DNA of 64,000 bases from Cyanobium sp. PCC 7001. Its GTDB lineage: Bacteria > Cyanobacteriota > Cyanobacteriia > PCC-6307 > Cyanobiaceae. The DNA is taken from positions 1,233,051 through 1,297,050 of the forward strand of contig NZ_DS990556.1 of the NCBI RefSeq assembly GCF_000155635.1, read 5' to 3'. The notes under the pieces were generated by a model. The model did no database searches, was not told the DNA's origin, and was given only the letters and a program-made list of their open reading frames with translations. Within the stretch, counting starts at the first letter, position 1. Every line of letters begins with the position of its first letter. A program made the translations under genes and the position numbers. This document shows, piece after piece, positions 1-64,000 of the stretch.

Positions 1-126
1 GCTGGCGTTGTTGGGCAGGTCGCGCACATGGCCCATGGAGGCCTCCACCCGGAAGTCCCTGGGAAGGAATCCACGGATGGTGCGGGCCTTGGTGGGGCTC
101 TCGACGATGACCAGGGTGTGACCCAC
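1..126 (-). CDS. topA: DNA topoisomerase I, N-terminal 42 codons (runs off left edge)
   Basis: Read on the minus strand from a GTG at 126-124, the frame gives [16 protein letters not shown] followed by RGFLP and a GHVRDLP stretch. This is the opening of the TOPRIM domain of type IA topoisomerases, which relax negative supercoils by single-strand passage. Glu9 in the VIVESPTKA motif is the expected TOPRIM metal-binding glutamate. The rest lies outside the window. The gene diverges from ndhB, so the roughly 120 bp between them should hold both promoters. The start codon is inferred because it sits right before the conserved motif; an earlier start is possible. Confidence 0.9.
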
Positions 127-251
127 AGACAGGCGAACGACCGGTTCCCTCTTTATCGCATCGACGGTCACCAGCGCACATTCTGTGGCGAAGAACGCGG
201 GTTCATCGCCGCTACAGTCGCGCCAGAAAATCTGGCTCCACCGCCGCTGTG

Positions 252-1835
252 ATGGTTCTGCCCACTGCGCTTCCGATTGCGGCCCATGCCCTCGGGACAG
301 CCGTCGCTCCGGCGGGACTGGGTCTGCAGCTCAACGCGGGCGCCATCGCCCCCGAGGTGTCGGTGCTGCTGGCGCTGGTGGCCTGCCTGCTGGTGGACCT
401 GGCGGGGGAGCGGGCAGCGAGCCGCTGGGTGCCGCCGCTCTGCTACGCGGGGCTGGGGGGGGCGCTCGTGCTGCTGGCCCTGCAGTGGAACACCCCCCTG
501 CTGGAGCCCTCCTTCCTGGGCTCCTTCCTCGCCGACAACATGGCCATTGCCTTCCGTGGCGTGGTGGCCGCCTCCACCCTGATCTCCCTGCTGCTCAGCT
601 GGCGCTACGTGGAGCGCAGCGGCACGCCGGTGGGGGAATACGCCGCCATCCTGCTGGCCGCCACCCTCGGCGCCATGTTCCTCTGCGGCGCCACCGATCT
701 GGTGAGCATCTTCATCTCGCTGGAGACGCTCTCGGTGTCGAGCTACCTGCTCTCGGGCTACATGAAGCGCGATGCCCGCAGCTCGGAAGCCGCGCTGAAA
801 TACCTGCTGGTGGGCTCGGCGGCGGCGGCCGTGTTTCTTTACGGCGCCTCCCTGCTCTATGGCCTCACCGGCGGTGCCACCGGCCTGGATGCCGTGGCCA
901 CCGCCCTCAAGACCAGTGCCTCGCCGGTGACTGCCCTGGCCCTGGTGTTCGTGCTGGCCACGGTGGCCTTCAAGATCGCCGCCGTTCCCTTCCACCAGTG
1001 GACTCCTGACGTCTACGAGGGGTCTCCCACCCCTGTGGTGGCCTTCCTTTCGGTGGGATCGAAGGCGGCCGGGTTCGCCCTGGCGGTGCGGATCCTCGTG
1101 GGCTGCTTCGAGAGCTTCGATGCCCAGTGGAAGCTGCTGTTCACCGTGCTGGCGGTGCTGAGCATGGTGCTGGGCAACGTGGTGGCCCTGGCCCAGACCT
1201 CCATGAAACGGATGCTGGCCTACAGCTCGATCGGCCAGGCCGGCTTCGTGATGATCGGCCTGGTGTGCGGTACCGAGGACGGCTTCGCCGCCATGGTGCT
1301 CTACATGGCGGCGTACCTGTTCATGAACCTCGGGGCGTTCGCCTGCATCATTCTCTTCTCCCTGCGCACCGGCAGCGACCGCATCGCCGATTACGCCGGC
1401 CTCTACCAGAAGGATCCCCTGATCACCCTGGGCCTCAGCCTCTGCCTGCTGTCCCTGGGCGGCATTCCGCCGATGCTCGGCTTCTTCGGCAAGATCTATC
1501 TCTTCTTCGCCGGGTGGGCCGACCACCAGTACCTGCTGGTGGTGGTGGGTCTGGTCACCTCGGTGGTATCGATCTACTACTACATCTCGGTGATCAAGAT
1601 GATGGTGGTGAAGGAGCCCCAGGAGGCCTCCGACGTGGTGAAGGCCTACCCCGCCATCACCTGGTCGGTGACCGGTCTGCCGGCCCTGCGCACCGCCCTG
1701 GTGGGCTGTGTGGTGGTGACCGCCGTGGGCGGCATCCTCTCCAGCCCCCTGTTCACCTGGGCCAGTGAGGCGGTGGCCGGCACACCCATCCTGCAGCAGG
1801 CCATCGCCGCCGTGGCGATCCCCCCGGTGGGTTGA
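252..1835 (+). CDS. ndhB: NAD(P)H-quinone oxidoreductase subunit NdhB
   Basis: The 527-residue protein is almost wholly hydrophobic and matches NdhB (subunit 2, NuoN-like) of the cyanobacterial NDH-1 complex in length and sequence. It is an antiporter-like proton-pumping subunit in the thylakoid membrane, used in respiration and in cyclic electron flow around photosystem I. Conserved family stretches include [17 protein letters not shown] and [17 protein letters not shown] near the middle, with lysines in membrane helices as expected for proton transfer. A GTG (249) directly precedes the ATG (252); I chose the ATG. The stop overlaps a possible TTG of the next gene, but the more likely downstream start is the ATG at 1841, so the two are probably co-transcribed. 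Confidence 0.97.
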
Positions 1836-1840
1836 GGGCC

Positions 1841-2521
1841 ATGCCGCTGGCGGACCCCGTCGCCGAGCTCCAGGCCGTGGACAAGATCTACGGCTCGGGG
1901 GAAACCGAGGTGCGGGCACTCGATGGCCTCAGCCTCACCGTGAACCGCGGCGATTACCTGGCTGTGATGGGCGCCTCCGGCTCCGGCAAGAGCACGGCCA
2001 TGAACATCCTCGGCTGCCTGGATCGGCCCAGCGGCGGCAGCTATCGCCTCAACGGCACCCTGGTGAACGAACTCGACGACGACCAGCTGGCGGACCTGCG
2101 CAACCGGGAACTGGGCTTCGTGTTCCAGCAGTTCCATCTGCTGCCCCAGCTCACCGCCCTCGAGAACGTGATGCTGCCGATGGTGTACGCCGGCGTTCCC
2201 GCATCCGAGCGCCGCAGCAGGGCGGAAGAGGCCCTCAGCCGGGTGGGCCTGGCCCAGCGGCTGAACAACAAGCCAAACCAGCTCTCGGGCGGGCAGCAGC
2301 AGCGGGTGGCCATCGCCCGGGCGATCATCAACCGTCCGGCCCTGCTGCTGGCCGATGAGCCCACCGGCGCCCTCGACTCACGCACCACCGAGGAGGTGCT
2401 GGCCATCTTCGATGAGCTGCACCGCGGCGGCATGACCGTGGTGATGGTGACCCACGAGGATGAAGTGGCCTCCCGGGCCGATCAGGTGGTGCACTTCCGC
2501 GACGGCCGCACCACCGACTGA
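1841..2521 (+). CDS. ABC transporter ATP-binding protein, DevA/MacB/LolD type
   Basis: A 226-residue nucleotide-binding domain of the MacB/LolD/DevA class. Walker A (GASGSGKST) lies near residues 44-52, the signature [14 protein letters not shown] near 148-161, Walker B (LLLADEP) near 168-174 and the H-loop histidine near 205. Such ATPases power export of lipoproteins, glycolipids or peptides together with an FtsX-like permease and a periplasmic adaptor. Neither partner is adjacent: ndhB lies 5 bp upstream and a convergent peptidase follows. It is therefore an orphan whose permease must be encoded elsewhere, and the substrate cannot be told from sequence. Confidence 0.9.
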
Positions 2522-2530
2522 AGACGGCCC

Positions 2531-3748
2531 TCAGCCGGCCTGCGCCGCCCTCGGCTTGGCCGGCGCAGCGAGCGGTGACACCGGGCGTTCCAGGCTCTGG
2601 AGCAGCTGCCCCATCAGCAGGGCGATGGCATCACTGCCCACGGCACCCTGGCCGGGATCGAGATCGCCCGGATCCACCGCCAGCCAGCCGCCATCGCCCG
2701 GCACCCGCAACTCGAAGTGGAGATGGGGACCGGTGCTCAGGCCCGTGCTGCCCACCCGTCCGATCACCTCGCCCTGCCGCACCCGATCCCCGGGTTTCAC
2801 GTACAGCTCACTGAGGTGGCCGTAGAGGGTGCGCCGCCGCGGGCGGTCGTGCTCGACCTCGATGGCCAGCCCGTAACCGCCGGCCACGCCACTGCTGAGC
2901 ACCGTTCCGCTGAGGGCGGCCACCACCGGCGTTCCCTCCGGAGCCGCCAGATCACGGCCGGCGTGCATCAGCCAGCTGCCGAGCAGCGGGTGCAACCGGT
3001 AGCCGAAACCGCTGCTGGTGATCGCCGAGCCGATCAGCGGAAACAGAAGGCGGCGGTTGCCGTTGCCGCGGATCGGGGCCGGCCGTGGCGTGACCGAGAA
3101 CACATCGGCCAGGCGGAAGCCGCCACCGGTGCCCGCCAGCAACGCCGACACCGGCACCGTGAGGGGAGTGGCCAGCGCGGAGCCGGCGATCAGGCCCTGC
3201 ATCCCTCGCCCGTCGACGCCGCCGGGGTTCGTGCCTGGCCGGCCACGCCAGCGCACCACCAGGCCGGTGCGGCATTCCTGGGCGGAAAGGGCGCCGCTGC
3301 TGCAGGCCTTGGTGTGGGCCGGCACGTTGAAGGGGGTGGAGCGGTCACCCGCACGCACCCGGTCACGCTCGGCCGGGGTGACGATGCCGTCGCGGACGAG
3401 GGCATCCAGGGAACGGTCGAAGCGGGTGGGCTCGGGGGGCGGCGGGAGGGGCTGGGCCGCGGCGCGCGGGCTGCGGGGCTCCGCCTCCGGAGCGGCGCTG
3501 GGACGCACCGGCGGCGCCTGCACCTGGGCCGGAGGAGCCGGAGCCTTCGGTCTGGCGGCGGGGGCGACCGGCCGGGGCGAAGCGACCGGCCCGGCTTCTG
3601 GGGCGGCGGCTGGTGCCGCCGTCGCCGCAGGCGGAGCGTCGAGGCTGTCGGCACGCTCCTGAGCGACGCCCAGGCCTGCAAGCCCCAGCAGGGGTGCTGC
3701 GGCGGCCAGGGCCAGGGGCAGGGCGCGAAGCATGGGCAGGGGGGCCAT
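2531..3748 (-). CDS. M23 family peptidoglycan metallopeptidase (secreted)
   Basis: The 405-residue protein starts with a hydrophobic signal peptide (about residues 1-29), followed by an Ala/Pro-rich linker (about 38-107) and a C-terminal LytM domain. The zinc-site motifs are intact: HxxxD at His262/Asp266 and HLH at 342-344, with His311 in LYGHLSELY as the other catalytic histidine. M23 enzymes cut peptide crossbridges in peptidoglycan, so it probably acts in the periplasm on the cell wall. It is convergent with the ABC ATPase and may be the last gene of the vipp1-trxA-aminotransferase-birA run, 33 bp after birA. The proline-rich spacer is long but not unique. Confidence 0.93.
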   Translation of the reverse strand: MAPLPMLRALPLALAAAAPLLGLAGLGVAQERADSLDAPPAATAAPAAAPEAGPVASPRPVAPAARPKAPAPPAQVQAPPVRPSAAPEAEPRSPRAAAQPLPPPPEPTRFDRSLDALVRDGIVTPAERDRVRAGDRSTPFNVPAHTKACSSGALSAQECRTGLVVRWRGRPGTNPGGVDGRGMQGLIAGSALATPLTVPVSALLAGTGGGFRLADVFSVTPRPAPIRGNGNRRLLFPLIGSAITSSGFGYRLHPLLGSWLMHAGRDLAAPEGTPVVAALSGTVLSSGVAGGYGLAIEVEHDRPRRRTLYGHLSELYVKPGDRVRQGEVIGRVGSTGLSTGPHLHFELRVPGDGGWLAVDPGDLDPGQGAVGSDAIALLMGQLLQSLERPVSPLAAPAKPRAAQAG

Positions 3749-3781
3749 GGGCTGAATCTTAGGAATGGCGCGGCATCGTGA

Positions 3782-4528
3782 TCAGAACGACCGGGACAGC
3801 CAGGTGCGCTTCGCCCCGCTCTCGAGCCGCAGCCGCCCATCCGGCTCCAGGCCTGCCACCTGCCAGGGCTGATCCTTGATCCACAGCCCCTGCGGCGGCC
3901 GCCAGAGCCGATCTTCGGCCTGCTGCAGCACCAGCCCGGGCTCGGCGGCATGCTCCTGCGCCCAGCCCAGCGCCGCCCAAACCCGCCGCTCGAGCCGCCG
4001 GGGCGTGGCCTCCGGATGGCGAGGGCTCCGCCCGTGCCCCGGCCGTGCGAGCGCCTGAGCCACCGAAACCGCCCCGGGCGGCACACGGTTGAGCCCGTTC
4101 AGCCCGATGCCCACCTGGGCCCAGCGCACCCTGCACCCCCGCAGCCGTACTCGCGGCAGCAGGCCGGCCAGCTTGCGGCCGTGCAGCACCAGATCATTGG
4201 GCCACTTGAGCTGCACCGGCAGACCCAGGTCCTCCAGCTGCCGCGTCACACCCACCGCCACCGCCAGTCCCAGGTTGGCCGCCTCCAGGGATGGCCAGGG
4301 AAAGGCCGCGCTGAGCCACACCCCACCGGGTGGGGACACCCAGGCCCTGCCACGCTGACCGTGGCCGTGGCACTGGCGGCGAGCCACCACCGCCATCCGC
4401 TGCTCCAGCGGATCCGAGGCCGACAGGCCCCCATCCAGCCAGCGCTCGAGCTCCCATTCGGTGCTGCCGCAGACCGGCAGGCGGCGGATCCGCCAGCCGC
4501 TCAAGGCACCGTTGTGGTCGCCAGCCAT
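3782..4528 (-). CDS. birA: Biotin--[acetyl-CoA-carboxylase] ligase
   Basis: A 248-residue monofunctional biotin protein ligase, which attaches biotin through biotinyl-AMP to the carrier protein of acetyl-CoA carboxylase. The biotinyl-AMP loop appears as GHGQRGRAW near residues 55-63 and the catalytic KWPND block at 108-112. There is no N-terminal helix-turn-helix, so unlike the E. coli protein it should not act as a repressor. I chose the ATG at 4528; the open frame continues upstream only as antisense overlap with the neighbour. This start lies 28 bp inside the 3' end of the aminotransferase gene, suggesting translational coupling. Confidence 0.9.
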   Translation of the reverse strand: MAGDHNGALSGWRIRRLPVCGSTEWELERWLDGGLSASDPLEQRMAVVARRQCHGHGQRGRAWVSPPGGVWLSAAFPWPSLEAANLGLAVAVGVTRQLEDLGLPVQLKWPNDLVLHGRKLAGLLPRVRLRGCRVRWAQVGIGLNGLNRVPPGAVSVAQALARPGHGRSPRHPEATPRRLERRVWAALGWAQEHAAEPGLVLQQAEDRLWRPPQGLWIKDQPWQVAGLEPDGRLRLESGAKRTWLSRSF

Positions 4529-5697
4529 GCGCCGATGCGGGCGGCTCCCTGTTCCAGCTCCCCGGCGGGGTGCACCAGCGCCAGCCGCGCCCAGCCTTCC
4601 CCGCCCGGCCCGAAACCGTTGCCGGGGGTGAGGGCCACCCCCGTGCCCGCCAGCAGGGCGGCGCAGAAGGCCTCGGAGCCCTGCTGCCGCCATGCCGGCG
4701 GCACCTGGAGCCAGAGGTAGAGGGCCATGGTGGGGCGCCGCACGGGCCAGCCAACCGCCTCGAGGGCCAGGGCCATCCGGTCACGCCGTTCGCGATAGAT
4801 GGCCCGCAGGCGCTCCGGCCAGTCGGGAGCCTGCTCGAGCGCCGCAATCGCACCGGCCTGCAGGGCCAGGGACTGGTTGAAGTCCACCACGCCCTTGAGC
4901 TGCCGCAGCGCCGTGATCAGCCATTCCGCCCCGATGGCGAAGGCGAGGCGGTAGCCCCCCAGGCACCAGCTCTTGGAGAAGGAGAAGAATTCGATCCCGC
5001 CTTGGCGCCAGCGGGGATGGCGCAGCAGGGCCGGGGCCTCGCCCTCCAGGGCCAGGTCCACGTAGGGGTTGTCGTGGGCGAGCACGACGTCGTGCCGCAG
5101 GGCCTTGTCCATGGCTGCGTCTAGCCACCCCTGCTCCCCGGTGGTGGCGGTGGGGTTGTGGGGAAAGCCCAGCACCATCAGCTTGAGCGCGTCCCACTCC
5201 GCGGGGGTGAGGCGCTCGAAATCGGGACGCCAGCCCTGTTCTGGATCGAGGGGCAGCAGCTGGGGGTGGGCGGAAGCCAGATGCAGGCCGCCCATGTGGG
5301 AGGGGTAGTAGGGATCGAGCAGGAGGGCCCGATCGCCGGGGTTGAGCACCGCCAGCGGGAGATGGGCGGTGCCCTCCTGGGAGCCCACCAGCAGCAGCAC
5401 CTCCCGCTCGGGATCCACGGCCGTGCCGAAGCGGCGCTGGGCCCATGCCGCCACCGCCTCCCGGAAGGGGCCCGTGGCGGCATGGAGGCAATACGCCGCA
5501 CTGGCCGGCTGCTCCATCGCCCGCTGCATCGCCTGCACAGCCGCCGCTGGCGGCTGGAGGTCGGTGGAGCCGAGGGAGAGATCGAGCAGGGGCGGCAGCC
5601 CCTGGGCGAGGGCAGCGGCGGCGTAGGTGGCCTTGCGGGCGTCGTTGCGGGCGAAGACCCCGCTGCCGAGCCGGCTCAGCCGCTCAGAGATGGGCAT
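4501..5697 (-). CDS. Pyridoxal-phosphate aminotransferase, class I/II
   Basis: A 398-residue fold-type I aminotransferase. The PLP lysine is Lys242 in SFSKSWCLGGYR, with Asn181 (HNPTA), Asp209, Tyr212 and Arg250 as the usual cofactor and substrate contacts. It resembles the group that includes LL-diaminopimelate and N-succinyldiaminopimelate aminotransferases, but its substrate cannot be assigned from sequence. The ATG at 5697 lies 14 bp inside the end of trxA and the 3' end overlaps birA, so the three genes look translationally coupled. A longer upstream frame exists only as shadow of trxA. Confidence 0.88.
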   Translation of the reverse strand: MPISERLSRLGSGVFARNDARKATYAAAALAQGLPPLLDLSLGSTDLQPPAAAVQAMQRAMEQPASAAYCLHAATGPFREAVAAWAQRRFGTAVDPEREVLLLVGSQEGTAHLPLAVLNPGDRALLLDPYYPSHMGGLHLASAHPQLLPLDPEQGWRPDFERLTPAEWDALKLMVLGFPHNPTATTGEQGWLDAAMDKALRHDVVLAHDNPYVDLALEGEAPALLRHPRWRQGGIEFFSFSKSWCLGGYRLAFAIGAEWLITALRQLKGVVDFNQSLALQAGAIAALEQAPDWPERLRAIYRERRDRMALALEAVGWPVRRPTMALYLWLQVPPAWRQQGSEAFCAALLAGTGVALTPGNGFGPGGEGWARLALVHPAGELEQGAARIGAWLATTTVP

Positions 5698-6004
5698 CCA
5701 GGAAGGCCTTGAGCTGGGCCTGGGCCATGGCGCCCTCGTGCCGCGCCACCTCCGAGCCGTCCTTGAACAGCACCAGGGTGGGCAGACCCTGCACCTGGAG
5801 CCGGTCGCGGCTGGAGGGGTTCGGGTCCGCCTCGAGCTTGCCCACCGCCAGGCGTCCCGCATAGGTGGTGGCGGCCCAGTCCATCAGGGGGGCCATCAGC
5901 CGGCAGGGGCCGCACCACTGGGCCCACACGTCCACCAGCACGGCGCCGGAGGACTCCAGCACCTCGGTCTGGAAGTTGGCATCGGTGAGCTCGGCGACGG
6001 ACAC
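5684..6004 (-). CDS. trxA: Thioredoxin
   Basis: A 106-residue single-domain thioredoxin with the active site WCGPC (Cys31 and Cys34), and the cis-proline at about Pro75 in GLPTLVLF. It would reduce protein disulfides in the cytoplasm using electrons from thioredoxin reductases. The stop lies 14 bp inside the start of the downstream aminotransferase gene. It is one of several thioredoxin types expected in a cyanobacterium; the type (m, x or y) was not settled. Confidence 0.95.
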   Translation of the reverse strand: MSVAELTDANFQTEVLESSGAVLVDVWAQWCGPCRLMAPLMDWAATTYAGRLAVGKLEADPNPSSRDRLQVQGLPTLVLFKDGSEVARHEGAMAQAQLKAFLDAHL

Positions 6005-6096
6005 GGCAGCGGCGGGGAAGGGTGAACGGGGAGGAGGGAGGTGGCGGGAGGCGATGGGCGCCGTGGATGGGCGCCGTGGAGGAGGGCCTGGAGCCG

Positions 6097-6876
6097 TCAG
6101 AGCTTGTCGATCGAGCGCTTGAGCTCCTCGAGCTCGGCATCCACCTCGGCCACCTTCACCGGCTCCAGCTGGGGCACGGGGTCGCTGTCCTTGGGCAGGG
6201 CGACGGGAGCCGGGCCCTCCGCCCCGGAGAGGCGGTTCTTGAGGGCGGCGAGCTCGTCGTCCACATCGCTGCCTTCGAGGGCGGCGAACTGGCTCTCGAG
6301 GTCGGCCCCGGCCAGCTCGGCAGCGGCCTGGCTACGGGCCTCCAGCGTCTGCACCTTCTCCTCCATCCGCTCGAAGGCGGCCATGGCGGAATTGGTGCCG
6401 AGGTTGCCCACGGCGCTCTGCAGCTGCTCCTGGGCCTGGGCCGCCTGGGCCCGGGCCTTGAGCATGTCCTTCTTGGTCTTGGCCTCGGCGATCTTGGCCT
6501 CCAGGGCCACCAGGCTCTTCTTGAGAGCCTCCACCTGGCCGGACTGGCTCTTCAGCTGGGTGTTGAGGGCGGTGGCGGTGTCGTCATAGGTCTTGCGGCG
6601 GGTGAGGGCCTCGCGGGCGAGGTCTTCCTCGCCCTTCTGCAGGGCCAGTTCGGCGCGCTGGTACCAGGTCTTGGACTGGCTCTCGGCCTGCTCGGCCTGG
6701 TTCTGGATCCGTTTCTGGCTGGCGATGGCCGTGGCCACGGCCTGGCGCAGCTTGACCAGGTCCGACTGCATGTCGGCCACGGACTGGTCGAGGATCTTGG
6801 CGGGATCCTCCATGCTGCCGATCGCCGCGTTGGCGTTGGCGCGGAGCAGACGGCTGAGGCGGTCGAAGAAGCCCAT
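6097..6876 (-). CDS. vipp1: PspA/IM30 family protein, VIPP1-like
   Basis: A 259-residue PspA/IM30 protein starting MGFFDRLSRLLRANANA, the amphipathic membrane-binding helix of the family. Residues about 25-215 form a long charged coiled coil. The protein extends past the PspA core and ends in an acidic helix (EVDAELEELKRSIDKL), the C-terminal extension that separates VIPP1 from PspA. VIPP1 forms ESCRT-III-like rings and rods that protect and shape thylakoid membranes. I placed the start at the ATG at 6876 because the conserved N-terminus begins there; the frame upstream is noise. It heads the minus-strand run that continues with trxA after 92 bp. Confidence 0.93.
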   Translation of the reverse strand: MGFFDRLSRLLRANANAAIGSMEDPAKILDQSVADMQSDLVKLRQAVATAIASQKRIQNQAEQAESQSKTWYQRAELALQKGEEDLAREALTRRKTYDDTATALNTQLKSQSGQVEALKKSLVALEAKIAEAKTKKDMLKARAQAAQAQEQLQSAVGNLGTNSAMAAFERMEEKVQTLEARSQAAAELAGADLESQFAALEGSDVDDELAALKNRLSGAEGPAPVALPKDSDPVPQLEPVKVAEVDAELEELKRSIDKL

Positions 6877-6930
6877 GGCGCAGGTGGGGCGATGCCAGAG
6901 GCTAACCACGAATGGTCCTAGCGTCGCTGC

Positions 6931-7458
6931 ATGGCGCGTGGCAGTCCCAGCGAAGGCTCCCGGCGGATCGGCACGGTCACCGTGCTCACGGCGCCGCCCC
7001 GGCAGCCGGCCACACCGCTGGCCGGCTGCCTGGATGCGCTCCAGCAGACGTGGCAGCGGCAGGGCAGCCTCGGGGCCCTCTGGCAGCGCTGGGCCAGTCT
7101 GGCGGGCCCCCAGCTGGCCCCCCACTGCCGGCCCTTGCGGCTGCAGGGGTCGGTGCTCACCGTGGGGGCGGGGCCAGGCCCCTGGCTGCAGGCCCTGCAG
7201 TACAACCGCCACCAGCTGCTGGCCAGCCTGAAGGCAGCCGGCTTCCCGATCCGGGAGGTGCGCGTCGCCCAGCACCACGCCGCCCCGCTGCCCGAGCTGG
7301 GCGCCAGGGTGGAGGCCGGCAGCTGGGCGCACCATCCCAGCCGGGTGGACGTGCACGGCATGGGGGTGTGTCCGCAGTGCGGCAGTCCCGCGCCCCGCGG
7401 CGAGATGGCCCTCTGGGGGCACTGCAGTTTCTGCCGACGCCAGGCCCTGGCCCTCTAG
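6931..7458 (+). CDS. DciA-like (DUF721) protein with C-terminal four-cysteine motif
   Basis: The 175-residue protein carries a DUF721 domain at about residues 35-105. Its landmarks are the GSLGALWQRWASLAGPQLA stretch followed by LTVGAGPGPWLQALQYNR. DUF721 is the DciA family; DciA loads the replicative helicase in bacteria that lack DnaC or DnaI. After a His-rich linker the tail has two CxxC pairs, Cys147/Cys150 and Cys165/Cys168, which looks like a small zinc ribbon and is not part of the minimal DciA core. The role as helicase loader is inferred from the family. The gene diverges from vipp1, with 54 bp between them. Confidence 0.75.
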   Translation: MARGSPSEGSRRIGTVTVLTAPPRQPATPLAGCLDALQQTWQRQGSLGALWQRWASLAGPQLAPHCRPLRLQGSVLTVGAGPGPWLQALQYNRHQLLASLKAAGFPIREVRVAQHHAAPLPELGARVEAGSWAHHPSRVDVHGMGVCPQCGSPAPRGEMALWGHCSFCRRQALAL

Positions 7459-7470
7459 TAGCGCTCGGGA

Positions 7471-9315
7471 CTAGTAGCGCTCGGGCCGCGGATCCTCCCA
7501 GTCGGCCCGCACCCCGGCCTGCCGCAGCTCGGCTGCACGCCGCTCCAGCCGCCGCCGATCCAGGCGCCAGAGCCGGTAGATCCCCGCACGGCCCAGCAGC
7601 TCCGGATCCAGCCCGCTCCAGTAGGGGCGAGCCGCCGTTTCAGCATCGATCACCAGCAGCAGGGTGGGGTTCCGCTCCACCGTGCCGGGCGTCTGGCCAA
7701 GGCGCCGCTCGTGGTTCAACCGGTCGGCCAGGTTGACCAGGCCCGTGGCCGGCGCGCCCTCGTAGATCACCACCTGGCGGCTGTAGTACAGGAGGGACGG
7801 TTTGAGCATGCCTACCATCGCCAGGGGTTCGGCAGGGCGCTGATCCCGCACCACGGTGGCGGCCACCTGACGCACGGGCAGGCCCCGCAGCCGGTCGCCC
7901 AGCTGCCAGCAGGGCAGCAGCACCAGCAGCACGAACGCCGCCATCCCCGCCTGCAGGGAGGCCAGGCCCGGGCCGCCGCCCCGCGGGCTCGGCGAGAAGG
8001 GCCACCACAGGCTGGCGGCGACCACGGCCGCCAGGCCGAAGCAGGCCGCGGCCCACCACAGCCGGCCGGCCGCCAGCAGCTCCCGGGGCAGGCTGGGCAT
8101 CTCAGGGGTCACGATGCTCGGCACCCACAGAGGGGCCGTCGCGAAGGCCAGGGCCAGCACGGCACTGAGCAGCACCGAGGCCGCCGCCGCAAGCGGCCAG
8201 ACCCGTCCCCGGTGCCGCTGGGCCGCCAGGGCGATCAGCAGACCGGCGGCGGGGGTGGCCGGCAGCCAGTAGCTGGGCAGCTTGGTGGCGGCTGCGGTGA
8301 AGAAGAGCAGCACCGCCAGCAGCCAGCAGGTCGCGAAGCGCTGCAGCGAGAGCGGCGGCGGCAGGGCCTCCACCGGACTGCGCCGCCAGCGCCAGGGCCC
8401 GGGCCCCGTGATCCCCTGGACCAGACCCAGCAGCAGCAGCGGACTCCAGGGAAGGCTGGCCAGCAGCAGCACCGGTGCGAAGAACCACCAGGGCTGCAGG
8501 TGCTGGTTCACCACCGCCGTGAACCGCTGCAGGTTGTGGTAGCCGAAGAAGCTGCGCCAGAACGGCTCCCCCTCCACCCAGAGGGTCAGGGCATACCAGG
8601 GCACGGACAGCGCGGCGGTGATCGCCAGCCCCCACAGAGGCCTCAGCCGTTGCCAGAGCCGCGGCAGATCACCCTGCAGCCAGGCGAAAAGCAGCAGGGT
8701 GAGGCCCAGCAGCACCACCGCCACGGGGCCCTTGGTGAGCACCGCCAGCCCCAGCCAGATCCAGGCGGCCCACCAGCGCCGTCCGGCGGCCGCGTAGCTG
8801 CACCAGCTGCTGAGCAGAGCCAGGCTGAGGCAAGCGCTGAACAGGGCATCGCTCACGGCGATCCGGCCCCAGAGCAGCACCAGGGGGGACAGGGCGAAGG
8901 CCAGGGCCGCGGTGAGGGCGGTGAGCGCAGGGCGCAGGGCCTGCTGGGGCCGGCGCAGCAGGGTGGAGGCGAGCGCCAGCATCACCGCCACGGTGGCCAG
9001 GGCGGAGGGCAGCCGGGCCGCCCAGGTGCCGAGCGGATTCCACAGGCCCTGCCCCGGCAGGGCATAGAGCAGGCCCATCGCCCAGTACACCAGCGGCGGC
9101 TTGTCGTAGCGGGGCAGGCCGTTGACCCGGGGCACCAGCCAGTCGCCCGTCTCGGCCATGGCCCGGGCCGAGGCCGCGAACAGAGGCGGCGTTTCATCCA
9201 CCAGGCCCGTGCCGCCCAGCTGCCACAGGAACAGCAGGGCGCCCAGCACCAGGGTGAGCAGCAGCACGCGTCGGCGCCCCGAGCGGGACACGGGCCTGAA
9301 AGCTGGCTGGGTCAT
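7471..9315 (-). CDS. Glycosyltransferase family 39 / ArnT-like membrane protein
   Basis: A 614-residue polytopic membrane protein of the PMT/ArnT superfamily. An N-terminal helix is followed by the acidic pair Asp40/Glu41 in a periplasmic loop (LVDETPPLF) and the YDKPPLVYW motif (Asp71), both typical of dolichyl- or undecaprenyl-phosphate sugar transferases. About a dozen hydrophobic segments fill the first 440 residues, and the last 150 form a soluble C-terminal domain. It would move a lipid-linked sugar to an acceptor at the outer face of the membrane. Acceptor and sugar are unknown. It sits 34 bp after a cytosolic glycosyltransferase gene, so both may build the same glycan. Confidence 0.85.
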   Translation of the reverse strand: MTQPAFRPVSRSGRRRVLLLTLVLGALLFLWQLGGTGLVDETPPLFAASARAMAETGDWLVPRVNGLPRYDKPPLVYWAMGLLYALPGQGLWNPLGTWAARLPSALATVAVMLALASTLLRRPQQALRPALTALTAALAFALSPLVLLWGRIAVSDALFSACLSLALLSSWCSYAAAGRRWWAAWIWLGLAVLTKGPVAVVLLGLTLLLFAWLQGDLPRLWQRLRPLWGLAITAALSVPWYALTLWVEGEPFWRSFFGYHNLQRFTAVVNQHLQPWWFFAPVLLLASLPWSPLLLLGLVQGITGPGPWRWRRSPVEALPPPLSLQRFATCWLLAVLLFFTAAATKLPSYWLPATPAAGLLIALAAQRHRGRVWPLAAAASVLLSAVLALAFATAPLWVPSIVTPEMPSLPRELLAAGRLWWAAACFGLAAVVAASLWWPFSPSPRGGGPGLASLQAGMAAFVLLVLLPCWQLGDRLRGLPVRQVAATVVRDQRPAEPLAMVGMLKPSLLYYSRQVVIYEGAPATGLVNLADRLNHERRLGQTPGTVERNPTLLLVIDAETAARPYWSGLDPELLGRAGIYRLWRLDRRRLERRAAELRQAGVRADWEDPRPERY

Positions 9316-9349
9316 CGCTCGGGCATGGCGGGGAGATCCGAAGCGGGGA

Positions 9350-10450
9350 TCACGCGGGCCCAGGCGGCTGGGGCGACGTTATCCCGCTGGCCACGGCCTC
9401 CAGCCAGACTTCGATCCGCTCGGCGAACGCCTCCTGGGACCAGTGCCGTTCCACCCAGCGTCGGCAGGCGGCACGGTCGACCCCGAGGGCCACACGCACG
9501 GCCTCCGCCAGGGCCTCGAGGTCGTCGGGGCGGGCCAGGGCCCCGTTCACCCCGGGCTGCACCAGTTCGGCGGGGCCGCCCCGGGCATAGGCCGCCACGG
9601 GCACACCGCAGGCCATCGCCTCCACCACCACGTTGCCGAAGGCCTCGTTCCACTTGGGGGTGTTGAGCAGAACGGCGCAGCGGCCCAGCTCGGCCTGCAG
9701 CCGCTCGGTGGGCAGGAACCCCCGCCACTGCAGGGTTCCGGCTGGCACCGAGGCCTCCACCCTCTCGGCATAGGCCTCGTCCTGCCGCACGCCCCACACC
9801 GCCAGGGGCAGGCCGAGGCCGGCCGCCACCGCCGCCGCATCCTCCAGCCCCTTTTCGGGGGCGATGCGCCCGGCCCAGCCCAGCAGCGGTTCCGGCTGCG
9901 GCTCGAAGCGGTACGTGCCGAGATCGAAGCCGTTGCCCACCAGCCGCGGCGGCCCCGGCAGCTGGAAGTCGGCCGCCTGGGCGGCGGTGTGGAAGGCGAA
10001 GCGATCCGGGTGGAGAGCCGCCACCTCGGCGATCACTCCATCCATGGCCTCGCCCACCGACCCCATGCTGATCAGGTGGGCGATCGGCGTGGCCACATGG
10101 GGAGTGAGCCAGATCGGCAGCCAGTCGTAGGCCAGGTTGAGGATCACGGCGAAATCGGCCTGCCGATGGAGGGCACGGCGCCAGAAGCGCGGCAGCAGCC
10201 CTGAGGCGGGGATCTCCACGGCACTGCACCTGCTGCGGTGCTGCCAGCTGGGTTGATCCACGCCGGCCTCCAGCCAGAGTTCGGCCTGCCGGCAGCGGGG
10301 CGGCAGCACCGAACCTTCGGCGGCCAGCACGCTCAGCTGGTGGCCCCTTTGCAACAGCCCCGCCACCAGGGCGAAGGCGGTGAGCTCCACGCCGCCCCCC
10401 TGGCCGCTGCCCAGGCTCCCCACCGGCGTGCTCACCACGAGGATCCGCAT
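9350..10450 (-). CDS. Glycosyltransferase family 4 (GT-B fold)
   Basis: A 366-residue GT-B glycosyltransferase. It has a glycine-rich N-terminal loop (GSGQGGGVE, about 14-22), the GRIAPEKG motif at 194-201 and the C-terminal E-x7-E nucleotide-sugar motif with Glu269 and Glu277 (EAFGNVVVEAMACGVPV). It uses a nucleotide sugar donor in the cytoplasm; the acceptor is unknown. The start at 10450 overlaps the stop of the EamA gene in a TGATG junction, so the two are translationally coupled. The upstream extension of the frame is a shadow and was left out. Confidence 0.88.
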   Translation of the reverse strand: MRILVVSTPVGSLGSGQGGGVELTAFALVAGLLQRGHQLSVLAAEGSVLPPRCRQAELWLEAGVDQPSWQHRSRCSAVEIPASGLLPRFWRRALHRQADFAVILNLAYDWLPIWLTPHVATPIAHLISMGSVGEAMDGVIAEVAALHPDRFAFHTAAQAADFQLPGPPRLVGNGFDLGTYRFEPQPEPLLGWAGRIAPEKGLEDAAAVAAGLGLPLAVWGVRQDEAYAERVEASVPAGTLQWRGFLPTERLQAELGRCAVLLNTPKWNEAFGNVVVEAMACGVPVAAYARGGPAELVQPGVNGALARPDDLEALAEAVRVALGVDRAACRRWVERHWSQEAFAERIEVWLEAVASGITSPQPPGPA

Positions 10451-11385
10451 CAGGACCTGGCCTGCCAGAGCTGGGCGCGGCGGTTGATCAGCAGCACCGA
10501 ACCCAGCGCCAGGGCAGCTCCGAGCCACTGCAGCGGCGCCAGGCTCTCCTGCAGCCACACCACGCCGCAGAGCACGGCGAACACCGGGGTGAGGAAGGTG
10601 AGGGAGGTGAAACCCGTGAGATCGCCGCGGCTGGCGAACCAGAAGAACAGTCCGTAGGCCAGGGCACTGCCCAGCAGGCTGGCGTAGGCCATCAGGCCCC
10701 ACTGCCCTGCCGACCAGGCGGGCAGCCACCGGCCGCCGGCGGCCAGGGCCGGCGCTTCCGCCAGCAGCAGCAGAGGCACGCCGCCCAGGAGCATGTGCCA
10801 GCCCGTGACCGCCACCGGGTCGCTGTGGCGGGCGGCATAGCGGCAGAGCACGGTGCCCACCGCCATCGCCACCGCGGCCGCGAGCATCCAGAGCTCCCCG
10901 TGGCTCCAGGCCCGCTGGTCGAGCACGGCCGGCCCGTCAAGCCACCAGTGCCGCAGCACCGCCGGCGGCAGGCCCAGGCAGAGGATGCCCAGCAGCCCCA
11001 GCAGCAGGCCGAGCCATCCCACCGGATTGATCGCCTCGCCGAACAGGCTGCGGGCCAGCAGGGCCACCAGCAGCGGCTGGGAATCGATCAGCACCGAGCC
11101 GAGGCCGGCGCCGGTTTCCACCAGGCCCCGGGCCAGCAGGCCCTGGAACAGGCTGCCGTCCACCAGGGCGAAGGTGAGCAGCCAGGGCCAGTCGGCCCGG
11201 TGCACCCGCAGCGGACGCCCCATCAGCCAGGCCGCCAGCAGCAGCACGGCCCCGGCGGGCAGCAGCCGCAGGGTGGCCACGGGCAGGGGTCCCGCCGCCG
11301 GCAGCAGCGGCTTCATCGCCGCCATCGCCGTTCCCCACAGGGCAAAGGGCAGCAGCATCAGGGGCCAGCGCAGAGCCAGGGGCAT
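10450..11385 (-). CDS. EamA/DMT family transporter
   Basis: A 311-residue protein with about ten hydrophobic helices arranged as two EamA repeats, residues about 8-140 and 165-300. DMT-family members export metabolites such as amino acids or sugars across the inner membrane; the substrate is not predictable here. I chose the ATG at 11385 because the membrane protein begins MPLALRWPLMLLPFALWG there. It diverges from sppA with 70 bp between and is coupled to the glycosyltransferase downstream by a one-base stop/start overlap. Confidence 0.88.
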   Translation of the reverse strand: MPLALRWPLMLLPFALWGTAMAAMKPLLPAAGPLPVATLRLLPAGAVLLLAAWLMGRPLRVHRADWPWLLTFALVDGSLFQGLLARGLVETGAGLGSVLIDSQPLLVALLARSLFGEAINPVGWLGLLLGLLGILCLGLPPAVLRHWWLDGPAVLDQRAWSHGELWMLAAAVAMAVGTVLCRYAARHSDPVAVTGWHMLLGGVPLLLLAEAPALAAGGRWLPAWSAGQWGLMAYASLLGSALAYGLFFWFASRGDLTGFTSLTFLTPVFAVLCGVVWLQESLAPLQWLGAALALGSVLLINRRAQLWQARS

Positions 11386-11455
11386 GGGGTGGGTTGGCGC
11401 CGCCGGGTCCGGCTCGGGCCTTCTTTTTAAGATCCAGCCACTTTCCGACATCCCC

Positions 11456-12268
11456 ATGGTCTGGCCCTGGCGCCGCAAGACACGCCGCACCATGGCGCGG
11501 ATCGCCATCGAGGGGCCGATCGGCGGTGGCACCCGAACCCGCGTTCTCAAGGCCCTGCGACAGGTGGAGCAGCGGGAATGCCCGGCCCTGCTCCTGCGCA
11601 TCGACAGCCCCGGCGGCACCGTGGGCGACAGCCAGGAGATCCACGCCGCCCTGATGCGCCTGCGGCAGAAGGGCTGCCGCGTGGTGGCCAGCTTCGGCAA
11701 CATCTCCGCCTCGGGCGGGGTCTACATCGGCGTGGCCGCGGAGAAGATCGTGGCCAACCCCGGCAGCATCACCGGCTCGATCGGCGTGATCCTGCGCGGC
11801 AACAACCTCTCCAAGCTGCTGGAGCGGATCGGGGTGAGCTTCGAGACCGTCAAGAGCGGCCTCTACAAGGACATCCTCTCGCCCGATCGCGCCCTCACCG
11901 AGGCCGAGCGCGGTCTGCTGCAGAGCCTGATCGACTCCAGCTACGGCCAGTTCGTGGCTGCCGTGGCCGAGGGCCGCGGCCTGGAAGAGGAGGCGGTGCG
12001 GAGCTTCGCCGACGGCCGGGTGTTCAGCGGCGCCCAGGCCCTGGAGCTCGGACTGGTGGACAGCCTCGGGGATGAGGAGGCCGCGCGCCGGCTGGCGGCC
12101 GAGCTGGCCGGCCTGGATGTGGAGAAGACGCGGCCGATCACCTTCGGGGCGCCGCCGCGCCGCTTCGCCGGCCTCATCCCGGGCCGCAGCCAGCTGCGGG
12201 CGGTGCTGCAGCTGTTCAGCCTCGAACTCGGCTGGGGCGGCCAGCCCCTGTGGCTCTACCGCCCATGA
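11456..12268 (+). CDS. sppA: Signal peptide peptidase SppA
   Basis: A 270-residue S49 peptidase of the short, single-domain type. The catalytic serine is Ser86 in GNISASGGVY, and the general-base lysine is Lys138 in SGLYKDI. There is only a weak N-terminal hydrophobic stretch after a basic MVWPWRRKTRR start, so membrane attachment is uncertain. These enzymes degrade signal peptides left in the membrane, and cyanobacterial relatives have been linked to thylakoid adaptation to light. The stop overlaps the aroH start (ATGA), suggesting coupling. Confidence 0.92.
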   Translation: MVWPWRRKTRRTMARIAIEGPIGGGTRTRVLKALRQVEQRECPALLLRIDSPGGTVGDSQEIHAALMRLRQKGCRVVASFGNISASGGVYIGVAAEKIVANPGSITGSIGVILRGNNLSKLLERIGVSFETVKSGLYKDILSPDRALTEAERGLLQSLIDSSYGQFVAAVAEGRGLEEEAVRSFADGRVFSGAQALELGLVDSLGDEEAARRLAAELAGLDVEKTRPITFGAPPRRFAGLIPGRSQLRAVLQLFSLELGWGGQPLWLYRP

Positions 12269-12639
12269 GCCTGCCCCTGCGACTCCGCGCCCTGCGGGGC
12301 GCCACCACCTGCACAGCCAACACCGTGGCCGCCATCGACGAGGCCGTGGCGGAACTGGTGGACACCCTGGTGGCGCGCAACGGCCTGGAGGGCGAGCAGG
12401 TGCTGTCGGTGACCTTCTCCGTCACCGCCGACCTGGATGCCTGCTTTCCCGCTGCCATCGCCCGCAGGCGGCCAGGCTGGGAGCACGTGGCCCTGCTGGA
12501 TTGCCAGCAGATGGCGGTGGCCGGGGATCTGGAGCGCTGCATCCGGCTGCTGGCCCACGCCTGGATGGAGCCCGAGCGGCTGCCGTGCCACCCCTACCTG
12601 CGCGCGGCGAGCCGGCTGAGACCCGATCGCGCCAGCTAA
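12265..12639 (+). CDS. aroH: Chorismate mutase, AroH class
   Basis: A 124-residue protein matching the B. subtilis AroH trimeric fold: RGATTCTANT near the N-terminus (Arg11), a CIRLL segment holding the catalytic arginine, and HPYLRAASRLRPD at the C-terminus. It turns chorismate into prephenate, the first committed step to phenylalanine and tyrosine. The ATG overlaps the sppA stop by four bases, which fixes the start well. No regulatory ACT domain is attached. Confidence 0.95.
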   Translation: MSLPLRLRALRGATTCTANTVAAIDEAVAELVDTLVARNGLEGEQVLSVTFSVTADLDACFPAAIARRRPGWEHVALLDCQQMAVAGDLERCIRLLAHAWMEPERLPCHPYLRAASRLRPDRAS

Positions 12640-12711
12640 GCGGCCGGCCACCCCCTCCCACACGCCCCCATGGGCTCTGCTGGGATGAAGGCAATGACAC
12701 ATGGAGGCCCA

Positions 12712-13326
12712 ATGGGGTTCTCATCGCGACGCCGGTCCCTGGCGGCACGGGCGGCTCTCGGGAGCGCCGCCGCTCTCGGTGCTGGCCTGGCCGCCGCTCT
12801 GGGCGGCCTCGCTCCCCTGATGCTCCAGCCACCCGCCCAGGCCCAGGGCACCCCGGGGCTGCTGGAGTTCCGCTGGGAGAACAACCGCGACTACCGCAAG
12901 CTCTACTTCTGGATGAGCAACACCCAGCGGCTCAAGCGCTCGGATTACTACCTGATGCTGCGCCCCAAGGACCGCAAGACAGCGATCCTCAAGCTCAGCG
13001 TCACCATCCCCGACCACTTCGACGCCAAGATCGATCCCTCCCGCGTCAAGCTCTGCAAGATGAGCAAGGGCGGGATGCTCTCGCGCACGCGCTGCACCGA
13101 GACGATTCCGGCCACCATCGAGCTGGCCGAGAACGGCGGAGCGATCGAGATCTTTCCCGACACCCCGGTGGGCGACACCGACACGATCGGGGTGTACATG
13201 AGCATCTTCAATCCCTACAGCGTGGGGATGTATCAGTTCAATGCCCTGGCTCAGGCCCCCGGGGATGTGCCGATCTCCGGATACCTCGGCAGCTGGCTCA
13301 TCCAGATCGATCCCCCCAGCAACTGA
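12712..13326 (+). CDS. DUF2808 domain secreted protein
   Basis: I chose the ATG at 12712 because a GGAGG lies five bases upstream and a clean signal peptide follows: MGFSSRRRS, then a long Ala/Gly/Leu stretch ending in PPAQAQ near residue 45. Two earlier in-frame starts add only low-information residues. The mature part (about 160 residues) is a DUF2808 domain, a cyanobacterial family of unknown function with features such as NPYSVGMYQFNALAQAPGD near the C-terminus. It is probably periplasmic or thylakoid-lumenal. It follows aroH at a short distance but its function is not tied to it. Confidence 0.85.
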   Translation: MGFSSRRRSLAARAALGSAAALGAGLAAALGGLAPLMLQPPAQAQGTPGLLEFRWENNRDYRKLYFWMSNTQRLKRSDYYLMLRPKDRKTAILKLSVTIPDHFDAKIDPSRVKLCKMSKGGMLSRTRCTETIPATIELAENGGAIEIFPDTPVGDTDTIGVYMSIFNPYSVGMYQFNALAQAPGDVPISGYLGSWLIQIDPPSN

Positions 13327-13421
13327 GGCCCAGCGACTGAGGCAGGGCAGGCCCCGAGGGGCCGCCTGATAACTTGAGCCAACGCCGATAACGCCGCGAC
13401 GCCAGGAGCGACCAGACCGAC

Positions 13422-13559
13422 ATGACCAAGCGCACTCTCGAGGGAACCAGCCGCAAACGCAAGCGGGTGTCCGGCTTCCGCGTGCGCATGCGCACCCACA
13501 CCGGCCGCCGGGTGATCCGCAGCCGTCGTCGCCGCGGACGCTCCCGCCTGGCCGTCTGA
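13422..13559 (+). CDS. rpmH: 50S ribosomal protein L34
   Basis: A 45-residue, highly basic protein starting [20 protein letters not shown] and ending [11 protein letters not shown], the standard L34 pattern. It is part of the large ribosomal subunit near domain III of 23S rRNA. It precedes rnpA by four bases in the widely conserved rpmH-rnpA-yidC arrangement. A GC-rich hairpin around 13350-13366 and a TGATAAC (13367-13373) just upstream may mark the end of the previous unit and a -10 element for this one; both are weak readings. Confidence 0.97.
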
Positions 13560-13563
13560 GCCG

Positions 13564-13947
13564 GTGGCCCTGCCCCAGCGTCACCGACTGAAGGGGCAAC
13601 GGGTGTTCGACAGCCTCTACCGCAAGGGCCGTCCAATGAACGGCCCTTTTTTGATGCTGCGCTGGCAGCCCGCCAGGGCCGAGCTCCTTCCCCCCGAGCA
13701 ACGCCGGCATGGCAGCAGCCCCTGGCGTTGCGGGGTGGTGATCAGCACCAAGGTGCACAAGCGGTCGGTACAGCGCAACCGGCTGCGGCGCCTGCTGCAT
13801 CAGCATCTGCGCCAGCAGCCGATCGGCCGCGAGGAGGGTCCGGTATGGCTGCTGCTGAGCCTCAGGCCCGGCTGCGCCGAGCGCAGTTCCGACGCCCTGC
13901 TGGAAGAATGTCAGGAGCTTCTGCAACGAGCAGGTCTGATCCGATGA
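13564..13947 (+). CDS. rnpA: Ribonuclease P protein component
   Basis: A 127-residue protein starting at GTG 13564. It carries the RNR signature KRSVQRNRLRRLL (about residues 65-77) and the N-terminal LKGQRVFDSLYRKGR stretch that contacts the tRNA leader. It is the protein cofactor of RNase P and helps process tRNA 5' ends; the RNA subunit is not in this window. It overlaps the next gene by four bases. Confidence 0.95.
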   Translation: MALPQRHRLKGQRVFDSLYRKGRPMNGPFLMLRWQPARAELLPPEQRRHGSSPWRCGVVISTKVHKRSVQRNRLRRLLHQHLRQQPIGREEGPVWLLLSLRPGCAERSSDALLEECQELLQRAGLIR

Positions 13948-14354
13948 GCAAGCAGGGCCCGGGCGAGATTCAGGAAACCGTGTTCTACGAGGGTGGTCCG
14001 GCCCGGGGCGACCTGATCGTGAACCTGCTGTTCGGGCTCACCGTGATCGGCCTCCCCTTCGCGGTGGGTGCCGTGGTGCGGGCCCTCTGGCTGCGCTTCC
14101 GCATCACCAGCCGCCGCATCGAGGTGAACGGCGGCTGGATGGGCCGGGACCGCACCCAGGTGGTGTACAGCCAGATCCGGGAGGTGCGCAGCGTGCCGCG
14201 CGGCTTCGGCGCCTGGGGCGACATGGTGCTGGTGCTCAGCGACGGCGCCAAGCTGGAGATGCGCTCGGTTCCCCGTTTCCGCGAGGTGGAGGCCTACATC
14301 GAGGAGCGGCGCGAGGCCAAGCGCCCCGCCGCCCCCAAGGGCATCGCGGCCTGA
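13944..14354 (+). CDS. PH domain (bPH2-like) membrane-associated protein
   Basis: A 136-residue protein with a hydrophobic N-terminal segment at about 26-52 followed by a bacterial PH domain pattern (FRITSRRIEVNGGWMGRDRT, then VVYSQIREV). Function is unknown. It lies between rnpA and yidC, so a role linked to membrane protein insertion is plausible but only by position. The ATG overlaps the rnpA stop (ATGA). The C-terminal end is basic and Ala/Pro-rich. Confidence 0.8.
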   Translation: MSKQGPGEIQETVFYEGGPARGDLIVNLLFGLTVIGLPFAVGAVVRALWLRFRITSRRIEVNGGWMGRDRTQVVYSQIREVRSVPRGFGAWGDMVLVLSDGAKLEMRSVPRFREVEAYIEERREAKRPAAPKGIAA

Positions 14355-14427
14355 GCCGCCCTCTGAGTCCGTGAGGGCTCAGGCACACTGAGCCACGCTG
14401 TCCACCTACACCCAGGCCCCCTCCGCC

Positions 14428-15567
14428 GTGATCGGCTACATCTCCGACAACCTGCTCCTCCCGATCCTCGACTTCTTCTACGGATTGGTGCCGAGCTACG
14501 GGCTGGCGATCATTGCCCTCACGGTGGTGATCCGGCTCGCCCTGTTCCCGCTGAGCGCCGGCTCGATCCGCAATGCCCGCCGCATGCGCATCGCCCAGCC
14601 GGTGATGCAGAAGCGCCAGGCCGAGATCAAGAGCCGCTACGCCAACAACCCCCAGAAGCAGCAGGAGGAGCTCGGCAAGCTGATGAAGGAGTTCGGCAGC
14701 CCCTTGGCGGGGTGCCTGCCCCTGCTGGTGCAGATGCCGATCCTGTTCGCTCTGTTCGCCACCCTGCGGGGCTCACCCTTCGCCGACGTGCCCTACACCC
14801 TCAACCTGAAGGTGGTGCCGGCGGAGCAGGCGGCGGCGATCGAGACCAAGCCCTTCAACAGCGCCAGCCACTCCATCTTCGTCACCAGCACCAACCACGT
14901 GCCGGTGATCGCCAGCCTCGAGGCCGGCAACAAGCTCGGGGTGGGCAGCCGCGAGACGGTGAGCCTGCACACCAAAGACGGCGCCAGCTTCGCCTCGGTG
15001 CTGGACGGGGTGGAGAACGGCGACGCCTTCTCCCCCAGCTGGAGCGTCACCAAGGGTGAGGGCGTGGTGAGCGTGGACCAGAACGGCACCATCACCGCCC
15101 TCAGCCCGGGGGATGCCACGGTGGAGGCGAAGATCCCCGGCCTGGCGGCCCGCAGCGGCTTCCTGTTCATCCGGGCCCTGGGCCAGGTGGGCTTCATGAC
15201 CGACGGCAGCGTCAACTGGGACATCGCCGGTCTGGTTGGGGCCTTCGGCGCCACCCTCTTCCTCTCCCAGATCCTCTCCGGGATGGGCATGCCCCCCAAC
15301 CCGCAGCAGTCCACGGCCAACAAGATCACGCCGGTGATGATCACGGCCATGTTCCTGTTCTTCCCGCTGCCGGCCGGGGTGCTGCTCTACATGGTGGTGG
15401 CCAACATCTTCCAGGCCCTGCAGACCTTCCTGCTCAGCCGCGAGGCCCTGCCGGAGAACCTCCAGGCGATCCTGGACCAGCAGCGCGCCCAGCAGACCGT
15501 CACCGTGGCTGCCGGGCCTGGCGGTTCGGGTGGACGGCTGCCGTTCGAGCCCAAGCGCAAGAAGTGA
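14428..15567 (+). CDS. yidC: Membrane protein insertase YidC (Oxa1/Alb3 family)
   Basis: A 379-residue insertase starting at GTG 14428. The conserved groove arginine is Arg36 in [10 protein letters not shown], followed by the cytosolic hairpin loop (about 45-95) and the membrane helices [19 protein letters not shown] and those after residue 260. Between helices there is a long extracytoplasmic insertion (about 120-250), and part of it ([19 protein letters not shown]) reads like a Big_2 Ig-like domain. It inserts thylakoid and plasma membrane proteins alone or with SecYEG. It sits in the conserved rpmH-rnpA-yidC run. Confidence 0.95.
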
Positions 15568-15580
15568 GCCCCCAGCTGCC

Positions 15581-16135
15581 TTGAGTTCCCGACAGCCCGC
15601 CACCCCGACCGGCCTGAGGCCCGTGCCCATCCGGGAGCTGCAGGGCCTGGAGCTGGGCCGCGAATGGAGCCTGGAGGAACACCTCCCCGCCCTCGCCAGC
15701 CTCACCCCCGTGCGGGGGACAGTGCGGGCCGTGCACCGCGGCAACGTGCTCGAGGTGGAAGGCCAGGCCGGCACGATCGTGACCCTCTGCTGCGACCGCT
15801 GCCTCCAGCACTACAACCACCCTCTGGAAGTGGAGGCCCGCGAACTGATCTGGCTGGGGGACGCGGCGCGGCACGCGGATCTCGAGGCGCTGCTGGCCGA
15901 CGGTGGCGCCGACGCCCTCGATCTGGACGCCGACAGCCTCACCGAGAGCCTCGATCCAAGGGGGGACTTCGACCCGGGCCACTGGATCTTCGAGCAGCTC
16001 AGCCTGCGCCTGCCGCTGGTGAACCGCTGCGGCCAGGCCTGCCCGGGCCCGGCCTCCTGGGGCAGTGCCGCAGGCGCCACCGATCCGCGCTGGGCGGCCC
16101 TGGCCAGGCTGCGCAGCGAATCGGACGCTGGATGA
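15581..16135 (+). CDS. DUF177 (YceD-like) protein
   Basis: About 184 residues if started at the TTG at 15581, or 170 from the GTG at 15623; the start is unsettled. The protein has the DUF177 pattern, with the cysteine pair CCDRCLQHY near the middle and a second pair near the C-terminus (RCGQACPGP), suggesting metal binding. In plants and E. coli, DUF177 proteins are linked to 23S rRNA maturation or to ribosomal protein operons. The stop overlaps the start of the next gene (ATGA), so it is coupled to ycf46. Confidence 0.8.
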   Translation: MSSRQPATPTGLRPVPIRELQGLELGREWSLEEHLPALASLTPVRGTVRAVHRGNVLEVEGQAGTIVTLCCDRCLQHYNHPLEVEARELIWLGDAARHADLEALLADGGADALDLDADSLTESLDPRGDFDPGHWIFEQLSLRLPLVNRCGQACPGPASWGSAAGATDPRWAALARLRSESDAG

Positions 16136-17652
16136 GCAGCGCGGCGGGCTGGGCAGACCAACTCGATCTGATGATCCGGGCCCGCACCCCGATCATCTGG
16201 ATTCGCAGCCAGGAGGAGCAGCGGCTGGAGACCCTGCTGCGTCAGGCTGCCGTCCGGCTGGGCAACCGCACCCTGCTGAGCTGGGATTTCGTGGAGGGGC
16301 TTCAGGGGGCACCCAACCGGGAGGGGGAAGCGGCCCGCAACCCGATGGCGGCCCTGAGCTGCCTCAACGGCCTGCCGCCGGATCAGGAGGCGCTGCTGCT
16401 GCTGCGCGACTTCCACCGCTACTGCGACGACGCCGGAATCTGCCGGCGGCTTCGCAATCTGACCCGGGACCTGCGCCAGAGCCCGCGCACCCTGATCATC
16501 ACCGCGGCGGACTGGCAGGTGCCGCCGGATCTCGACGACTGCATCACCCTGCTGGATCTGCCGCTGCCGGATGCCAACGAGATCGGCGCCCTGCTGAGCT
16601 CGATCGCGGCGGCGAGCGGCCAGCCCCTGGAGGCGCCGGTGCTGCGCCAGCTCACGGCGGCCTGCCACGGCCTCAGCGAACAGCGGGTGCGCCAGCTGGC
16701 CGCACGGGCCCTGGCCCGCCGCGGCCAGCTGGGGGAGGACGATCTGGCGGAGGTGCTGGAGGAAAAGCGCCTGGCCATCGCCCGCAGTGAGCTGCTGGAG
16801 TACTGCCCCAGCAGCTCCACACCGGCGGACATCGGCGGGCTGGAGAGTCTCAAGCAGTGGCTGGAACAGCGGCGCATGGCCTTCAGCGAGGAGGCGCGGG
16901 CCTATGGCCTGCCCCTGCCACGCGGCGTGCTGCTGGTGGGCCCCCAGGGCACCGGCAAGTCGCTCACGGCCAAGGCTATCGCCCACAGCTGGGGGATGCC
17001 GCTGCTGCGGCTCGACGTGGGCCGGCTCTTCGCCGGGCTGGTGGGGGCCTCGGAGGCCCGCACCCGGGACATGATCCAGCGGGCCGAGGCAATGGCCCCC
17101 TGCGTGCTCTGGATTGATGAGATCGACAAGGGCTTCGGCCTGATGGGGGGCGGGGACGGCCGCAGCGACGGCGGCACCAGCCAGAGGGTGCTCGGCACGG
17201 TGCTCACCTGGATGGCGGAGAAGACCAGCCCGGTGTTCGTGGTGGCCACGGCCAACGCGGTGGAACGGCTGCCGCCCGAGCTGCTGCGCAAGGGACGCTT
17301 CGATGAGATCTTCCTGCTCGATCTGCCCGGCGCGGAAGAGCGGCGGGCGATCCTGGACCTGCAGCTGCGGCGTCGGCGGCCCCACCACCAGCTGCCCCTC
17401 GAGGTGCTGGTGGACCGCACCGCCGGCTTCAGCGGTGCCGAGCTGGAACAGACGGTGATCGAAGCGATGCACCTGGCCTTTGCGGAACAGCGGGAGTTCG
17501 GCGAAGCCGATCTGATCATGGCCGCCAGCCAGGTGGTGCCCCTGAGCCGCACGGCTCGCGAACAGCTCGAAGCGCTGCACCAGTGGGCCAGCACGGGCCG
17601 CGCCCGACCGGCCTCAAGGTTGCGGGGCGTAACGAACTCCGACGCCAGGTAA
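16132..17652 (+). CDS. ycf46: AAA family ATPase, Ycf46-like
   Basis: A 506-residue protein. The N-terminal 220 residues have a degenerate ATPase-like segment, followed by a complete AAA module with Walker A GPQGTGKS at 270-277, Walker B VLWIDEIDKG near 325-334 and a second region of homology around VATANAVERLPPELLRKGRFDE. This matches the cyanobacterial and algal plastid Ycf46 family, for which links to photosynthetic regulation have been proposed but no firm function is known. The ATG overlaps the DUF177 stop. A longer upstream frame is antisense-like noise. Confidence 0.9.
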   Translation: MSSAAGWADQLDLMIRARTPIIWIRSQEEQRLETLLRQAAVRLGNRTLLSWDFVEGLQGAPNREGEAARNPMAALSCLNGLPPDQEALLLLRDFHRYCDDAGICRRLRNLTRDLRQSPRTLIITAADWQVPPDLDDCITLLDLPLPDANEIGALLSSIAAASGQPLEAPVLRQLTAACHGLSEQRVRQLAARALARRGQLGEDDLAEVLEEKRLAIARSELLEYCPSSSTPADIGGLESLKQWLEQRRMAFSEEARAYGLPLPRGVLLVGPQGTGKSLTAKAIAHSWGMPLLRLDVGRLFAGLVGASEARTRDMIQRAEAMAPCVLWIDEIDKGFGLMGGGDGRSDGGTSQRVLGTVLTWMAEKTSPVFVVATANAVERLPPELLRKGRFDEIFLLDLPGAEERRAILDLQLRRRRPHHQLPLEVLVDRTAGFSGAELEQTVIEAMHLAFAEQREFGEADLIMAASQVVPLSRTAREQLEALHQWASTGRARPASRLRGVTNSDAR

Positions 17653-17722
17653 CAAGCCAACGATCCCGCCCTGGCCGGCCCGAAAGCGCTCCCTACGGTC
17701 AGCGTCAGAACCAGGCTCTGCC

Positions 17723-17902
17723 ATGACCCCCAGCCCCACCCCCCGCGACCGCGGTGAACTCTTCACCCAGCTGGCCGTGGCCTGCATCGGGGCCGGCGTG
17801 GTCACCACCGTGGCCGTGGCCCAGGGCCAGAACCCGATCACCGCGCTGGGCATCACCCTGTTTTCCGCCGTGGCCGCGGTGATGCTGGGCCAGGTGCTCT
17901 GA
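17723..17902 (+). CDS. Small membrane protein (59 aa), unknown
   Basis: The ATG at 17723 opens a 59-codon frame starting MTPSPTPRDRGELF and ending in MLGQVL. Two hydrophobic stretches (about 16-34 and 40-58) make it likely to be a membrane hairpin. There is a short polar N-terminus. I do not recognise the family. Support is the strongly biased third positions, an uninterrupted frame of the right character, and the lack of any other gene between ycf46 and 18002. Confidence 0.55.
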   Translation: MTPSPTPRDRGELFTQLAVACIGAGVVTTVAVAQGQNPITALGITLFSAVAAVMLGQVL

Positions 17903-18001
17903 ACCTCCGGGCTTCCAGCCACTTTGCAAAGGGGGTGGGCCCTGTTGCCCCTTCCACAACGGCACGTCTAGAAGTGAAGATATCGTCTTCCGTGCCGTTC
18001 G

Positions 18002-19054
18002 ATGAGCCACCCATCGAAACGCCTTTCCGCCATGGCGTTGCCAGCCATGGCCATGGCTGTTGTGATGACATGCAGCAGCACGTTGCCGGCCGCGGCCTCC
18101 CTGCTGCAGTCTTCCCCAGCCCCGGGTTCCGAACTTCTGATTGCCAAGGAACGGGACAAGGACAAAAAAGAGAAGGAAGAGCGGCGTAAGAACAAGAAGA
18201 AGCAGGCGGAGCAACGCAACTCCAAACCAAGGAAGAACGACAACCGAAAGCAGGAAGCCAAGCGCAACGATCAGAAGCGAAAGGAGCAGAAACAAAACGA
18301 TCGCAAGGGCAACAACAAGAAGGCCAACAACAACAAACACAACGACAGGAAGCCCTCGCAACGCACCCTCACCAAGGAGGAGCGCGACCGGATCTATCGC
18401 AAGGGTGTGCGGGAGGGCAAGGAGCGCGGCTACGACAAGGGCGTGAAATCCGGTTACCGCGAAGGCCTCGACAAGGGACGCGACCGCGGTTACAACCGGG
18501 GCTATGACCGGGGTTACGACCGCGGCTACCGCAAGGCCTCCGACCGCTGGCGGGACTGGGACAGCAACCGCTGGCGCTCCTACAACAGCCGCCGCCGCGA
18601 CATCTGGCGCCGGCCGGCAGTGGTGAACAACTACTACGGCAATCCGGGCTGGGCACGAAGCCGCACCTGGTACCGCGACCGGCCCTGGGGTGGCGGCTGG
18701 TACGGCGGCTGGGGATCGAGCTCACCACCGTGGGGCTGGTGGTTCGGCCAGTCGCTGGTGTGGGGCATCACCACCATCGCCACTGCGGCGATCATCAACA
18801 ACGCCATCGAGCGCGCCATCGAACGGCGCCAGCCCACGGTGCTGGTGCCCGACTCCAACTGGCAGCTGTACTACGGCAGCGTCCAGCCGGTGCAGGAGTC
18901 GGGGGTGACCTTCGCGGTGTACAACGGCTCGGGCACCTATCAGATGGAGGCCGACTGCAACGAGGGCCTGCTCAACGGCGAGGTGCCCACCACCCCCGCC
19001 GAGGCGCAGCTGATCAATGCCGCCTGCCAGGTGACCTATGGCACCCAGACCTGA
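18002..19054 (+). CDS. Secreted Lys/Asn-rich protein with Gly-Tyr-Arg repeats and a hydrophobic segment
   Basis: A 350-residue protein of unrecognised family. A signal peptide covers about 1-32. Residues 49-118 are an extremely basic, low-complexity Lys/Asn/Arg/Gln tract with no hydrophobic residues to speak of. Residues about 135-177 carry irregular GYxxG repeats ending in a run of GYNRGYDRGYDRGY, followed by a Trp/Tyr/Gly-rich stretch (181-250), one hydrophobic helix (about 252-266) and a compact C-terminal domain with two cysteines (Cys319 and Cys342). This could be an envelope or extracellular matrix protein that binds anionic polymers; that is inference. The reading frame is open and in normal codon use after residue 120. 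Confidence 0.75.
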   Translation: MSHPSKRLSAMALPAMAMAVVMTCSSTLPAAASLLQSSPAPGSELLIAKERDKDKKEKEERRKNKKKQAEQRNSKPRKNDNRKQEAKRNDQKRKEQKQNDRKGNNKKANNNKHNDRKPSQRTLTKEERDRIYRKGVREGKERGYDKGVKSGYREGLDKGRDRGYNRGYDRGYDRGYRKASDRWRDWDSNRWRSYNSRRRDIWRRPAVVNNYYGNPGWARSRTWYRDRPWGGGWYGGWGSSSPPWGWWFGQSLVWGITTIATAAIINNAIERAIERRQPTVLVPDSNWQLYYGSVQPVQESGVTFAVYNGSGTYQMEADCNEGLLNGEVPTTPAEAQLINAACQVTYGTQT

Positions 19055-19473
19055 GACCATCGTGGCTATCGCCTGCTGAGCCTCTCCAGAGAGCCACCCG
19101 GAACACGGAGATCCTGCTGTCTTCACTCCCACGTGAGCTGGCAGAGATCTCAAGTCCAGGTCCAACAAGACACAGGATCAGGCCGGACATCTGTGGACTG
19201 CCCCAGCCATGAGTTGAAGGCAGGGATCAAGAGCAGCGGAGGCAAACAACAAGCACGCCGTCTCGAGGGATGCCAACACTGAAGCGCGACGAAGTGATCA
19301 ACACAACCGCTTGGAAACAAACCCGCTGAACAGCAAGTTTCTACTATTTTTGTATCATCAGACACAGCCAAGTCAGCTTATCAATATCTGTTAAGACAAT
19401 ATCGCCACATCTTCAGCGCAACATCAAGGTGGAGGCACCTGAGAGATATCAATTCGTCCTGATACTGTTCATC
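19055..19473 (+). other. Intergenic stretch, AT-richer, no gene seen
   Basis: About 420 bases with clearly lower GC than the surroundings, especially around 19330-19420. Several stop codons in all plus frames and only short minus frames make a gene unlikely. TATC- and TTAAG-rich sequence at 19379-19400 could hold a promoter for the protease gene, but no convincing -35/-10 pair with normal spacing was found. An in-frame GTG at 19429 could lengthen the following protein by 15 residues. Confidence 0.5.
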
Positions 19474-20688
19474 ATGAAGCTTTCCCGATTCAAGCAGCTT
19501 TCCCGAGAGAAGCCTTTCTCAACAAGGCTGGCGACTGCACTATCGATGCTGTCCATCTCAGCTAGCCCGATTACTGCCGCCCGGGCCGTCGATTATCGCA
19601 CCTACACGGAATCAACTCCCACTTCCAACCCGCACTTCAGTGACCAGGAGTTTACCAAGCGACTTGGAGCCGCCACGGTGCTCTCTGGAGGGCCAGGCGC
19701 AGGAACGTCTGCCATGCCTCCAGGCGCAGCCACACCGGATGCACCAGCTGGGACAGGGAAGAGTTACCCACGCTTCTATGTGATTCCTCAGAGCCAGCGC
19801 CCATTGATCTTGGATCAGGGATCATGCCCAAGCTGCGTGGGCTGGGCAACTGCGGCAGCAGCGAATACGGTGATTGCAAAATCAGGAAAGCACATGTCCT
19901 ATCTACATGTGCTGTGGCTTCCTGATCCTTTTTTTCTGTATACCTTTGGCGGCCGCCTTTGTGACAACACAGGCATCACAGGGCTTGGGGGATGGCAGAT
20001 CGATAAAGCAACTACACTGCTGACAAAACCACAACTCGTCTCGACGCTGGTCCCAGGGATCAAGGACAGCATCGGCTCAACCAGGAGAGCCATCCTGAAA
20101 GGCTTGACTGTACAGGCATCCAAAACTGGCACCATCACAGACAAGGACGCCATGCGGAATTTTCTTTGGAAGAAAGGTGGCCTGGTAGGAAACATGACAA
20201 CACTGCCGACCTTCAATCGGTATAGCAAAGGCATCTACGATCATTCCGACTTCCTCGACAAGATTGTCAAGCCAATGGAAATCATTGCGGCCATGCCGAT
20301 CAACCAAAACAATCCGGAAATCCAGAGTTTACCTCAAAAGATGCGGAGCAACTTCAGCATGAATGGAGGTGGACATGCCATGATGGTGATTGGCTACTTC
20401 GCGGGTGGAGAAATCAACATGAATGAATATCTTTCCCCATTCCTAGAGGAGAAATACCGCAAGCCTCTCGAATCCATCAAACTCAACATGCCACCCTTCT
20501 GGATCGTGCAGAACAGCTGGGGGTCAACGTGGGGATTGCAGGGCCTTGCCTACATCAGGGCTGACGCCCCTCGATACACGTACACCCACAGCAGCGACAA
20601 CAAAGTTTACTTAAATGACCCCATTGACGACGTCATGTATTACATGGACGACATCGTGGTGAAACGCAATGGCAAAGCTGTGATCTGA
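19474..20688 (+). CDS. Secreted papain-family (C1) cysteine protease
   Basis: A 404-residue protein with a signal peptide at about 1-38 (ending ITAARA), a Gly/Pro/Ala-rich spacer (about 70-97) and a C1 peptidase domain. The oxyanion glutamine is Gln115 and the catalytic cysteine Cys121 in DQGSCPSCVGWA, the histidine His301 in GGGHAMMVIGY and the asparagine Asn347 in IVQNSWGSTWG. The full set is present, so it should be active. There is no recognisable inhibitor propeptide. GC content is lower than in the core genes around it, suggesting transfer. It is probably exported to the periplasm or outside. The ATG at 19474 is favoured because it begins the signal peptide. Confidence 0.85.
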   Translation: MKLSRFKQLSREKPFSTRLATALSMLSISASPITAARAVDYRTYTESTPTSNPHFSDQEFTKRLGAATVLSGGPGAGTSAMPPGAATPDAPAGTGKSYPRFYVIPQSQRPLILDQGSCPSCVGWATAAAANTVIAKSGKHMSYLHVLWLPDPFFLYTFGGRLCDNTGITGLGGWQIDKATTLLTKPQLVSTLVPGIKDSIGSTRRAILKGLTVQASKTGTITDKDAMRNFLWKKGGLVGNMTTLPTFNRYSKGIYDHSDFLDKIVKPMEIIAAMPINQNNPEIQSLPQKMRSNFSMNGGGHAMMVIGYFAGGEINMNEYLSPFLEEKYRKPLESIKLNMPPFWIVQNSWGSTWGLQGLAYIRADAPRYTYTHSSDNKVYLNDPIDDVMYYMDDIVVKRNGKAVI

Positions 20689-20872
20689 GGCCTCCTCTGA
20701 TCGTGCTTATCTGCATTCGGTTCACGTTGACCAGGAGGTCATGGATCTCTGGAGCAGGCCCGAAGGTTCTTTGGCGATATCTACCGCCCATGTATCACGC
20801 CCAGAGATAGCGACCAAGATGCCATGGCCGTACGAAGATCACAGGCCGCAGCAACTAGAGGCTCACAGAATG

Positions 20873-20900
20873 GTTCTGGCCGGAAGACTCTGGCCAGAAC
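20873..20900 (+). promoter_or_regulatory. Inverted repeat upstream of cystine lyase gene
   Basis: GTTCTGGCC at 20873-20881 and its perfect complement GGCCAGAAC at 20892-20900 are separated by 10 bases. No T-run follows, so a rho-independent terminator is unlikely in this form. Its position 40 bp before the start at 20941 would suit an operator or an mRNA leader hairpin for the downstream gene. Confidence 0.4.
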
Positions 20901-20940
20901 GTTCGGGTCGCCCTGACCCACCAGCCACCTCGATACACCC

Positions 20941-22104
20941 ATGATAAGGGATCTTTGTCCCGCGCTTGCCAACAAGACCTACTTCAACTACGGCGGCCAG
21001 GGCCCCCTCCCCAATCCCAGCCTGGAGGCCATGGTGGCCGCCTGGCAGCGGATCCAGGAGCTGGGGCCCTTCACCGATGCAGTTTGGCCGTTCGTGGAGT
21101 CCACCGTGTCGGGTCTGCGCCGCAGGCTCGGCGGCTGGCTTGGGGTGGAGCCCCACCGGCTGGCCTTCACCGAGAACGTCACCAGCGGCTGCGTGCTGCC
21201 GCTGTGGGGTCTGCCGTGGACGCCAGGCGATGAACTGCTGATCGGCGACTGTGAGCACCCCGGCGTGGTGGCCGCCTGCCGGGAGCTGGGGCACCGCCAG
21301 GGCCTGGTGGTGCGCACCTGGGCCGTGGGCGATCTGCGCGGCGACGCCGCCAGCACCGATGCGGCCGTGCTGAACCGTCTGGAGGCGGCGCTCACCCCCC
21401 GCACCCGGCTGGTGGTGCTCTCCCACCTGCTGTGGAACACGGGCCAGATCATGCCCATCGCCGGAGCAGCCGAGACGCTGAAGGGTCATCCGGCCCAGCC
21501 CTGGCTGCTGGTGGATGCGGCCCAGGCCCTCGGCTGCATTCCCGCCCAGGCGGCAGCCCAGGCCGCGGACATCTATGCGTGCACAGGCCACAAATGGTGC
21601 TGTGGACCGGAGGGGCTGGGGGTAGTGGCGCTGTCGGAGCGGCTGCTGGCCGAGTCCCGTCCCACCCTGATCGGCTGGCGCAGCCTCAGCCATGAAGCCA
21701 CCGCGGACAGCGGCTTCCATACGGACGGCCGCCGTTTCGAGGTGGCCACCTCCTGCATCCCCCTGTTTGCAGGCCTGGATCAATCGCTCCGGCTGCTGGA
21801 GGCCGAGGGCACTGACCAGGAAAGGGCGGCTCGGATCCGGCAAAGCGCCGGCGTGCTCTGGCAGGGGCTGGGGCCGATCGCCGGGCTCGAGACCCTGCTG
21901 CAGGTTCCACCCCCGGCCGGACTGGTGAGCTTCGCGCTGCCTGGACTCGACCCCCCAGCGGTGGTGAAGTGGCTGGGGGAGCAGGGCCTCTGGATTCGCA
22001 GCCTGGACGATCCGCCCTGCCTGCGGGCCTGCACCCACATCTGCACCACCGAAGGTGAGAGCCAGGGCCTGATGGAGGCCCTGGCCACGATCAGCAGCAA
22101 CTGA
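20941..22104 (+). CDS. Class V aminotransferase, C-DES-type cystine/cysteine lyase
   Basis: A 387-residue PLP enzyme that closely follows the Synechocystis cystine lyase C-DES: LANKTYFNYGGQG at the N-terminus, DCEHPG with the PLP-stacking His106, SHLLWNTGQ, Asp192 in VDAAQALG, and the PLP lysine Lys218 in CTGHKWCCGPEG. C-DES cleaves cystine to cysteine persulfide, pyruvate and ammonia and can feed iron-sulfur cluster assembly. It is NifS-related but lacks the mobile-loop cysteine of the true desulfurases at the usual place as far as I can see. The gene stands alone, with an inverted repeat just upstream. Confidence 0.88.
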   Translation: MIRDLCPALANKTYFNYGGQGPLPNPSLEAMVAAWQRIQELGPFTDAVWPFVESTVSGLRRRLGGWLGVEPHRLAFTENVTSGCVLPLWGLPWTPGDELLIGDCEHPGVVAACRELGHRQGLVVRTWAVGDLRGDAASTDAAVLNRLEAALTPRTRLVVLSHLLWNTGQIMPIAGAAETLKGHPAQPWLLVDAAQALGCIPAQAAAQAADIYACTGHKWCCGPEGLGVVALSERLLAESRPTLIGWRSLSHEATADSGFHTDGRRFEVATSCIPLFAGLDQSLRLLEAEGTDQERAARIRQSAGVLWQGLGPIAGLETLLQVPPPAGLVSFALPGLDPPAVVKWLGEQGLWIRSLDDPPCLRACTHICTTEGESQGLMEALATISSN

Positions 22105-22145
22105 TCAACGGCAGTGGCGGGGCAGGCCGGGCGGGCCCGGCCAAC

Positions 22146-22886
22146 TCACTCAGCCGCGGACTCGAACAGGCTGCGGTGGACCCAACCGGCGATCAGGGCC
22201 CCCACGATCGGGGCCAGCCAGAACAGCCACAGCTGGCCCATGGCCTCGCCACCCACCCACACGGCCACACCGGTGCTGCGGGCGGGATTCACAGAGGTGT
22301 TGGTGACGGGGATGCTGATCAGGTGAATCAGGGTGAGGGCCAGGCCGATCGGCACACCGGCGAGATCTTGGATCGCATCCTTGTGGGTGGCTCCCAGGAT
22401 CACCAGCAGGAAGAAGAAGGTGAGCACCAGCTCGATCACCAGGGCGGAGAAGAAGCCGTAGCCCCCCGGTGAGTTGCTGCCGAAGCCATTGGTGGCGAGG
22501 GCATTGGCCCCCTCGATCACAAATCCAGGACGGCCGCTGGCCACGAGCTTGATGACACCACCGGCGATCACCGCGCCAATCACCTGGGCCACGATGTAGG
22601 GCAGGAGCTCGGCACTCCGGAAGCGGCCGCCGGCCCAGAGGCCGAAGCTCACCGCCGGGTTGATGTGGCAGCCGCTGATGTGACCGATGGCGTAGACCAT
22701 GGTGAGCAGCGTGAGGCCGAACGCCAGGGCCACCCCGAGAAAGCCCAGGCCGAGGGGATTGACCGCGGCATTGTCGTAGGGGAAGTTGGCCGCGAGCACG
22801 GCACTGCCGCAGCCGCCAAGCACCAGCCAGAAGGTGCCGCAGGCTTCGGCAAGGAACTTCCTGCCGATGGGAACAACCTGAGCCAT
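22146..22886 (-). CDS. aqpZ: Aquaporin Z
   Basis: A 246-residue six-helix aquaporin with both NPA motifs (76-78 and 200-202). The selectivity-filter residues fit a strict water channel: Phe56, His188, Thr197 and Arg203 match AqpZ Phe43, His174, Thr183 and Arg189. It would carry water across the plasma membrane for osmotic adjustment and growth. The start is the ATG at 22886; the open frame upstream is a murE shadow. It is convergent with the cystine lyase gene, 41 bp apart. Confidence 0.95.
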
Positions 22887-23005
22887 CGCATCAACCGATA
22901 CAGCGGCCGGATCGTAGAGGCACTGCCCCCGGGGGGAAACGGATGAGCCACCGGCCGTGGGGAAACAGTCACATCGCTCCAGGGCCGACGACGGACCGGG
23001 GAGCG

Positions 23006-24508
23006 TCAGGCCGTGATGCCGCGGAGGGCCTTCTCCGCCTCCTCCCGGTCGTCGAAGTGGATCTTGGTGGTGCCCAAGATCTGGTAATCCTCGTGGCCCT
23101 TGCCCGCGATCAGCACCAGATCGGTGGGTCCGGCACCGGCGATGGCCGCGGCGATCGCCCGGGCCCGATCCACCTCCACCTCCAGCTCCGTGCCAGCCGG
23201 GATGCCGGCCACCACGTCGTCGAGGATGCGCTGGGGATCCTCCGTACGCGGGTTGTCGGAGGTCACCACCACCCGATCGGCAAGGCGGGCCGCGATCGCG
23301 CCCATCTGGGGCCGCTTGCCGCGATCCCGGTCGCCGCCGCAGCCGAACACGCAGATCAGACGGCCCCGGGTGAAGGGCCGGCTGGCCCGCAGCGCATTCT
23401 CCAGACCATCGGGGGTGTGGGCGTAGTCCACCAGCACGGCCGGTTGGTCCTCGCGGCCCCCCGCCAGCACCCGCTCCATGCGTCCCGGCACCCCCCGGAA
23501 GCTGGCCAGCCCCTCCAGCAGCATCGGCAGCGGCAGGCCTTGCTGCGCCAGGGCCCCCACGGCCTGGAGCAGGTTCATCAGGTTGAAGCGGCCCAGCAGG
23601 GGGGAGCGGAAGTGGCCCGCGCCGAGCGGCGTCACCAGCCGCCCCCGGACCCCGCTGCTGTCCATCTCCAGGCTGTCGATGCGGAGATGGGCCGACGGAT
23701 CCTCGAGCGAACTGGTCCAGCAACGCTCGCCCAGCTGCCGGGCCAGCTGGGCGCCCCAGGGGTCATCCCCATTGACCACGGCGTTCGGCGTGGCGCTCTC
23801 CAGCAGCAGTGGCGCCGCGAACAGACTCGCCTTGGCAGCGAAGTAGGCTTCCATGGACGGGTGGTAGTCCAGGTGGTCCTGGGTGAGGTTGGTGAACACG
23901 GCGCCGGCGAAGCGGCAGCCCGCCACCCGCTGCTGATCCAGGGCGTGGGAGCTCACCTCCATGGCCCCGATGCGGGCTCCGGCATCGGCCGCCTGGGCCA
24001 GCTGGGCCTGCAGCAGATCGGCGAAGGCCGTGGTGTGCTGGGCGGTCACGGCATAGCCGGGCCAGCGGTTCTCGAGGGTGCCGAACAGGGCCGCGGGGGT
24101 GCCGGCGGTGGCGGCCAGATGCTCGATCAGGTGGGTGGTGGTGGTCTTGCCGTTGGTGCCGGTCACCCCGATCAGGGCGAGGCGCTGGCTGGGCTCACCC
24201 CAGAAGGCGGCGGCCAGCAGCCCGGCCCAGCGGGCCACCGGCCCCTCCACCACCACCACCGGATCGGTGGTGGACGGCGGATCGGCGGCCGCGGCGGCGG
24301 TGCCCACCACGGCGGCGCAGGCGCCGGACTTCAGGGCCGAACGCCAGTAGGCGCCGCCATCCACCTGGGTGCCCGGCAGACCCACAAACAACGTGCCCGG
24401 GCCCACGCGGCGGGAGTCGCAGCTGATGGTGTGAACCGTGGCCTCGCCAAGGGCCTCGGGAACCTGCAATCCCACGTCGCGCAGGAGGGGGTGGAGCAGG
24501 TGGGTCAT
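23006..24508 (-). CDS. murE: UDP-MurNAc-tripeptide synthetase MurE
   Basis: A 500-residue Mur ligase with the P-loop [17 protein letters not shown] in the central domain, and the DNPRTEDP motif near the C-terminus that marks the enzymes adding meso-diaminopimelate. It adds the third amino acid to UDP-MurNAc-L-Ala-D-Glu in the cytoplasm during peptidoglycan synthesis. It lies 30 bp after the glutaredoxin-like gene, suggesting one transcript. Length and domain order are normal for the family. Confidence 0.95.
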
Positions 24509-24538
24509 GGGCGGTGGCCGCTGGGAAATGGCGCCGTT

Positions 24539-24811
24539 CTAGGCGCTTCCCCCAGGAAAACCGTTCCTGTGCAACCAAACCAGCAGGGCCGTGTCCACCA
24601 GACGAGGCGGCACGCGAGGCAGCAACTGCTCCACCCCATCGCGGCGCCAGGCCAGCACCGGCACCTCCAGCCCGAAGCGCGCCGAGAGGGCCGGATCCCC
24701 ATCCACGTTCACCACCTCCAGCTCAGGGGCGGGAGAGAGCGCGCGCAGCTTCTCTTCGAGGCCCTCACAGAGGCAGCAACCCGGACGGGAATAGAGCAGC
24801 AGCGCGGTCAT
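24539..24811 (-). CDS. Glutaredoxin-like (DUF836) protein
   Basis: A 90-residue thioredoxin-fold protein with the N-terminal motif SRPGCCLCEG, giving a CxxC with Cys12 and Cys15, and a GLEVPVLAWR segment holding the expected cis-proline. The family is small, cytoplasmic and thought to handle thiol-disulfide exchange, but the partner is unknown. It sits between yidD and murE with gaps of 15 and 30 bp. Confidence 0.8.
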   Translation of the reverse strand: MTALLLYSRPGCCLCEGLEEKLRALSPAPELEVVNVDGDPALSARFGLEVPVLAWRRDGVEQLLPRVPPRLVDTALLVWLHRNGFPGGSA

Positions 24812-24826
24812 GGGGGGAGCAGCGGG

Positions 24827-25210
24827 TCAGTCGGGCACCGGATCACAGCCGCAGGGCGTGAACGGATGGCAACGCAGCAGACGCCGCAGAGTGAGCCAGC
24901 TTCCACGCCAGGGGCCATGGCGGCGGATCGCCTCCAGGCCGTAGGCGCTGCAGCTGGGGATGAAACGACAGCGGGGTCCCAGCAGGGGGGACAGACAACG
25001 GCGGTAGCAGCCGATCAACCCCAGCAGCACCAGGGCGATCCAGCGGGAGGGGCCGGCGGAAAGGGCCGCGGCGTCCTGCCGAGACGGCCCACGGGGCAGC
25101 TTGACGGCGCTGGGGCCGTCCAGGTGCGGGATGAGCCCGAGCGCCTCAGGGCCAACCGATAGGATCGATCGCTGGCGCGTCAAGCGCGGGCTGCGGACGT
25201 TCTCCAGCAT
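24827..25210 (-). CDS. yidD: Membrane protein insertion efficiency factor YidD
   Basis: The YidD core is clear: [30 protein letters not shown], split by CxxC-like cysteines, then [14 protein letters not shown] at the end. YidD is a small amphipathic membrane-associated protein that helps YidC-dependent insertion. The frame gives 127 residues, about 45 more than usual, so the true start is probably a GTG or TTG further in. In most bacteria yidD lies beside rnpA and yidC; here it is 10 kb away. Confidence 0.88.
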
Positions 25211-25272
25211 GCCCGAGCCGAGGCCGCCATGGGCCCCCGAATGGGGCCATCCCGTCCCACGACCCTGTTTTC

Positions 25273-25881
25273 ATGTCCCGTTACCGCGGCCCTCGCCTGA
25301 GGATCACGCGGCGCTTGGGAGACCTTCCCGGTCTCACCCGTAAGTCCGCCAAGCGGTCTTATCCCCCCGGTCAGCACGGCCAAGCCCGTCGCAAGCGCTC
25401 CGAATACGCCATCCGTCTGGAAGAGAAGCAGAAGCTCCGCTTCAACTACGGCATCTCCGAGCGGCAGCTCGTTCGCTACGTCAAGAAGGCCCGCGCCCAG
25501 GGTGGTTCCAGCGGAACCAACCTGCTCAAGCTGCTCGAGAACCGCCTCGACAACATCTGTTTCCGCCTCGGCTTCGGCCCCACCGTGCCCGGTGCCCGCC
25601 AGCTGGTGAACCATGGCCACGTGACCGTGAACGGCCGCGTCGTGGACATCGCCAGCTACCAGTGCAAGCCCGGCGACGTGGTGGCCATCCGCGAGCGCAA
25701 GCAGAGCAAGAAACTGGCAGAAGGCAACCTCGAATTCCCTGGCCTGGCGAACATCCCGCCCCATCTGGAACTCGACAAGGCCAAGCTCTCCGCCAAGGTG
25801 ATCAGCAAGTGCGAGCGCGAGTGGGTCGCCCTCGAGATCAACGAACTGCTGGTGGTGGAGTTCTACTCCCGCAAGGTCTGA
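25273..25881 (+). CDS. rpsD: 30S ribosomal protein S4
   Basis: A 202-residue S4 protein starting [20 protein letters not shown]. The N-terminus lacks the four-cysteine zinc site found in some bacteria. The S4 RNA-binding domain is at about 92-155 ([14 protein letters not shown], then [13 protein letters not shown]). It nucleates assembly of the small subunit body. Divergent from yidD, with a clear terminator downstream. Confidence 0.97.
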
Positions 25882-25949
25882 GTGTCGGTGCTGCCTCTCG
25901 GGCCGCGTTCCGTGCCCCCGTCGGCAGCCCGTCACCCAGCCTCTTTTCC

Positions 25950-25980
25950 AGCCTCCGCCCCAGGGCGGGGGCTTTCTGTT
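25950..25980 (+). terminator. Rho-independent terminator after rpsD
   Basis: AGCCTCCGCCC at 25950-25960 pairs with GGGCGGGGGCT at 25963-25973 (one G-T pair) across a two-base gap, so the real loop is slightly larger. TTCTGTT follows. It lies between the convergent genes rpsD and trpC and may serve rpsD chiefly. Confidence 0.8.
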
Positions 25981-25985
25981 GGGCT

Positions 25986-26873
25986 TCAGCCCCCCTGAAT
26001 CAGGGCCTCCAGCGCCGCCGTCACATCCGGCTGGCGCATCAAAGCCTCCCCCACCAGCACCGCATCGGCACCGGCCTGCTGCACCCGGTCGAGGTCGTCG
26101 CGGCTGAACAGGCCCGACTCGCTCACCAGCAGGGCGCCGCGCTCCCGGATCGCCGCGCCATAGCCCTCCATGAGCTGCTCGGTGGTGGCCAGATCGGTGT
26201 GGAAGCTGGTGAGGTCGCGGTTGTTGATGCCGATCAGGCGCACCCCCTCGAGGGCCAGCACCCGCTCGAGCTCTGCGGCGTCATGCACTTCCACCAGCAC
26301 GGCCAGGCCCAGGCTGCGGGCCACCTTGAGCAGGTAGGCCATGTCCTGGTCGCTGAGGATGGCGGCGATCAGGAGCGCGGCATCGGCACCGGCGGCCCGG
26401 GCCTGATGCAGCTGGTAAGGCGTGAGGATGAAGTCCTTGCAGAGCAGCGGCTGATCCACCACCTGCCGCACCTGGACGAGCACCTCGAAGCCCCCCTGGA
26501 AGAAGGTTTTGTCGGTGAGCACCGACAGACAACTGGCACCGCCTGCGGCATAGCCGCGGGCAATGGCTTCCGGGTCGAAGTCCTCCCGGATCACCCCCTT
26601 GCTGGGGCTGGCCTTCTTGATCTCGGCGATCACGGCGGGCTTGCGGCAGCTCGCCCGCAGCGCCGCCTCGAAATCACGGGTGGGCGGCAGATCGGCCACC
26701 TGGGCCCGCAGCTTCTCCAGGGGCAGCCGTGCCCTGGCGCTGGTCACCTCCCGGTCCTTGTCCCACACGATCCGCTCGAGGATGTGCCTCGGCTCGGCCT
26801 CGTCGTGGGGAATGGCGTATTCCAGGTGGGCCACCTTCACTTTGGGGTTCGGGGGGCGGCGGCGGATCTCCAT
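25986..26873 (-). CDS. trpC: Indole-3-glycerol-phosphate synthase
   Basis: A 295-residue TIM-barrel enzyme for the fourth step of tryptophan synthesis. The family blocks [36 protein letters not shown] and VSESGL all appear in order and carry the expected catalytic Lys and Glu residues. The N-terminal extension of about 45 residues is common in cyanobacteria. It follows lpdA by 57 bp on the same strand. Confidence 0.95.
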
Positions 26874-26930
26874 CAGAGGCGGGAAGGGGCTGGGAGCAGG
26901 GTGGTGTTCTTGGGGGAGGCAGGCCCGATA

Positions 26931-28385
26931 TCAGGCCACGGCCATGGCGGCCTGCTTGTAGGCCACCTCCACCACCTCACTGAGGGTGGGATGGGTGTGC
27001 ACCTCGCTGGCCAGCTGCACCACACTCTGGCGGCGCGCCACGGCGTTGGCGATCTCCTGAATCAGGTCGGCGGCATGCAGGCCGTAGATGTGGGCGCCCA
27101 GCACTTCACCGGTGGCCTTGTTGAACAGCAGCTTCATCAGACCATCGCTCTCGAGCTCCGCCAGGGCCTTGGAGTTGGCCTTGAAATAGCTGCGCACGCT
27201 GCCCAGCTCGAAGCCATCCTTCGCCGCTAGCGCCTTGGCCTCCGCCTCGCTCAGGCCCACCGAGCTGATCTCGGGGTGGGTGAAGGTGGCGGCCGGGATG
27301 GAGCGATAGTCGATCCGCCTGCCGTGGCCGAGGATGTTGTCGATGGCCACGGTGCCCTGGGCAGCAGCGGTGTGGGCCAGCATCATCTTTCCGGTCACAT
27401 CGCCCACGGCCCAGAGATGGGGCACGGGCTCACCCCCCACCAGTACGCGCATGTGGTCGTCCACGGGAATGAAGCCGCGCTCGGTTTCCACCCCCACGGC
27501 CGCCAGGTTGAGTTCGCCGCTGCTGGGCACGCGGCCGGTGGCCACCAGCACCGCGTCCACCTCCAGGGTTTCCACCAACTCCTTGGTCTGCATGTCGGCC
27601 AGCTCGATGGTCACCGGACAACCGGGGGTGACCTTGCGGGCCAGCACGCCTGCCCTGGCGTCGATGTCGCGGCCGTCGATCAGGTGGCGGGCAGCGATCT
27701 TGGCGATGTCGGGATCGAAGGTGGGCATCACCCGATCGAGGGCCTCAATCATGGTGACCTCACAGCCCAGGGCGGTGTACACATCGGCGAACTCCAGGCC
27801 GATGTAGCCGCTGCCGATGATGGCCAGCCAGCGGGGCAGCCACTCCAGGCTCACGGCCTCGTCGCTGGTGAACACGGTGCGGCCGTCGGTCTCGATGCCG
27901 CGGGGCACGAACGGCTCGGACCCGGTGGCCAGGATCACGTCACGGGCGCTGTAGGTGCGCTCCACGCCGCTGCCGCTCTCCCGCACGGTCACCTGCTGAT
28001 GGCCCGCCAGGCGCCCTTTGCCCCGCAGGATGGTGGCGCCGGCCCGCTCCAGGGTCTTGGTGAGGTTGGTGCGGATCGTGGCCACCAGCTGGTTGGCGTG
28101 ATCGGCGATCTTCTGGCGCTCGAAGCGCACCGGGGCGGCGTGGATGCCGAAGCCGGCCAGGTGCTCGGCATCGGCCAGCTCCCGCACCCGGCCGCTGGCG
28201 GCCAGCAGGGCCTTGGAGGGCACACAGCCGCGGTTCACGCAGGTGCCGCCCATGTCACGCCCTTCGACGATCGCCACCGTCAGCCCGTGCTCCGCCGCGT
28301 GCTTGGCCGCATCGAAACCGCCGTAGCCGGCGCCGATCACGATCACGTCGAAGTCGAAGGCGGCTGTGGAGGGGGCGTCGCTCAC
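26931..28385 (-). CDS. lpdA: Dihydrolipoyl dehydrogenase
   Basis: A 484-residue flavoprotein disulfide reductase. The FAD site is GAGYGG (about 18-23), the redox pair is Cys49/Cys54 in GGTCVNRGCVPSK, the NAD site is GSGYIGLEFA and the C-terminal HTHPTLSE holds the base that pairs with the other subunit. It is the E3 of pyruvate dehydrogenase and of the glycine cleavage system. It comes 49 bp after the trmH-type gene and leads into trpC. Confidence 0.95.
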   Translation of the reverse strand: MSDAPSTAAFDFDVIVIGAGYGGFDAAKHAAEHGLTVAIVEGRDMGGTCVNRGCVPSKALLAASGRVRELADAEHLAGFGIHAAPVRFERQKIADHANQLVATIRTNLTKTLERAGATILRGKGRLAGHQQVTVRESGSGVERTYSARDVILATGSEPFVPRGIETDGRTVFTSDEAVSLEWLPRWLAIIGSGYIGLEFADVYTALGCEVTMIEALDRVMPTFDPDIAKIAARHLIDGRDIDARAGVLARKVTPGCPVTIELADMQTKELVETLEVDAVLVATGRVPSSGELNLAAVGVETERGFIPVDDHMRVLVGGEPVPHLWAVGDVTGKMMLAHTAAAQGTVAIDNILGHGRRIDYRSIPAATFTHPEISSVGLSEAEAKALAAKDGFELGSVRSYFKANSKALAELESDGLMKLLFNKATGEVLGAHIYGLHAADLIQEIANAVARRQSVVQLASEVHTHPTLSEVVEVAYKQAAMAVA

Positions 28386-28434
28386 CGGGGGCCGTGCTCA
28401 GGTGGGGGCATTCTCCCCCGTGACCGGTCCGGCG

Positions 28435-29292
28435 TCAGTCCAGCGGCTGCGGGAGCTGCTGGGGATCCTGCTGCTGCTGACGCAGGCGCTCCAGCAGCAG
28501 CGGGGCGGCGGCCACCGCCACATTGAGCGACTCCACCGCCGCGCTGTGGGGGATCGTGACGCGGTGGGTGGCCCGCTGCAGCAGCTGCCCGGAGAGGCCG
28601 GCGCCCTCCTGGCCCAGCAGCAGCACCGTGGGCCGTTGCCAGTCCAGCTGCCAGTAGGGGATGGCGCCTGCCTGGGGTGGAACGGTGGCCACCACCTGCA
28701 GGGCTTCGGAGCCTGTCTCGGCGGTGCGGGCGGCGAGCTCCCCGAGCTGGTGCAGCAGCGTCTCGCGACTGCCCCGCTGCAAGGGCAGGGCCAGGGCCGC
28801 CCCGGCCGAGGCCCGCAGCGCCTTGGGCTGGAGGGGATCGGCCCCCTCGGCCAACCACAGCGCCTCCACGCCGGCGGCCAGAGCCGTGCGCATCAACGTG
28901 CCCAGATTGCCCGGATCCTGCACCCCATCGAGGGCGAGAACCAGCCGTGCCGTCGCCGGCCCCCAGCCGGCGGGCGGGGTCGGCAGGGCGGCCACCACCC
29001 CATCGGGGTGGTCGGTGGTGGCGACGGCGGCGAGCACCTCCTCGGTGACGGTGGTGATGGCGACACCAGCGCGGATGGCGCCGAGGGTGGGGGCATGGTT
29101 CCGCTGCCACATCCCTGTGGCCAGCAGATGGGCAGGCTCCAGGCCCAGCCGCAGGGCCTCCTGGAGCAGGTGGGTGCCTTCGAGCAGCACCAACCCCTGT
29201 TCGCGGCGCCCCTTGGCGGTGTGGAGCTGCCGAAGCCGCTTCACCAGCGGATTCCGCCGGCTGCTGATCAGTGGCTCAGCCGCAGCGCTCAC
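28435..29292 (-). CDS. TrmH/SpoU family RNA methyltransferase
   Basis: A 285-residue protein. The N-terminal 110 residues form a substrate-binding domain (RRNPLVKRLRQLHTAKGRR) and the rest a SPOUT fold with motif I GVQDPGNLGTLMRTA, motif II LLLGQEGAGLS and motif III HSAAVESLNVAVAAA. It should add a 2'-O-methyl group to rRNA or tRNA using S-adenosylmethionine; the target nucleotide is not predictable. It is the first of three minus-strand genes leading to lpdA and trpC. Confidence 0.9.
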   Translation of the reverse strand: MSAAAEPLISSRRNPLVKRLRQLHTAKGRREQGLVLLEGTHLLQEALRLGLEPAHLLATGMWQRNHAPTLGAIRAGVAITTVTEEVLAAVATTDHPDGVVAALPTPPAGWGPATARLVLALDGVQDPGNLGTLMRTALAAGVEALWLAEGADPLQPKALRASAGAALALPLQRGSRETLLHQLGELAARTAETGSEALQVVATVPPQAGAIPYWQLDWQRPTVLLLGQEGAGLSGQLLQRATHRVTIPHSAAVESLNVAVAAAPLLLERLRQQQQDPQQLPQPLD

Positions 29293-29310
29293 GGCAGGGT
29301 TCCGGCGCGG

Positions 29311-29559
29311 TCAGAAGCGTTCGCGGCGGCGCACCCGCATCGCCTCGTGCATGACGATGTCATCGGCCTGGAGCTCCAGCCCCTTCACGGCCGCCACCTC
29401 GCCCTTGATGCCCTCGGCCCGCAGGTTCTCGATCAGCTTGCTGACAACAATGTCTTCGACCGTGGTCTGGTCGAGGCTGTCAGGGGTGAGACTCTCCAGA
29501 AACTTGCCCACCTTCGAGGCGACCACCTCGGAGGAATTGGAAATATTGAGGAGAATCAT
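29311..29559 (-). CDS. Conserved small protein of unknown function (82 aa)
   Basis: I place the start at the ATG at 29559, giving 82 residues beginning MILLNISNSSEVVASKVGKF. The frame runs upstream only through the tRNA-Leu gene. It looks like a mixed alpha/beta cytosolic protein with a basic C-terminus (RVRRRERF), and its codon use resembles that of its neighbours. I do not recognise the family. It sits between tRNA-Leu and the trmH-type gene, 18 bp from the latter. Confidence 0.65.
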   Translation of the reverse strand: MILLNISNSSEVVASKVGKFLESLTPDSLDQTTVEDIVVSKLIENLRAEGIKGEVAAVKGLELQADDIVMHEAMRVRRRERF

Positions 29560-29571
29560 GGGTTGTGAAAG

Positions 29572-29655
29572 TGCGGATGGGGAGACTTGAACTCCCACGA
29601 CATTGCTGCCACTAGTACCTGAAACTAGCGCGTCTACCAATTCCGCCACATCCGC
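29572..29655 (-). tRNA. tRNA-Leu (CAG anticodon)
   Basis: Read on the minus strand, GCGGATG (5') pairs with CATCCGC at the 3' end. The anticodon stem CTAGT/ACTAG closes the loop TTCAGGT, giving CAG. A long variable arm and the T-loop TTCAAGT fit a class II leucine tRNA. CCA is not encoded. Ends were set by the acceptor stem. Confidence 0.95.
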
Positions 29656-29792
29656 GTGGCCGTCGCGCTGCGACCCGGAAACGATACGGCATCACCCCCC
29701 GCCCCTAGCCAGTTCCGGCGGCGGCCGTCTGGACGGTCTCACGATTTGTTGTCAAGATGCCGCCACAAGGGCGCCGGAACAGGCTGGGAATC

Positions 29793-31154
29793 ATGAGTCT
29801 TCTTGCTGTTCCGGCCGCCGATGCTGCCACCGATGCCCCCGACCCCCAGTTGCTGATCGCCGGCGGCCGGCGCCTGGAGGGAGAAGTGAAGGTGAGTGGC
29901 GCCAAGAATTCCGCCCTGGTGCTGATGGCGGCCTGCCTGCTCACCCGCGAGCCGATGCGCCTGCGGAATGTGCCGCCGCTCACCGACATCACCGGCATGG
30001 GCGAGATGCTCGAGAGCCTGGGTGGCCGGGTGCATCGCCACAACGACACCCTGGAGCTGGATGGCTCCGACATCCACAGCGCCACCGCTCCCTATGAGCT
30101 GGTGAACAGCCTGCGGGCCAGTTTCTTCTGCATCGGCCCCCTCCTCGCCCGCATGGGCATGGCCAAGGTTCCCCTCCCCGGTGGCTGCCAGATCGGCACC
30201 CGGCCGGTGATCGAGCACGTGAAGGGGCTCAAGGCTCTCGGTGCCCAGGTGACGATCGAGCACGGCGTGGTGACAGCCGTGGTGCCGGGTCAGGGGCATC
30301 GCCTGCGGGGCAGCCGCATCCACCTGGACTGCCCCAGCGTCGGCGCCACCGAAACGCTGATGATGGCGGCGGCTCTGGCCGACGGCGAGACCGTGATCGA
30401 CAACGCCGCCCAGGAGCCTGAGGTGGTGGACCTGGCCGGCCTCCTGCTGGCGATGGGGGCCCGAATCCGGGGAGCCGGCACCCCCACCATCACGATCGTG
30501 GGGGTGGAGCGCCTCCACGGCGCCGACTACGCCGTGATCCCCGATCGCATCGAGGCCGGCACGCTGCTGCTGGCCGCAGCCATCACCCGCTCGTGCCTGC
30601 GGGTGACGCCCGTGATCCCCGAGCACCTCGGCGCCGTGCTCACCAAGCTCGAGGAAGCCGGTTGCCGCATCGAGCACGACGGCCTCGGCCTCACCCTCAC
30701 GGCAAGCGAGATCCACGCGGTGGACCTGCGCACCCAGCCCTTCCCCGGTTTCCCCACCGATCTCCAGGCTCCGTTCATGAGCCTGCTGGCCACGGCCCGC
30801 GGCACCAGCGTGATCACCGAGAACATCTTCGAGAACCGTCTGCAGCACGTGGCCGAGCTGCAGCGCATGGGTGCCGCGATCCGGATGCAGAGCAACACGG
30901 CCTTCGTGGAGGGGGTGCCCCGGCTCAGTGGCGCTCCCGTGCAAGGCACGGATCTGCGCGCCTCGGCCGCCATGGTGCTCGCCGGTCTGGCCGCCGAAGG
31001 CATCACCACCGTGCGGGGCCTCGACTACCTCGACCGGGGCTACGCCGGTCTGGAAACCAAGCTCGCCGCCGTGGGCGCCTCGATCCAGCGGGTCGGCAGC
31101 GCCACGGCCAGCACCTCTGCCACCGTCAAGCCCGACACCCCCGTCGCCGCCTAA
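29793..31154 (+). CDS. murA: UDP-N-acetylglucosamine 1-carboxyvinyltransferase
   Basis: A 453-residue enolpyruvyl transferase for the first committed step of peptidoglycan synthesis. Lys38-Asn39 ([12 protein letters not shown]) and the catalytic Cys132 in PLPGGCQIG are intact, so the enzyme should be fosfomycin-sensitive. The repeated inside-out alpha/beta blocks and [13 protein letters not shown] are as expected. I chose the ATG at 29793; a start 12 codons earlier is possible. The tRNA-Leu(CAA) gene follows 12 bp after the stop. Confidence 0.95.
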
Positions 31155-31166
31155 GCTCTGGCACAG

Positions 31167-31248
31167 GGGAGCGTGCCGGAATTGGTAGACGGACTCGACT
31201 CAAAATCGAGCGCCTTCGGGCATGTGGGTTCAAGTCCCACCGCTCCTA
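31167..31248 (+). tRNA. tRNA-Leu (CAA anticodon)
   Basis: GGGAGCG at the 5' end pairs with CGCTCCT (first pair G-U). The stem CTCGA/TCGAG closes the loop CTCAAAA, giving anticodon CAA. A variable arm (CGCCTTCGGGCA) and T-loop TTCAAGT follow. CCA is not encoded. The discriminator A at 31248 is also the first base of the ATG used for argD. Confidence 0.95.
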
Positions 31249-32525
31249 TGGACCCGGGCATCGCCCATTCCGGCAGCAAGGCTGAGGAAAGCGCCGGCCA
31301 GAGCACCATCGCAGCGGCTGGCAGCGCGGTGATGGACACCTATGCCCGGTTCCCGATCAGCCTCAGCCGCGGGCGGGGCGTGTGGGTGTGGGACGAAGAC
31401 GGCAAACGCTACCTGGACTGCGTGGCCGGCATCGCCGTCTGCACCCTGGGCCACAGCGATCCGAGCCTGCGGCGCGCCCTCGGCCGCCAGCTGGGCCGCC
31501 TGCAGCACGTGTCCAACCTCTACCGGATTCCGGAACAGGAGCAGCTCGCCAGCGCCATCGTCGAGCAGAGCTGCTTTGACCGGGTGTTCTTCTGCAACTC
31601 CGGTGCCGAGGCCAACGAGGCCGCCATCAAGCTGGCGCGCAAGCATGGCCAGGTGGTGCGGGGCATCCGCGGCACCACGGAGCGGCCTCCCCTGATCCTC
31701 ACCGCCGAGGCCAGCTTCCACGGCCGCACCCTGGCGGCGGTGACGGCCACGGGCCAGCCCAAGTACCACCAGGGCTTCGCCCCGATGGTGCAGGGCTTCC
31801 GCTACTTCCCCTACAACGACATCGCCGCCTTCGAAGCCCTGCTGGCTGCGGCCGAAGCCGATGGCCCCCAGGTGGCGGCCGTGCTGCTCGAGCCCCTGCA
31901 GGGCGAGGGGGGGGTGCATCCGGGCGATCGCACCTTCTTCCAGCGGGTGCGCCAGCTCTGTGACGCCAAGCAGATCCTGCTGATCTTCGATGAGGTGCAG
32001 ATCGGCGTGGGGCGCAGCGGCCGGCTGTGGGGCTACGAGCAGCTGGGGGTGGAGCCCGATGCCATCACCCTGGCCAAGGGTCTCGGGGGCGGCATCCCGA
32101 TCGGTGCCCTGGCCGTGAAGCAGGCGGTGGACCACTTCCGGCCCGGCGACCACGCCAGCACCTTCGGCGGCAACCCCTTCGCGTGCCGCGCCGGCCTCAC
32201 GGTGCTGGCCGAGATCCGGCGGCGCCGACTGCTCGATCACGTGCAGCGGATGGGGGAGCTGCTGCGGCAGGAGCTCGGTGCCCTGGTGGCCCGCCACCCC
32301 GCCCAGCTGGCGGGCGTGCGGGGCTGGGGATTGCTGCAGGGACTGGTGCTCAAGGACGGGGGCCCCACCGCGCCTGAACTGGTGAAGGGTGCCCTGGCTC
32401 AGGGCCTGCTGGTGGTGCCCGCCGGCCCCGGGGTGGTGCGCTTCGTGCCACCGCTCACGATCCAGGCCCGCCAGCTGCGCCAGGCCGTGCTGCTGCTGGA
32501 ACGGGCCCTGGTGCACCTCGGCTGA
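31248..32525 (+). CDS. argD: Acetylornithine aminotransferase
   Basis: A 425-residue class III aminotransferase with the PLP lysine Lys277 (ITLAKGLGGG), the cofactor aspartate Asp248 (IFDEVQIGVGRSG) and FCNSGAEANEAAIK. It converts N-acetylglutamate semialdehyde to N-acetylornithine in arginine synthesis and may also serve in lysine synthesis. The first ATG at 31248 overlaps the last base of the tRNA-Leu gene. An ATG at 31332, just before TYARFPI where family similarity begins, is a serious alternative and would avoid the overlap. Confidence 0.93.
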   Translation: MDPGIAHSGSKAEESAGQSTIAAAGSAVMDTYARFPISLSRGRGVWVWDEDGKRYLDCVAGIAVCTLGHSDPSLRRALGRQLGRLQHVSNLYRIPEQEQLASAIVEQSCFDRVFFCNSGAEANEAAIKLARKHGQVVRGIRGTTERPPLILTAEASFHGRTLAAVTATGQPKYHQGFAPMVQGFRYFPYNDIAAFEALLAAAEADGPQVAAVLLEPLQGEGGVHPGDRTFFQRVRQLCDAKQILLIFDEVQIGVGRSGRLWGYEQLGVEPDAITLAKGLGGGIPIGALAVKQAVDHFRPGDHASTFGGNPFACRAGLTVLAEIRRRRLLDHVQRMGELLRQELGALVARHPAQLAGVRGWGLLQGLVLKDGGPTAPELVKGALAQGLLVVPAGPGVVRFVPPLTIQARQLRQAVLLLERALVHLG

Positions 32526-32541
32526 GGGCTCCGGGGAGGGC

Positions 32542-33753
32542 GTGGATGACTTCTCCGACCTGATCCAGCCCTTCAGCCGCCGGGGGGTGGACCTCGGCCT
32601 CGATCGTCTTCAGGCAGCGCTGGCGGATCTCGGCCATCCGGAGCGGCGCTTCGCCGCCGTGCAGGTGGCCGGCACCAACGGCAAGGGATCGATCTGCACC
32701 CTGGTGCATCAGGCCCTGCTTGCCGCCGGCATCCGCACCGGGCTCTACACCTCGCCCCATCTGGTGAGCTGGACGGAGCGCATCCGCCTCGGCCCGGATG
32801 CCATCTCGGACGCCGCCCTGCGCACCCACCTGGAGGCAGCAACCCCGGCAGCCCGCCGCCACAACCTCACCCCCTTCGAGCTGGTGACCGCCGCGGCTTT
32901 CCTGGCCTTCGCTGCCGCCAAGCTGGAGCTGGTGGTGCTGGAGGTGGGGCTGGGGGGGCGGCTGGACGCCACCACCTGCCATCCCGATCGCCGCGTGGTG
33001 GGGTTCGCCAGCATCGGCCTGGACCACGCCGAAGTCCTGGGCCCGGATGTGGCCAGCATCGCCCGCGAAAAGGCGGGGGTGCTGGCGCCGGGCGCCGTGG
33101 CGATCAGCGCGTCCCAGGCCCCGGCAGTGCAGGCGGTGCTGGACTCGGAAGCCCGGCGGCAGGGGGCCAGCCTGATCTGGGTGGACCCCCTGGATAGGGA
33201 GCAGTGGGCCCTCGGGCTGCCCGGCGAGGTGCAGAGCCGCAACGGCGCCGTGGCCCTGGGCCTGCTGCAAGCCCTCGCCCGTCAGGGGTGGGACATTCCG
33301 GAGGCGGCGATCCGCCGCGGTTTCGCCACCGCCCGCTGGCCCGGGCGGCTGCAGCGGGTGCACTGGCGCGGCCTGCCGCTGCTGCTCGACGGTGCCCACA
33401 ACCCTCCGGCGGCAGCCGTGCTCCGGGCCGAACTCGACCGCCACGGCCCCCGCCATGGGCTGCCGGCCGGACCGCGCCGCTGGGTGCTGGGTCTGCTGGC
33501 CAACAAGGAGGCCCCGCAGATCGTGGCCAACCTGCTGGCGCCGGGCGATCGGGCCTGGATCGTGCCGGTACCGGGCCATGCCTCGTGGTCGATCGCGGCC
33601 CTGCAGGACGCCCTCGACGTTGACCTGGCCAGCCGGCTCCAGCCGGCGGCGTGCCTTGAGGAGGCCCTGCAGGCAGCGGCGCCGGGCCCGATCCCCGTGG
33701 CGGGCTCGCTCTATCTGATCGGTCACCTTCTGGCGGCGATCGCGTCAGAGTGA
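32542..33753 (+). CDS. folC: Folylpolyglutamate synthase / dihydrofolate synthase
   Basis: A 403-residue Mur-ligase-like enzyme with the P-loop VAGTNGKGS near residues 42-50, TSPHLVSWTERIR, and LLLDGAHNP in the C-terminal half. It adds glutamate to folates and probably also makes dihydrofolate from dihydropteroate. The GTG at 32542 is favoured because GGGGAGGG lies about six bases upstream and family similarity begins within a few residues. It follows argD by 16 bp. Confidence 0.92.
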   Translation: MDDFSDLIQPFSRRGVDLGLDRLQAALADLGHPERRFAAVQVAGTNGKGSICTLVHQALLAAGIRTGLYTSPHLVSWTERIRLGPDAISDAALRTHLEAATPAARRHNLTPFELVTAAAFLAFAAAKLELVVLEVGLGGRLDATTCHPDRRVVGFASIGLDHAEVLGPDVASIAREKAGVLAPGAVAISASQAPAVQAVLDSEARRQGASLIWVDPLDREQWALGLPGEVQSRNGAVALGLLQALARQGWDIPEAAIRRGFATARWPGRLQRVHWRGLPLLLDGAHNPPAAAVLRAELDRHGPRHGLPAGPRRWVLGLLANKEAPQIVANLLAPGDRAWIVPVPGHASWSIAALQDALDVDLASRLQPAACLEEALQAAAPGPIPVAGSLYLIGHLLAAIASE

Positions 33754-33777
33754 AGGCACTGCCCGGAGGGACGCCCC

Positions 33778-34320
33778 GTGACCACCATCCCTGCCCGCCT
33801 GCCCTCGGTTCTGCGTCGCCTTCGGTGGATGGTTGACGCCCTGGCCCGCCTGGCTCTGCTGCTTGTGCTGGCCTGGTGCCTGGGGGGCGCGCCGGCGCCC
33901 GCAGCAGCGGAGTTCTCGGGCGTGGACTACACCCTCACCAACCAGAACGAACAGGATTTCAGCGGCCAGGACCTGGCCAACACCTCCTTCGCCGGCGCGG
34001 CCGGGCGCCACGCCGACTTCTCGGGGGCGAACCTGCACGGGGCGATCCTCACCCAGGCGGCGTTCCCGGAGGCGAGCTTCGCCGGAGCCGATCTCAGCGG
34101 CGTGCTGATGGACAAGGTGGACTTCTCCGGGGCCGATTTCACCGGCGCCGACCTGAGCGACGTGATCGCCTCCGGCAGCAACTTCAGCGGTGCCACCGTG
34201 ACCAACGCCGACTTCACCGGCGCCCTGATCGATCGGGTCGACCAGCGCCTGCTCTGCCGTGATGCCGAGGGCACCCACCCGCTCACCGGTGCCGACACGC
34301 GCCTCAGCCTCGGCTGCTGA
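33778..34320 (+). CDS. Secreted/lumenal pentapeptide-repeat protein
   Basis: A 180-residue protein starting at GTG 33778 with a basic N-terminus, a hydrophobic core (about 22-38) and an AxA-type cleavage site near residue 44. Residues about 58-150 hold about nine pentapeptide repeats of the A(D/N)F/L form (ADFSGANLHGA, ADLSGVLMDK, ADFTGADLSD), which build a right-handed quadrilateral helix. A disulfide may link the cysteines in LLCRDAEG and SLGC. It resembles the thylakoid lumen TL15/TL17 type proteins; function unknown. Confidence 0.82.
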   Translation: MTTIPARLPSVLRRLRWMVDALARLALLLVLAWCLGGAPAPAAAEFSGVDYTLTNQNEQDFSGQDLANTSFAGAAGRHADFSGANLHGAILTQAAFPEASFAGADLSGVLMDKVDFSGADFTGADLSDVIASGSNFSGATVTNADFTGALIDRVDQRLLCRDAEGTHPLTGADTRLSLGC

Positions 34321-34324
34321 GCAA

Positions 34325-35737
34325 TCAGCTGGAGCGCCGCTCCAGCCAGCCGCGCAGCTTGCCCGGGTTGAGCAGGCCGGCGGGGTCGTAGGCCGCCTTG
34401 GCGGCCACCTGATCGGCATCGATCACGCCGAGGCCCCCGTCCTCCACCGTGATCGTGTGGGGATTGAAGATCAGCGCGCCCAGCTGCCGGCAGTGGCGCA
34501 TCAGCTCAGCCAGGGCCTCCTCGCCCCGCCAGCGCAGCAGCGGCAGCGCCGCCAGCCGCGGGGCTCCCTGCTGCCGCACCCCCTCCAGGTGCCAGAGGAG
34601 GTCGTCCCCCCAGCGCTGCCTCAACGCGGCCAGACAGGGACCTTCCGGCTGGGGCAGGAGCATCTGCAGGTAGGTCCAGCCCTGCCGCTGGGCGCGCCAG
34701 TGCAGGGTGGTGTGGTTCCAGGTGAGCTCCCGCAGCGGCAGTCCGCGGCTCTCCCCCTGGGGTGCCTGCCAGCGCAGCGTGCCGCCACGGGCCTCCAGCC
34801 AGTCCGGCAGCACCTCCAGGCTGTCGGGGGCAGCCAGCAGCAGCAGACGGTGTTCGCCTGGTGCCGCTACCGGACAGCCCGCCGGCCAGGGGGAGCGGAC
34901 GGCGATCGGAGCCTCCAGCAGGCTGAGGGCGTTGAGCAGCAGGGCCGTGGCGGGCAGGGCGGTGGCGGCGGCGAGGGCCAGGTCCCAGGCCTCGAATCCC
35001 ACCACCAGCTGCTGCCAGGCCACCGCTTCGGTGGTGGGCAGCCGCAGGGCCGTGAGGATGCCGTTGGTGCCGTAGGCATGGTTGAGCGGAGCGCTGGCGG
35101 CCGCGTCGAGCCGCAGCAGCCGGGGCTCGGGTTCCACGGTCACCACCTCCAGGCCGAGCAGGTTGCCGGGGTCGCGCAGGAAGCCCCAGCGCAGCGAGCC
35201 GATGCCACCGGAGCCCCCGGCGATGAAGCCGCCGATGCTGGCGCTGCGGAAGGTGCTGGGCTGGAGGCGCAGGGCCCGGCCGTGGGGAGCCAGCTGCTGG
35301 TCAAGGGCCGCCATCACCAGGCCCGCCTCCACCTCCACCACTCCGGTGCGGGGGTCCAGCTGGCGCAGCCGGTTCAGACCCGAGAGATCCAGCACCACCC
35401 CACCGGCCAGGGGCACGCACTGGCCGTAGTTGCCGGTACCCGTGCCCCGCACGGTGAGGGGCACGCCCTGAAGGGCGCAGACCGCCGCCACGCGCCGCAC
35501 CTGATCCACCGTGGTGGCCCGCGCCGCCAGCTGGGCCCGGCAGCCCCGGAACAGGGGCACCAGCACGGGGGAATAGTCGTGGTAGTCGCGGGAAAGACGC
35601 TCCAGCTCGGCCGGTTGCGCCGCACCGATCAGCTCCAGCTCCGGATCGGTGCGCGCCAGCTCGGCCGCCAGCTCCTGGATCAGTCCGGCGGGGGGCAGGT
35701 CCGCCGCGCTGTCATCGGCACGGGTGGGCATCGGCAT
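34325..35737 (-). CDS. FAD-binding (GlcD-type) oxidoreductase
   Basis: A 470-residue protein of the VAO/GlcD flavin family. The FAD domain has LTVRGTGTGNYGQCVPL and SIGGFIAGGSGGIGSLRWG, where glycolate and lactate oxidases have similar glycine-rich loops. The C-terminal part is a substrate domain ending in AAYDPAGLLNPGKLRG, typical of the family. Substrate not identifiable. It begins one base after the stop of the amidohydrolase gene, so both are almost certainly translated together. The two adjacent ATGs (35737 and 35731) are equally possible. Confidence 0.83.
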   Translation of the reverse strand: MPMPTRADDSAADLPPAGLIQELAAELARTDPELELIGAAQPAELERLSRDYHDYSPVLVPLFRGCRAQLAARATTVDQVRRVAAVCALQGVPLTVRGTGTGNYGQCVPLAGGVVLDLSGLNRLRQLDPRTGVVEVEAGLVMAALDQQLAPHGRALRLQPSTFRSASIGGFIAGGSGGIGSLRWGFLRDPGNLLGLEVVTVEPEPRLLRLDAAASAPLNHAYGTNGILTALRLPTTEAVAWQQLVVGFEAWDLALAAATALPATALLLNALSLLEAPIAVRSPWPAGCPVAAPGEHRLLLLAAPDSLEVLPDWLEARGGTLRWQAPQGESRGLPLRELTWNHTTLHWRAQRQGWTYLQMLLPQPEGPCLAALRQRWGDDLLWHLEGVRQQGAPRLAALPLLRWRGEEALAELMRHCRQLGALIFNPHTITVEDGGLGVIDADQVAAKAAYDPAGLLNPGKLRGWLERRSS

Positions 35738-35738
35738 C

Positions 35739-37061
35739 TCAGCAGGAGGGGGCGGGGGCGGTACCCATCCCGGCCAGCAGCGGGGACGGCTGCTCCCGGG
35801 GCGGGGGCTCCAGCCATCGGCCCGCCCGCAGCACCCGGCGGTGAGGCGTGCGGGCCAGGAAGCCGGTCCAGTCGGTGGCATCCAGCACCACCAGATCGGC
35901 GGGCGCACCCTGCCGCAGCACCCCGTCCCAGTCCAGGCCCAGCAGCCGTGAGGCGGCCGTGGTGAAGGGGGTCAGGCCCTGCCGCCGGGTGGGCACCACG
36001 TGGCTGGTGATCGCCGCCTGCCGCATCAGCTCCAGGGGGTCGAAATCGCTGCCCGGGAACCAGGGATCCTGCACGTTGTCGGCACCGATGGCCACCTCAA
36101 CCCCGGCGCGCTGCAGGCTGCGGATCGGGGCCTGCACCCGCAGCAGCGGGGTTCGGCCCGGCCGCCGCCCCAGCAGCCAGAGGTTGGTGAGCGGCAGGGC
36201 CACCACCCCGATGCCGGCCTGGGCCAGCTGCTCGGTGAGCGGCGCCAGGCGCCGTTCAGGCAGCAGGGCCAGGCTGGCGGCATGGCTGCAGACGAGCGGC
36301 ACGACGCTGCGCTGCTCCAGCACCTGCCGCACCACCAGCGCCACGCCCTGGGCCGGCATGCAATCGGCCTCGTCGACGTGCAGGTCCACGCCCACGCCGA
36401 AGCGCTCCGCCAGGGCCAGCAGGGCCGCCAGGGCTTCCCGGTCGGCCAGGCCCGAGGCGTAGGGCGGCCCCAGCACGCCCCCCAGCACACCGCCACGATC
36501 GCTCACCCAGCGGGCCAGCTCCTCCCCCTGGGGCGTGAGCCAGTGGGACAGGGGGACCAGGGCCACGAGCTGCAGCTCCACCCGGCCAGCCCAGCGCTGG
36601 CGCAGCTCCAGCAGGGCCTCCCAGCTGGGGGTGGCGGCCGGGCCGACGCTGTCCACGTGGCTGCGGATGGCCCGCAGCCCCTGGCGCCAGGCCAGATCCA
36701 GGGCGCGCTCGCCCCGCTCCAGCACCTGCGCGGCGCTGCGCTCGCCGTGCTCCTGCTGGTTGCGCTGCAGGGCCCGGGCCATGGTGCCCTCCCAGTTGGG
36801 GTGGGCGAGGGCGGTGAACGCCTTGTCCAGATGGGCATGGGGCTCCACCGGTGGCGTGAGCGCCAGGGGGAGGGCCTCACCCGCCGCGGCCGCGGCCTCG
36901 AGCGGTCGTAGATCGGTGATCCGGCCTTCGGCCCACCGCAGCTCCAGGGCCACCAGGCCATCGGCATCCACCGGGCCGAGCGGCCCCAGCCGCGCGTCGA
37001 CCAGGGCTCGGGGAATCCTCAGCCGCAGGCCACCGGATCCGGCGCGGGGATCCACCCTCAC
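35739..37061 (-). CDS. Amidohydrolase family protein, cytosine-deaminase-like
   Basis: A 440-residue metal-dependent hydrolase. The N-terminal small domain leads into HxH (His75/His77 in EPHAHLDK). Further ligands appear in LHVDEAD, VCSHAASL and the aspartate of GADNVQDPW, the pattern of CodA and related deaminases of ring amides or amidines. The exact substrate cannot be assigned. It is paired with the FAD oxidase gene one base downstream, which would fit stepwise oxidative breakdown of a nitrogen heterocycle. That pairing argument is inference. Confidence 0.78.
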   Translation of the reverse strand: MRVDPRAGSGGLRLRIPRALVDARLGPLGPVDADGLVALELRWAEGRITDLRPLEAAAAAGEALPLALTPPVEPHAHLDKAFTALAHPNWEGTMARALQRNQQEHGERSAAQVLERGERALDLAWRQGLRAIRSHVDSVGPAATPSWEALLELRQRWAGRVELQLVALVPLSHWLTPQGEELARWVSDRGGVLGGVLGPPYASGLADREALAALLALAERFGVGVDLHVDEADCMPAQGVALVVRQVLEQRSVVPLVCSHAASLALLPERRLAPLTEQLAQAGIGVVALPLTNLWLLGRRPGRTPLLRVQAPIRSLQRAGVEVAIGADNVQDPWFPGSDFDPLELMRQAAITSHVVPTRRQGLTPFTTAASRLLGLDWDGVLRQGAPADLVVLDATDWTGFLARTPHRRVLRAGRWLEPPPREQPSPLLAGMGTAPAPSC

Positions 37062-37068
37062 AGGGAAG

Positions 37069-37632
37069 TCATGGCGCAGTCCCGGCGGTGACGCCCGGCT
37101 CGGGAGCCGGCTCGGGCGCCGGGTCGCCGACGAACTCCCGGCCCTGCACCAGCACGAACTGCCCGGCCACGCCCACCACGGTGGTCTCCAGCCGGGGAAC
37201 GCGCCAGCGCAGCACCCGCTGGCCGCCCAGATCGCTGTGATACACGCTGAGCAGCCCCAGGTTGGTGCGCCGGGTCTGCTGCAGCACCAGCGCCCCGAGG
37301 GCCTGGCGCTGGGCCGCCACCAGCTCGGGGCAGTTGCCGAGGGCGAGGCGCAGCAGACCCGGCAGCCGATCGCCGTGGCACACCTCAGCGGTGATCTCCT
37401 TCACGAGCCGCTCACCGGCGTAGTCGGCGAACTCGGCGGGACCGGGATTGGTCCAGGCCAGGCTGCCTCCCACCAGGGCGAGCAGGGCCGGCACGCCCAG
37501 CCAGGGGGAGAGCCAGGAGGGGCGGGCGGGAGAGGGCAGGAACACCGGAGGCGGCAGTGCTGACAGATTGGCACCGCCGGGCGGGCGCTGGACAGGGAAA
37601 GCGTCCGGACCCCAGGCGATGGGTTGGTACAT
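37069..37632 (-). CDS. DUF4359 protein
   Basis: The 187-residue frame has a short polar N-terminus, a hydrophobic anchor at about 45-60 (VPALLALVGGSLAWTNPGP) and a DUF4359 domain, a cyanobacterial family of unknown function. Landmarks are ADYAGERLVKEI, a CHG and GNCPE cysteine pair and the C-terminal LETTVVGVAGQFVL. It is probably anchored in the plasma or thylakoid membrane. It lies 7 bp upstream of the amidohydrolase gene and may be the first gene of that unit. The first 40 residues are poorly supported as to start. Confidence 0.7.
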   Translation of the reverse strand: MYQPIAWGPDAFPVQRPPGGANLSALPPPVFLPSPARPSWLSPWLGVPALLALVGGSLAWTNPGPAEFADYAGERLVKEITAEVCHGDRLPGLLRLALGNCPELVAAQRQALGALVLQQTRRTNLGLLSVYHSDLGGQRVLRWRVPRLETTVVGVAGQFVLVQGREFVGDPAPEPAPEPGVTAGTAP

Positions 37633-37645
37633 TGGCGCGGATCAC

Positions 37646-37719
37646 GGCGGGCGTCGCCAAGTGGTTAAGGCAGCGGCTTGTGGCGCCGCCATTCGGGGGT
37701 TCGAATCCCCTCGCTCGCC
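37646..37719 (+). tRNA. tRNA-His (GTG anticodon)
   Basis: GCGGGCG at 37647-37653 pairs with CGCTCGC. An extra G at 37646 faces the discriminator C at 37719, the usual encoded G-1 of histidine tRNA. The stem GCGGC/GCCGC closes TTGTGGC, giving GTG. T-loop TTCGAAT is normal. A run of T follows (37723-37728). Confidence 0.96.
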
Positions 37720-37727
37720 CTCTTTTT

Positions 37728-37766
37728 TCACTGCTGATTTCACTGCTGAGACTTCCTCACTGCTGA
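37728..37766 (+). repeat. Three direct copies of TCACTGCTGA
   Basis: The ten-base word occurs at 37728-37737, 37740-37749 and 37757-37766, right after the tRNA-His gene and its T-run and just before the end of the epimerase-DUF1611 gene. Spacing is 12 and 17 bases, so it is not a simple tandem repeat. Its role is unknown. Confidence 0.7.
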
Positions 37767-37787
37767 CAGATCAGCCAGGCGCGCTGG

Positions 37788-39935
37788 TCAGGTAAGGGCG
37801 TCCAACAGACGGCCGCCGCCGCACCGCACCGGATCGGCGCAGGGCAGCCCTGTGGACAGCTCCACCTCAGCGCACGCCCGTTGGGCCGCCCCCGGCTCGA
37901 GGCCGGCCGTGTTCAGCGCCACCGCCCGCACCCGCGGCCGCCTCCCATCCGGCCGCGCCAGGGCGGCCAGGGCCTCCACCGCCGTGATCAGCTCCCCCAG
38001 GGGCGGGATTGCCAGGGCGGGAAGACCCTTGATGTGGCGCTGGCCGGCCCGGTGCACCAGCAGCAGATCGGTGGGCTGGCTGCCGCGCAGCAGGGGCAGG
38101 GTGGCGGTGGAGCCGGGGTGGGCCAGCGACCCCTGCCCCTCCACCAGCAGCAGAGCGGCCGGGCCCAGGTCCCGGCCCGCCTCCAGCACCGCGGCCTCCA
38201 CGGCACCGGCGGCGTAGTCCACCCGCACCGCATCGAGCGGTACCCCCGCGCCGGAGATCAGGATTCCCGCCTGGCCCGTGCCCACGAAGCGGGCCTCCAG
38301 CCCCCGGCGCCGGGCCTCGGCCAGCAGCTCCAGGCAGGCGCTCATCTTGCCCACGGCCATGTCGCTGCCCACGGCCAGCAGGCGGCGGCAGGGCAGGGCG
38401 GCCGCCCGGGCCGCGGCCACCGCCAGAGCGGCAGGCTCCTGGCGCAGGTCCCAGATCCAGGCCTGCGGATGGCGGAGGGCGGCCAGTTCGGGATCCGCCG
38501 CGATGCGGCTGTGCAGGCCGCTGGCCACCGAGAGGCCGGCCCGCAGCGCCGCCGCCACATCGGCCCGCGCCTCCCCAGGCAGCTGGCCCCCCGAGGGGGC
38601 CAGCCCGATCACCGCCACTTCCGGGCCCAGCGGCAGGGCCTCCGCCACGCTCCCCACCACGGGCACCGCCCGCTCGATGCCGGTCACGGCCTCCAGGCTG
38701 GCGCCGGCATGGCGGGGATCCACCACCGCCACGATCGGCCCCGGGCGGTAACGCAGCAGGGCCAGCCCCGTCTTGCCGGAGAGGTTGTCGAGCCCCCCAT
38801 GGAGCAGCACCACCACCGGCGCCTCCGGCCGCAGCGGCCCGGCGGCGCTGCCCTGCCAGGCGGCGGGCACGGCGATGCCGAGGCCAGGCTGCCGCGGCAG
38901 CTGCAGCTGGTCAGCGGCGCAGTGCAGCCCGGTGAAGGGGTCGTCCACCAGGTTGAGGTGGCTGTCGAGATCCGGCCAGCGCACGAGGGGCAGCAGCTGG
39001 GCGGCGGCCCCGTTCAGCAGGGAGCCGTCGGAGTAGCAGCCCAGCATCAGCCCGAGCCCGAGCCGCCGGGCGGTGCGGGCCATCAGCAGCGCCTCGCTCA
39101 GCCCGCCGCTCTTGAGCAGCTTGATGTTGATCCCGTCCACGTGGGGGGCCAGGCGCAGCAGGTCGTCCAGGCCCCAGCAGCTCTCATCCGCCACCAGGGG
39201 CAGGGGGCAGTGGGGATGGAGGGCAGCGAAGCCCGCGGTGTCGCAGGCCGGATCGGGGTGGGGTGCCAGCGGCTGCTCCAGCAGCACCACCCCGTGGGCC
39301 TCCAGCAGCGGCAGCATCGCCAGGGCCTGCTCCAGGGTCCAGCCGCCGTTGGCATCCACCTGCAGCTCACAGGCCACGCCCGTGTCCTGCCGTCGTTGCC
39401 GCAGCGCCGCCGCCACCGCCGTCAGCAGGGCGCGGTCGTGGTCCACACCGTCCGGACTGCCCAGCTTGAGCTTGATGCGGGTGGCGGGGAGCTGCTGCCA
39501 CCAGCGCGCGAGCCGCGCCAGCACAGCCTCGGTGGAGCCCAGCCCGAGGGTCACGCTGGTGGCGGCGCAGGCACCCGGATCCAGGCCCCAGAGCCGCCAG
39601 AGGGGCTGGCCGAGCCATTTGCCGCGCCAATCGTGCAGCGCCAGATCCAGGCCGCAGCGGGCCGGCGGCGACAATCCGGCCAGCAGCGGCTCCAGCGCCT
39701 GCTCCTCCAGAGGCGAGGCCTCGCCGAGCTGCGGCAGCAGCGGCTCCAGTTCAGCGGCGACAGCTTCGGTGGCGTAGTGCCGGTGGCCCGTGTCCAGCCC
39801 GCCGGTCTCCCCCCAGCCCCGCAGGCCGTCGTGCTCCACCTCCACCAGCAGGTGCTCCACCGCCGCGGTGACCCCACGGCTGATGGCCAGCGGCACGGCC
39901 TTGGTGAGGGTGAAGCGGCGCAGGCGGCAGCGCAT
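37788..39935 (-). CDS. Fusion of enolase-superfamily dipeptide epimerase (DgcA/YcjG type) with DUF1611 (DgcN type)
   Basis: A 715-residue two-domain protein. Residues 1-358 are an enolase-superfamily epimerase with KxK Lys155/Lys157, metal ligands Asp194, Glu220 and Asp250, and the second base Lys272 ([10 protein letters not shown]), as in L-Ala-D/L-Glu epimerases. Residues about 372-715 match DUF1611, with [13 protein letters not shown] (about 521-533), [26 protein letters not shown] and [15 protein letters not shown]. In some marine bacteria the separate pair DgcA (N-acetyl-D-glutamate racemase) and DgcN (D-glutamate N-acetyltransferase) uses D-glutamate; the same two domains are joined here. 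All catalytic residues are present. Substrate is inference: D-Glu, N-acyl-Glu or a muropeptide-derived dipeptide. Confidence 0.85.
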
Positions 39936-40026
39936 CGGCTCGGTGTGCCGGCAGGTCGGGCGTTGGCCTCACGCTGGCATGGATCGACGGCCCTCACCCA
40001 CCCCAAGAGCGCAGGTCACGCACCCC

Positions 40027-41475
40027 ATGTCGGAAACTGGAGCGATGACGGCCACCCGACTCCAACCCACCGCCGCGATCCAGGCTCCGGCCGCAGCTCC
40101 AGCCACGGCTGCGGCCCCGGATCGGCCCGTGCAACGGGGCAGCTACTGGATCACCACCTTCGGCTGCCAGATGAACAAGGCCGATTCCGAGCGCATGGCC
40201 GGAATCCTGGAGGCCATGGGCTACCGCGAAGCCGGCGCCGAACTGGAGGCGGATCTGGTGCTCTACAACACCTGCACGATCCGCGACAACGCCGAACAGA
40301 AGGTCTACAGCTACCTGGGCCGCCAGGCCCAGCGCAAACGGGCCAACCCCAATCTCACCCTGGTGGTGGCGGGCTGCGTGGCCCAGCAGGAGGGCGAAGC
40401 GCTGCTGCGGCGGGTGCCGGAGCTGGATCTGGTGATGGGCCCCCAGCACGCCAACCGGCTGGAGACCCTGCTGAGCCAGGTGGAGCAGGGCCAGCAGGTG
40501 GTGGCCACCGAGGAGCACCACATCCTCGAGGACATCACCACCGCCCGCCGCGACAGCAGCGTCTGCGCCTGGGTGAACGTGATCTACGGCTGCAACGAGC
40601 GCTGCACCTACTGCGTGGTGCCCTCGGTGCGCGGCCAGGAGCAGAGCCGGTTGCCCGAGGCGATCCGCCTGGAGATGGAGGGGCTGGCCGCCCGGGGCTT
40701 CAAGGAGACCACCCTGCTGGGTCAGAACATCGATGCCTACGGCCGCGACCTGCCCGGCATCACCCCGGAGGGCCGCCGCCGCCACACCCTCACCGATCTG
40801 CTCCAGTTCGTGCACGATGTTGAGGGCATCGAGCGGATCCGTTTCGCCACCAGCCATCCGCGCTACTTCACCGAGCGGCTGATCGACGCCTGCGCCGCCC
40901 TGCCCAAGGTCTGCGAGCACTTCCACATCCCCTTCCAGAGCGGTGATGACGCCGTGCTCAAGGCGATGGCCCGCGGCTACACGGTGGAGCGCTACCGGCG
41001 CATCGTCCACCGCATCCGCGAACGCATGCCCGATGCCGCCATCAGCGCGGATGTGATCGTGGCCTTCCCCGGCGAGACCGACGCCCAGTTCCGCAACACC
41101 CTGCGCCTGGTGGAGGAGATCGGCTTCGACCAGGTGAACACCGCCGCCTACTCGCCACGGCCCAACACCCCCGCCGCCGACTGGCCCGATCAGCTGAGCG
41201 AGGCGGTGAAGGTGGAGCGGCTGCGGGAGCTCAATGCCCTGGTGGAGCAGCAGGCCCGTCGCCGCAGCGCCCGCTACGCCGGCCGCACCGAGCAGGTGCT
41301 GGTGGAGGGCACCAACCCGCGGGATCCTTCCCAGCGCATGGGCCGCACCCGCACCAACCGGCTCACCTTCTTCCCGGCGCTGCGCCCCGATGGCCGTGCG
41401 GTGGAGCCGGGCGATCTGGTGAACGTGCGCATCGAGGAGGTGCGGGCCTTCTCGCTGAGCGGCACACTGGCCTGA
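40027..41475 (+). CDS. miaB: tRNA-2-methylthio-N6-dimethylallyladenosine synthase
   Basis: A 482-residue methylthiotransferase. The N-terminal UPF0004 domain holds Cys47, Cys83 and Cys117. The radical SAM cluster is CxxxCxxC with Cys189, Cys193 and Cys196 in GCNERCTYC, and a TRAM domain lies at about 405-482. It adds a methylthio group to i6A37 in tRNAs reading U-starting codons. The ATG at 40027 is used; an ATG at 40045 is also possible. The first 33 residues are Ala/Pro/Thr-rich and not conserved. It diverges from the epimerase fusion with 91 bp between. Confidence 0.95.
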
Positions 41476-41506
41476 GTTTCAGCCCGCTGGGGCTGGTTCG
41501 CCCGCG

Positions 41507-42649
41507 ATGCCCCCTGAGCCCAGCCCCGTCGCGAACCCCGGCCCGGTCCGCGTGGGCCTGGTGTTCGGTGGAGCCTCCGGCGAGCACGCCATCTCCATCC
41601 GGTCGGCGGCCACCGTCGCCGCGGCCCTGCGCCGCGGCGAGAACGGGCGGCGCTATGCGGTGAGCTGCTTCTACATCGACCCCCAGGGGCGCTGGTGGGG
41701 GCCGGAGCTGGCCGAGCAGGTGCTGGACCAGGGCACGCCAGCCAGCCCGGAACAGCTGGCCTCCGCCCCGGCCCGTCCGGGTTTTCAGGGATTCCCCACA
41801 GGCGCCCTGGCCATGGAGGTGTGGTTCCCGGTGCTGCATGGGCCCAACGGGGAGGACGGCACGATCCAGGGCCTGTTCACCCTGATGCAGGTGCCCTTCG
41901 TGGGCTCGGGCGTGCTCGGCTCTGCCGTGGGGATGGACAAACAGGCGATGAAGGCCGCCCTGGCGGCCGCAGAGCTGCCCCAGGTGCCCTACGCCTGCGT
42001 GGAGGCGGGCGAGCTGGAGGCCGACCCGGCGGCGGTGCTGGAGCGGCTGGAGCGGCAGCTGGGCTACCCCTGCTTCGTGAAGCCGGCCAACCTGGGGTCG
42101 TCGGTGGGCATCAGCAAGGCCACCGACCGCGACGGTCTGCTTGCCGGGCTGCGCAGCGCCGCCGCCCTCGACCCGCGTCTGGTGGTGGAGCAGGGCGTCA
42201 CGGCACGGGAGCTGGAGTGCGCCGTGCGCGGCGGCGGCCCCCGGCCGCTGGAAGCCTCCGTACTGGGCGAGATCCGCTACGACGCGGACTGGTACGACTA
42301 CGCCACCAAGTACAGCGAGGGACGGAGCCACACCGTGATCCCCGCCGATGTGCCCGAGGGCATCGCCGCCCAGGCGCGCGGCATGGCCCTCGAGGCCTGC
42401 CGGGCGCTGAACGCCTCGGGGCTGGCCAGGGTGGATTTCTTCTACACGGCGCCAGCGCCTGGAGATGGGGGTGAAGGCCGGCTCTGGCTCAATGAGATCA
42501 ACACCCTGCCGGGATTCACCAGCCAGAGCATGTACCCCATGCTGTGGGAGGCCTCGGGTGTGCCTCTGGACACCCTGGTGGATGGGCTGATCACGGCGGC
42601 ACGAGACTGGCCCCGTCCGGCGTTGCAGATGGGAGGACTCCCGGCATGA
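41507..42649 (+). CDS. ddl: D-alanine--D-alanine ligase
   Basis: A 380-residue ATP-grasp ligase that joins two D-alanines for peptidoglycan precursors. The family blocks [46 protein letters not shown] and [19 protein letters not shown] are intact. It is about 20 residues longer than E. coli DdlB owing to loops, which is normal for the DdlA type. It overlaps the next gene by four bases and leads into ftsQ-ftsZ. Confidence 0.95.
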
Positions 42650-43056
42650 TTCACGGCTTGCTCTGGCTGCCGCTGCTGCTCATCTTCGTGCTGCTCACCA
42701 CCCTGGGGTGGCTGGAGCGGCGGCGGCAGCACCTGTTCCGCGCCTGGGCCGAAGGGGCCGAGCTGGCCAAGCTGGATGGCTGCGGCGCCGCGCGCCTCGT
42801 GGATGGGGTACTGAGCTGGAGCACCTTCTCGGCGGGTCAGCTGGCGGAGAAGGACCGGTTCGTGATCAAGCAGCTGGAACTGGTGGAACTGCTGGCCCTC
42901 GGCTCCGGGGAGGCTCCCCTCACCGAGGAGGCCCAGGGTGCCTGCAGGCTCCGGCTGGTGGGCGGTGGTGAGCAGAAGGATCTGCCCTTCTCCGATGCCG
43001 AACGCGCCCGCCGCTGGATGGCCGAACTGATGGCCCGCTCCCGCTGCGAGCTGTGA
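42646..43056 (+). CDS. Small membrane-anchored protein between ddl and ftsQ, unknown
   Basis: A 136-residue protein with one N-terminal hydrophobic helix (about residues 3-21, [21 protein letters not shown]) followed by a cytosolic or periplasmic domain of about 110 residues. GGGAGG 10 bases upstream and four-base overlaps with both ddl and ftsQ fix its ends and imply tight coupling. I do not recognise the family. Its place in the division and wall cluster suggests, but does not prove, a role in septum formation. Confidence 0.75.
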
Positions 43057-43874
43057 CCCAGACGCGAACCCTTCCCCCCGGAGCCGAACGGCGGCGCCAG
43101 CTGCGGCTGCAGCGGCGCCGGGAGCGGCTGCGCAACGCCTGGCGCCTGCTGGTGCTGCTGGGGATCGCCGGCGGCCTCGGCTATGGCCTGCTGCGCCAGG
43201 GCTGGAGCCTCACCGGCCCCGGCCAGGTGGAGGTGGTGGGCAGCAGGATGGTGACCCCTGAGCGGGTGATCGAGGCGGCGGGACTCACCTTCCCCCAGCC
43301 CCTGCTGACCCTCCAGCCCCGCAAGCTCGCCACCGACCTCTCCGAGACCCTGCCGGTGGAGGAGGTGCAGGTGACCCGGCTGATGGCACCGCCGCGGCTG
43401 CGGGTGAGCCTGGTGGACCGCCAGGCCGTGGCCCGGGCCGAACGGCGCACCCCCCAGGGGGTGGAGCGGGGCTATGTGGACCGGCTGGGCCACTGGATGA
43501 ACAGCCACCAGGGCGAGCTGATGGCCGATGAGGCCACGGCGGGCCTGCTGGTGAAGGGCTGGCAGCCCCGGCACCGGGCCAGCCTCAGCAAGGTGCTGGC
43601 GCAACGGACCGTGCTCGGCCCGGATCTCAAGGAGATCCGATTCGCCCCGGAGGGCAGCCTCTGGCTGCGCAGCGCCACCCTCGGGGAGGTGCGGCTCGGG
43701 CCCGCCGACGCCCAGCTCACCCGGCGTCTGCAGGTGCTGGACCACCTGGTGGAGACCCTGCCGGCCCAGCTGAAGGGCAAGCGCCTGCGCACCCTGGATC
43801 TGAGCGATCCCGAGCAGCCCGAACTCGCCCTGGTGGGCACACCCCCGACCGAGAAGCCGGCGCAACAGCCCTGA
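43053..43874 (+). CDS. ftsQ: Cell division protein FtsQ
   Basis: A 273-residue bitopic protein. A basic cytoplasmic tail (residues 1-30) precedes the membrane helix at about 31-48. A POTRA domain (about 56-125, VEVVGSRMVTPERVIEAAGL) and a beta domain follow. FtsQ recruits FtsB and FtsL to the divisome in the periplasm. The GTG at 43053 overlaps the previous stop (GTGA). It lies 137 bp before ftsZ. Confidence 0.88.
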   Translation: MTQTRTLPPGAERRRQLRLQRRRERLRNAWRLLVLLGIAGGLGYGLLRQGWSLTGPGQVEVVGSRMVTPERVIEAAGLTFPQPLLTLQPRKLATDLSETLPVEEVQVTRLMAPPRLRVSLVDRQAVARAERRTPQGVERGYVDRLGHWMNSHQGELMADEATAGLLVKGWQPRHRASLSKVLAQRTVLGPDLKEIRFAPEGSLWLRSATLGEVRLGPADAQLTRRLQVLDHLVETLPAQLKGKRLRTLDLSDPEQPELALVGTPPTEKPAQQP

Positions 43875-44011
43875 AACGGCCCCCGCGACGGGGTTCTGCG
43901 GCCAAAAAGCGGCCAATGCTGCGAGGAAACCGGCAAACCGTCGCCAAGCGACAAGGTCAGGACCGCCAGCTACCGACATAATGCAGCCCAGCTCACCGGC
44001 ACTCCTGCCCC

Positions 44012-45226
44012 ATGGCGCAAGACGACGGCCCCAAGTTCGTGCCGCCGATCCACACCGGTGAACACACCCTGGTTCCTGAAGGCCCCACCGCCAATGGTGC
44101 CTCCCTCACCCGTGCCGCCATGACCCATACCCCGACCGCCGCCGCCGGCATTGTTCCCAGCCAGTCGGCCCGCATTGAGGTGATCGGGGTGGGGGGTGGC
44201 GGCAGCAATGCCGTCAACCGGATGATCGCCTCCGACCTGCAGGGTCTGGGCTACCGGGTGCTCAACACCGACGCCCAGGCGCTGCTGCAGTCGGCGGCCC
44301 AGAAGCGCCTCCAGCTGGGCCAGAAGCTCACCCGGGGCCTGGGGGCCGGCGGCAACCCGGTGATCGGCCAGAAGGCGGCCGAGGAATCGCGGGCGGAACT
44401 GCAGGAGTCGCTGCAGGGGGCCGACCTGATCTTCATCGCCGCCGGCATGGGCGGCGGCACCGGCACCGGCGCGGCGCCGATCCTGGCGGAGGTGGCCAAG
44501 GAGGTGGGCGCCCTCACCGTGGGCATCGTCACCAAGCCGTTCAGCTTCGAGGGACGCAAGCGCATGCGTCAGGCGGAGGAGGGCATCGCCCGCCTGGCGG
44601 AGCACGTAGACACCCTGATCGTGATCCCGAACGATCGGCTGCGCGATGAGATCGCCGGAGCCCCGCTGAACGAGGCCTTCCGCGCCGCCGACGACGTGCT
44701 GCGCATGGGGGTGAAGGGCATTAGCGACATCATCACCAGGCCTGGCCTGGTGAACGTGGACTTCGCCGACATCCGCTCGGTGATGTCCGACGCCGGCACG
44801 GCCCTGCTGGGCATCGGAGTGGGCTCGGGGCGCAGCCGGGCCAGCGAGGCGGCCCAGGCGGCCATGAGCAGCCCGCTGCTGGAGTCGGCCCGGATCGACG
44901 GCGCCAAGGGCTGCGTGATCAACATCAGCGGCGGCAAGGACATGACCCTCGAGGACATGACCACCGCGTCCGAGGTGATCTACGAGGTGGTGGACCCCGA
45001 GGCGAACATCATCGTGGGCGCCGTGGTGGACGATCGCCTCGAAGGGGAGATCCACGTGACCGTGATCGCCACCGGCTTCGACGGCGGCACCACGTACCGC
45101 ACCGATCGGCCGGCCATGAGCTTCACCGGCACCACCCCGTTCACCCCCAGCACCGAAGAGAAGGGCGCCAAGATTCCGCCGTTCCTGCTCAACCGCCAGG
45201 GCCGCAGCTCTGAGCAGGACAGCTGA
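44012..45226 (+). CDS. ftsZ: Cell division protein FtsZ
   Basis: A 404-residue tubulin-like GTPase. The tubulin signature GGGTGTG lies at 147-153, and [17 protein letters not shown] at about 55-71. NVDFADI and GKDMTLEDM follow. The first 50 residues are a variable N-terminal extension common in cyanobacteria; an ATG at codon 37 is an alternative start. The C-terminus ends [18 protein letters not shown], keeping the PPFL-type peptide that binds partners. FtsZ forms the division ring. A CATAAT at 43977-43982 could be a -10 element in the ftsQ-ftsZ gap. Confidence 0.97.
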
Positions 45227-45259
45227 GCAGGACAGCTGAGCAGCCCAGCTGAGCAAGAG
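45206..45259 (+). repeat. Tandem repeat across the ftsZ stop codon
   Basis: A 13-base unit AGCTGAGCAGGAC occurs at 45221-45233 and, with changes, at 45234-45246 and 45247-45259; a longer related unit starts at 45206. The ftsZ stop TGA (45224-45226) lies inside the first full unit. Since 13 is not a multiple of three, a change in copy number would shift the end of the protein only if it fell upstream of the stop. Confidence 0.75.
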
Positions 45260-45292
45260 CAAGAAAGATCAGTCGCGCCGTTCAGGGCGACT
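45257..45292 (-). terminator. Probable terminator of the SRP RNA gene
   Basis: On the minus strand AGTCGC (complement of 45287-45292) pairs with GCGACT (complement of 45271-45276), extended by neighbouring G-C pairs. A T-rich tract (GATCTTTCTTGCTC, complement of 45257-45270) follows. It fits the expected end of the RNA transcribed from 45403. Confidence 0.5.
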
Positions 45293-45306
45293 GCTGCCCG
45301 AAGAGG

Positions 45307-45403
45307 GTGACCCGGAGTCCACGCCTGCCCTGAGCATCCCGTGTGGCTGCTCCCTTCCGGTCCTGACCAGGTTTGGGCGTCAGAGCCGCGTGGGTCCGAG
45401 TCG
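45307..45403 (-). ncRNA. ffs: Signal recognition particle RNA (4.5S-like)
   Basis: Minus-strand sequence contains CCTGGTCAGGACCGGAAGG followed by GAGCAGCCA, the conserved helix 8 and tetraloop region of bacterial SRP RNA. The flanks GACTCGGACCCACGC (5') and GCGTGGACTCCGGGTC (3') pair to close a single long hairpin. It binds Ffh for co-translational targeting. Ends are set by the pairing and could be off by several bases. It is convergent with ftsZ and divergent from panB. Confidence 0.9.
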
Positions 45404-45442
45404 GCTGGATGCTAGCAATGCTCCCCTTCGCCCCTCAGCCCC

Positions 45443-46261
45443 GTGCCGCTGCGCCCCGCCGACCTGGCCCGTCGCAAGCAGGCCGGCCTGCCGATCAGCA
45501 TCCTCACGGCCTGGGACGCCCTCTCCGGAGCGGTGGTGGCCGAAGCCGGAGCGGATGCCGTGCTGGTGGGTGATTCCCTGGCCATGACGGTGCTGGGCCA
45601 TGCCACCACCCTGCCCGTCACGCTCGACGAGATGCTGCACCACTGCCGGGCCACGGCCCGCGGCATGGCCAGTGTCTGCTCGCCGGGGCAGGAGCCGCTG
45701 CTGATCTGTGATCTGCCCTTTCTCAGCTACCAGTGCGCGCCCGACGACGCGGTGGCGGCGGCCGGTCGGGTGCTGAAGGAGAGTCCCGCGGCCGCCGTGA
45801 AGCTGGAGGGGGCCGAACCCGAAACCCTGGCCGTGATCGATCGGCTGGTGCGCAGCGGCATTCCGGTGATGGGCCACGTGGGCCTCACGCCCCAGGCCGT
45901 GCATCGCAGCGGCTACCGCCGCCAGGCCGCCGATGCCCCCGGCCAGCAGCGGCTGAAGCGGGAGGCCGAGGCCCTGGAGCGGGCGGGCTGCTTTGCCGTG
46001 GTGGTGGAGCACGTGCCGCCGGACGTGGCGGCCGAGCTGCGGGCCGGCCTGGCCATCCCCCTCATCGGTATCGGTGCCGGAGAGGCCTGCGACGGCCAGG
46101 TGCGCGTCACCGCCGATCTGCTGGGCCTCACCAGCCGCCAGCCCCCGTTCAGCCCACCGCTGCTGCAGGGGCGGGCCCTGGCCGTGGAAGCCCTGCGGCG
46201 TTGGCTGAGCTCCCAGAGCCATCCCACCAGACCCACAGCTCCCGCAGCACCGCATTGCTGA
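45443..46261 (+). CDS. panB: 3-methyl-2-oxobutanoate hydroxymethyltransferase
   Basis: A 272-residue TIM-barrel enzyme, first step of pantothenate synthesis, starting at GTG 45443. Conserved parts include [27 protein letters not shown] with the metal-binding aspartates, VKLEGAE, MGHVGLTPQAVH and GIGAGEACDGQV. The last 113 bases overlap the 3' end of hemW on the other strand, so the extreme C-terminus of one or both may be non-essential tail. Confidence 0.94.
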   Translation: MPLRPADLARRKQAGLPISILTAWDALSGAVVAEAGADAVLVGDSLAMTVLGHATTLPVTLDEMLHHCRATARGMASVCSPGQEPLLICDLPFLSYQCAPDDAVAAAGRVLKESPAAAVKLEGAEPETLAVIDRLVRSGIPVMGHVGLTPQAVHRSGYRRQAADAPGQQRLKREAEALERAGCFAVVVEHVPPDVAAELRAGLAIPLIGIGAGEACDGQVRVTADLLGLTSRQPPFSPPLLQGRALAVEALRRWLSSQSHPTRPTAPAAPHC

Positions 46262-47468
46262 GGGCCAGGCCCTCCGGATCGCTCAACCGCCAGCGCTCCC
46301 CCTCCTCCAGCAGCAGCCCACGGGTCATCCACGGCTCCAGCTGCCGCCGCAGCCGCCCCAGCCCCGCGGCGATCGCCATGTCATCCCAGCCCACCTGACG
46401 CAGCAGCTCGGGCAGCCGCACCCCCTCGCGGCGGCGCAGACCCACCATCAGCCGCTCATCCAAGGGCATCCCCGGGTCCACCCCGATCTCCGCCATCCCC
46501 GCCTCCCCTGCCCCTGCTTCCGCTGCGCCCGAAGTCAGCCAGGCCCGGTAGGCATCGCGGGTGCGGGGCCTGGCCTGCCGTTGGCCCCAGGGAGCGCTGG
46601 TGGCCCCCATGCCGAAGCCCCACCAGCCGGCACCGCTCCAGTACACGCGGTTGTGGCGCGAGGCATGGCCCGGCAGGGCGTGGTTGGACACCTCGTAGCG
46701 GCCGTACCCTGCCGCCGCCAGCTCCGAGCTGGTGAGCTCCATCAGGTCGGCGGCCAGATCGTCCTGCGGCAGCTCCAGCCGGCCCTGCTCCAGGCGCCGG
46801 GCAAACACGGTGCCCGGCTCGATCGTGAGGTCGTACACCGAGAGATGGGGTGCGCCGCTGCCGATCGCCTCCTCCAGCTGCTGGCGCCAGGCGGGCAGGG
46901 TCTGGCCCGGCACGGCCTGGATCAGATCCAGGCTCCAGCTGCCCAGCGCACCGCTCCGGTGGGCCTGCCGCAACCAGCCGGCCGCCTCGCGCAGATCGCC
47001 GCCGCTGTGGCGTCGGCCCAGCTGCTGCAGCACTCCGTCGTCGAAGCTCTGGCCCCCCAGGCTCACCCGGTTCACCCCCGCGGCCAGATAGCCCCGCAGC
47101 CGCTGGCGATCGAAGCTGGCCGGATCCAGTTCCAGGGTGATCTCCGCGCCGGGGGCCAGTCCGAACTGCCGCCGCAGATCCCTCACAAGCTCCCCGATCT
47201 GGGTCGGCTCCAGCAGGGAGGGGGTGCCGCCGCCGAAATACACGGTGCTGAGGGGCGTTGCCCCTGGCGCCTGGCCTATCTCACGCCGCAGCAGTGCCAG
47301 ATAGGCGTCGATCGAGGCGGCGCCGGGCTGACCGGGCGCGGGGCCGGCGCGGTCACCGAGGGGAACGATCGGGAAATCGCAATAGAAGCAGCGCCGGTGG
47401 CAGAAGGGGATGTGGAGGTAGGCGCTGCGGGGGGGAAAGGGCACGGCCGAAGGTGCGGAAGCGATCAA
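46149..47468 (-). CDS. hemW: Radical SAM family heme chaperone HemW
   Basis: A 439-residue HemW/HemN-like radical SAM protein. The cluster cysteines are Cys23, Cys27 and Cys30 in HIPFCHRRCFYC, followed by the FGGGTPSLL motif and the C-terminal HemN domain (LDERLMVGLRRREGV, DPEGLALSNAVLRELW). HemW is thought to deliver heme to respiratory enzymes rather than act as a coproporphyrinogen oxidase; lack of the HemN-specific CxxxCxxCxC fourth cysteine fits HemW. The last 113 bases run antisense through panB, giving an atypical Ala/Pro/Gly tail. Confidence 0.9.
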   Translation of the reverse strand: MIASAPSAVPFPPRSAYLHIPFCHRRCFYCDFPIVPLGDRAGPAPGQPGAASIDAYLALLRREIGQAPGATPLSTVYFGGGTPSLLEPTQIGELVRDLRRQFGLAPGAEITLELDPASFDRQRLRGYLAAGVNRVSLGGQSFDDGVLQQLGRRHSGGDLREAAGWLRQAHRSGALGSWSLDLIQAVPGQTLPAWRQQLEEAIGSGAPHLSVYDLTIEPGTVFARRLEQGRLELPQDDLAADLMELTSSELAAAGYGRYEVSNHALPGHASRHNRVYWSGAGWWGFGMGATSAPWGQRQARPRTRDAYRAWLTSGAAEAGAGEAGMAEIGVDPGMPLDERLMVGLRRREGVRLPELLRQVGWDDMAIAAGLGRLRRQLEPWMTRGLLLEEGERWRLSDPEGLALSNAVLRELWVWWDGSGSSANAAGLPRPGPAPAAAVG

Positions 47469-47550
47469 GTGCGGTTACCTCTGCCGGCCAAACCGGCCGG
47501 TTTCAGGCAAGCTGCGGTGTGGATCGCTCGGGCAGCCACGCACGGCGGGA

Positions 47551-48681
47551 ATGGTGGACTCCCTCATCCTGATCCTGTTCATGGTCTCCGGCGCCGCCGC
47601 CGGCTGGCTGGGGGTGGATCTGCTGCCGGAGAACCTGCTGGTGCAGGTGGACAACCCCGAGGGGCTGCGCACCGTGCTGGGGGGATTCGGGGCCTTCTTC
47701 GGGCTGATCGCCGGCGTGTTCTTCGGCCAGCTGCGGCGCCGGCTGACGCAGCAGGTGCGCAGCATGCCCACCGACCTGCTGATCAGCCGCGCCGTGGGGC
47801 TGATCCTCGGGCTGCTGGTGGCCAACCTGCTGCTGGCCCCGATCCTGCTGCTGCCCCTGCCCTGGGAGGTGGTGTTCGTCAAACCGCTGGCCGCGGTGCT
47901 CAGCAACGTGTTCTTCGGGGTGTCGGGCTACAACCTGGCCGAAGTGCACGGCCGCACCCTGCTGCGGCTGTTCAGCCCCGGCACCACCGAGGCCCTGCTG
48001 GTGGCGGAGGGGGTGCTGCGGCCGGCGAGCGCCAAGATCCTCGACACCAGCGTGATCATCGACGGCCGCATCCGCGGCCTGCTCGACTCGGGCCTGCTGG
48101 AGGGCCAGGTGATCGTGGCCCAGAGCGTGATCGATGAGCTGCAGGCCCTGGCCGACTCGGGCAACGCCGAGAAGCGGGGCCGCGGCCGCCGCGGCCTCAA
48201 GCTGCTCAGCGAGCTGCGGGAGCAGTACGGACGGCGGCTGGTGGTGAACAGCACCCGCTACGAGGGCAAGGGGGTGGATGACAAGCTGCAGGAGCTCACC
48301 GCGGACACCGGCGGCACCCTGCTCACCACCGACTACAACCTGGCCAAGGTGGCCGAGGTGAAAAGCCTGCGGGTGGTGAACCTCAGCGAGCTGGTGATCG
48401 CCCTGCGGCCCGAGGTGCAGCCGGGCGACGAGTTCCAGCTCAAGATCGCCCGCGAGGGCAAGGAGGCCGACCAGGGCGTGGGCTACCTCGATGACGGCAC
48501 CATGGTGGTGGTGGAGGGAGCCCGGGAGCACATCGGCGAGCGGCTGCCGGTGATCGTCACCGGCGCCCTGCAGAACCCCACCGGCCGGATCGTGTTCGCC
48601 CGCAGGGAAGCGGTGGGGCAGAGCGCCGGCGACGGGGCCGCCCCTGGCAACGGCAAGCGCAAGCCGAGGCCTCCCCGCTAG
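47551..48681 (+). CDS. PIN/TRAM domain membrane protein (YacL-like)
   Basis: A 376-residue protein: four N-terminal membrane helices (about 3-20, 42-60, 80-103, 107-125), a PIN nuclease domain (about 162-285) with acidic residues Asp165, Glu196 and Asp261, and a TRAM RNA-binding domain (about 290-350). PIN/TRAM proteins of this layout occur widely in Firmicutes, cyanobacteria and Thermus; they are thought to be membrane-bound RNases, but no substrate is established. It is followed 31 bp later by clpR. Confidence 0.9.
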   Translation: MVDSLILILFMVSGAAAGWLGVDLLPENLLVQVDNPEGLRTVLGGFGAFFGLIAGVFFGQLRRRLTQQVRSMPTDLLISRAVGLILGLLVANLLLAPILLLPLPWEVVFVKPLAAVLSNVFFGVSGYNLAEVHGRTLLRLFSPGTTEALLVAEGVLRPASAKILDTSVIIDGRIRGLLDSGLLEGQVIVAQSVIDELQALADSGNAEKRGRGRRGLKLLSELREQYGRRLVVNSTRYEGKGVDDKLQELTADTGGTLLTTDYNLAKVAEVKSLRVVNLSELVIALRPEVQPGDEFQLKIAREGKEADQGVGYLDDGTMVVVEGAREHIGERLPVIVTGALQNPTGRIVFARREAVGQSAGDGAAPGNGKRKPRPPR

Positions 48682-48712
48682 GCTCCGATCCAGTGCCTGC
48701 CAGGGTCAACGG

Positions 48713-49411
48713 ATGTCGGTGTCAGCTCCTTACTACGGCGATTCCGCCGTGCTGCGCACCCCGCCGCCCGACCTGCCCTCGCTGCTGCTCAAGGAGCGGA
48801 TCGTGTACCTCGGTCTGCCCCTGTTCAGCGATGACGAGGCCAAGCGGCAGATGGGCATCGATGTGACCGAGCTGATCATCGCCCAGCTCCTCTACCTGGA
48901 GTTCGACAACCCCGAGAAGCCGATCTTCTTCTACATCAACTCCACCGGCACCTCCTGGTTCACCGGAGATGCCATCGGCTTCGAAACCGAGGCCTTCGCC
49001 ATCGCCGACACGATCCGCTACGTGAAGCCGCCGGTGCACACCATCTGCATCGGCCAGGCCATGGGCACCGCCGCCATGATCCTCAGCGCCGGCACCAAGG
49101 GCCAGCGGGCGGCCCTGCCCCACGCCACGATCGTGCTGCACCAGCCCCGTAGCGGCGCCCAGGGCCAGGCCAGCGACATCCAGATCCGCGCCCAGGAGGT
49201 GCTGCACAACAAGCGCACCATGCTGCAGATGCTGGCGGACAACACCGGCAAGAGCGTGGAGCAGCTCTCCAAGGATTCCGACCGCATGACCTACCTCACG
49301 GCCGAGCAGGCGAAGGACTACGGCCTGATCGACCGGGTGCTCACCAGCCAGAAGGATGTGCCGGCCGGGGTGCCCCTGGCCGCCGGCCGCAGCCCGAGCG
49401 GCATCGGCTGA
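48713..49411 (+). CDS. clpR: Inactive ClpP-like subunit ClpR
   Basis: A 232-residue ClpP homologue. Aligned with the neighbouring clpP3, the catalytic serine of AASMGA is replaced: the matching segment reads [13 protein letters not shown], with Gly118 at the serine position. His143 (VLHQP) is kept. The insertion [19 protein letters not shown] is the typical ClpR signature. ClpR combines with ClpP3 into the mixed ClpP3/R protease core of cyanobacteria, essential with ClpC. Gene order clpR-clpP3 is conserved; 64 bp separate them. Confidence 0.95.
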
Positions 49412-49475
49412 ACCGGCAGCGATTCAACCCGTTCCTCTCCAACTCCAACTCCCACTCCCCCGCCGCCACCGAGCC

Positions 49476-50078
49476 ATGCCCATTGGCACCCCCAGCGTTC
49501 CCTACCGCCTGCCCGGCAGCCAGTACGAGCGCTGGGTCGACATCTACACCCGCCTGGGGGTGGAGCGGATCCTGTTCATGGGGTCGGAGGTGAACGACGC
49601 CGTGGCCAATGCCCTCGTGGCCCAGATGCTGTATCTCGATTCGGAGGACAGCTCCAAGCCGATCTACCTGTACATCAACTCCCCTGGGGGTTCGGTGACG
49701 GCCGGTCTGGCCATCTACGACACGATGCAGTACGTCAAGAGCGACGTGGTGACCATCTGCGTGGGCCTGGCCGCGTCGATGGGTGCCTTCCTGCTGGGCG
49801 CCGGCACCAAGGGCAAGCGGCTCGCCCTGCCCCACAGCCGCATCATGATTCACCAGCCCCTGGGCGGCACCAGCCAGCGGCAGGCCAGCGACATCGCCAT
49901 CGAGGCCAAGGAGATCCTGCGCATCAAGGACATGCTCAACCACAGCATGGCCGACATGACCGGCCAGCCCTTCGAGAAGATCGAGAAGGACACTGACCGC
50001 GACTACTTCCTCAGCGCCGCCGAGGCCAAGGACTACGGCCTGATCGACAGGGTGATCGCCCATCCCAGCGAGGCCTGA
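49476..50078 (+). CDS. clpP3: ATP-dependent Clp protease proteolytic subunit ClpP3
   Basis: A 200-residue serine protease subunit with Ser101 ([11 protein letters not shown]), His126 (IMIHQPLGG) and an aspartate near 172-176 (DTDRDYF). It forms heptameric rings with ClpR and works with ClpC. Start at the ATG at 49476, eight residues before the conserved core. Together with clpR it supplies the essential Clp core. Confidence 0.96.
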
Positions 50079-50146
50079 ACTCGCACGGTTGGGCCAACGG
50101 ATGAGCCAACGGATGAGCAACAGGAGCGGGCCGGGCACTTGCGTAA

Positions 50147-51178
<1,032 letters not shown>

Positions 51179-51194
51179 GCCGGAGTCGGGGGCC

Positions 51195-52250
51195 ATGCGC
51201 CTCCCGTCCCTTCCCCCCGCGCTGCTCTGGGGCTCCAGCCAGGCCGGCAGCAGCCTCACCCTGGCCGCCACGGCCTGGCTGGTGAGCGGGCTCAGCCCTT
51301 CGCCCCTGATCAACAGCCTGCTGCCGGCCTTGGCCACCCTGCCCGTGCTGCTGCCCTTGCAGCGCCGTCCCGCGGGCTACGCACTGCAGCTGGCTGCGGT
51401 GCTGGCCCTGCTGGGGGCAGGCATCGGCCAGCTCAGCGGTGGCGTGCCCCGCGCCGTGCTGCTGCCGCTGTGCCTGCTGGCGGTGCTGCTGTTCGGCCTC
51501 GGGCTGGAGATGAGCCAGCTGCCCCTGCAGCGCCAGCTGCTGCGCTGGCGGGGCAGCACGATCCAGGGTCTGCGCCGGGGCACCGACCTGGGGGCGCTGC
51601 TGGGCCACCTGCTCACCGCCCTGCTGTTCCCGGCGGCGCTGCAGTTCGCGCCGGCCCTGCTGCTCCTGCTGCCCCTGGGCGTGCCCGTGGTGCGCGGGGC
51701 CGAGGCTCCGGAGGAACAGCCCCCCGCCGGCGCTGCCGCCCACGCCATTCCCTTCAGCCGCCACGCCGCCCTGCAAGGGCTGCTGTTCGGCAGCCTCTTC
51801 GCCCTGCTCCCCCTCTGGGTGCGGCAGGTGGGAGCCGGCAACTGCTTCGACTTCGGCATGGTGCTGGCGGCCTACGGGCTCGGCCGCGGCGTCACGGGGC
51901 TGCTGCCGAGCCTGGCCGGCCCCCTGCGCTACGGGCTGATGGCTGCCCTGCTGGCGCTGGGCCAGCTCACGCCCGGCTGGGCCACCGTGCTGCTGTTTCT
52001 TCCCCTCGGCGCCCTGGCCGCCGCCAGCGATGCTGCCCTGGTGGAGGCAATGGCTCAGCTGGGAGACGCCCCGTTGCGCTGGCAGGTGCTGCAGCACTCG
52101 GGGGCCATCGGCGGCCTGGCGGGCAGCCTGGGCATGGGGCTGCTCAGCCAGGCCCTGGGGCTGGGGCTGGCCCTGCCGCTGCAGCTGCTGGCCTTCCTGG
52201 CGGTGGCCTGGCCCCTGGGGCGGCAGGCGCTGCGGCCGGCCCGCCGCTGA
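51195..52250 (+). CDS. MFS-like membrane protein
   Basis: A 351-residue protein with about ten hydrophobic helices and short loops, similar in outline to small major facilitator family members. The only marked loop is near residues 165-190 (acidic and proline-rich). Substrate not identifiable. Its place between ilvC (16 bp upstream) and cbiB (3 bp downstream) suggests a co-transcribed unit; a role in cobinamide or amino-acid transport cannot be shown. Confidence 0.7.
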   Translation: MRLPSLPPALLWGSSQAGSSLTLAATAWLVSGLSPSPLINSLLPALATLPVLLPLQRRPAGYALQLAAVLALLGAGIGQLSGGVPRAVLLPLCLLAVLLFGLGLEMSQLPLQRQLLRWRGSTIQGLRRGTDLGALLGHLLTALLFPAALQFAPALLLLLPLGVPVVRGAEAPEEQPPAGAAAHAIPFSRHAALQGLLFGSLFALLPLWVRQVGAGNCFDFGMVLAAYGLGRGVTGLLPSLAGPLRYGLMAALLALGQLTPGWATVLLFLPLGALAAASDAALVEAMAQLGDAPLRWQVLQHSGAIGGLAGSLGMGLLSQALGLGLALPLQLLAFLAVAWPLGRQALRPARR

Positions 52251-52253
52251 GCG

Positions 52254-53291
52254 ATGGGCCCCGAACCGCTCGAACCGCTGCTGCCGCTGGGGGCGGTGAT
52301 CGCCGCCGCCGCACTCGACCGCCTGCTCGGCGATCCCCGCCGCTGGCTGCATCCGGTGCAGGTGATGGGCTGGCTGATCGGCCGGCTGCGGCAGGGGGCG
52401 GAGCTCTGGGCCGGCGACCGGCCGGGGCGGCTGCGCTGGGCCGGCATCGCCATCACCCTGGCGGTGGTGGGCCTGAGTGGGGCGAGCGGCTGGCTGCTGG
52501 AGACCTGGGCCAGCGGCAGTGTCCTGGGGCAGGCGGTGCTGGTGATCGCCCTGGCCAGCGCCCTGGCCGGCAGGAGTCTGGAGCAGGAGGTGCAGGCCGT
52601 GCTCGCCCTGAGTGAGGTGGAACAGCGGAATCTGGAGCCGGCCCGCCGGCGCCTGAGCTGGATCGTGGGGCGCGACACGGCGGAACTCGACCGCCGCGGG
52701 ATCCTGCGGGCCCTGGCCGAAACCGCCAGTGAGAACGCCGTGGACGGGCTGTTCGCGCCTCTGTTCTGGATGCTGGTCGGCGCCGCGCTCGGCGGACTGG
52801 TGCCCGGGGCGCCGGGTCCTCTGTGCCTGGCCTGGACCTTCAAGGCCGCCAGCACACTGGATTCGATGCTGGGCTACCGCCGCGGCCGGCTCACCTGGCT
52901 GGGCACGGCCGGCGCCCAGCTGGATGATCTGCTGGTGTGGCTGCCCTGCCGGCTGGTGGCCCTCACCCTGCCCTTGGCGGGCGGCCCAGGCCCGGTGCGG
53001 GCCTGGGGTGTGCTGCGCCGGGCCCTGCGGGACGGAGCGCCGGATCCCTCCCCGAACGCCGGGGTGTCCCAGGCGGCCTATGCCCACGTGGTGGGGGTGC
53101 AGCTGGGGGGCATCAACCGCTACGGCGGCCTTGAGAAGCCCAAGCCGCTGCTGGCCGCCGGATCACCGCCGCCGGATCAGGCCAGCGTTGAGGCCATGCT
53201 GCGACTCTCCCGGCGGCTGGAGGGTCTGTGGCTGGGAGCGGGGCTGCTCACTGGGATCCTGACCCTGTTCATCACGAAAGCTCTCAGCTGA
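52254..53291 (+). CDS. cbiB: Adenosylcobinamide-phosphate synthase
   Basis: A 345-residue membrane protein of the CbiB/CobD family, attaching aminopropanol (phosphate) to adenosylcobyric acid in cobalamin synthesis. LDRLLGDPRRWLHPVQVMGW at the N-terminus, ENAVDGLFAPLFW, GLVPGAPGPLCLAWTFKA with DSMLGYR, and SPNAGVSQAAYAHVVGVQLGG (split here in two blocks) are the family landmarks. No cobalamin riboswitch was found upstream. Ends 50 bp before a small gene. Confidence 0.93.
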   Translation: MGPEPLEPLLPLGAVIAAAALDRLLGDPRRWLHPVQVMGWLIGRLRQGAELWAGDRPGRLRWAGIAITLAVVGLSGASGWLLETWASGSVLGQAVLVIALASALAGRSLEQEVQAVLALSEVEQRNLEPARRRLSWIVGRDTAELDRRGILRALAETASENAVDGLFAPLFWMLVGAALGGLVPGAPGPLCLAWTFKAASTLDSMLGYRRGRLTWLGTAGAQLDDLLVWLPCRLVALTLPLAGGPGPVRAWGVLRRALRDGAPDPSPNAGVSQAAYAHVVGVQLGGINRYGGLEKPKPLLAAGSPPPDQASVEAMLRLSRRLEGLWLGAGLLTGILTLFITKALS

Positions 53292-53340
53292 TTGCCGTGC
53301 ATCAAGGATCTGCCGAAGCTGCTGTCACGTTGCTGGGCCC

Positions 53341-53583
53341 ATGCCGATTCGCGAACTCCTCGAAGAAGCCCTCCAGGAGCCGGACATCGGGACCACTGCC
53401 TGTTTCCGGTGGCATGCCACGCCCGTGGGCATCGCGGCCCTCTGGCATGCGGGCAAGGCGCCCACCGCTCCCCCTTACGAGGATGCGCTGAAGGAGGGAC
53501 TGCAGGTGGGCCTGGACCTCAGCCGGGAGGAACGGGAGTTTCACCAGATCAGCTCAGGACTGGTGCTGCTCTTCCACTCCTGA
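53341..53583 (+). CDS. Small hypothetical protein (80 aa)
   Basis: An 80-residue frame starting ATG 53341, MPIRELLEEALQEPDIG. It looks like a compact cytosolic alpha/beta protein with an acidic C-terminal part (DLSREEREFHQ). I do not recognise the family. Its composition is more protein-like than the overlapping minus frame. Its end overlaps the convergent YciI-like gene by 30 bases. Confidence 0.5.
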   Translation: MPIRELLEEALQEPDIGTTACFRWHATPVGIAALWHAGKAPTAPPYEDALKEGLQVGLDLSREEREFHQISSGLVLLFHS

Positions 53584-53925
53584 TCGTCCAGCGCTTTCTG
53601 ATCGTCCAGCTCTGAACCCGTCTTCACTGGCGCCGGGGCTGCCGTACACCGTGGCCCAGGCGTGCAGCGTCCAGCGCACGCAGCCCCGCCGGATCAGCGG
53701 GTCCTGGCGCACCAGAGCATCGGCCTGCTCCCAGGTGTCGGCCCAGAACAGCAGCATGCCGCCGGCCCCATCCCCATTGCAGCCGCGGCGATCGGCCCAG
53801 TAGCCGCTCACGGGCCGGTGCCCCTGCTGCTCCAGCTGGGCCAGCCAGGCGAGATGCTCCGGCACCACCGCATCGAAGCGGGATTTGGTCACGATCCCCT
53901 CCTCCAGCTTCACGAACCAGGCCAT
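53554..53925 (-). CDS. YCII-related domain protein
   Basis: A 123-residue protein starting at ATG 53925, MAWFVKLEEGIVTKSRFDAV. A YciI-type ferredoxin-like fold is suggested by HLAWLAQLEQQGHRPVSGYW, GGMLLFWADTWEQADALVRQDPLIRRG and the His/Asp typical of the family. The last 30 residues are low-complexity (SESAGRSGVEEQHQS) and may be a run-on. Function in the family is mostly unknown. Confidence 0.72.
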   Translation of the reverse strand: MAWFVKLEEGIVTKSRFDAVVPEHLAWLAQLEQQGHRPVSGYWADRRGCNGDGAGGMLLFWADTWEQADALVRQDPLIRRGCVRWTLHAWATVYGSPGASEDGFRAGRSESAGRSGVEEQHQS

Positions 53926-53987
53926 GGCCCGACCCACACGCTGCTCACCAAATCGGTGCTCACCAGGCCCGCCGACGCCGACGCCAC

Positions 53988-54206
53988 TCAGGCCTCAGGA
54001 GCCTGGTCGCTCGAGGCCGCACAGCCGGCCGGCGCCCGCAGCCCTTCGAACAGATCCCCCAGCAGGGTGGCCATCTCGGGGGGCAACGTGGCCACCGGCA
54101 CCGAATCGGCGGCCAGCACCACCATGGCGCAGGCATCCATCAGCCGGGAGGCCTCCTGGGCGTTCAACGAGACCAGGAACTGGCCGTCGCACTGGGTGAT
54201 CCGCAT
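53988..54206 (-). CDS. Small hypothetical protein (72 aa)
   Basis: A 72-residue frame from the ATG at 54206, MRITQCDGQFLVSLNAQEASRL. It seems to be a small cytosolic protein with a hydrophobic middle (ACAMVVLAADSVPVATLP) and an acidic end. I do not recognise it. A GTG three codons upstream is also possible. It lies 62 bp upstream of the YciI-like gene on the same strand. Confidence 0.55.
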   Translation of the reverse strand: MRITQCDGQFLVSLNAQEASRLMDACAMVVLAADSVPVATLPPEMATLLGDLFEGLRAPAGCAASSDQAPEA

Positions 54207-54215
54207 CACCGTCAC

Positions 54216-54561
54216 CAGGCTGCTGGAGCTGAATCCAACCTAGACACGGCACCAGGAGGGTGCCACGGGCACATCCGCGCGTAACCCAGTCGCCATGGGC
54301 TCGATTGGCGCCTGCCGCGGCACCGCCCAAGGCAACAGCCATGCCAACGGCAACCCGACAGGCACGAGCAGCGACGGGCCCCATCCTGAGAAGCGCCGTT
54401 CACGGTCTGTAATACGATTGTGACGAAGACGTTCCTCGGGCGGGCACCATCCGGTTACCGCCTTTTTCATGGGCTGCGCCCAGGGCTCTGGTCCGAACCC
54501 AGGCCTGCTCCGACCCTGGGGATCGTGACCGTCAGGCCGGGCCTTGAACAGCGGATCGAAA
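54216..54561 (+). other. Intergenic stretch, no firm gene
   Basis: About 346 bases between a small gene and tRNA-Ser. A 76-codon minus frame (54470-54240, MKKAVTGWCPPEERLRHNR with one possible membrane helix) is open but has no ribosome site or recognised relatives, so I did not call it. TGTAATACGAT at about 54407-54417 resembles an extended -10 element on the plus strand, without a matching -35. Confidence 0.4.
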
Positions 54562-54646
54562 CGGAGAGGGTGGGATTCGAACCCACGGAAGGTTGCCCTT
54601 CAAACGATTTCGAGTCGTTCGCTTTCGACCACTCAGCCACCTCTCC
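54562..54646 (-). tRNA. tRNA-Ser (CGA anticodon)
   Basis: On the minus strand GGAGAGG pairs with CCTCTCC. The anticodon loop CTCGAAA gives CGA. The long variable arm (TGAAGGGCAACCTTCC) and the TTCGAAT T-loop mark a class II serine tRNA. Discriminator is G; CCA is not encoded. Confidence 0.95.
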
Positions 54647-54686
54647 AGGTGGGAGCCCAGCGGGCCGCGGGCACTCTAAAGACCGG

Positions 54687-56132
54687 TCAGCCCCACCCCT
54701 GCTGCAACGAGCCACTGGGTCCCGTGGCCGCCCAGCCCGGAGGCAGTGGGGCGCCCCCTGTGGCTTCTGCGCCGTCACCGCCGCTGAGCCAGCCACCGCT
54801 CAGCCACACGGGTTGGTCGCGACTGGCGGGCAGTGACCGCCGCTCGGCGGGCCGTGGCCGAAAGCCGAGCCAGAGGCCTTCACCCACGGGCAGCGTTGGG
54901 GGCTCGGCCTGCTGCCGCCAGGCCCACAGCGCCTGACGATCGGGCAGCAGCAGCCAGCGGCGGGATCCCAGGGTCAGTCGCACCGCCCGGCTGTCCGCAC
55001 TGAGGGCCTCCGCCACCAGGCCGGGGCTGCCCAGCCACTGTCCCTGCTGGAGCGGCGGACTGCCGTCCTCGCTGGCCAGCACCAGTCCGGCCTGAGCCTG
55101 CCAGCAGGCCGGTTCCGCCGCGGCCAGGGGATCCAGCACCAGCACCCAGTCGAACCGGGCGACGCCGAACCCGGTGGCCAGCTGGCGTGCCCGGGAGCAG
55201 CTCAGCCCATCGGCCTGGGTGCTCACCAGCGCGGCCCGGCCCTGGTGGCGAGCCAGCAACAGGTCCCGCTGGCCCTGGTGCACCAGCACCAGCTGATCCC
55301 CCCGCAGCAGCGCCAGATGCCCCAGGGTCGCCAGCATCAGCAGCCCCGGCGCCAGGCGGCGCCACCAACGCGGCAGCCCAGACAGGCCGATGGAGCCCAG
55401 GGCGAGGGCCAGCAGCAGCACCAGCAAGGGAGTCGGGCGGCCCAGCTGCCACTGGGCCAGCGGCAGTGCGGCCACGGCCTTGACGATCCCCAGCACCACG
55501 CCCCCCAGCCAGGCCACCGGAGGCAGCAGCACAGGGATCAGCCCGGGCAGCAGGGCCGCCAGCAGCGCCATGCCCATGGCCCCGAGGGTGAGCGGGGTGA
55601 GCAGGGGCGCCACCAGCAGATTGGCGGGCACGGCGTAGAGCGGCACCACGCCGAAGTGGAACAGCTGCAGCGGCAGGGTCCAGAGGGAGGCCGCCAGCGG
55701 CACGGCCATCGAGGCGGCCAACCAGGCCGGGCATCGCTGCGGCAGGCGTTGGCGCAGGGCCTGTTCGAGGGGAGGGGCCGCCACAACGAGGGCCGCGGTG
55801 GCCACCACGCTGAGCTGGAAGCCCACATCGGCCAGCCAGGCCGGCTTCAGCAGCAGCAGCAGCAGGGCGCTGGCCATCAGGATCCCGAAGGGACGTCCCT
55901 GCTGGCCGCACTCGATCACGGCCAGCGCCATTCCGCCCATCAGGACGGCCCGCAGCACCGACGGCTGCGGACCAGCCAGCACCACGAACAGGACCATGGC
56001 CCCCAGGGCCAAAGCCAGCCGCGGCAGCCGGGGCAGGCGGCGACCCAGCGGCAGCACGGCACCCAGCAGCACCCCTAGGGCGTCAAGCAAGACCCCTGTG
56101 TCAACTGCCACCAGCGCCAGCGCCATGACCAC
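54687..56132 (-). pseudogene. comEC: ComEC/Rec2 DNA uptake channel, C-terminal part only
   Basis: The frame encodes the second half of ComEC: competence-domain helices with GPQPSVLRAVLMGGMALAV, then LQLFHFGVVPLYAVPANLLVAPLLTP (two blocks of the family), and a short remnant of the C-terminal domain. ComEC is normally 700 residues or more, starting with an OB-fold domain and the SGLHV helix. Here similarity begins at GVLLGAVLPLGRR (about 56075); the 19 residues upstream (to a GTG at 56132) are unrelated and a stop lies at 56145-56147. The N-terminal half is missing, cut off at the boundary with the mobile island. The last 200 residues also lack an intact metallo-beta-lactamase motif. Confidence 0.8.
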
Positions 56133-56325
56133 AACCGCCCCAGATCAAGCCGCACGCGTGCTCAGCCAGCGAGACCTACTCCGCGAAGAAGGCTGCCCAT
56201 GGGCCAACACCGAAACCCACGGCCTCTACCTGGCCATCAACGACTGGCTCGCCGACTACGGCTGGGCCTTCGGCCACATTGACCCCGACACCGCCAAGTA
56301 CGAGGCCAACTTCTCTCGGCGCTAG
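56125..56325 (+). CDS. Small hypothetical protein at the island edge (66 aa)
   Basis: A frame from the ATG at 56125, MTTTAPDQAARVLSQRD, with a negatively charged, Trp-rich middle (AINDWLADYGWAFGHID). It is the first gene-like frame inside the island. No ribosome site is evident. The frame is also open through the comEC remnant upstream, but only as antisense. Family unknown. Confidence 0.45.
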   Translation: MTTTAPDQAARVLSQRDLLREEGCPWANTETHGLYLAINDWLADYGWAFGHIDPDTAKYEANFSRR

Positions 56326-56410
56326 CTCGGCTTGCACCCGAGCGTAAATTGACTTTGTGTAACAGGGAGAGCAGTTGGGTTTCTGCCCCATGAACCACAG
56401 CTAACTTTTG

Positions 56411-56432
56411 GATCTCGATCCTGAGATCTCAG
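56411..56432 (+). repeat. Overlapping palindromes upstream of the SLATT gene
   Basis: GATCTC (56411-56416) is complemented by GAGATC (56423-56428), and CTGAGATCTCAG (56421-56432) is a perfect 12-base palindrome. A G-run (56433-56444) follows. It lies in a 210-base gap ahead of the SLATT gene and could be an operator; no direct evidence. Confidence 0.5.
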
Positions 56433-56535
56433 GAGGGGGGGGGTTCGAGAATCAGACGATCACCGCCCGAATTGGCTATCGGAAAGGCAATGGCCGATGG
56501 GGGGTGAATCACAGAACCATCAAATACAGAGTTAG

Positions 56536-57174
56536 ATGCTTGTGACAACAGAGGATCTCGATGATAGCGTCAAAGAACTCCTTAGGCGCACAAAGAAAAC
56601 CAGCAAGTCACGGTTCCGCGCCAGCGCTCGCCTTGAAAGGCACCACAAATTTTCGCAGTGGACTGTCGCGTTACTGTCCGCCGCCCTCGTACTAGTCCCG
56701 TTGGCCAAAGCGTTTGAAGTACAATTTAGAATATCCACTCAATACTTGAGCGCATTACAGGCAATTTTGGCAGTGTTGCTGCTCGCATACTCGCTGTTAC
56801 TCGGCCAGGAGCGATTCATTTCTAGAGCAGAGGCAATGCATAGAAATGCTGTAGAGCTGGGACGCTTCGCCAGAAAGCTTGCCGGACTGGAATCATCTAA
56901 TGTTGACGATAACTTGTATAGCGGGTTGGTAGAGGAATACTATAGCATTCTTGAGAAATACGAGAACCATACTTCTTCAGATTATTTGTATACACTTTTG
57001 CAAATTGAACGCCCGAGAACCACAGTTGGCCATGTGCGCTATATCTTCATCTGGCTCAAGGCAACAGCATTGGACTTGATCTCCTATAGTCACTACATCG
57101 TAGTGCTAAGCTTTTCTTTTTATATTGTTTTTATTATACTTTCAGCAGTCGTAAGAAGTGAAGGGGGCCAGTAA
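56536..57174 (+). CDS. SLATT domain (family 5-like) membrane protein, putative defence effector
   Basis: A 212-residue protein. The opening LLRRTKKTSKSRFRASARLERHHKFSQW is split by basic residues and runs straight into two close membrane helices (about 43-60 and 71-90), then RFISRAEAMHRNAVELGR and a coiled segment. A third helix lies at about 184-205. This order matches the SLATT domain family (most like SLATT_5), predicted pore-forming effectors of nucleotide-signal or reverse-transcriptase-linked defence systems. No nucleotidyltransferase, SLOG or RT gene adjoins it here, so it is a stand-alone version. GC is lower than in the neighbours. The name rests on recognised sequence pattern only. 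Confidence 0.75.
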   Translation: MLVTTEDLDDSVKELLRRTKKTSKSRFRASARLERHHKFSQWTVALLSAALVLVPLAKAFEVQFRISTQYLSALQAILAVLLLAYSLLLGQERFISRAEAMHRNAVELGRFARKLAGLESSNVDDNLYSGLVEEYYSILEKYENHTSSDYLYTLLQIERPRTTVGHVRYIFIWLKATALDLISYSHYIVVLSFSFYIVFIILSAVVRSEGGQ

Positions 57175-57465
57175 AGTGCACCCAGCCAGGCACTGCACTC
57201 GGCACCAACTGCTACGCAATTTGATCCAAGTGAGCTTGGTCACTAGACGGTGACACCTCAATGGGCATTGGGCTCATGCCCACTTGTCAGCCAACCTACA
57301 TAGTGAAACTCACAGCTAGTATGACCAGCAGCAAAAAGCATCCCACCCGAGCGCAGCCCAGGCAAGGATGCGGAAGACGCTCTCCCCAATTATCCCGCTA
57401 CGTCACCTGCCCTAACCACTGAATGGGCTATTGCGTGTAAAATTGACTCCCATAGTGCTGTATCA

Positions 57466-58215
57466 ATGGCCGGAGAAAAACCGAGCATCCTAAGCAAAGG
57501 ATTACATCCTGATAATAGCAAGTCTGAAACGGCCGGAGGTTATGTTTCAGCAGAGAGCGGGCCTATTGGCAAGCGTGGCTACATAGAAACACCGGTAAAA
57601 GCTGCCGACGACCTACCTCAACCAGCCGACGACGTTCCCGACGCCGAGATTGAGGAGCTGGTCACAGCCGAAGAGGAGACCCAGCCAGAAGGCGAAGACG
57701 GCACCCCGCCATGGGCTGAGGCTGCCCTCAAGCTCATTGATGAGGCGAAACTGCCAGGCGTTCCGACCCGCGAGAACGCCTTCCTGTCCTGGCTTGCCGA
57801 AAACACCACTGCGGCAGGTTGGTTACAGGCTCACTATCCCCTACTTGCAGAGAAACTCGGCCTAGAGACGGCCTTACCGGTGGAACTATTCCGCGTCGCC
57901 CACGGGAAGGTCGAGGCCAGCCCCGCGCTTGGCCGCCAGCTCCTTGATACCAACCTCGATATTGAGACCATGGTGGCGATGGTGCCGTCTAAGGCTGCGC
58001 TGATTCGTAAGTCGATCGACCTTTGGCAGACCGACGCCGAGAAGCGGATGCGGGAGAAGTTGGAGGCGCTGAGGCTCACCAATGCCGAAAACGAGGTGCG
58101 GGATAAGGCACGTATCGCCGCCGTCGGTGCTCCCGCCCCCGCCGCCAGGCAACTGGAACGCCAGGCAGCAGAACGGAAGATCCTCAAGGCCGCACGCGCA
58201 GCGGGGCAGCTCTGA
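57466..58215 (+). CDS. Island protein A: acidic N-terminus, helical C-terminus
   Basis: A 249-residue protein of no recognised family. Residues 1-80 are polar, Pro/Glu/Asp-rich and probably disordered; the rest is predicted helical, ending in a basic coiled stretch (ERQAAERKILKAARAAGQL). It resembles phage scaffold, decoration or assembly proteins in outline, but there is no firm match. The stop overlaps the start of the next gene (TGATG), so the three genes 57466-59524 form one coupled unit. The gap before it (57175-57465) holds an AGTGCA/TGCACT inverted repeat and no gene. Confidence 0.7.
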   Translation: MAGEKPSILSKGLHPDNSKSETAGGYVSAESGPIGKRGYIETPVKAADDLPQPADDVPDAEIEELVTAEEETQPEGEDGTPPWAEAALKLIDEAKLPGVPTRENAFLSWLAENTTAAGWLQAHYPLLAEKLGLETALPVELFRVAHGKVEASPALGRQLLDTNLDIETMVAMVPSKAALIRKSIDLWQTDAEKRMREKLEALRLTNAENEVRDKARIAAVGAPAPAARQLERQAAERKILKAARAAGQL

Positions 58216-59048
58216 TGGGACGCCTCTCACCGCCTCGGCTTGGCTCGACAGTCAGTTACGACGGCCATGGTTGGCAGGTCACCGCACACCGCCCCGGTGG
58301 CGTCCTGGAGCTGGAGCACCATCAGGGCAGCCAATCCAACTTCATGGGTCGAGGCACGGTCTCCCGTGTCACCACGACGGCGAACGTCTCGGCCGTGACG
58401 GTGATGAGCCAGCCCCCGATCGTTCCGTCGATCTTGGAGGACGGCCCGCCACGCATCACCGATAGCGAAGGCAACCTCATTACCTCCATGGCGTGCGGCT
58501 ACCAAAAGCGGGGCTATGTAGCGGGAGGCGGCATCGAAACCATGCCGACCCTGCTGGCCTTCGGTGCTGGCTCCATCGAGGCCAGCCAGCCATCGCCGGG
58601 GTCTGAGGCGTCCCACCGCACCGGACTCACCCTGATGGGTCCAAGCCTTCGGCATGACCGAGCAATCCTGCTCAGGGCGCTCCACGGGGGCAATGGCGCG
58701 GTGATTGTGGAGAAGGCCGACCGGTCGGGCCAGGTGTGCAGCCAGGCCATCCGGGTCGATGGCATCGAACGACCAACGATCCGATGCTCCATTCAGCACC
58801 CGGTCGCTGGTGACGTGGTGACGTTCTCAGCCGACACGCTCACCGGGACGAACACCACCGGGATGATCTGGCAGGAGTGGCGGATCTCCAGGCCCTATGC
58901 CACCCGGCGATGGGAGCCCTTCGTACCGGGCTGGCAAGTGCAGCTCTATCCCGGCCTGTGGCGGATTCGCTGCCTTGCCGGTGGGCAGCTCACTAGTGGA
59001 GAGGAGACAACCTCTGAGGCTGAGCTGAGGCTGGAGGTTGCACCATGA
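58215..59048 (+). CDS. Island protein B: beta-rich, Gly/Ser/Thr-rich
   Basis: A 277-residue protein of unknown family. It is rich in short beta-strand-like segments with many Gly, Ser, Thr and Pro, such as STVSYDGHGWQVTAHRPGG and YVAGGGIETMPTLLAFGAG, more like a structural or tail protein than an enzyme. The start ATG overlaps the upstream stop, and its end overlaps the next gene (ATGA). No catalytic motif seen. Confidence 0.72.
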   Translation: MGRLSPPRLGSTVSYDGHGWQVTAHRPGGVLELEHHQGSQSNFMGRGTVSRVTTTANVSAVTVMSQPPIVPSILEDGPPRITDSEGNLITSMACGYQKRGYVAGGGIETMPTLLAFGAGSIEASQPSPGSEASHRTGLTLMGPSLRHDRAILLRALHGGNGAVIVEKADRSGQVCSQAIRVDGIERPTIRCSIQHPVAGDVVTFSADTLTGTNTTGMIWQEWRISRPYATRRWEPFVPGWQVQLYPGLWRIRCLAGGQLTSGEETTSEAELRLEVAP

Positions 59049-59524
59049 CGACGAGCTGGCGTTACGCGGCACCGGCTCGGCCCCAGTTCAACGTCGATCA
59101 GTTCGACACCGACGGAAACCTGATCCCTAAGCCGGTTGCACCATTGCCGTGGACCTCAGGCCTCGATGACGAGCTGGATTGGAAGGGCCACGCCCAGACG
59201 CCGATGCTGCGCCTGATCCCCTCGACACCGGCACCATTCCCGCCTGGTCATGCGTTCACGGCAGCACTGGGGCGGCTGACTTACGTGCCATCACTAGTGG
59301 AAGCTGCCAAGACGTACCACTCGGCCGTATCGCCGGAATACTCAAACCGCTGGTGTGACTGGACCGGTGTGAGGTGCGAGGTGATCGACCGGGAAGTGGC
59401 GGACGTGGCATGGGTGCAGCTACCCGCCCCAGGAGTCCGCATTGCAGCGCATCGGGCGGGAACCACTGAGCTGGTGATCGAAGTAGGGGAGTACGTCCAC
59501 CGGTACGGACTGAACGTGAACTGA
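59045..59524 (+). CDS. Island protein C (159 aa), unknown
   Basis: A 159-residue protein beginning MTTSWRYAAPARPQFNVDQFD and ending HRYGLNVN. Two cysteines lie close together (Cys109, Cys116 region, SNRWCDWTGVRCEV). Family unknown. Overlaps with protein B by four bases, so it should be translated with it. Its size and beta-rich composition suit a phage virion part; that is inference. Confidence 0.7.
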   Translation: MTTSWRYAAPARPQFNVDQFDTDGNLIPKPVAPLPWTSGLDDELDWKGHAQTPMLRLIPSTPAPFPPGHAFTAALGRLTYVPSLVEAAKTYHSAVSPEYSNRWCDWTGVRCEVIDREVADVAWVQLPAPGVRIAAHRAGTTELVIEVGEYVHRYGLNVN

Positions 59525-59647
59525 CCGTGCGGTTGACTTAATGCAGTAGGCAAGATTTAGGAGGACGTAGCATCAACCCTTAACTCCTGATAAAGTCATC
59601 TTGCATACAGACAGCTCAGCCCTCTAGCAATTAGTCAAACAGCAACC

Positions 59648-60520
59648 ATGCAACAACCTGCGGAAGCCGAACAGAGCACGAATCTTACGACCTATCCCTC
59701 TCCAGAAGATTTTTGCCTGAGGACACCCCTCTACACCAAGTTTTCCTTTGAAGACCGAGGGGCTGCATCTTTTGAATCACTTGGGTGCTTTAGCGGCACA
59801 CTTGACCTATACTGCAACGAGTGCGGCCAGCAAAGCGTATTTAAGGTTGGCACAAACGATCAGGAAGCGCGCTACAATCAAAGCAGCGGCTTAGCCTCTA
59901 GCTTTGGTGGTTTCCGCCACGAAAACTATATCTTTTATCTGGGATTAGCCTGTTCAAGAGACTCCTCCCATCAAGTTTATTTCATATTCCGAGCACATAA
60001 TGGCGTTCTTCAGAAAATTGGCCAATACCCTTCCCGTGCCGATCTTGAACGACCTGATATCGGCAAGTATAGATCCGTACTTGGCAAAGAACGCCATAGA
60101 GAGCTGGTATGTGCAATCGGCCTTTCAGCTCATGGCATTGGAGTTGGAGCATTTGTATATCTTCGACGCATTTTTGAACACCTTATTGAGCAAGCCCACA
60201 ACAAAGCCAAGACCGCTTCCGACTGGGACGAACAAATGTTTTCCAATGGACGCATGGACGATAAAGTTAGGCTTCTGAAAAACCATCTTCCGGATTTCCT
60301 TGTCGACAACAGCCACGTTTGGAAAATCATGAGCAAGGGTGTTCATGCCCTAAGCGATGAAGAATGCCTCAGAAATTTTGAAGTGGTCCTAGTTGCTATC
60401 GAGTTAATACTGGATGAGGAGCTGGCAAAGCTTGAAAAAGAGAATAAACAGGCCGCCGCTACGAAAGCAATATCGGCACTGAGCAGTCAACTAGGCGCCT
60501 CGACGTCAACCGAAGAATAA
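59648..60520 (+). CDS. Uncharacterised zinc-ribbon protein in island
   Basis: A 290-residue protein. An N-terminal zinc-ribbon-like part (about 20-115) has LYCNECG (Cys56/Cys59) and a later LACSRDSSH (Cys102/His108). A conserved helical half follows, with GQYPSRADLERPDIGKY, the AIGLSAHGIGVGAFVYLRRIFEHLI segment in two pieces, the LPDFLVDN and SKGVHALSDEECL motifs, and a charged tail. I recall a widespread hypothetical family with this core in mobile elements, but no function is established. It is a single gene with lower GC than its neighbours, which fits cargo. It faces the minus-strand terminase module, 102 bp away. Confidence 0.72.
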   Translation: MQQPAEAEQSTNLTTYPSPEDFCLRTPLYTKFSFEDRGAASFESLGCFSGTLDLYCNECGQQSVFKVGTNDQEARYNQSSGLASSFGGFRHENYIFYLGLACSRDSSHQVYFIFRAHNGVLQKIGQYPSRADLERPDIGKYRSVLGKERHRELVCAIGLSAHGIGVGAFVYLRRIFEHLIEQAHNKAKTASDWDEQMFSNGRMDDKVRLLKNHLPDFLVDNSHVWKIMSKGVHALSDEECLRNFEVVLVAIELILDEELAKLEKENKQAAATKAISALSSQLGASTSTEE

Positions 60521-60622
60521 TGCCTTAAGTTTGTTTAATTGAGTTTAGATATCTTTTCTTCCCATACCTTTCAGCGGTTTGACAGGTTAAAGCTGAAGCA
60601 CACAGAGCCTTCCCCCCTCGTC

Positions 60623-61201
60623 TCATGTATTCCCAAATGCGTCAAAGAACGCCTCTTCAAGCACCGCCTCGGTCTCCTCAGACAGGCGGCCGTGGCAACC
60701 CTCTGCCCTGTGGCTTGGTTCGTGCAATCTAGATTTCGGTGCCAACGACAGCAACCGCACTGGTACTTCCACCTTGAGGCGGACTGGTAGCGGCTTGTAC
60801 CTCGCTACGGGTCGGGGCTCCTCGTCAGGGTGCAGCGTTCGGTCCCTCCCCTGTTGCTTCAACTCCTCCACCGTCAGCCGCCGCGCCTGGCGTGCCTCCT
60901 CGCACTCCACCACCCCAACCCATGCACCACTGGGCTGGCGGCGCACACGGCCTCGGTAAGTCCCGATCCGCCCCCAATGCTCCTCCGGGATCGCACCCAT
61001 CCTCGGGATCACCACAGCCGCACCTAGGGCTGGCTCCACGTTGAGGTCGATCTCCGCCTCCTGCCGCCGTCGTTCCGCCATCTCCCGCGTGGTGCGTTCC
61101 ATCTCCCGATGGCGTTCTCGGTAGGCGTCGTCATTCGCCATCCGCCACCGATGGAGACGATCCGCCGCGACGGCCTCACCCAACGTCCTAGGGGCAGCCA
61201 T
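60623..61201 (-). CDS. Island protein D (192 aa), charged, unknown
   Basis: From the ATG at 61201 this gives 192 residues. The N-terminal half is highly charged and helical (RERHREMERTTREMAERRRQ); the middle has a beta pattern with GTYRGRVRRQPSGAWVGVV. Family unknown. The start overlaps the preceding stop (TAATG). It is the last of the five minus-strand genes that begin with the terminase. Confidence 0.6.
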   Translation of the reverse strand: MAAPRTLGEAVAADRLHRWRMANDDAYRERHREMERTTREMAERRRQEAEIDLNVEPALGAAVVIPRMGAIPEEHWGRIGTYRGRVRRQPSGAWVGVVECEEARQARRLTVEELKQQGRDRTLHPDEEPRPVARYKPLPVRLKVEVPVRLLSLAPKSRLHEPSHRAEGCHGRLSEETEAVLEEAFFDAFGNT

Positions 61202-61428
61202 TAGGCCTTCCTCCGCCGCATCGGCCGCTCCCGGACCCATTCATCCGGTCTTACCAACGTCGTCTCCCACGCCCACCGCCCATCCCGATACACCCTCACT
61301 TCCACGTGGTCGTCATCCACTGCCACCAACCGAGCGGGCCTTTCGTCCAAGTCAAGGACACATGGCGGGTGATGGCTGCGGCGCTTAAGCCTAAGGAGCC
61401 CCAGTTCCTCGTGGTCATAGCCATTCAT
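61201..61428 (-). CDS. Island protein E (75 aa), unknown
   Basis: A 75-residue frame from ATG 61428 (a GTG lies one codon earlier). It has short beta-like strands with RLVAVDDDHVEVRVYRDGRW and a very basic tail (RERPMRRRKA). Both ends overlap the neighbours by single bases (TGATG and TAATG), typical of phage gene packing. Family unknown. Confidence 0.6.
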   Translation of the reverse strand: MNGYDHEELGLLRLKRRSHHPPCVLDLDERPARLVAVDDDHVEVRVYRDGRWAWETTLVRPDEWVRERPMRRRKA

Positions 61429-61736
61429 CACACCCAGGCCGCGAAAGATTTCTCCATCAATCGGTCTATTGTCCCATCCTTATGAGCTTCCCGGTAAAGC
61501 CGCTTGGCCTTCTTGGGATCCTCGCGGATTAACTGCGCTGCATTCGTCGCGTTACGGGTACCCATCGAAAACGGATTGCCACCAACGTCCCTAGCCCCGT
61601 TGGTGTAGGTCGTGGGGCGCACCATCCGGGAAGGTCCCGTCTCACGGTCGCCTCGCTCCATCCGTTCGATCCTTCGGTCCAGATCCGCCCGTAAGGCCTT
61701 GAGCCGTGCCAGTTCGTGCTGATCCGTCGTCCTCAT
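61428..61736 (-). CDS. Island protein F (102 aa), helical, unknown
   Basis: A 102-residue protein with a charged N-terminal helix (ELARLKALRADLDRRIERME) followed by a less ordered middle and a C-terminal helical part (REDPKKAKRLYREAHKDGTI). The ATG overlaps the upstream stop (ATGA). It might be a small terminase or a DNA-binding adaptor, but there is no motif to decide. Confidence 0.6.
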   Translation of the reverse strand: MRTTDQHELARLKALRADLDRRIERMERGDRETGPSRMVRPTTYTNGARDVGGNPFSMGTRNATNAAQLIREDPKKAKRLYREAHKDGTIDRLMEKSFAAWV

Positions 61737-62458
61737 GGCTGATCCTCCAATTGCATGGCGACCTCCAGTAGGTCCGTGAGTTCATTGAGCTTGGCGGCCA
61801 CCTCGGCCCTTTGCTCCTGTTGTGCGGCGCGACGATGGACCGCCATGATCTTGCCTTTCTTGATTGCCTCGGCGTGCTTGAGCCGCCTCTCACGTTCTCG
61901 CTCGGCACGCTGCATGGGGGTCAGAGCTGCCAGCTCAGCTAGCCTCTGCTCTTTTTCTTTCTGATGCTGAATTCGGCTACGACGACGCCAGTGCGTCATC
62001 TTATTATGATCCCGTTCCTTCATGCTGAGGCGCCCCATTTCATGCACCCAGTCCGGCCTGAGGCGCCGCATTAACTCCCCTTCCATTGCATCAACACAAG
62101 CCACAACCTCAGGGATTGTCCGTACGCGGTCGTAATCTTCATCATCTAGCAGCTCGACATAACGGATTGTTCGGACTAGGTCATACCCTGTCATATTCCG
62201 AATAAAGTCTTTATCCTTTCGATCGCAACGCCGTGGGCGGATCTGACGCCGCCATAGATTAACGATGTGCTCAATATGCCGCCGGTTCCGGTAGGCCTTC
62301 GGAACCCGGTGCACGCCGAACTCCAGCGAGCACACATAGCCTTGTCGTCCGGCATTGAGCAGTGCCCTTCGCTGGCGGTGCTCGTGATCGGCCAACTTGA
62401 CCGTGGGCAACACCGCCCGACCGGTCAACAGCGCGTCAAGGGGCTGGGTATCTGGCAT
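61733..62458 (-). CDS. Island protein G (241 aa), basic coiled-coil, unknown
   Basis: From the ATG at 62458, which overlaps the terminase stop (TGATG), this gives 241 residues. It is rich in Arg and Glu, with a long helical stretch in the C-terminal half (KEKEQRLAELAALTPMQRAE and onward). The N-terminal half has EFGVHRVPKAYRNRRHIEHI. Family unknown. The position right after terL would suit a portal, head or packaging protein in some phages, but size and composition do not match a portal. Confidence 0.62.
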   Translation of the reverse strand: MPDTQPLDALLTGRAVLPTVKLADHEHRQRRALLNAGRQGYVCSLEFGVHRVPKAYRNRRHIEHIVNLWRRQIRPRRCDRKDKDFIRNMTGYDLVRTIRYVELLDDEDYDRVRTIPEVVACVDAMEGELMRRLRPDWVHEMGRLSMKERDHNKMTHWRRRSRIQHQKEKEQRLAELAALTPMQRAERERERRLKHAEAIKKGKIMAVHRRAAQQEQRAEVAAKLNELTDLLEVAMQLEDQP

Positions 62459-63954
62459 CACCGCCACCTCGGGCCGCTGGTCATCCCGACACCACCCGCC
62501 AGCGCTCGGCAGAGGTAAGCCGTGGCGTCTAAAGCGTGATCCGGCCCGGTGCAGTCGCCCTGGCGTGTGGGATGCGGCGAAACAGCCAGCAGGCTTGTCC
62601 AGTAGTACCGGCATCCCGTCGCGGCATACAGACCTGGAGCACCGCTGTTGCAACGATGGAACCGCTCGGCAATGAGGTTAAAACCGCTCACCCGATCACC
62701 CTTGGGGCTTGGCGTCATCACCAGTCCCGCCCGCCCCAGCTCCTCGCCAATCGACCCCTGAGAGGAACCGGTCTGGGCAAAGGCCGCCGCATCGAGCACC
62801 CTGTTACGCAGCGGAATCAAGGCCATCAGAACGCCCCAGCGCCGCACCATCGCCCCGACCATCACCGCCACCTCCCGCGTTGTCGCCAGACCGGTGGAAC
62901 GTTCCGGGTCCAGCTCACCACTCGGCAGTGTCATGGCCGTATGCACCTCATCAAGCAGCACCAGCGAGTCCGGTGCAATGCGAACGCCGTCGATCACCAG
63001 CGTCTGAGGAACAAGCCAGAACAGCCCGCACCATGTCGGTACGGTGCCGCCCCAATCCATCGCAAGGAAGACCTCAGCGCCTGGAAGGGGACGCGGAAGC
63101 TGCCCATTCCATAGGTGAGCACCGGAGCCGCCTGGCGTTGGGTCCGGTAGGCGGGCAGGAGCTAGGTCGATCCCGGAGAACAACCCGCCGCCACTGGCGT
63201 CCCAGGAGCCCTCGATCTGTTGAGCCTCAAGGTGTGGTCGGCCGTAGGCGTCGGCCTTGAGGAGGCGGATGTAGGCCTCGCGCTGGTCCCTGGTAAGCGA
63301 GGTGTTGTCGAAGATGCTGGAGTGGGCAATGATCCAGCGCTGACCGCTCCAATCGGGTGAGGTGACGGGCGTGAGGTCACCCCTTACCCTCACCCTCACT
63401 AGTGGAGCCCATGCGGCTGAGTAGCGGTCGCCGGGGTTCAGCGTGACCACCAGTTGAGGATGAACGCCTGGCGCCGTGGTCCTCAGGTTTGTGGTAACCC
63501 GCCGGACGAGCTTCTGGTCCACAAGGCCGCAGTCATCGACAAGCAAAAACGAGTAATCACCACCCTGGAGCTTGTCCTGAGAGCGACTATCGCCTAACTG
63601 CTCAAAAGTGAGCGTGGCGCCATTCGGTAAGGTCCAACGCCGCTCGACCTTCTGAAACTTGGCCTTGCCTTTTGAGTACCAGCGGAGCAAGCCGTGGACC
63701 AGCGCCAGCAGCTTCTCCCCGCCTTTGAGTGACTCTCGGGCGATCACACCACGAAAGGCCGGACCATGGCTGTCCATGGCACGTAGGACGAGGATGGCAG
63801 CGAGGAGGCTTTTGCCTGAGTAGCGACCACCTGGCAAGGCAACCCAGCAATCGGGGGCAGCCTGTAGAGCTGTGGTGACCTTGACCTGCCACGAGAGGAG
63901 CTGAGGCGGACGCGTTGCCGTGGCTGCGGTCTTGGGCTGCGTGGCAGTGACCAA
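62458..63954 (-). CDS. terL: Phage terminase large subunit (TerL)
   Basis: A 498-residue terminase-like protein. The ATPase half has a P-loop GGRYSGKS (42-49), a Walker B YSFLLVDD with Asp140/Asp141 (Asp in place of the usual catalytic Glu), and motif III VTLNP (170-174). The nuclease half has Asp300 (AMDWGG), Asp335-Glu336 (LLDEVH) and a third acidic site near Asp476 (HALDATAYL). Such enzymes pump DNA into phage heads and cut it. The TTG start at 63954 is doubtful, because the frame stays open to the right edge; the true start may be just outside the window. Confidence 0.85.
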   Translation of the reverse strand: MVTATQPKTAATATRPPQLLSWQVKVTTALQAAPDCWVALPGGRYSGKSLLAAILVLRAMDSHGPAFRGVIARESLKGGEKLLALVHGLLRWYSKGKAKFQKVERRWTLPNGATLTFEQLGDSRSQDKLQGGDYSFLLVDDCGLVDQKLVRRVTTNLRTTAPGVHPQLVVTLNPGDRYSAAWAPLVRVRVRGDLTPVTSPDWSGQRWIIAHSSIFDNTSLTRDQREAYIRLLKADAYGRPHLEAQQIEGSWDASGGGLFSGIDLAPARLPDPTPGGSGAHLWNGQLPRPLPGAEVFLAMDWGGTVPTWCGLFWLVPQTLVIDGVRIAPDSLVLLDEVHTAMTLPSGELDPERSTGLATTREVAVMVGAMVRRWGVLMALIPLRNRVLDAAAFAQTGSSQGSIGEELGRAGLVMTPSPKGDRVSGFNLIAERFHRCNSGAPGLYAATGCRYYWTSLLAVSPHPTRQGDCTGPDHALDATAYLCRALAGGVGMTSGPRWR

Positions 63955-64000
63955 CCGACTGCACTTCGCGTCTGCTGGCCGGATCCTAACCCACCTCCAT

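Follow-up and report, generated by a model that had tools for sequence, protein, structure and literature searches.

The fused gene and its neighbors

The window analyzed here, a 64,000-nucleotide stretch of the Cyanobium sp. PCC 7001 genome, carries on its reverse strand an ATG-started frame of 715 codons in which an epimerase is followed by a complete DUF1611 protein. The gene and its surroundings comprise the following features (window positions; basis of assignment in parentheses).

34325..35908, reverse strand: FAD-binding oxidase-like gene (domain, locus comparison)
35739..37061, reverse strand: amidohydrolase gene, cytosine-deaminase-like (domain, locus comparison)
37069..37632, reverse strand: DUF4359 gene, downstream of the fused gene (domain; conserved neighbor among close relatives)
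37647-37720, forward strand: tRNA-His (gtg), between the fused gene and the DUF4359 gene
37788..39935, reverse strand: fused epimerase-DUF1611 gene, 715 aa (single ATG frame without a stop; four Pfam domains)
37788..38816, reverse strand: DUF1611 half, residues 374-715, with the P-loop-like motif at 523-533 and VEGQGSL at 598-604 (Pfam, alignments)
38817..38864, reverse strand: junction or linker, about residues 358-373, near low-confidence stretches of the predicted model (junction alignment)
38822..38826, reverse strand: GGAGG, 5 nt upstream of the GTG at 38816 (codon 374, in frame), a possible internal start (sequence)
38851..38852, reverse strand: site of an 11-base gap against G437, the closest relative compared, which has an overlapping stop/start ATGA there (alignment; exact placing depends on the aligner)
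38865..39935, reverse strand: epimerase half, residues 1-357, MR_MLE_N and MR_MLE_C, with K155/K157, D194, E220, D250, K272, and DLDSH
39883..41475, forward strand: miaB, divergent neighbor (open frame begins at 39790)
41507..42649, forward strand: ddl, D-Ala-D-Ala ligase (domain, locus comparison)
43053..43874, forward strand: ftsQ-like gene, FtsQ-type POTRA domain (domain, locus comparison)
44012..45226, forward strand: ftsZ (domain, locus comparison)

The encoded protein contains MR_MLE_N (residues 12-117), MR_MLE_C (140-356), DUF1611_N (408-499), and DUF1611_C (506-711), with the scores for PF02746, PF13378, PF07755, and PF17396 all above the gathering cut-offs, and in the genome the protein is matched over its whole length at its own locus only. 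Matches to solved structures at E 4e-100 for the DUF1611 half (2obn) and 3e-37 for the epimerase half (3iji) are too strong for the identity of the halves to be due to chance. The epimerase residues K155, K157, D194, E220, D250, and K272 are invariant in an eight-row alignment with DgcA and other epimerases, as are G523, D525, G529, and K530 of the P-loop-like motif and E599, G600, Q601, G602, and L604 of VEGQGSL in a nine-row alignment with DgcN; the two DUF1611 motifs are defined here from this alignment and not after a published definition. These results confirm both the single two-domain frame and the retention of catalytic residues in each half that a preliminary description of this DNA had proposed, the frame being known from one assembly of one isolate. 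A predicted model of the fused protein has two folded parts, with weak stretches that include residues 10-25 and, before and into the junction, 321-340 and 342-366; given a mean pLDDT of 74.4 and a pTM of 0.49 from 17 alignment rows, we make no claim on the arrangement of the two domains. Foldseek matches were 2obn, the dipeptide epimerase 3ijq, and DgcN 7xrj.

Both halves look constrained. Comparison of Cyanobium sp. PCC 7001 (G000) with G437, whose halves are 91% and 89% identical to those of the fused protein, gave dN/dS values for the epimerase and DUF1611 of 0.24 and 0.21 (NG86) or 0.06 and 0.07 (YN00), over a span much of which may precede the fusion. Amino acid changes polarized with G457 numbered nine on the G000 branch and eight on the G437 branch for the epimerase (16 unclear), and 10 on each for DUF1611 (22 unclear), so neither half appears to change faster in the fused lineage.

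The unfused pair of close relatives has the same surroundings. In 14 of 14 close loci listed (six genomes of the family, eight contigs), it is flanked by FolC, pentapeptide, FAD-binding, amidohydrolase, and DUF4359 genes on one side and by MiaB, Ddl, FtsQ, and FtsZ genes on the other, with one or two end genes missing near contig ends in L036, L040, and L042. Among six more distant pair loci, MiaB-Ddl-FtsQ-FtsZ lies beside the pair in one (L125), and the block was not found within about 6-7 kb of the pair in L126, L127, L130, L131, and L132. Because the wall genes are constant in the close loci but present in one of six distant ones, they probably mark a location and not a pathway and say little about function, and we do not count as evidence the cell-wall link at which the preliminary description had hinted.

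At one distant locus (L130; G213:C6:176231-179483), the epimerase and DUF1611 genes are followed at once, on the same strand, by one for a DUF819 membrane protein, a possible uptake partner. DUF819 was rejected as a shared transporter: 16 of 386 genomes have a match, and one beside DUF1611 was seen in G213 only, the G360 copy lying on short contigs.

The epimerase-DUF1611 pair and its relatives

The two halves correspond to a widespread gene pair with near-strict co-occurrence in cyanobacteria. In a survey of 386 cyanobacterial genomes, 121 had the epimerase (E up to 1e-15) and 121 a strong DUF1611 match (133 matches, of which 12 weak ones were dropped), with both in 120; the exceptions are G211, with DUF1611 alone, and G053, with the epimerase alone in a genome with 9% contamination. 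Synechococcus elongatus, included as a control genome, was also matched by DUF1611. The pair is adjacent, within 1.2 kb on one strand, in 109 of the 120 genomes; its members are 1.4-2.4 kb apart in five and located elsewhere in six. The epimerase comes first in 101 of the adjacent pairs (including this genome and a decayed pair in G266) and DUF1611 in eight; these eight belong to a single family (f38) of a class other than that of Cyanobium sp. PCC 7001. DUF1611 is also first in Haloprofundus and five proteobacterial records (L074, L075, L076, L078, and L118), the epimerase is first in Bradyrhizobium, and dgcN and dgcA adjoin in Ruegeria, Sphingobium, and two Vibrio records. Two opposite gene orders together with the repeated association point to a shared task of both proteins.

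A second DUF1611 gene of Cyanobium sp. PCC 7001 (C1:2226374-2227417; L002, L105) matches only the DUF1611 half of the fused protein, to which it is 34-36% identical. No epimerase match was found near it in 19 kb, and in a 35-row DUF1611 tree, the deepest branch of which is weak (60/14), it groups with copies from four other genomes in a separate clade. It follows a glutamate-synthase-domain/CDGSH gene; no match to such a gene was found beside the second-type DUF1611 in the short flanks of L094, L095, and L096.

The pair is also seen on plasmids. Of the 40 plasmid matches listed, 23 (H6-H28, e.g., NC_019390.1), all from Klebsiella or Enterobacter, span DUF1611/dgcN, epimerase/dgcA, and an ABC transporter ATP-binding gene, one being unannotated; D-Glu or peptide use may travel with those plasmids. 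Phage matches comprised 36 records with one place each, including 32 from Erwinia and two from Dickeya phages, none covering 80% of the query, and in the 10 listed, one half was matched. Nine listed Erwinia phages (~266 kb, e.g., MZ443780.1) have a DUF1611 match, annotated as hypothetical, that spans 38% of the query at an identity of about 31-33%.

The preliminary description had likened the halves to DgcA and DgcN of D-glutamate use, and this kinship holds: the DUF1611 half is 35-37% identical to three annotated DgcN proteins in the nine-row alignment and matches the DgcN structure 7xrj at E 6e-46, and the catalytic residues are common. As in dgcN-dgcA, two protein families stand side by side, the epimerase half with the enolase-superfamily catalytic residues and DUF1611 partner (here fused) of DgcA, the other half with the P-loop-like and EGQGSL motifs of DgcN. 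The fused gene differs from dgcN-dgcA in having the epimerase first and joined, and the LysR regulator or symporter found beside dgcNA in some records is absent from its flanks. The protein scores 218.9 bits on the DgcN profile (NF041892, curated cut-off 480; Ruegeria DgcN scores 551), 159.4 on that of DgcA (NF042940, cut-off 400), and 122.6 on that of the L-Ala-D/L-Glu epimerase YcjG (NF011708, cut-off 343), and since it lies below all three cut-offs, we assign it to none of these families. With the unfused cyanobacterial pair it shares both families and, in 101 of 109 adjacent pairs, the gene order, but it is one gene instead of two; the Anabaena DUF1611 protein Ava_3511 (2obn) is 52% identical in the fold match.

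Assigning an epimerase activity is harder. Escherichia coli YcjG, annotated as an L-Ala-D/L-Glu epimerase, scores 424 on NF042940, above the DgcA cut-off, and DgcA names may therefore be unreliable when given automatically. A Deinococcus epimerase that lacks an annotated DUF1611 neighbor scores higher on the DgcA profile (238) than on that of YcjG (141), and NCBIfam ranking was rejected as a discriminator. In dipeptide epimerases, the DxD motif has a role in binding. It is present near the C-terminal end of the barrel (DLDSH, 322-326), and it failed as a discriminator because DgcA and dipeptide epimerases share it. In a 36-row epimerase tree, the cyanobacterial rows form one clade (100/100) apart from the proteobacterial DgcA rows, which are not one clade, YcjG joining Vibrio DgcA (92/85); the tree, in which the group label AEE is our own and partly covers unannotated rows, was likewise set aside as a guide to substrate. 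Because profiles, motif, and tree separate the epimerase activities poorly, the substrate is guessed mainly from the DUF1611 partner, and the sequence gives no means of choosing DgcA over dipeptide epimerase activity.

It is possible, if unlikely, that the epimerase half works on murein L-Ala-D/L-Glu in cell-wall recycling and that DUF1611 acts either on what it produces or on some other substrate. Sequence and fold searches both rank first, among solved epimerases, a dipeptide epimerase from Bacteroides in complex with L-Ala-D-Glu (3iji/3ijq), the DLD motif is as in YcjG, the genome has one NlpC/P60 protein, ddl, ftsQ-like, and ftsZ are nearby, and the Deinococcus relative adjoins NlpC/P60 and peptide transport genes. 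However, DLD occurs in DgcA too, the wall genes adjoin the pair mainly in close relatives, and the presence of DUF1611 in 120 of 121 epimerase genomes would be left unexplained. Known L-Ala-D/L-Glu epimerases (YcjG 1jpd, 1jpm, and Bacteroides thetaiotaomicron 3iji) share the fold, KxK, three metal ligands, K272, and DLD with the epimerase half, but they stand alone, whereas the fused protein is tied to DUF1611 and scores below the YcjG cut-off. We favor a bifunctional enzyme that would both acylate and racemize D-Glu or a near relative, a reading to which the sequence lends a roughly even chance.

Junction and origin of the fusion

In G437 the two genes overlap, the epimerase stop TGA lying inside ATGA and the DUF1611 start being the same ATG. 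Compared with G437, an 11-base gap in Cyanobium sp. PCC 7001 takes out ATGA and leaves one frame, and an extra 15-base in-frame gap lies just before it in the fused gene. Ancestrally, the epimerase gene would have been followed directly by the DUF1611 gene, with stop and start usually overlapping or touching, and an 11-base deletion would have removed both signals to give the single frame. We infer this direction (loss here and not gain elsewhere) from the unfused relatives: both halves are present in 13 of 13 genomes of the genus and match separately in all 12 others, although in one of these, G553, the DUF1611 gene is split in two. We read these alignments as a probable natural fusion, by a small deletion, of two genes that were translationally coupled.

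The fusion is rare. The family search gave matches in 198 of 400 genomes and, among the matches listed, four single matches span the protein, that of this genome without a stop and those of G478, G573, and G578, each with a single TGA separating the halves. Both halves lie on one strand at 110 loci (fewer in distinct genomes, since several places carry two ids); of these, only that of Cyanobium sp. PCC 7001 is fused; four have the halves in the same frame with one stop between (L045, L046, L047, and Ruegeria L074, in which DUF1611 is first), and 105 have them in different frames. Wide occurrence of the same fusion, named in the preliminary description as a possible objection, is thus not seen, and the fusion is not a cyanobacterial trait, this being the only one of 386 genomes with an intact single frame. 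We found no report of the fusion in the open-licence literature searched, PMC3605383 and PMC5808125 included.

Among the strong DUF1611 matches in the 386 phylum genomes, no other frame longer than 480 aa was listed except one of 24,637 aa at G175:C2, an artifact of masked bases (3000 N in 7001). The long-frame fusion candidates G671, G691, G175, and G471 were rejected because their halves are not in one open frame. A 304-aa frame in G266 (G266:C1:700783-701334), with the epimerase at 4-128 followed by a DUF1611 end, is apparently a decayed pair joined by internal deletion.

We regard it as unlikely that the fusion is purely formal, either through an internal GTG that still gives a separate DUF1611 protein or through a sequencing or assembly error at the junction. 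Three in-frame GTG codons (374-376), where the model places the first DUF1611 strand (374-377), have GGAGG 5 nt upstream, so a shorter separate DUF1611 product is possible; any ribosome starting at the ATG must still make the fused protein, as it meets no stop. The preliminary description had named a frameshift or separate start and stop signals for two proteins as evidence against a fusion; one frame runs through without a stop, and a candidate internal start is present. The halves do not share an open frame at the other loci (109/110) and the junction comes from a single assembly, but a gap that exactly removes the stop and start and restores the frame, outside any homopolymer, is not a usual error, and the genome is in two contigs and 99.99% complete. 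Natural fusion of the coupled pair remains our reading of the junction.

Proposed activity and its meaning

In the enolase superfamily two lysines have recognized roles (K157 and K272 here). The founding paper on DgcN and DgcA is said to be that of Yu et al. in ISME J in 2023. In the texts available, the two enzymes convert D-Glu to N-acetyl-D-Glu and then N-acetyl-L-Glu (PMC11747546, PMC12363236, PMC10845958), EC 2.3.1.312 plus 5.1.1.25 lead from D-Glu to N-acetyl-L-Glu (PMC11747546), and dgcN is the key gene of the D-Glu racemization pathway (PMC12363236).

In the proposed bifunctional enzyme, the DUF1611 half would acylate D-glutamate or a closely related compound, in the simplest case with acetyl from acetyl-CoA. 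The epimerase half, with Mg2+ (D194, E220, D250) and the two lysines, would interconvert N-acyl-D- and N-acyl-L-glutamate. From there, N-acetyl-L-glutamate could feed into arginine synthesis, for which the genome has ArgJ; it also has one gene of the Asp/Glu-racemase family. Joining would be expected to fix the halves at 1:1 and perhaps to pass the intermediate between them, with no new reaction. We infer the substrate, the acyl donor, the direction, and the fate of the product, and no reported activity for a cyanobacterial member of either family was found in the literature searched. Counting against D-Glu, the DUF1611 half is only slightly closer to DgcN than to the second DUF1611 gene of its own genome.

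The DUF1611 P-loop may be dethiobiotin-synthetase-like. It is doubtful that the DUF1611 half, in place of an acetyltransferase, is a ligase or kinase that uses ATP to form an amide or peptide for the epimerase to invert: the P-loop-like GxDxxxGK and EGQGxL are kept in all nine aligned rows, identity to DgcN is modest, and the title of the cyanobacterial structure 2obn gives no function, but the texts available assign an activity to a single member, DgcN, which is an acetyltransferase, and the partner is the same type of enzyme in both settings.

The domains, the gene pair, and a cyanobacterial DUF1611 structure were already known; judged by the literature searched, the one-gene form appears new. 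As a rare natural indication that the two proteins belong together, the fusion adds to a pairing that holds in 120 of 121 epimerase genomes and occurs in both gene orders. It provides a one-gene expression construct for testing a widespread cyanobacterial enzyme pair, and a clear case in which a small deletion appears to have merged two coupled genes into a single protein. The fuller proposal, that one polypeptide in a phototroph turns D-glutamate to N-acetyl-L-glutamate, passing the intermediate between its halves and feeding arginine synthesis, seems rather unlikely. If true, the near-strict pairing would mark an unrecognized route into arginine or D-Glu salvage in about one-third of the genomes of the phylum.
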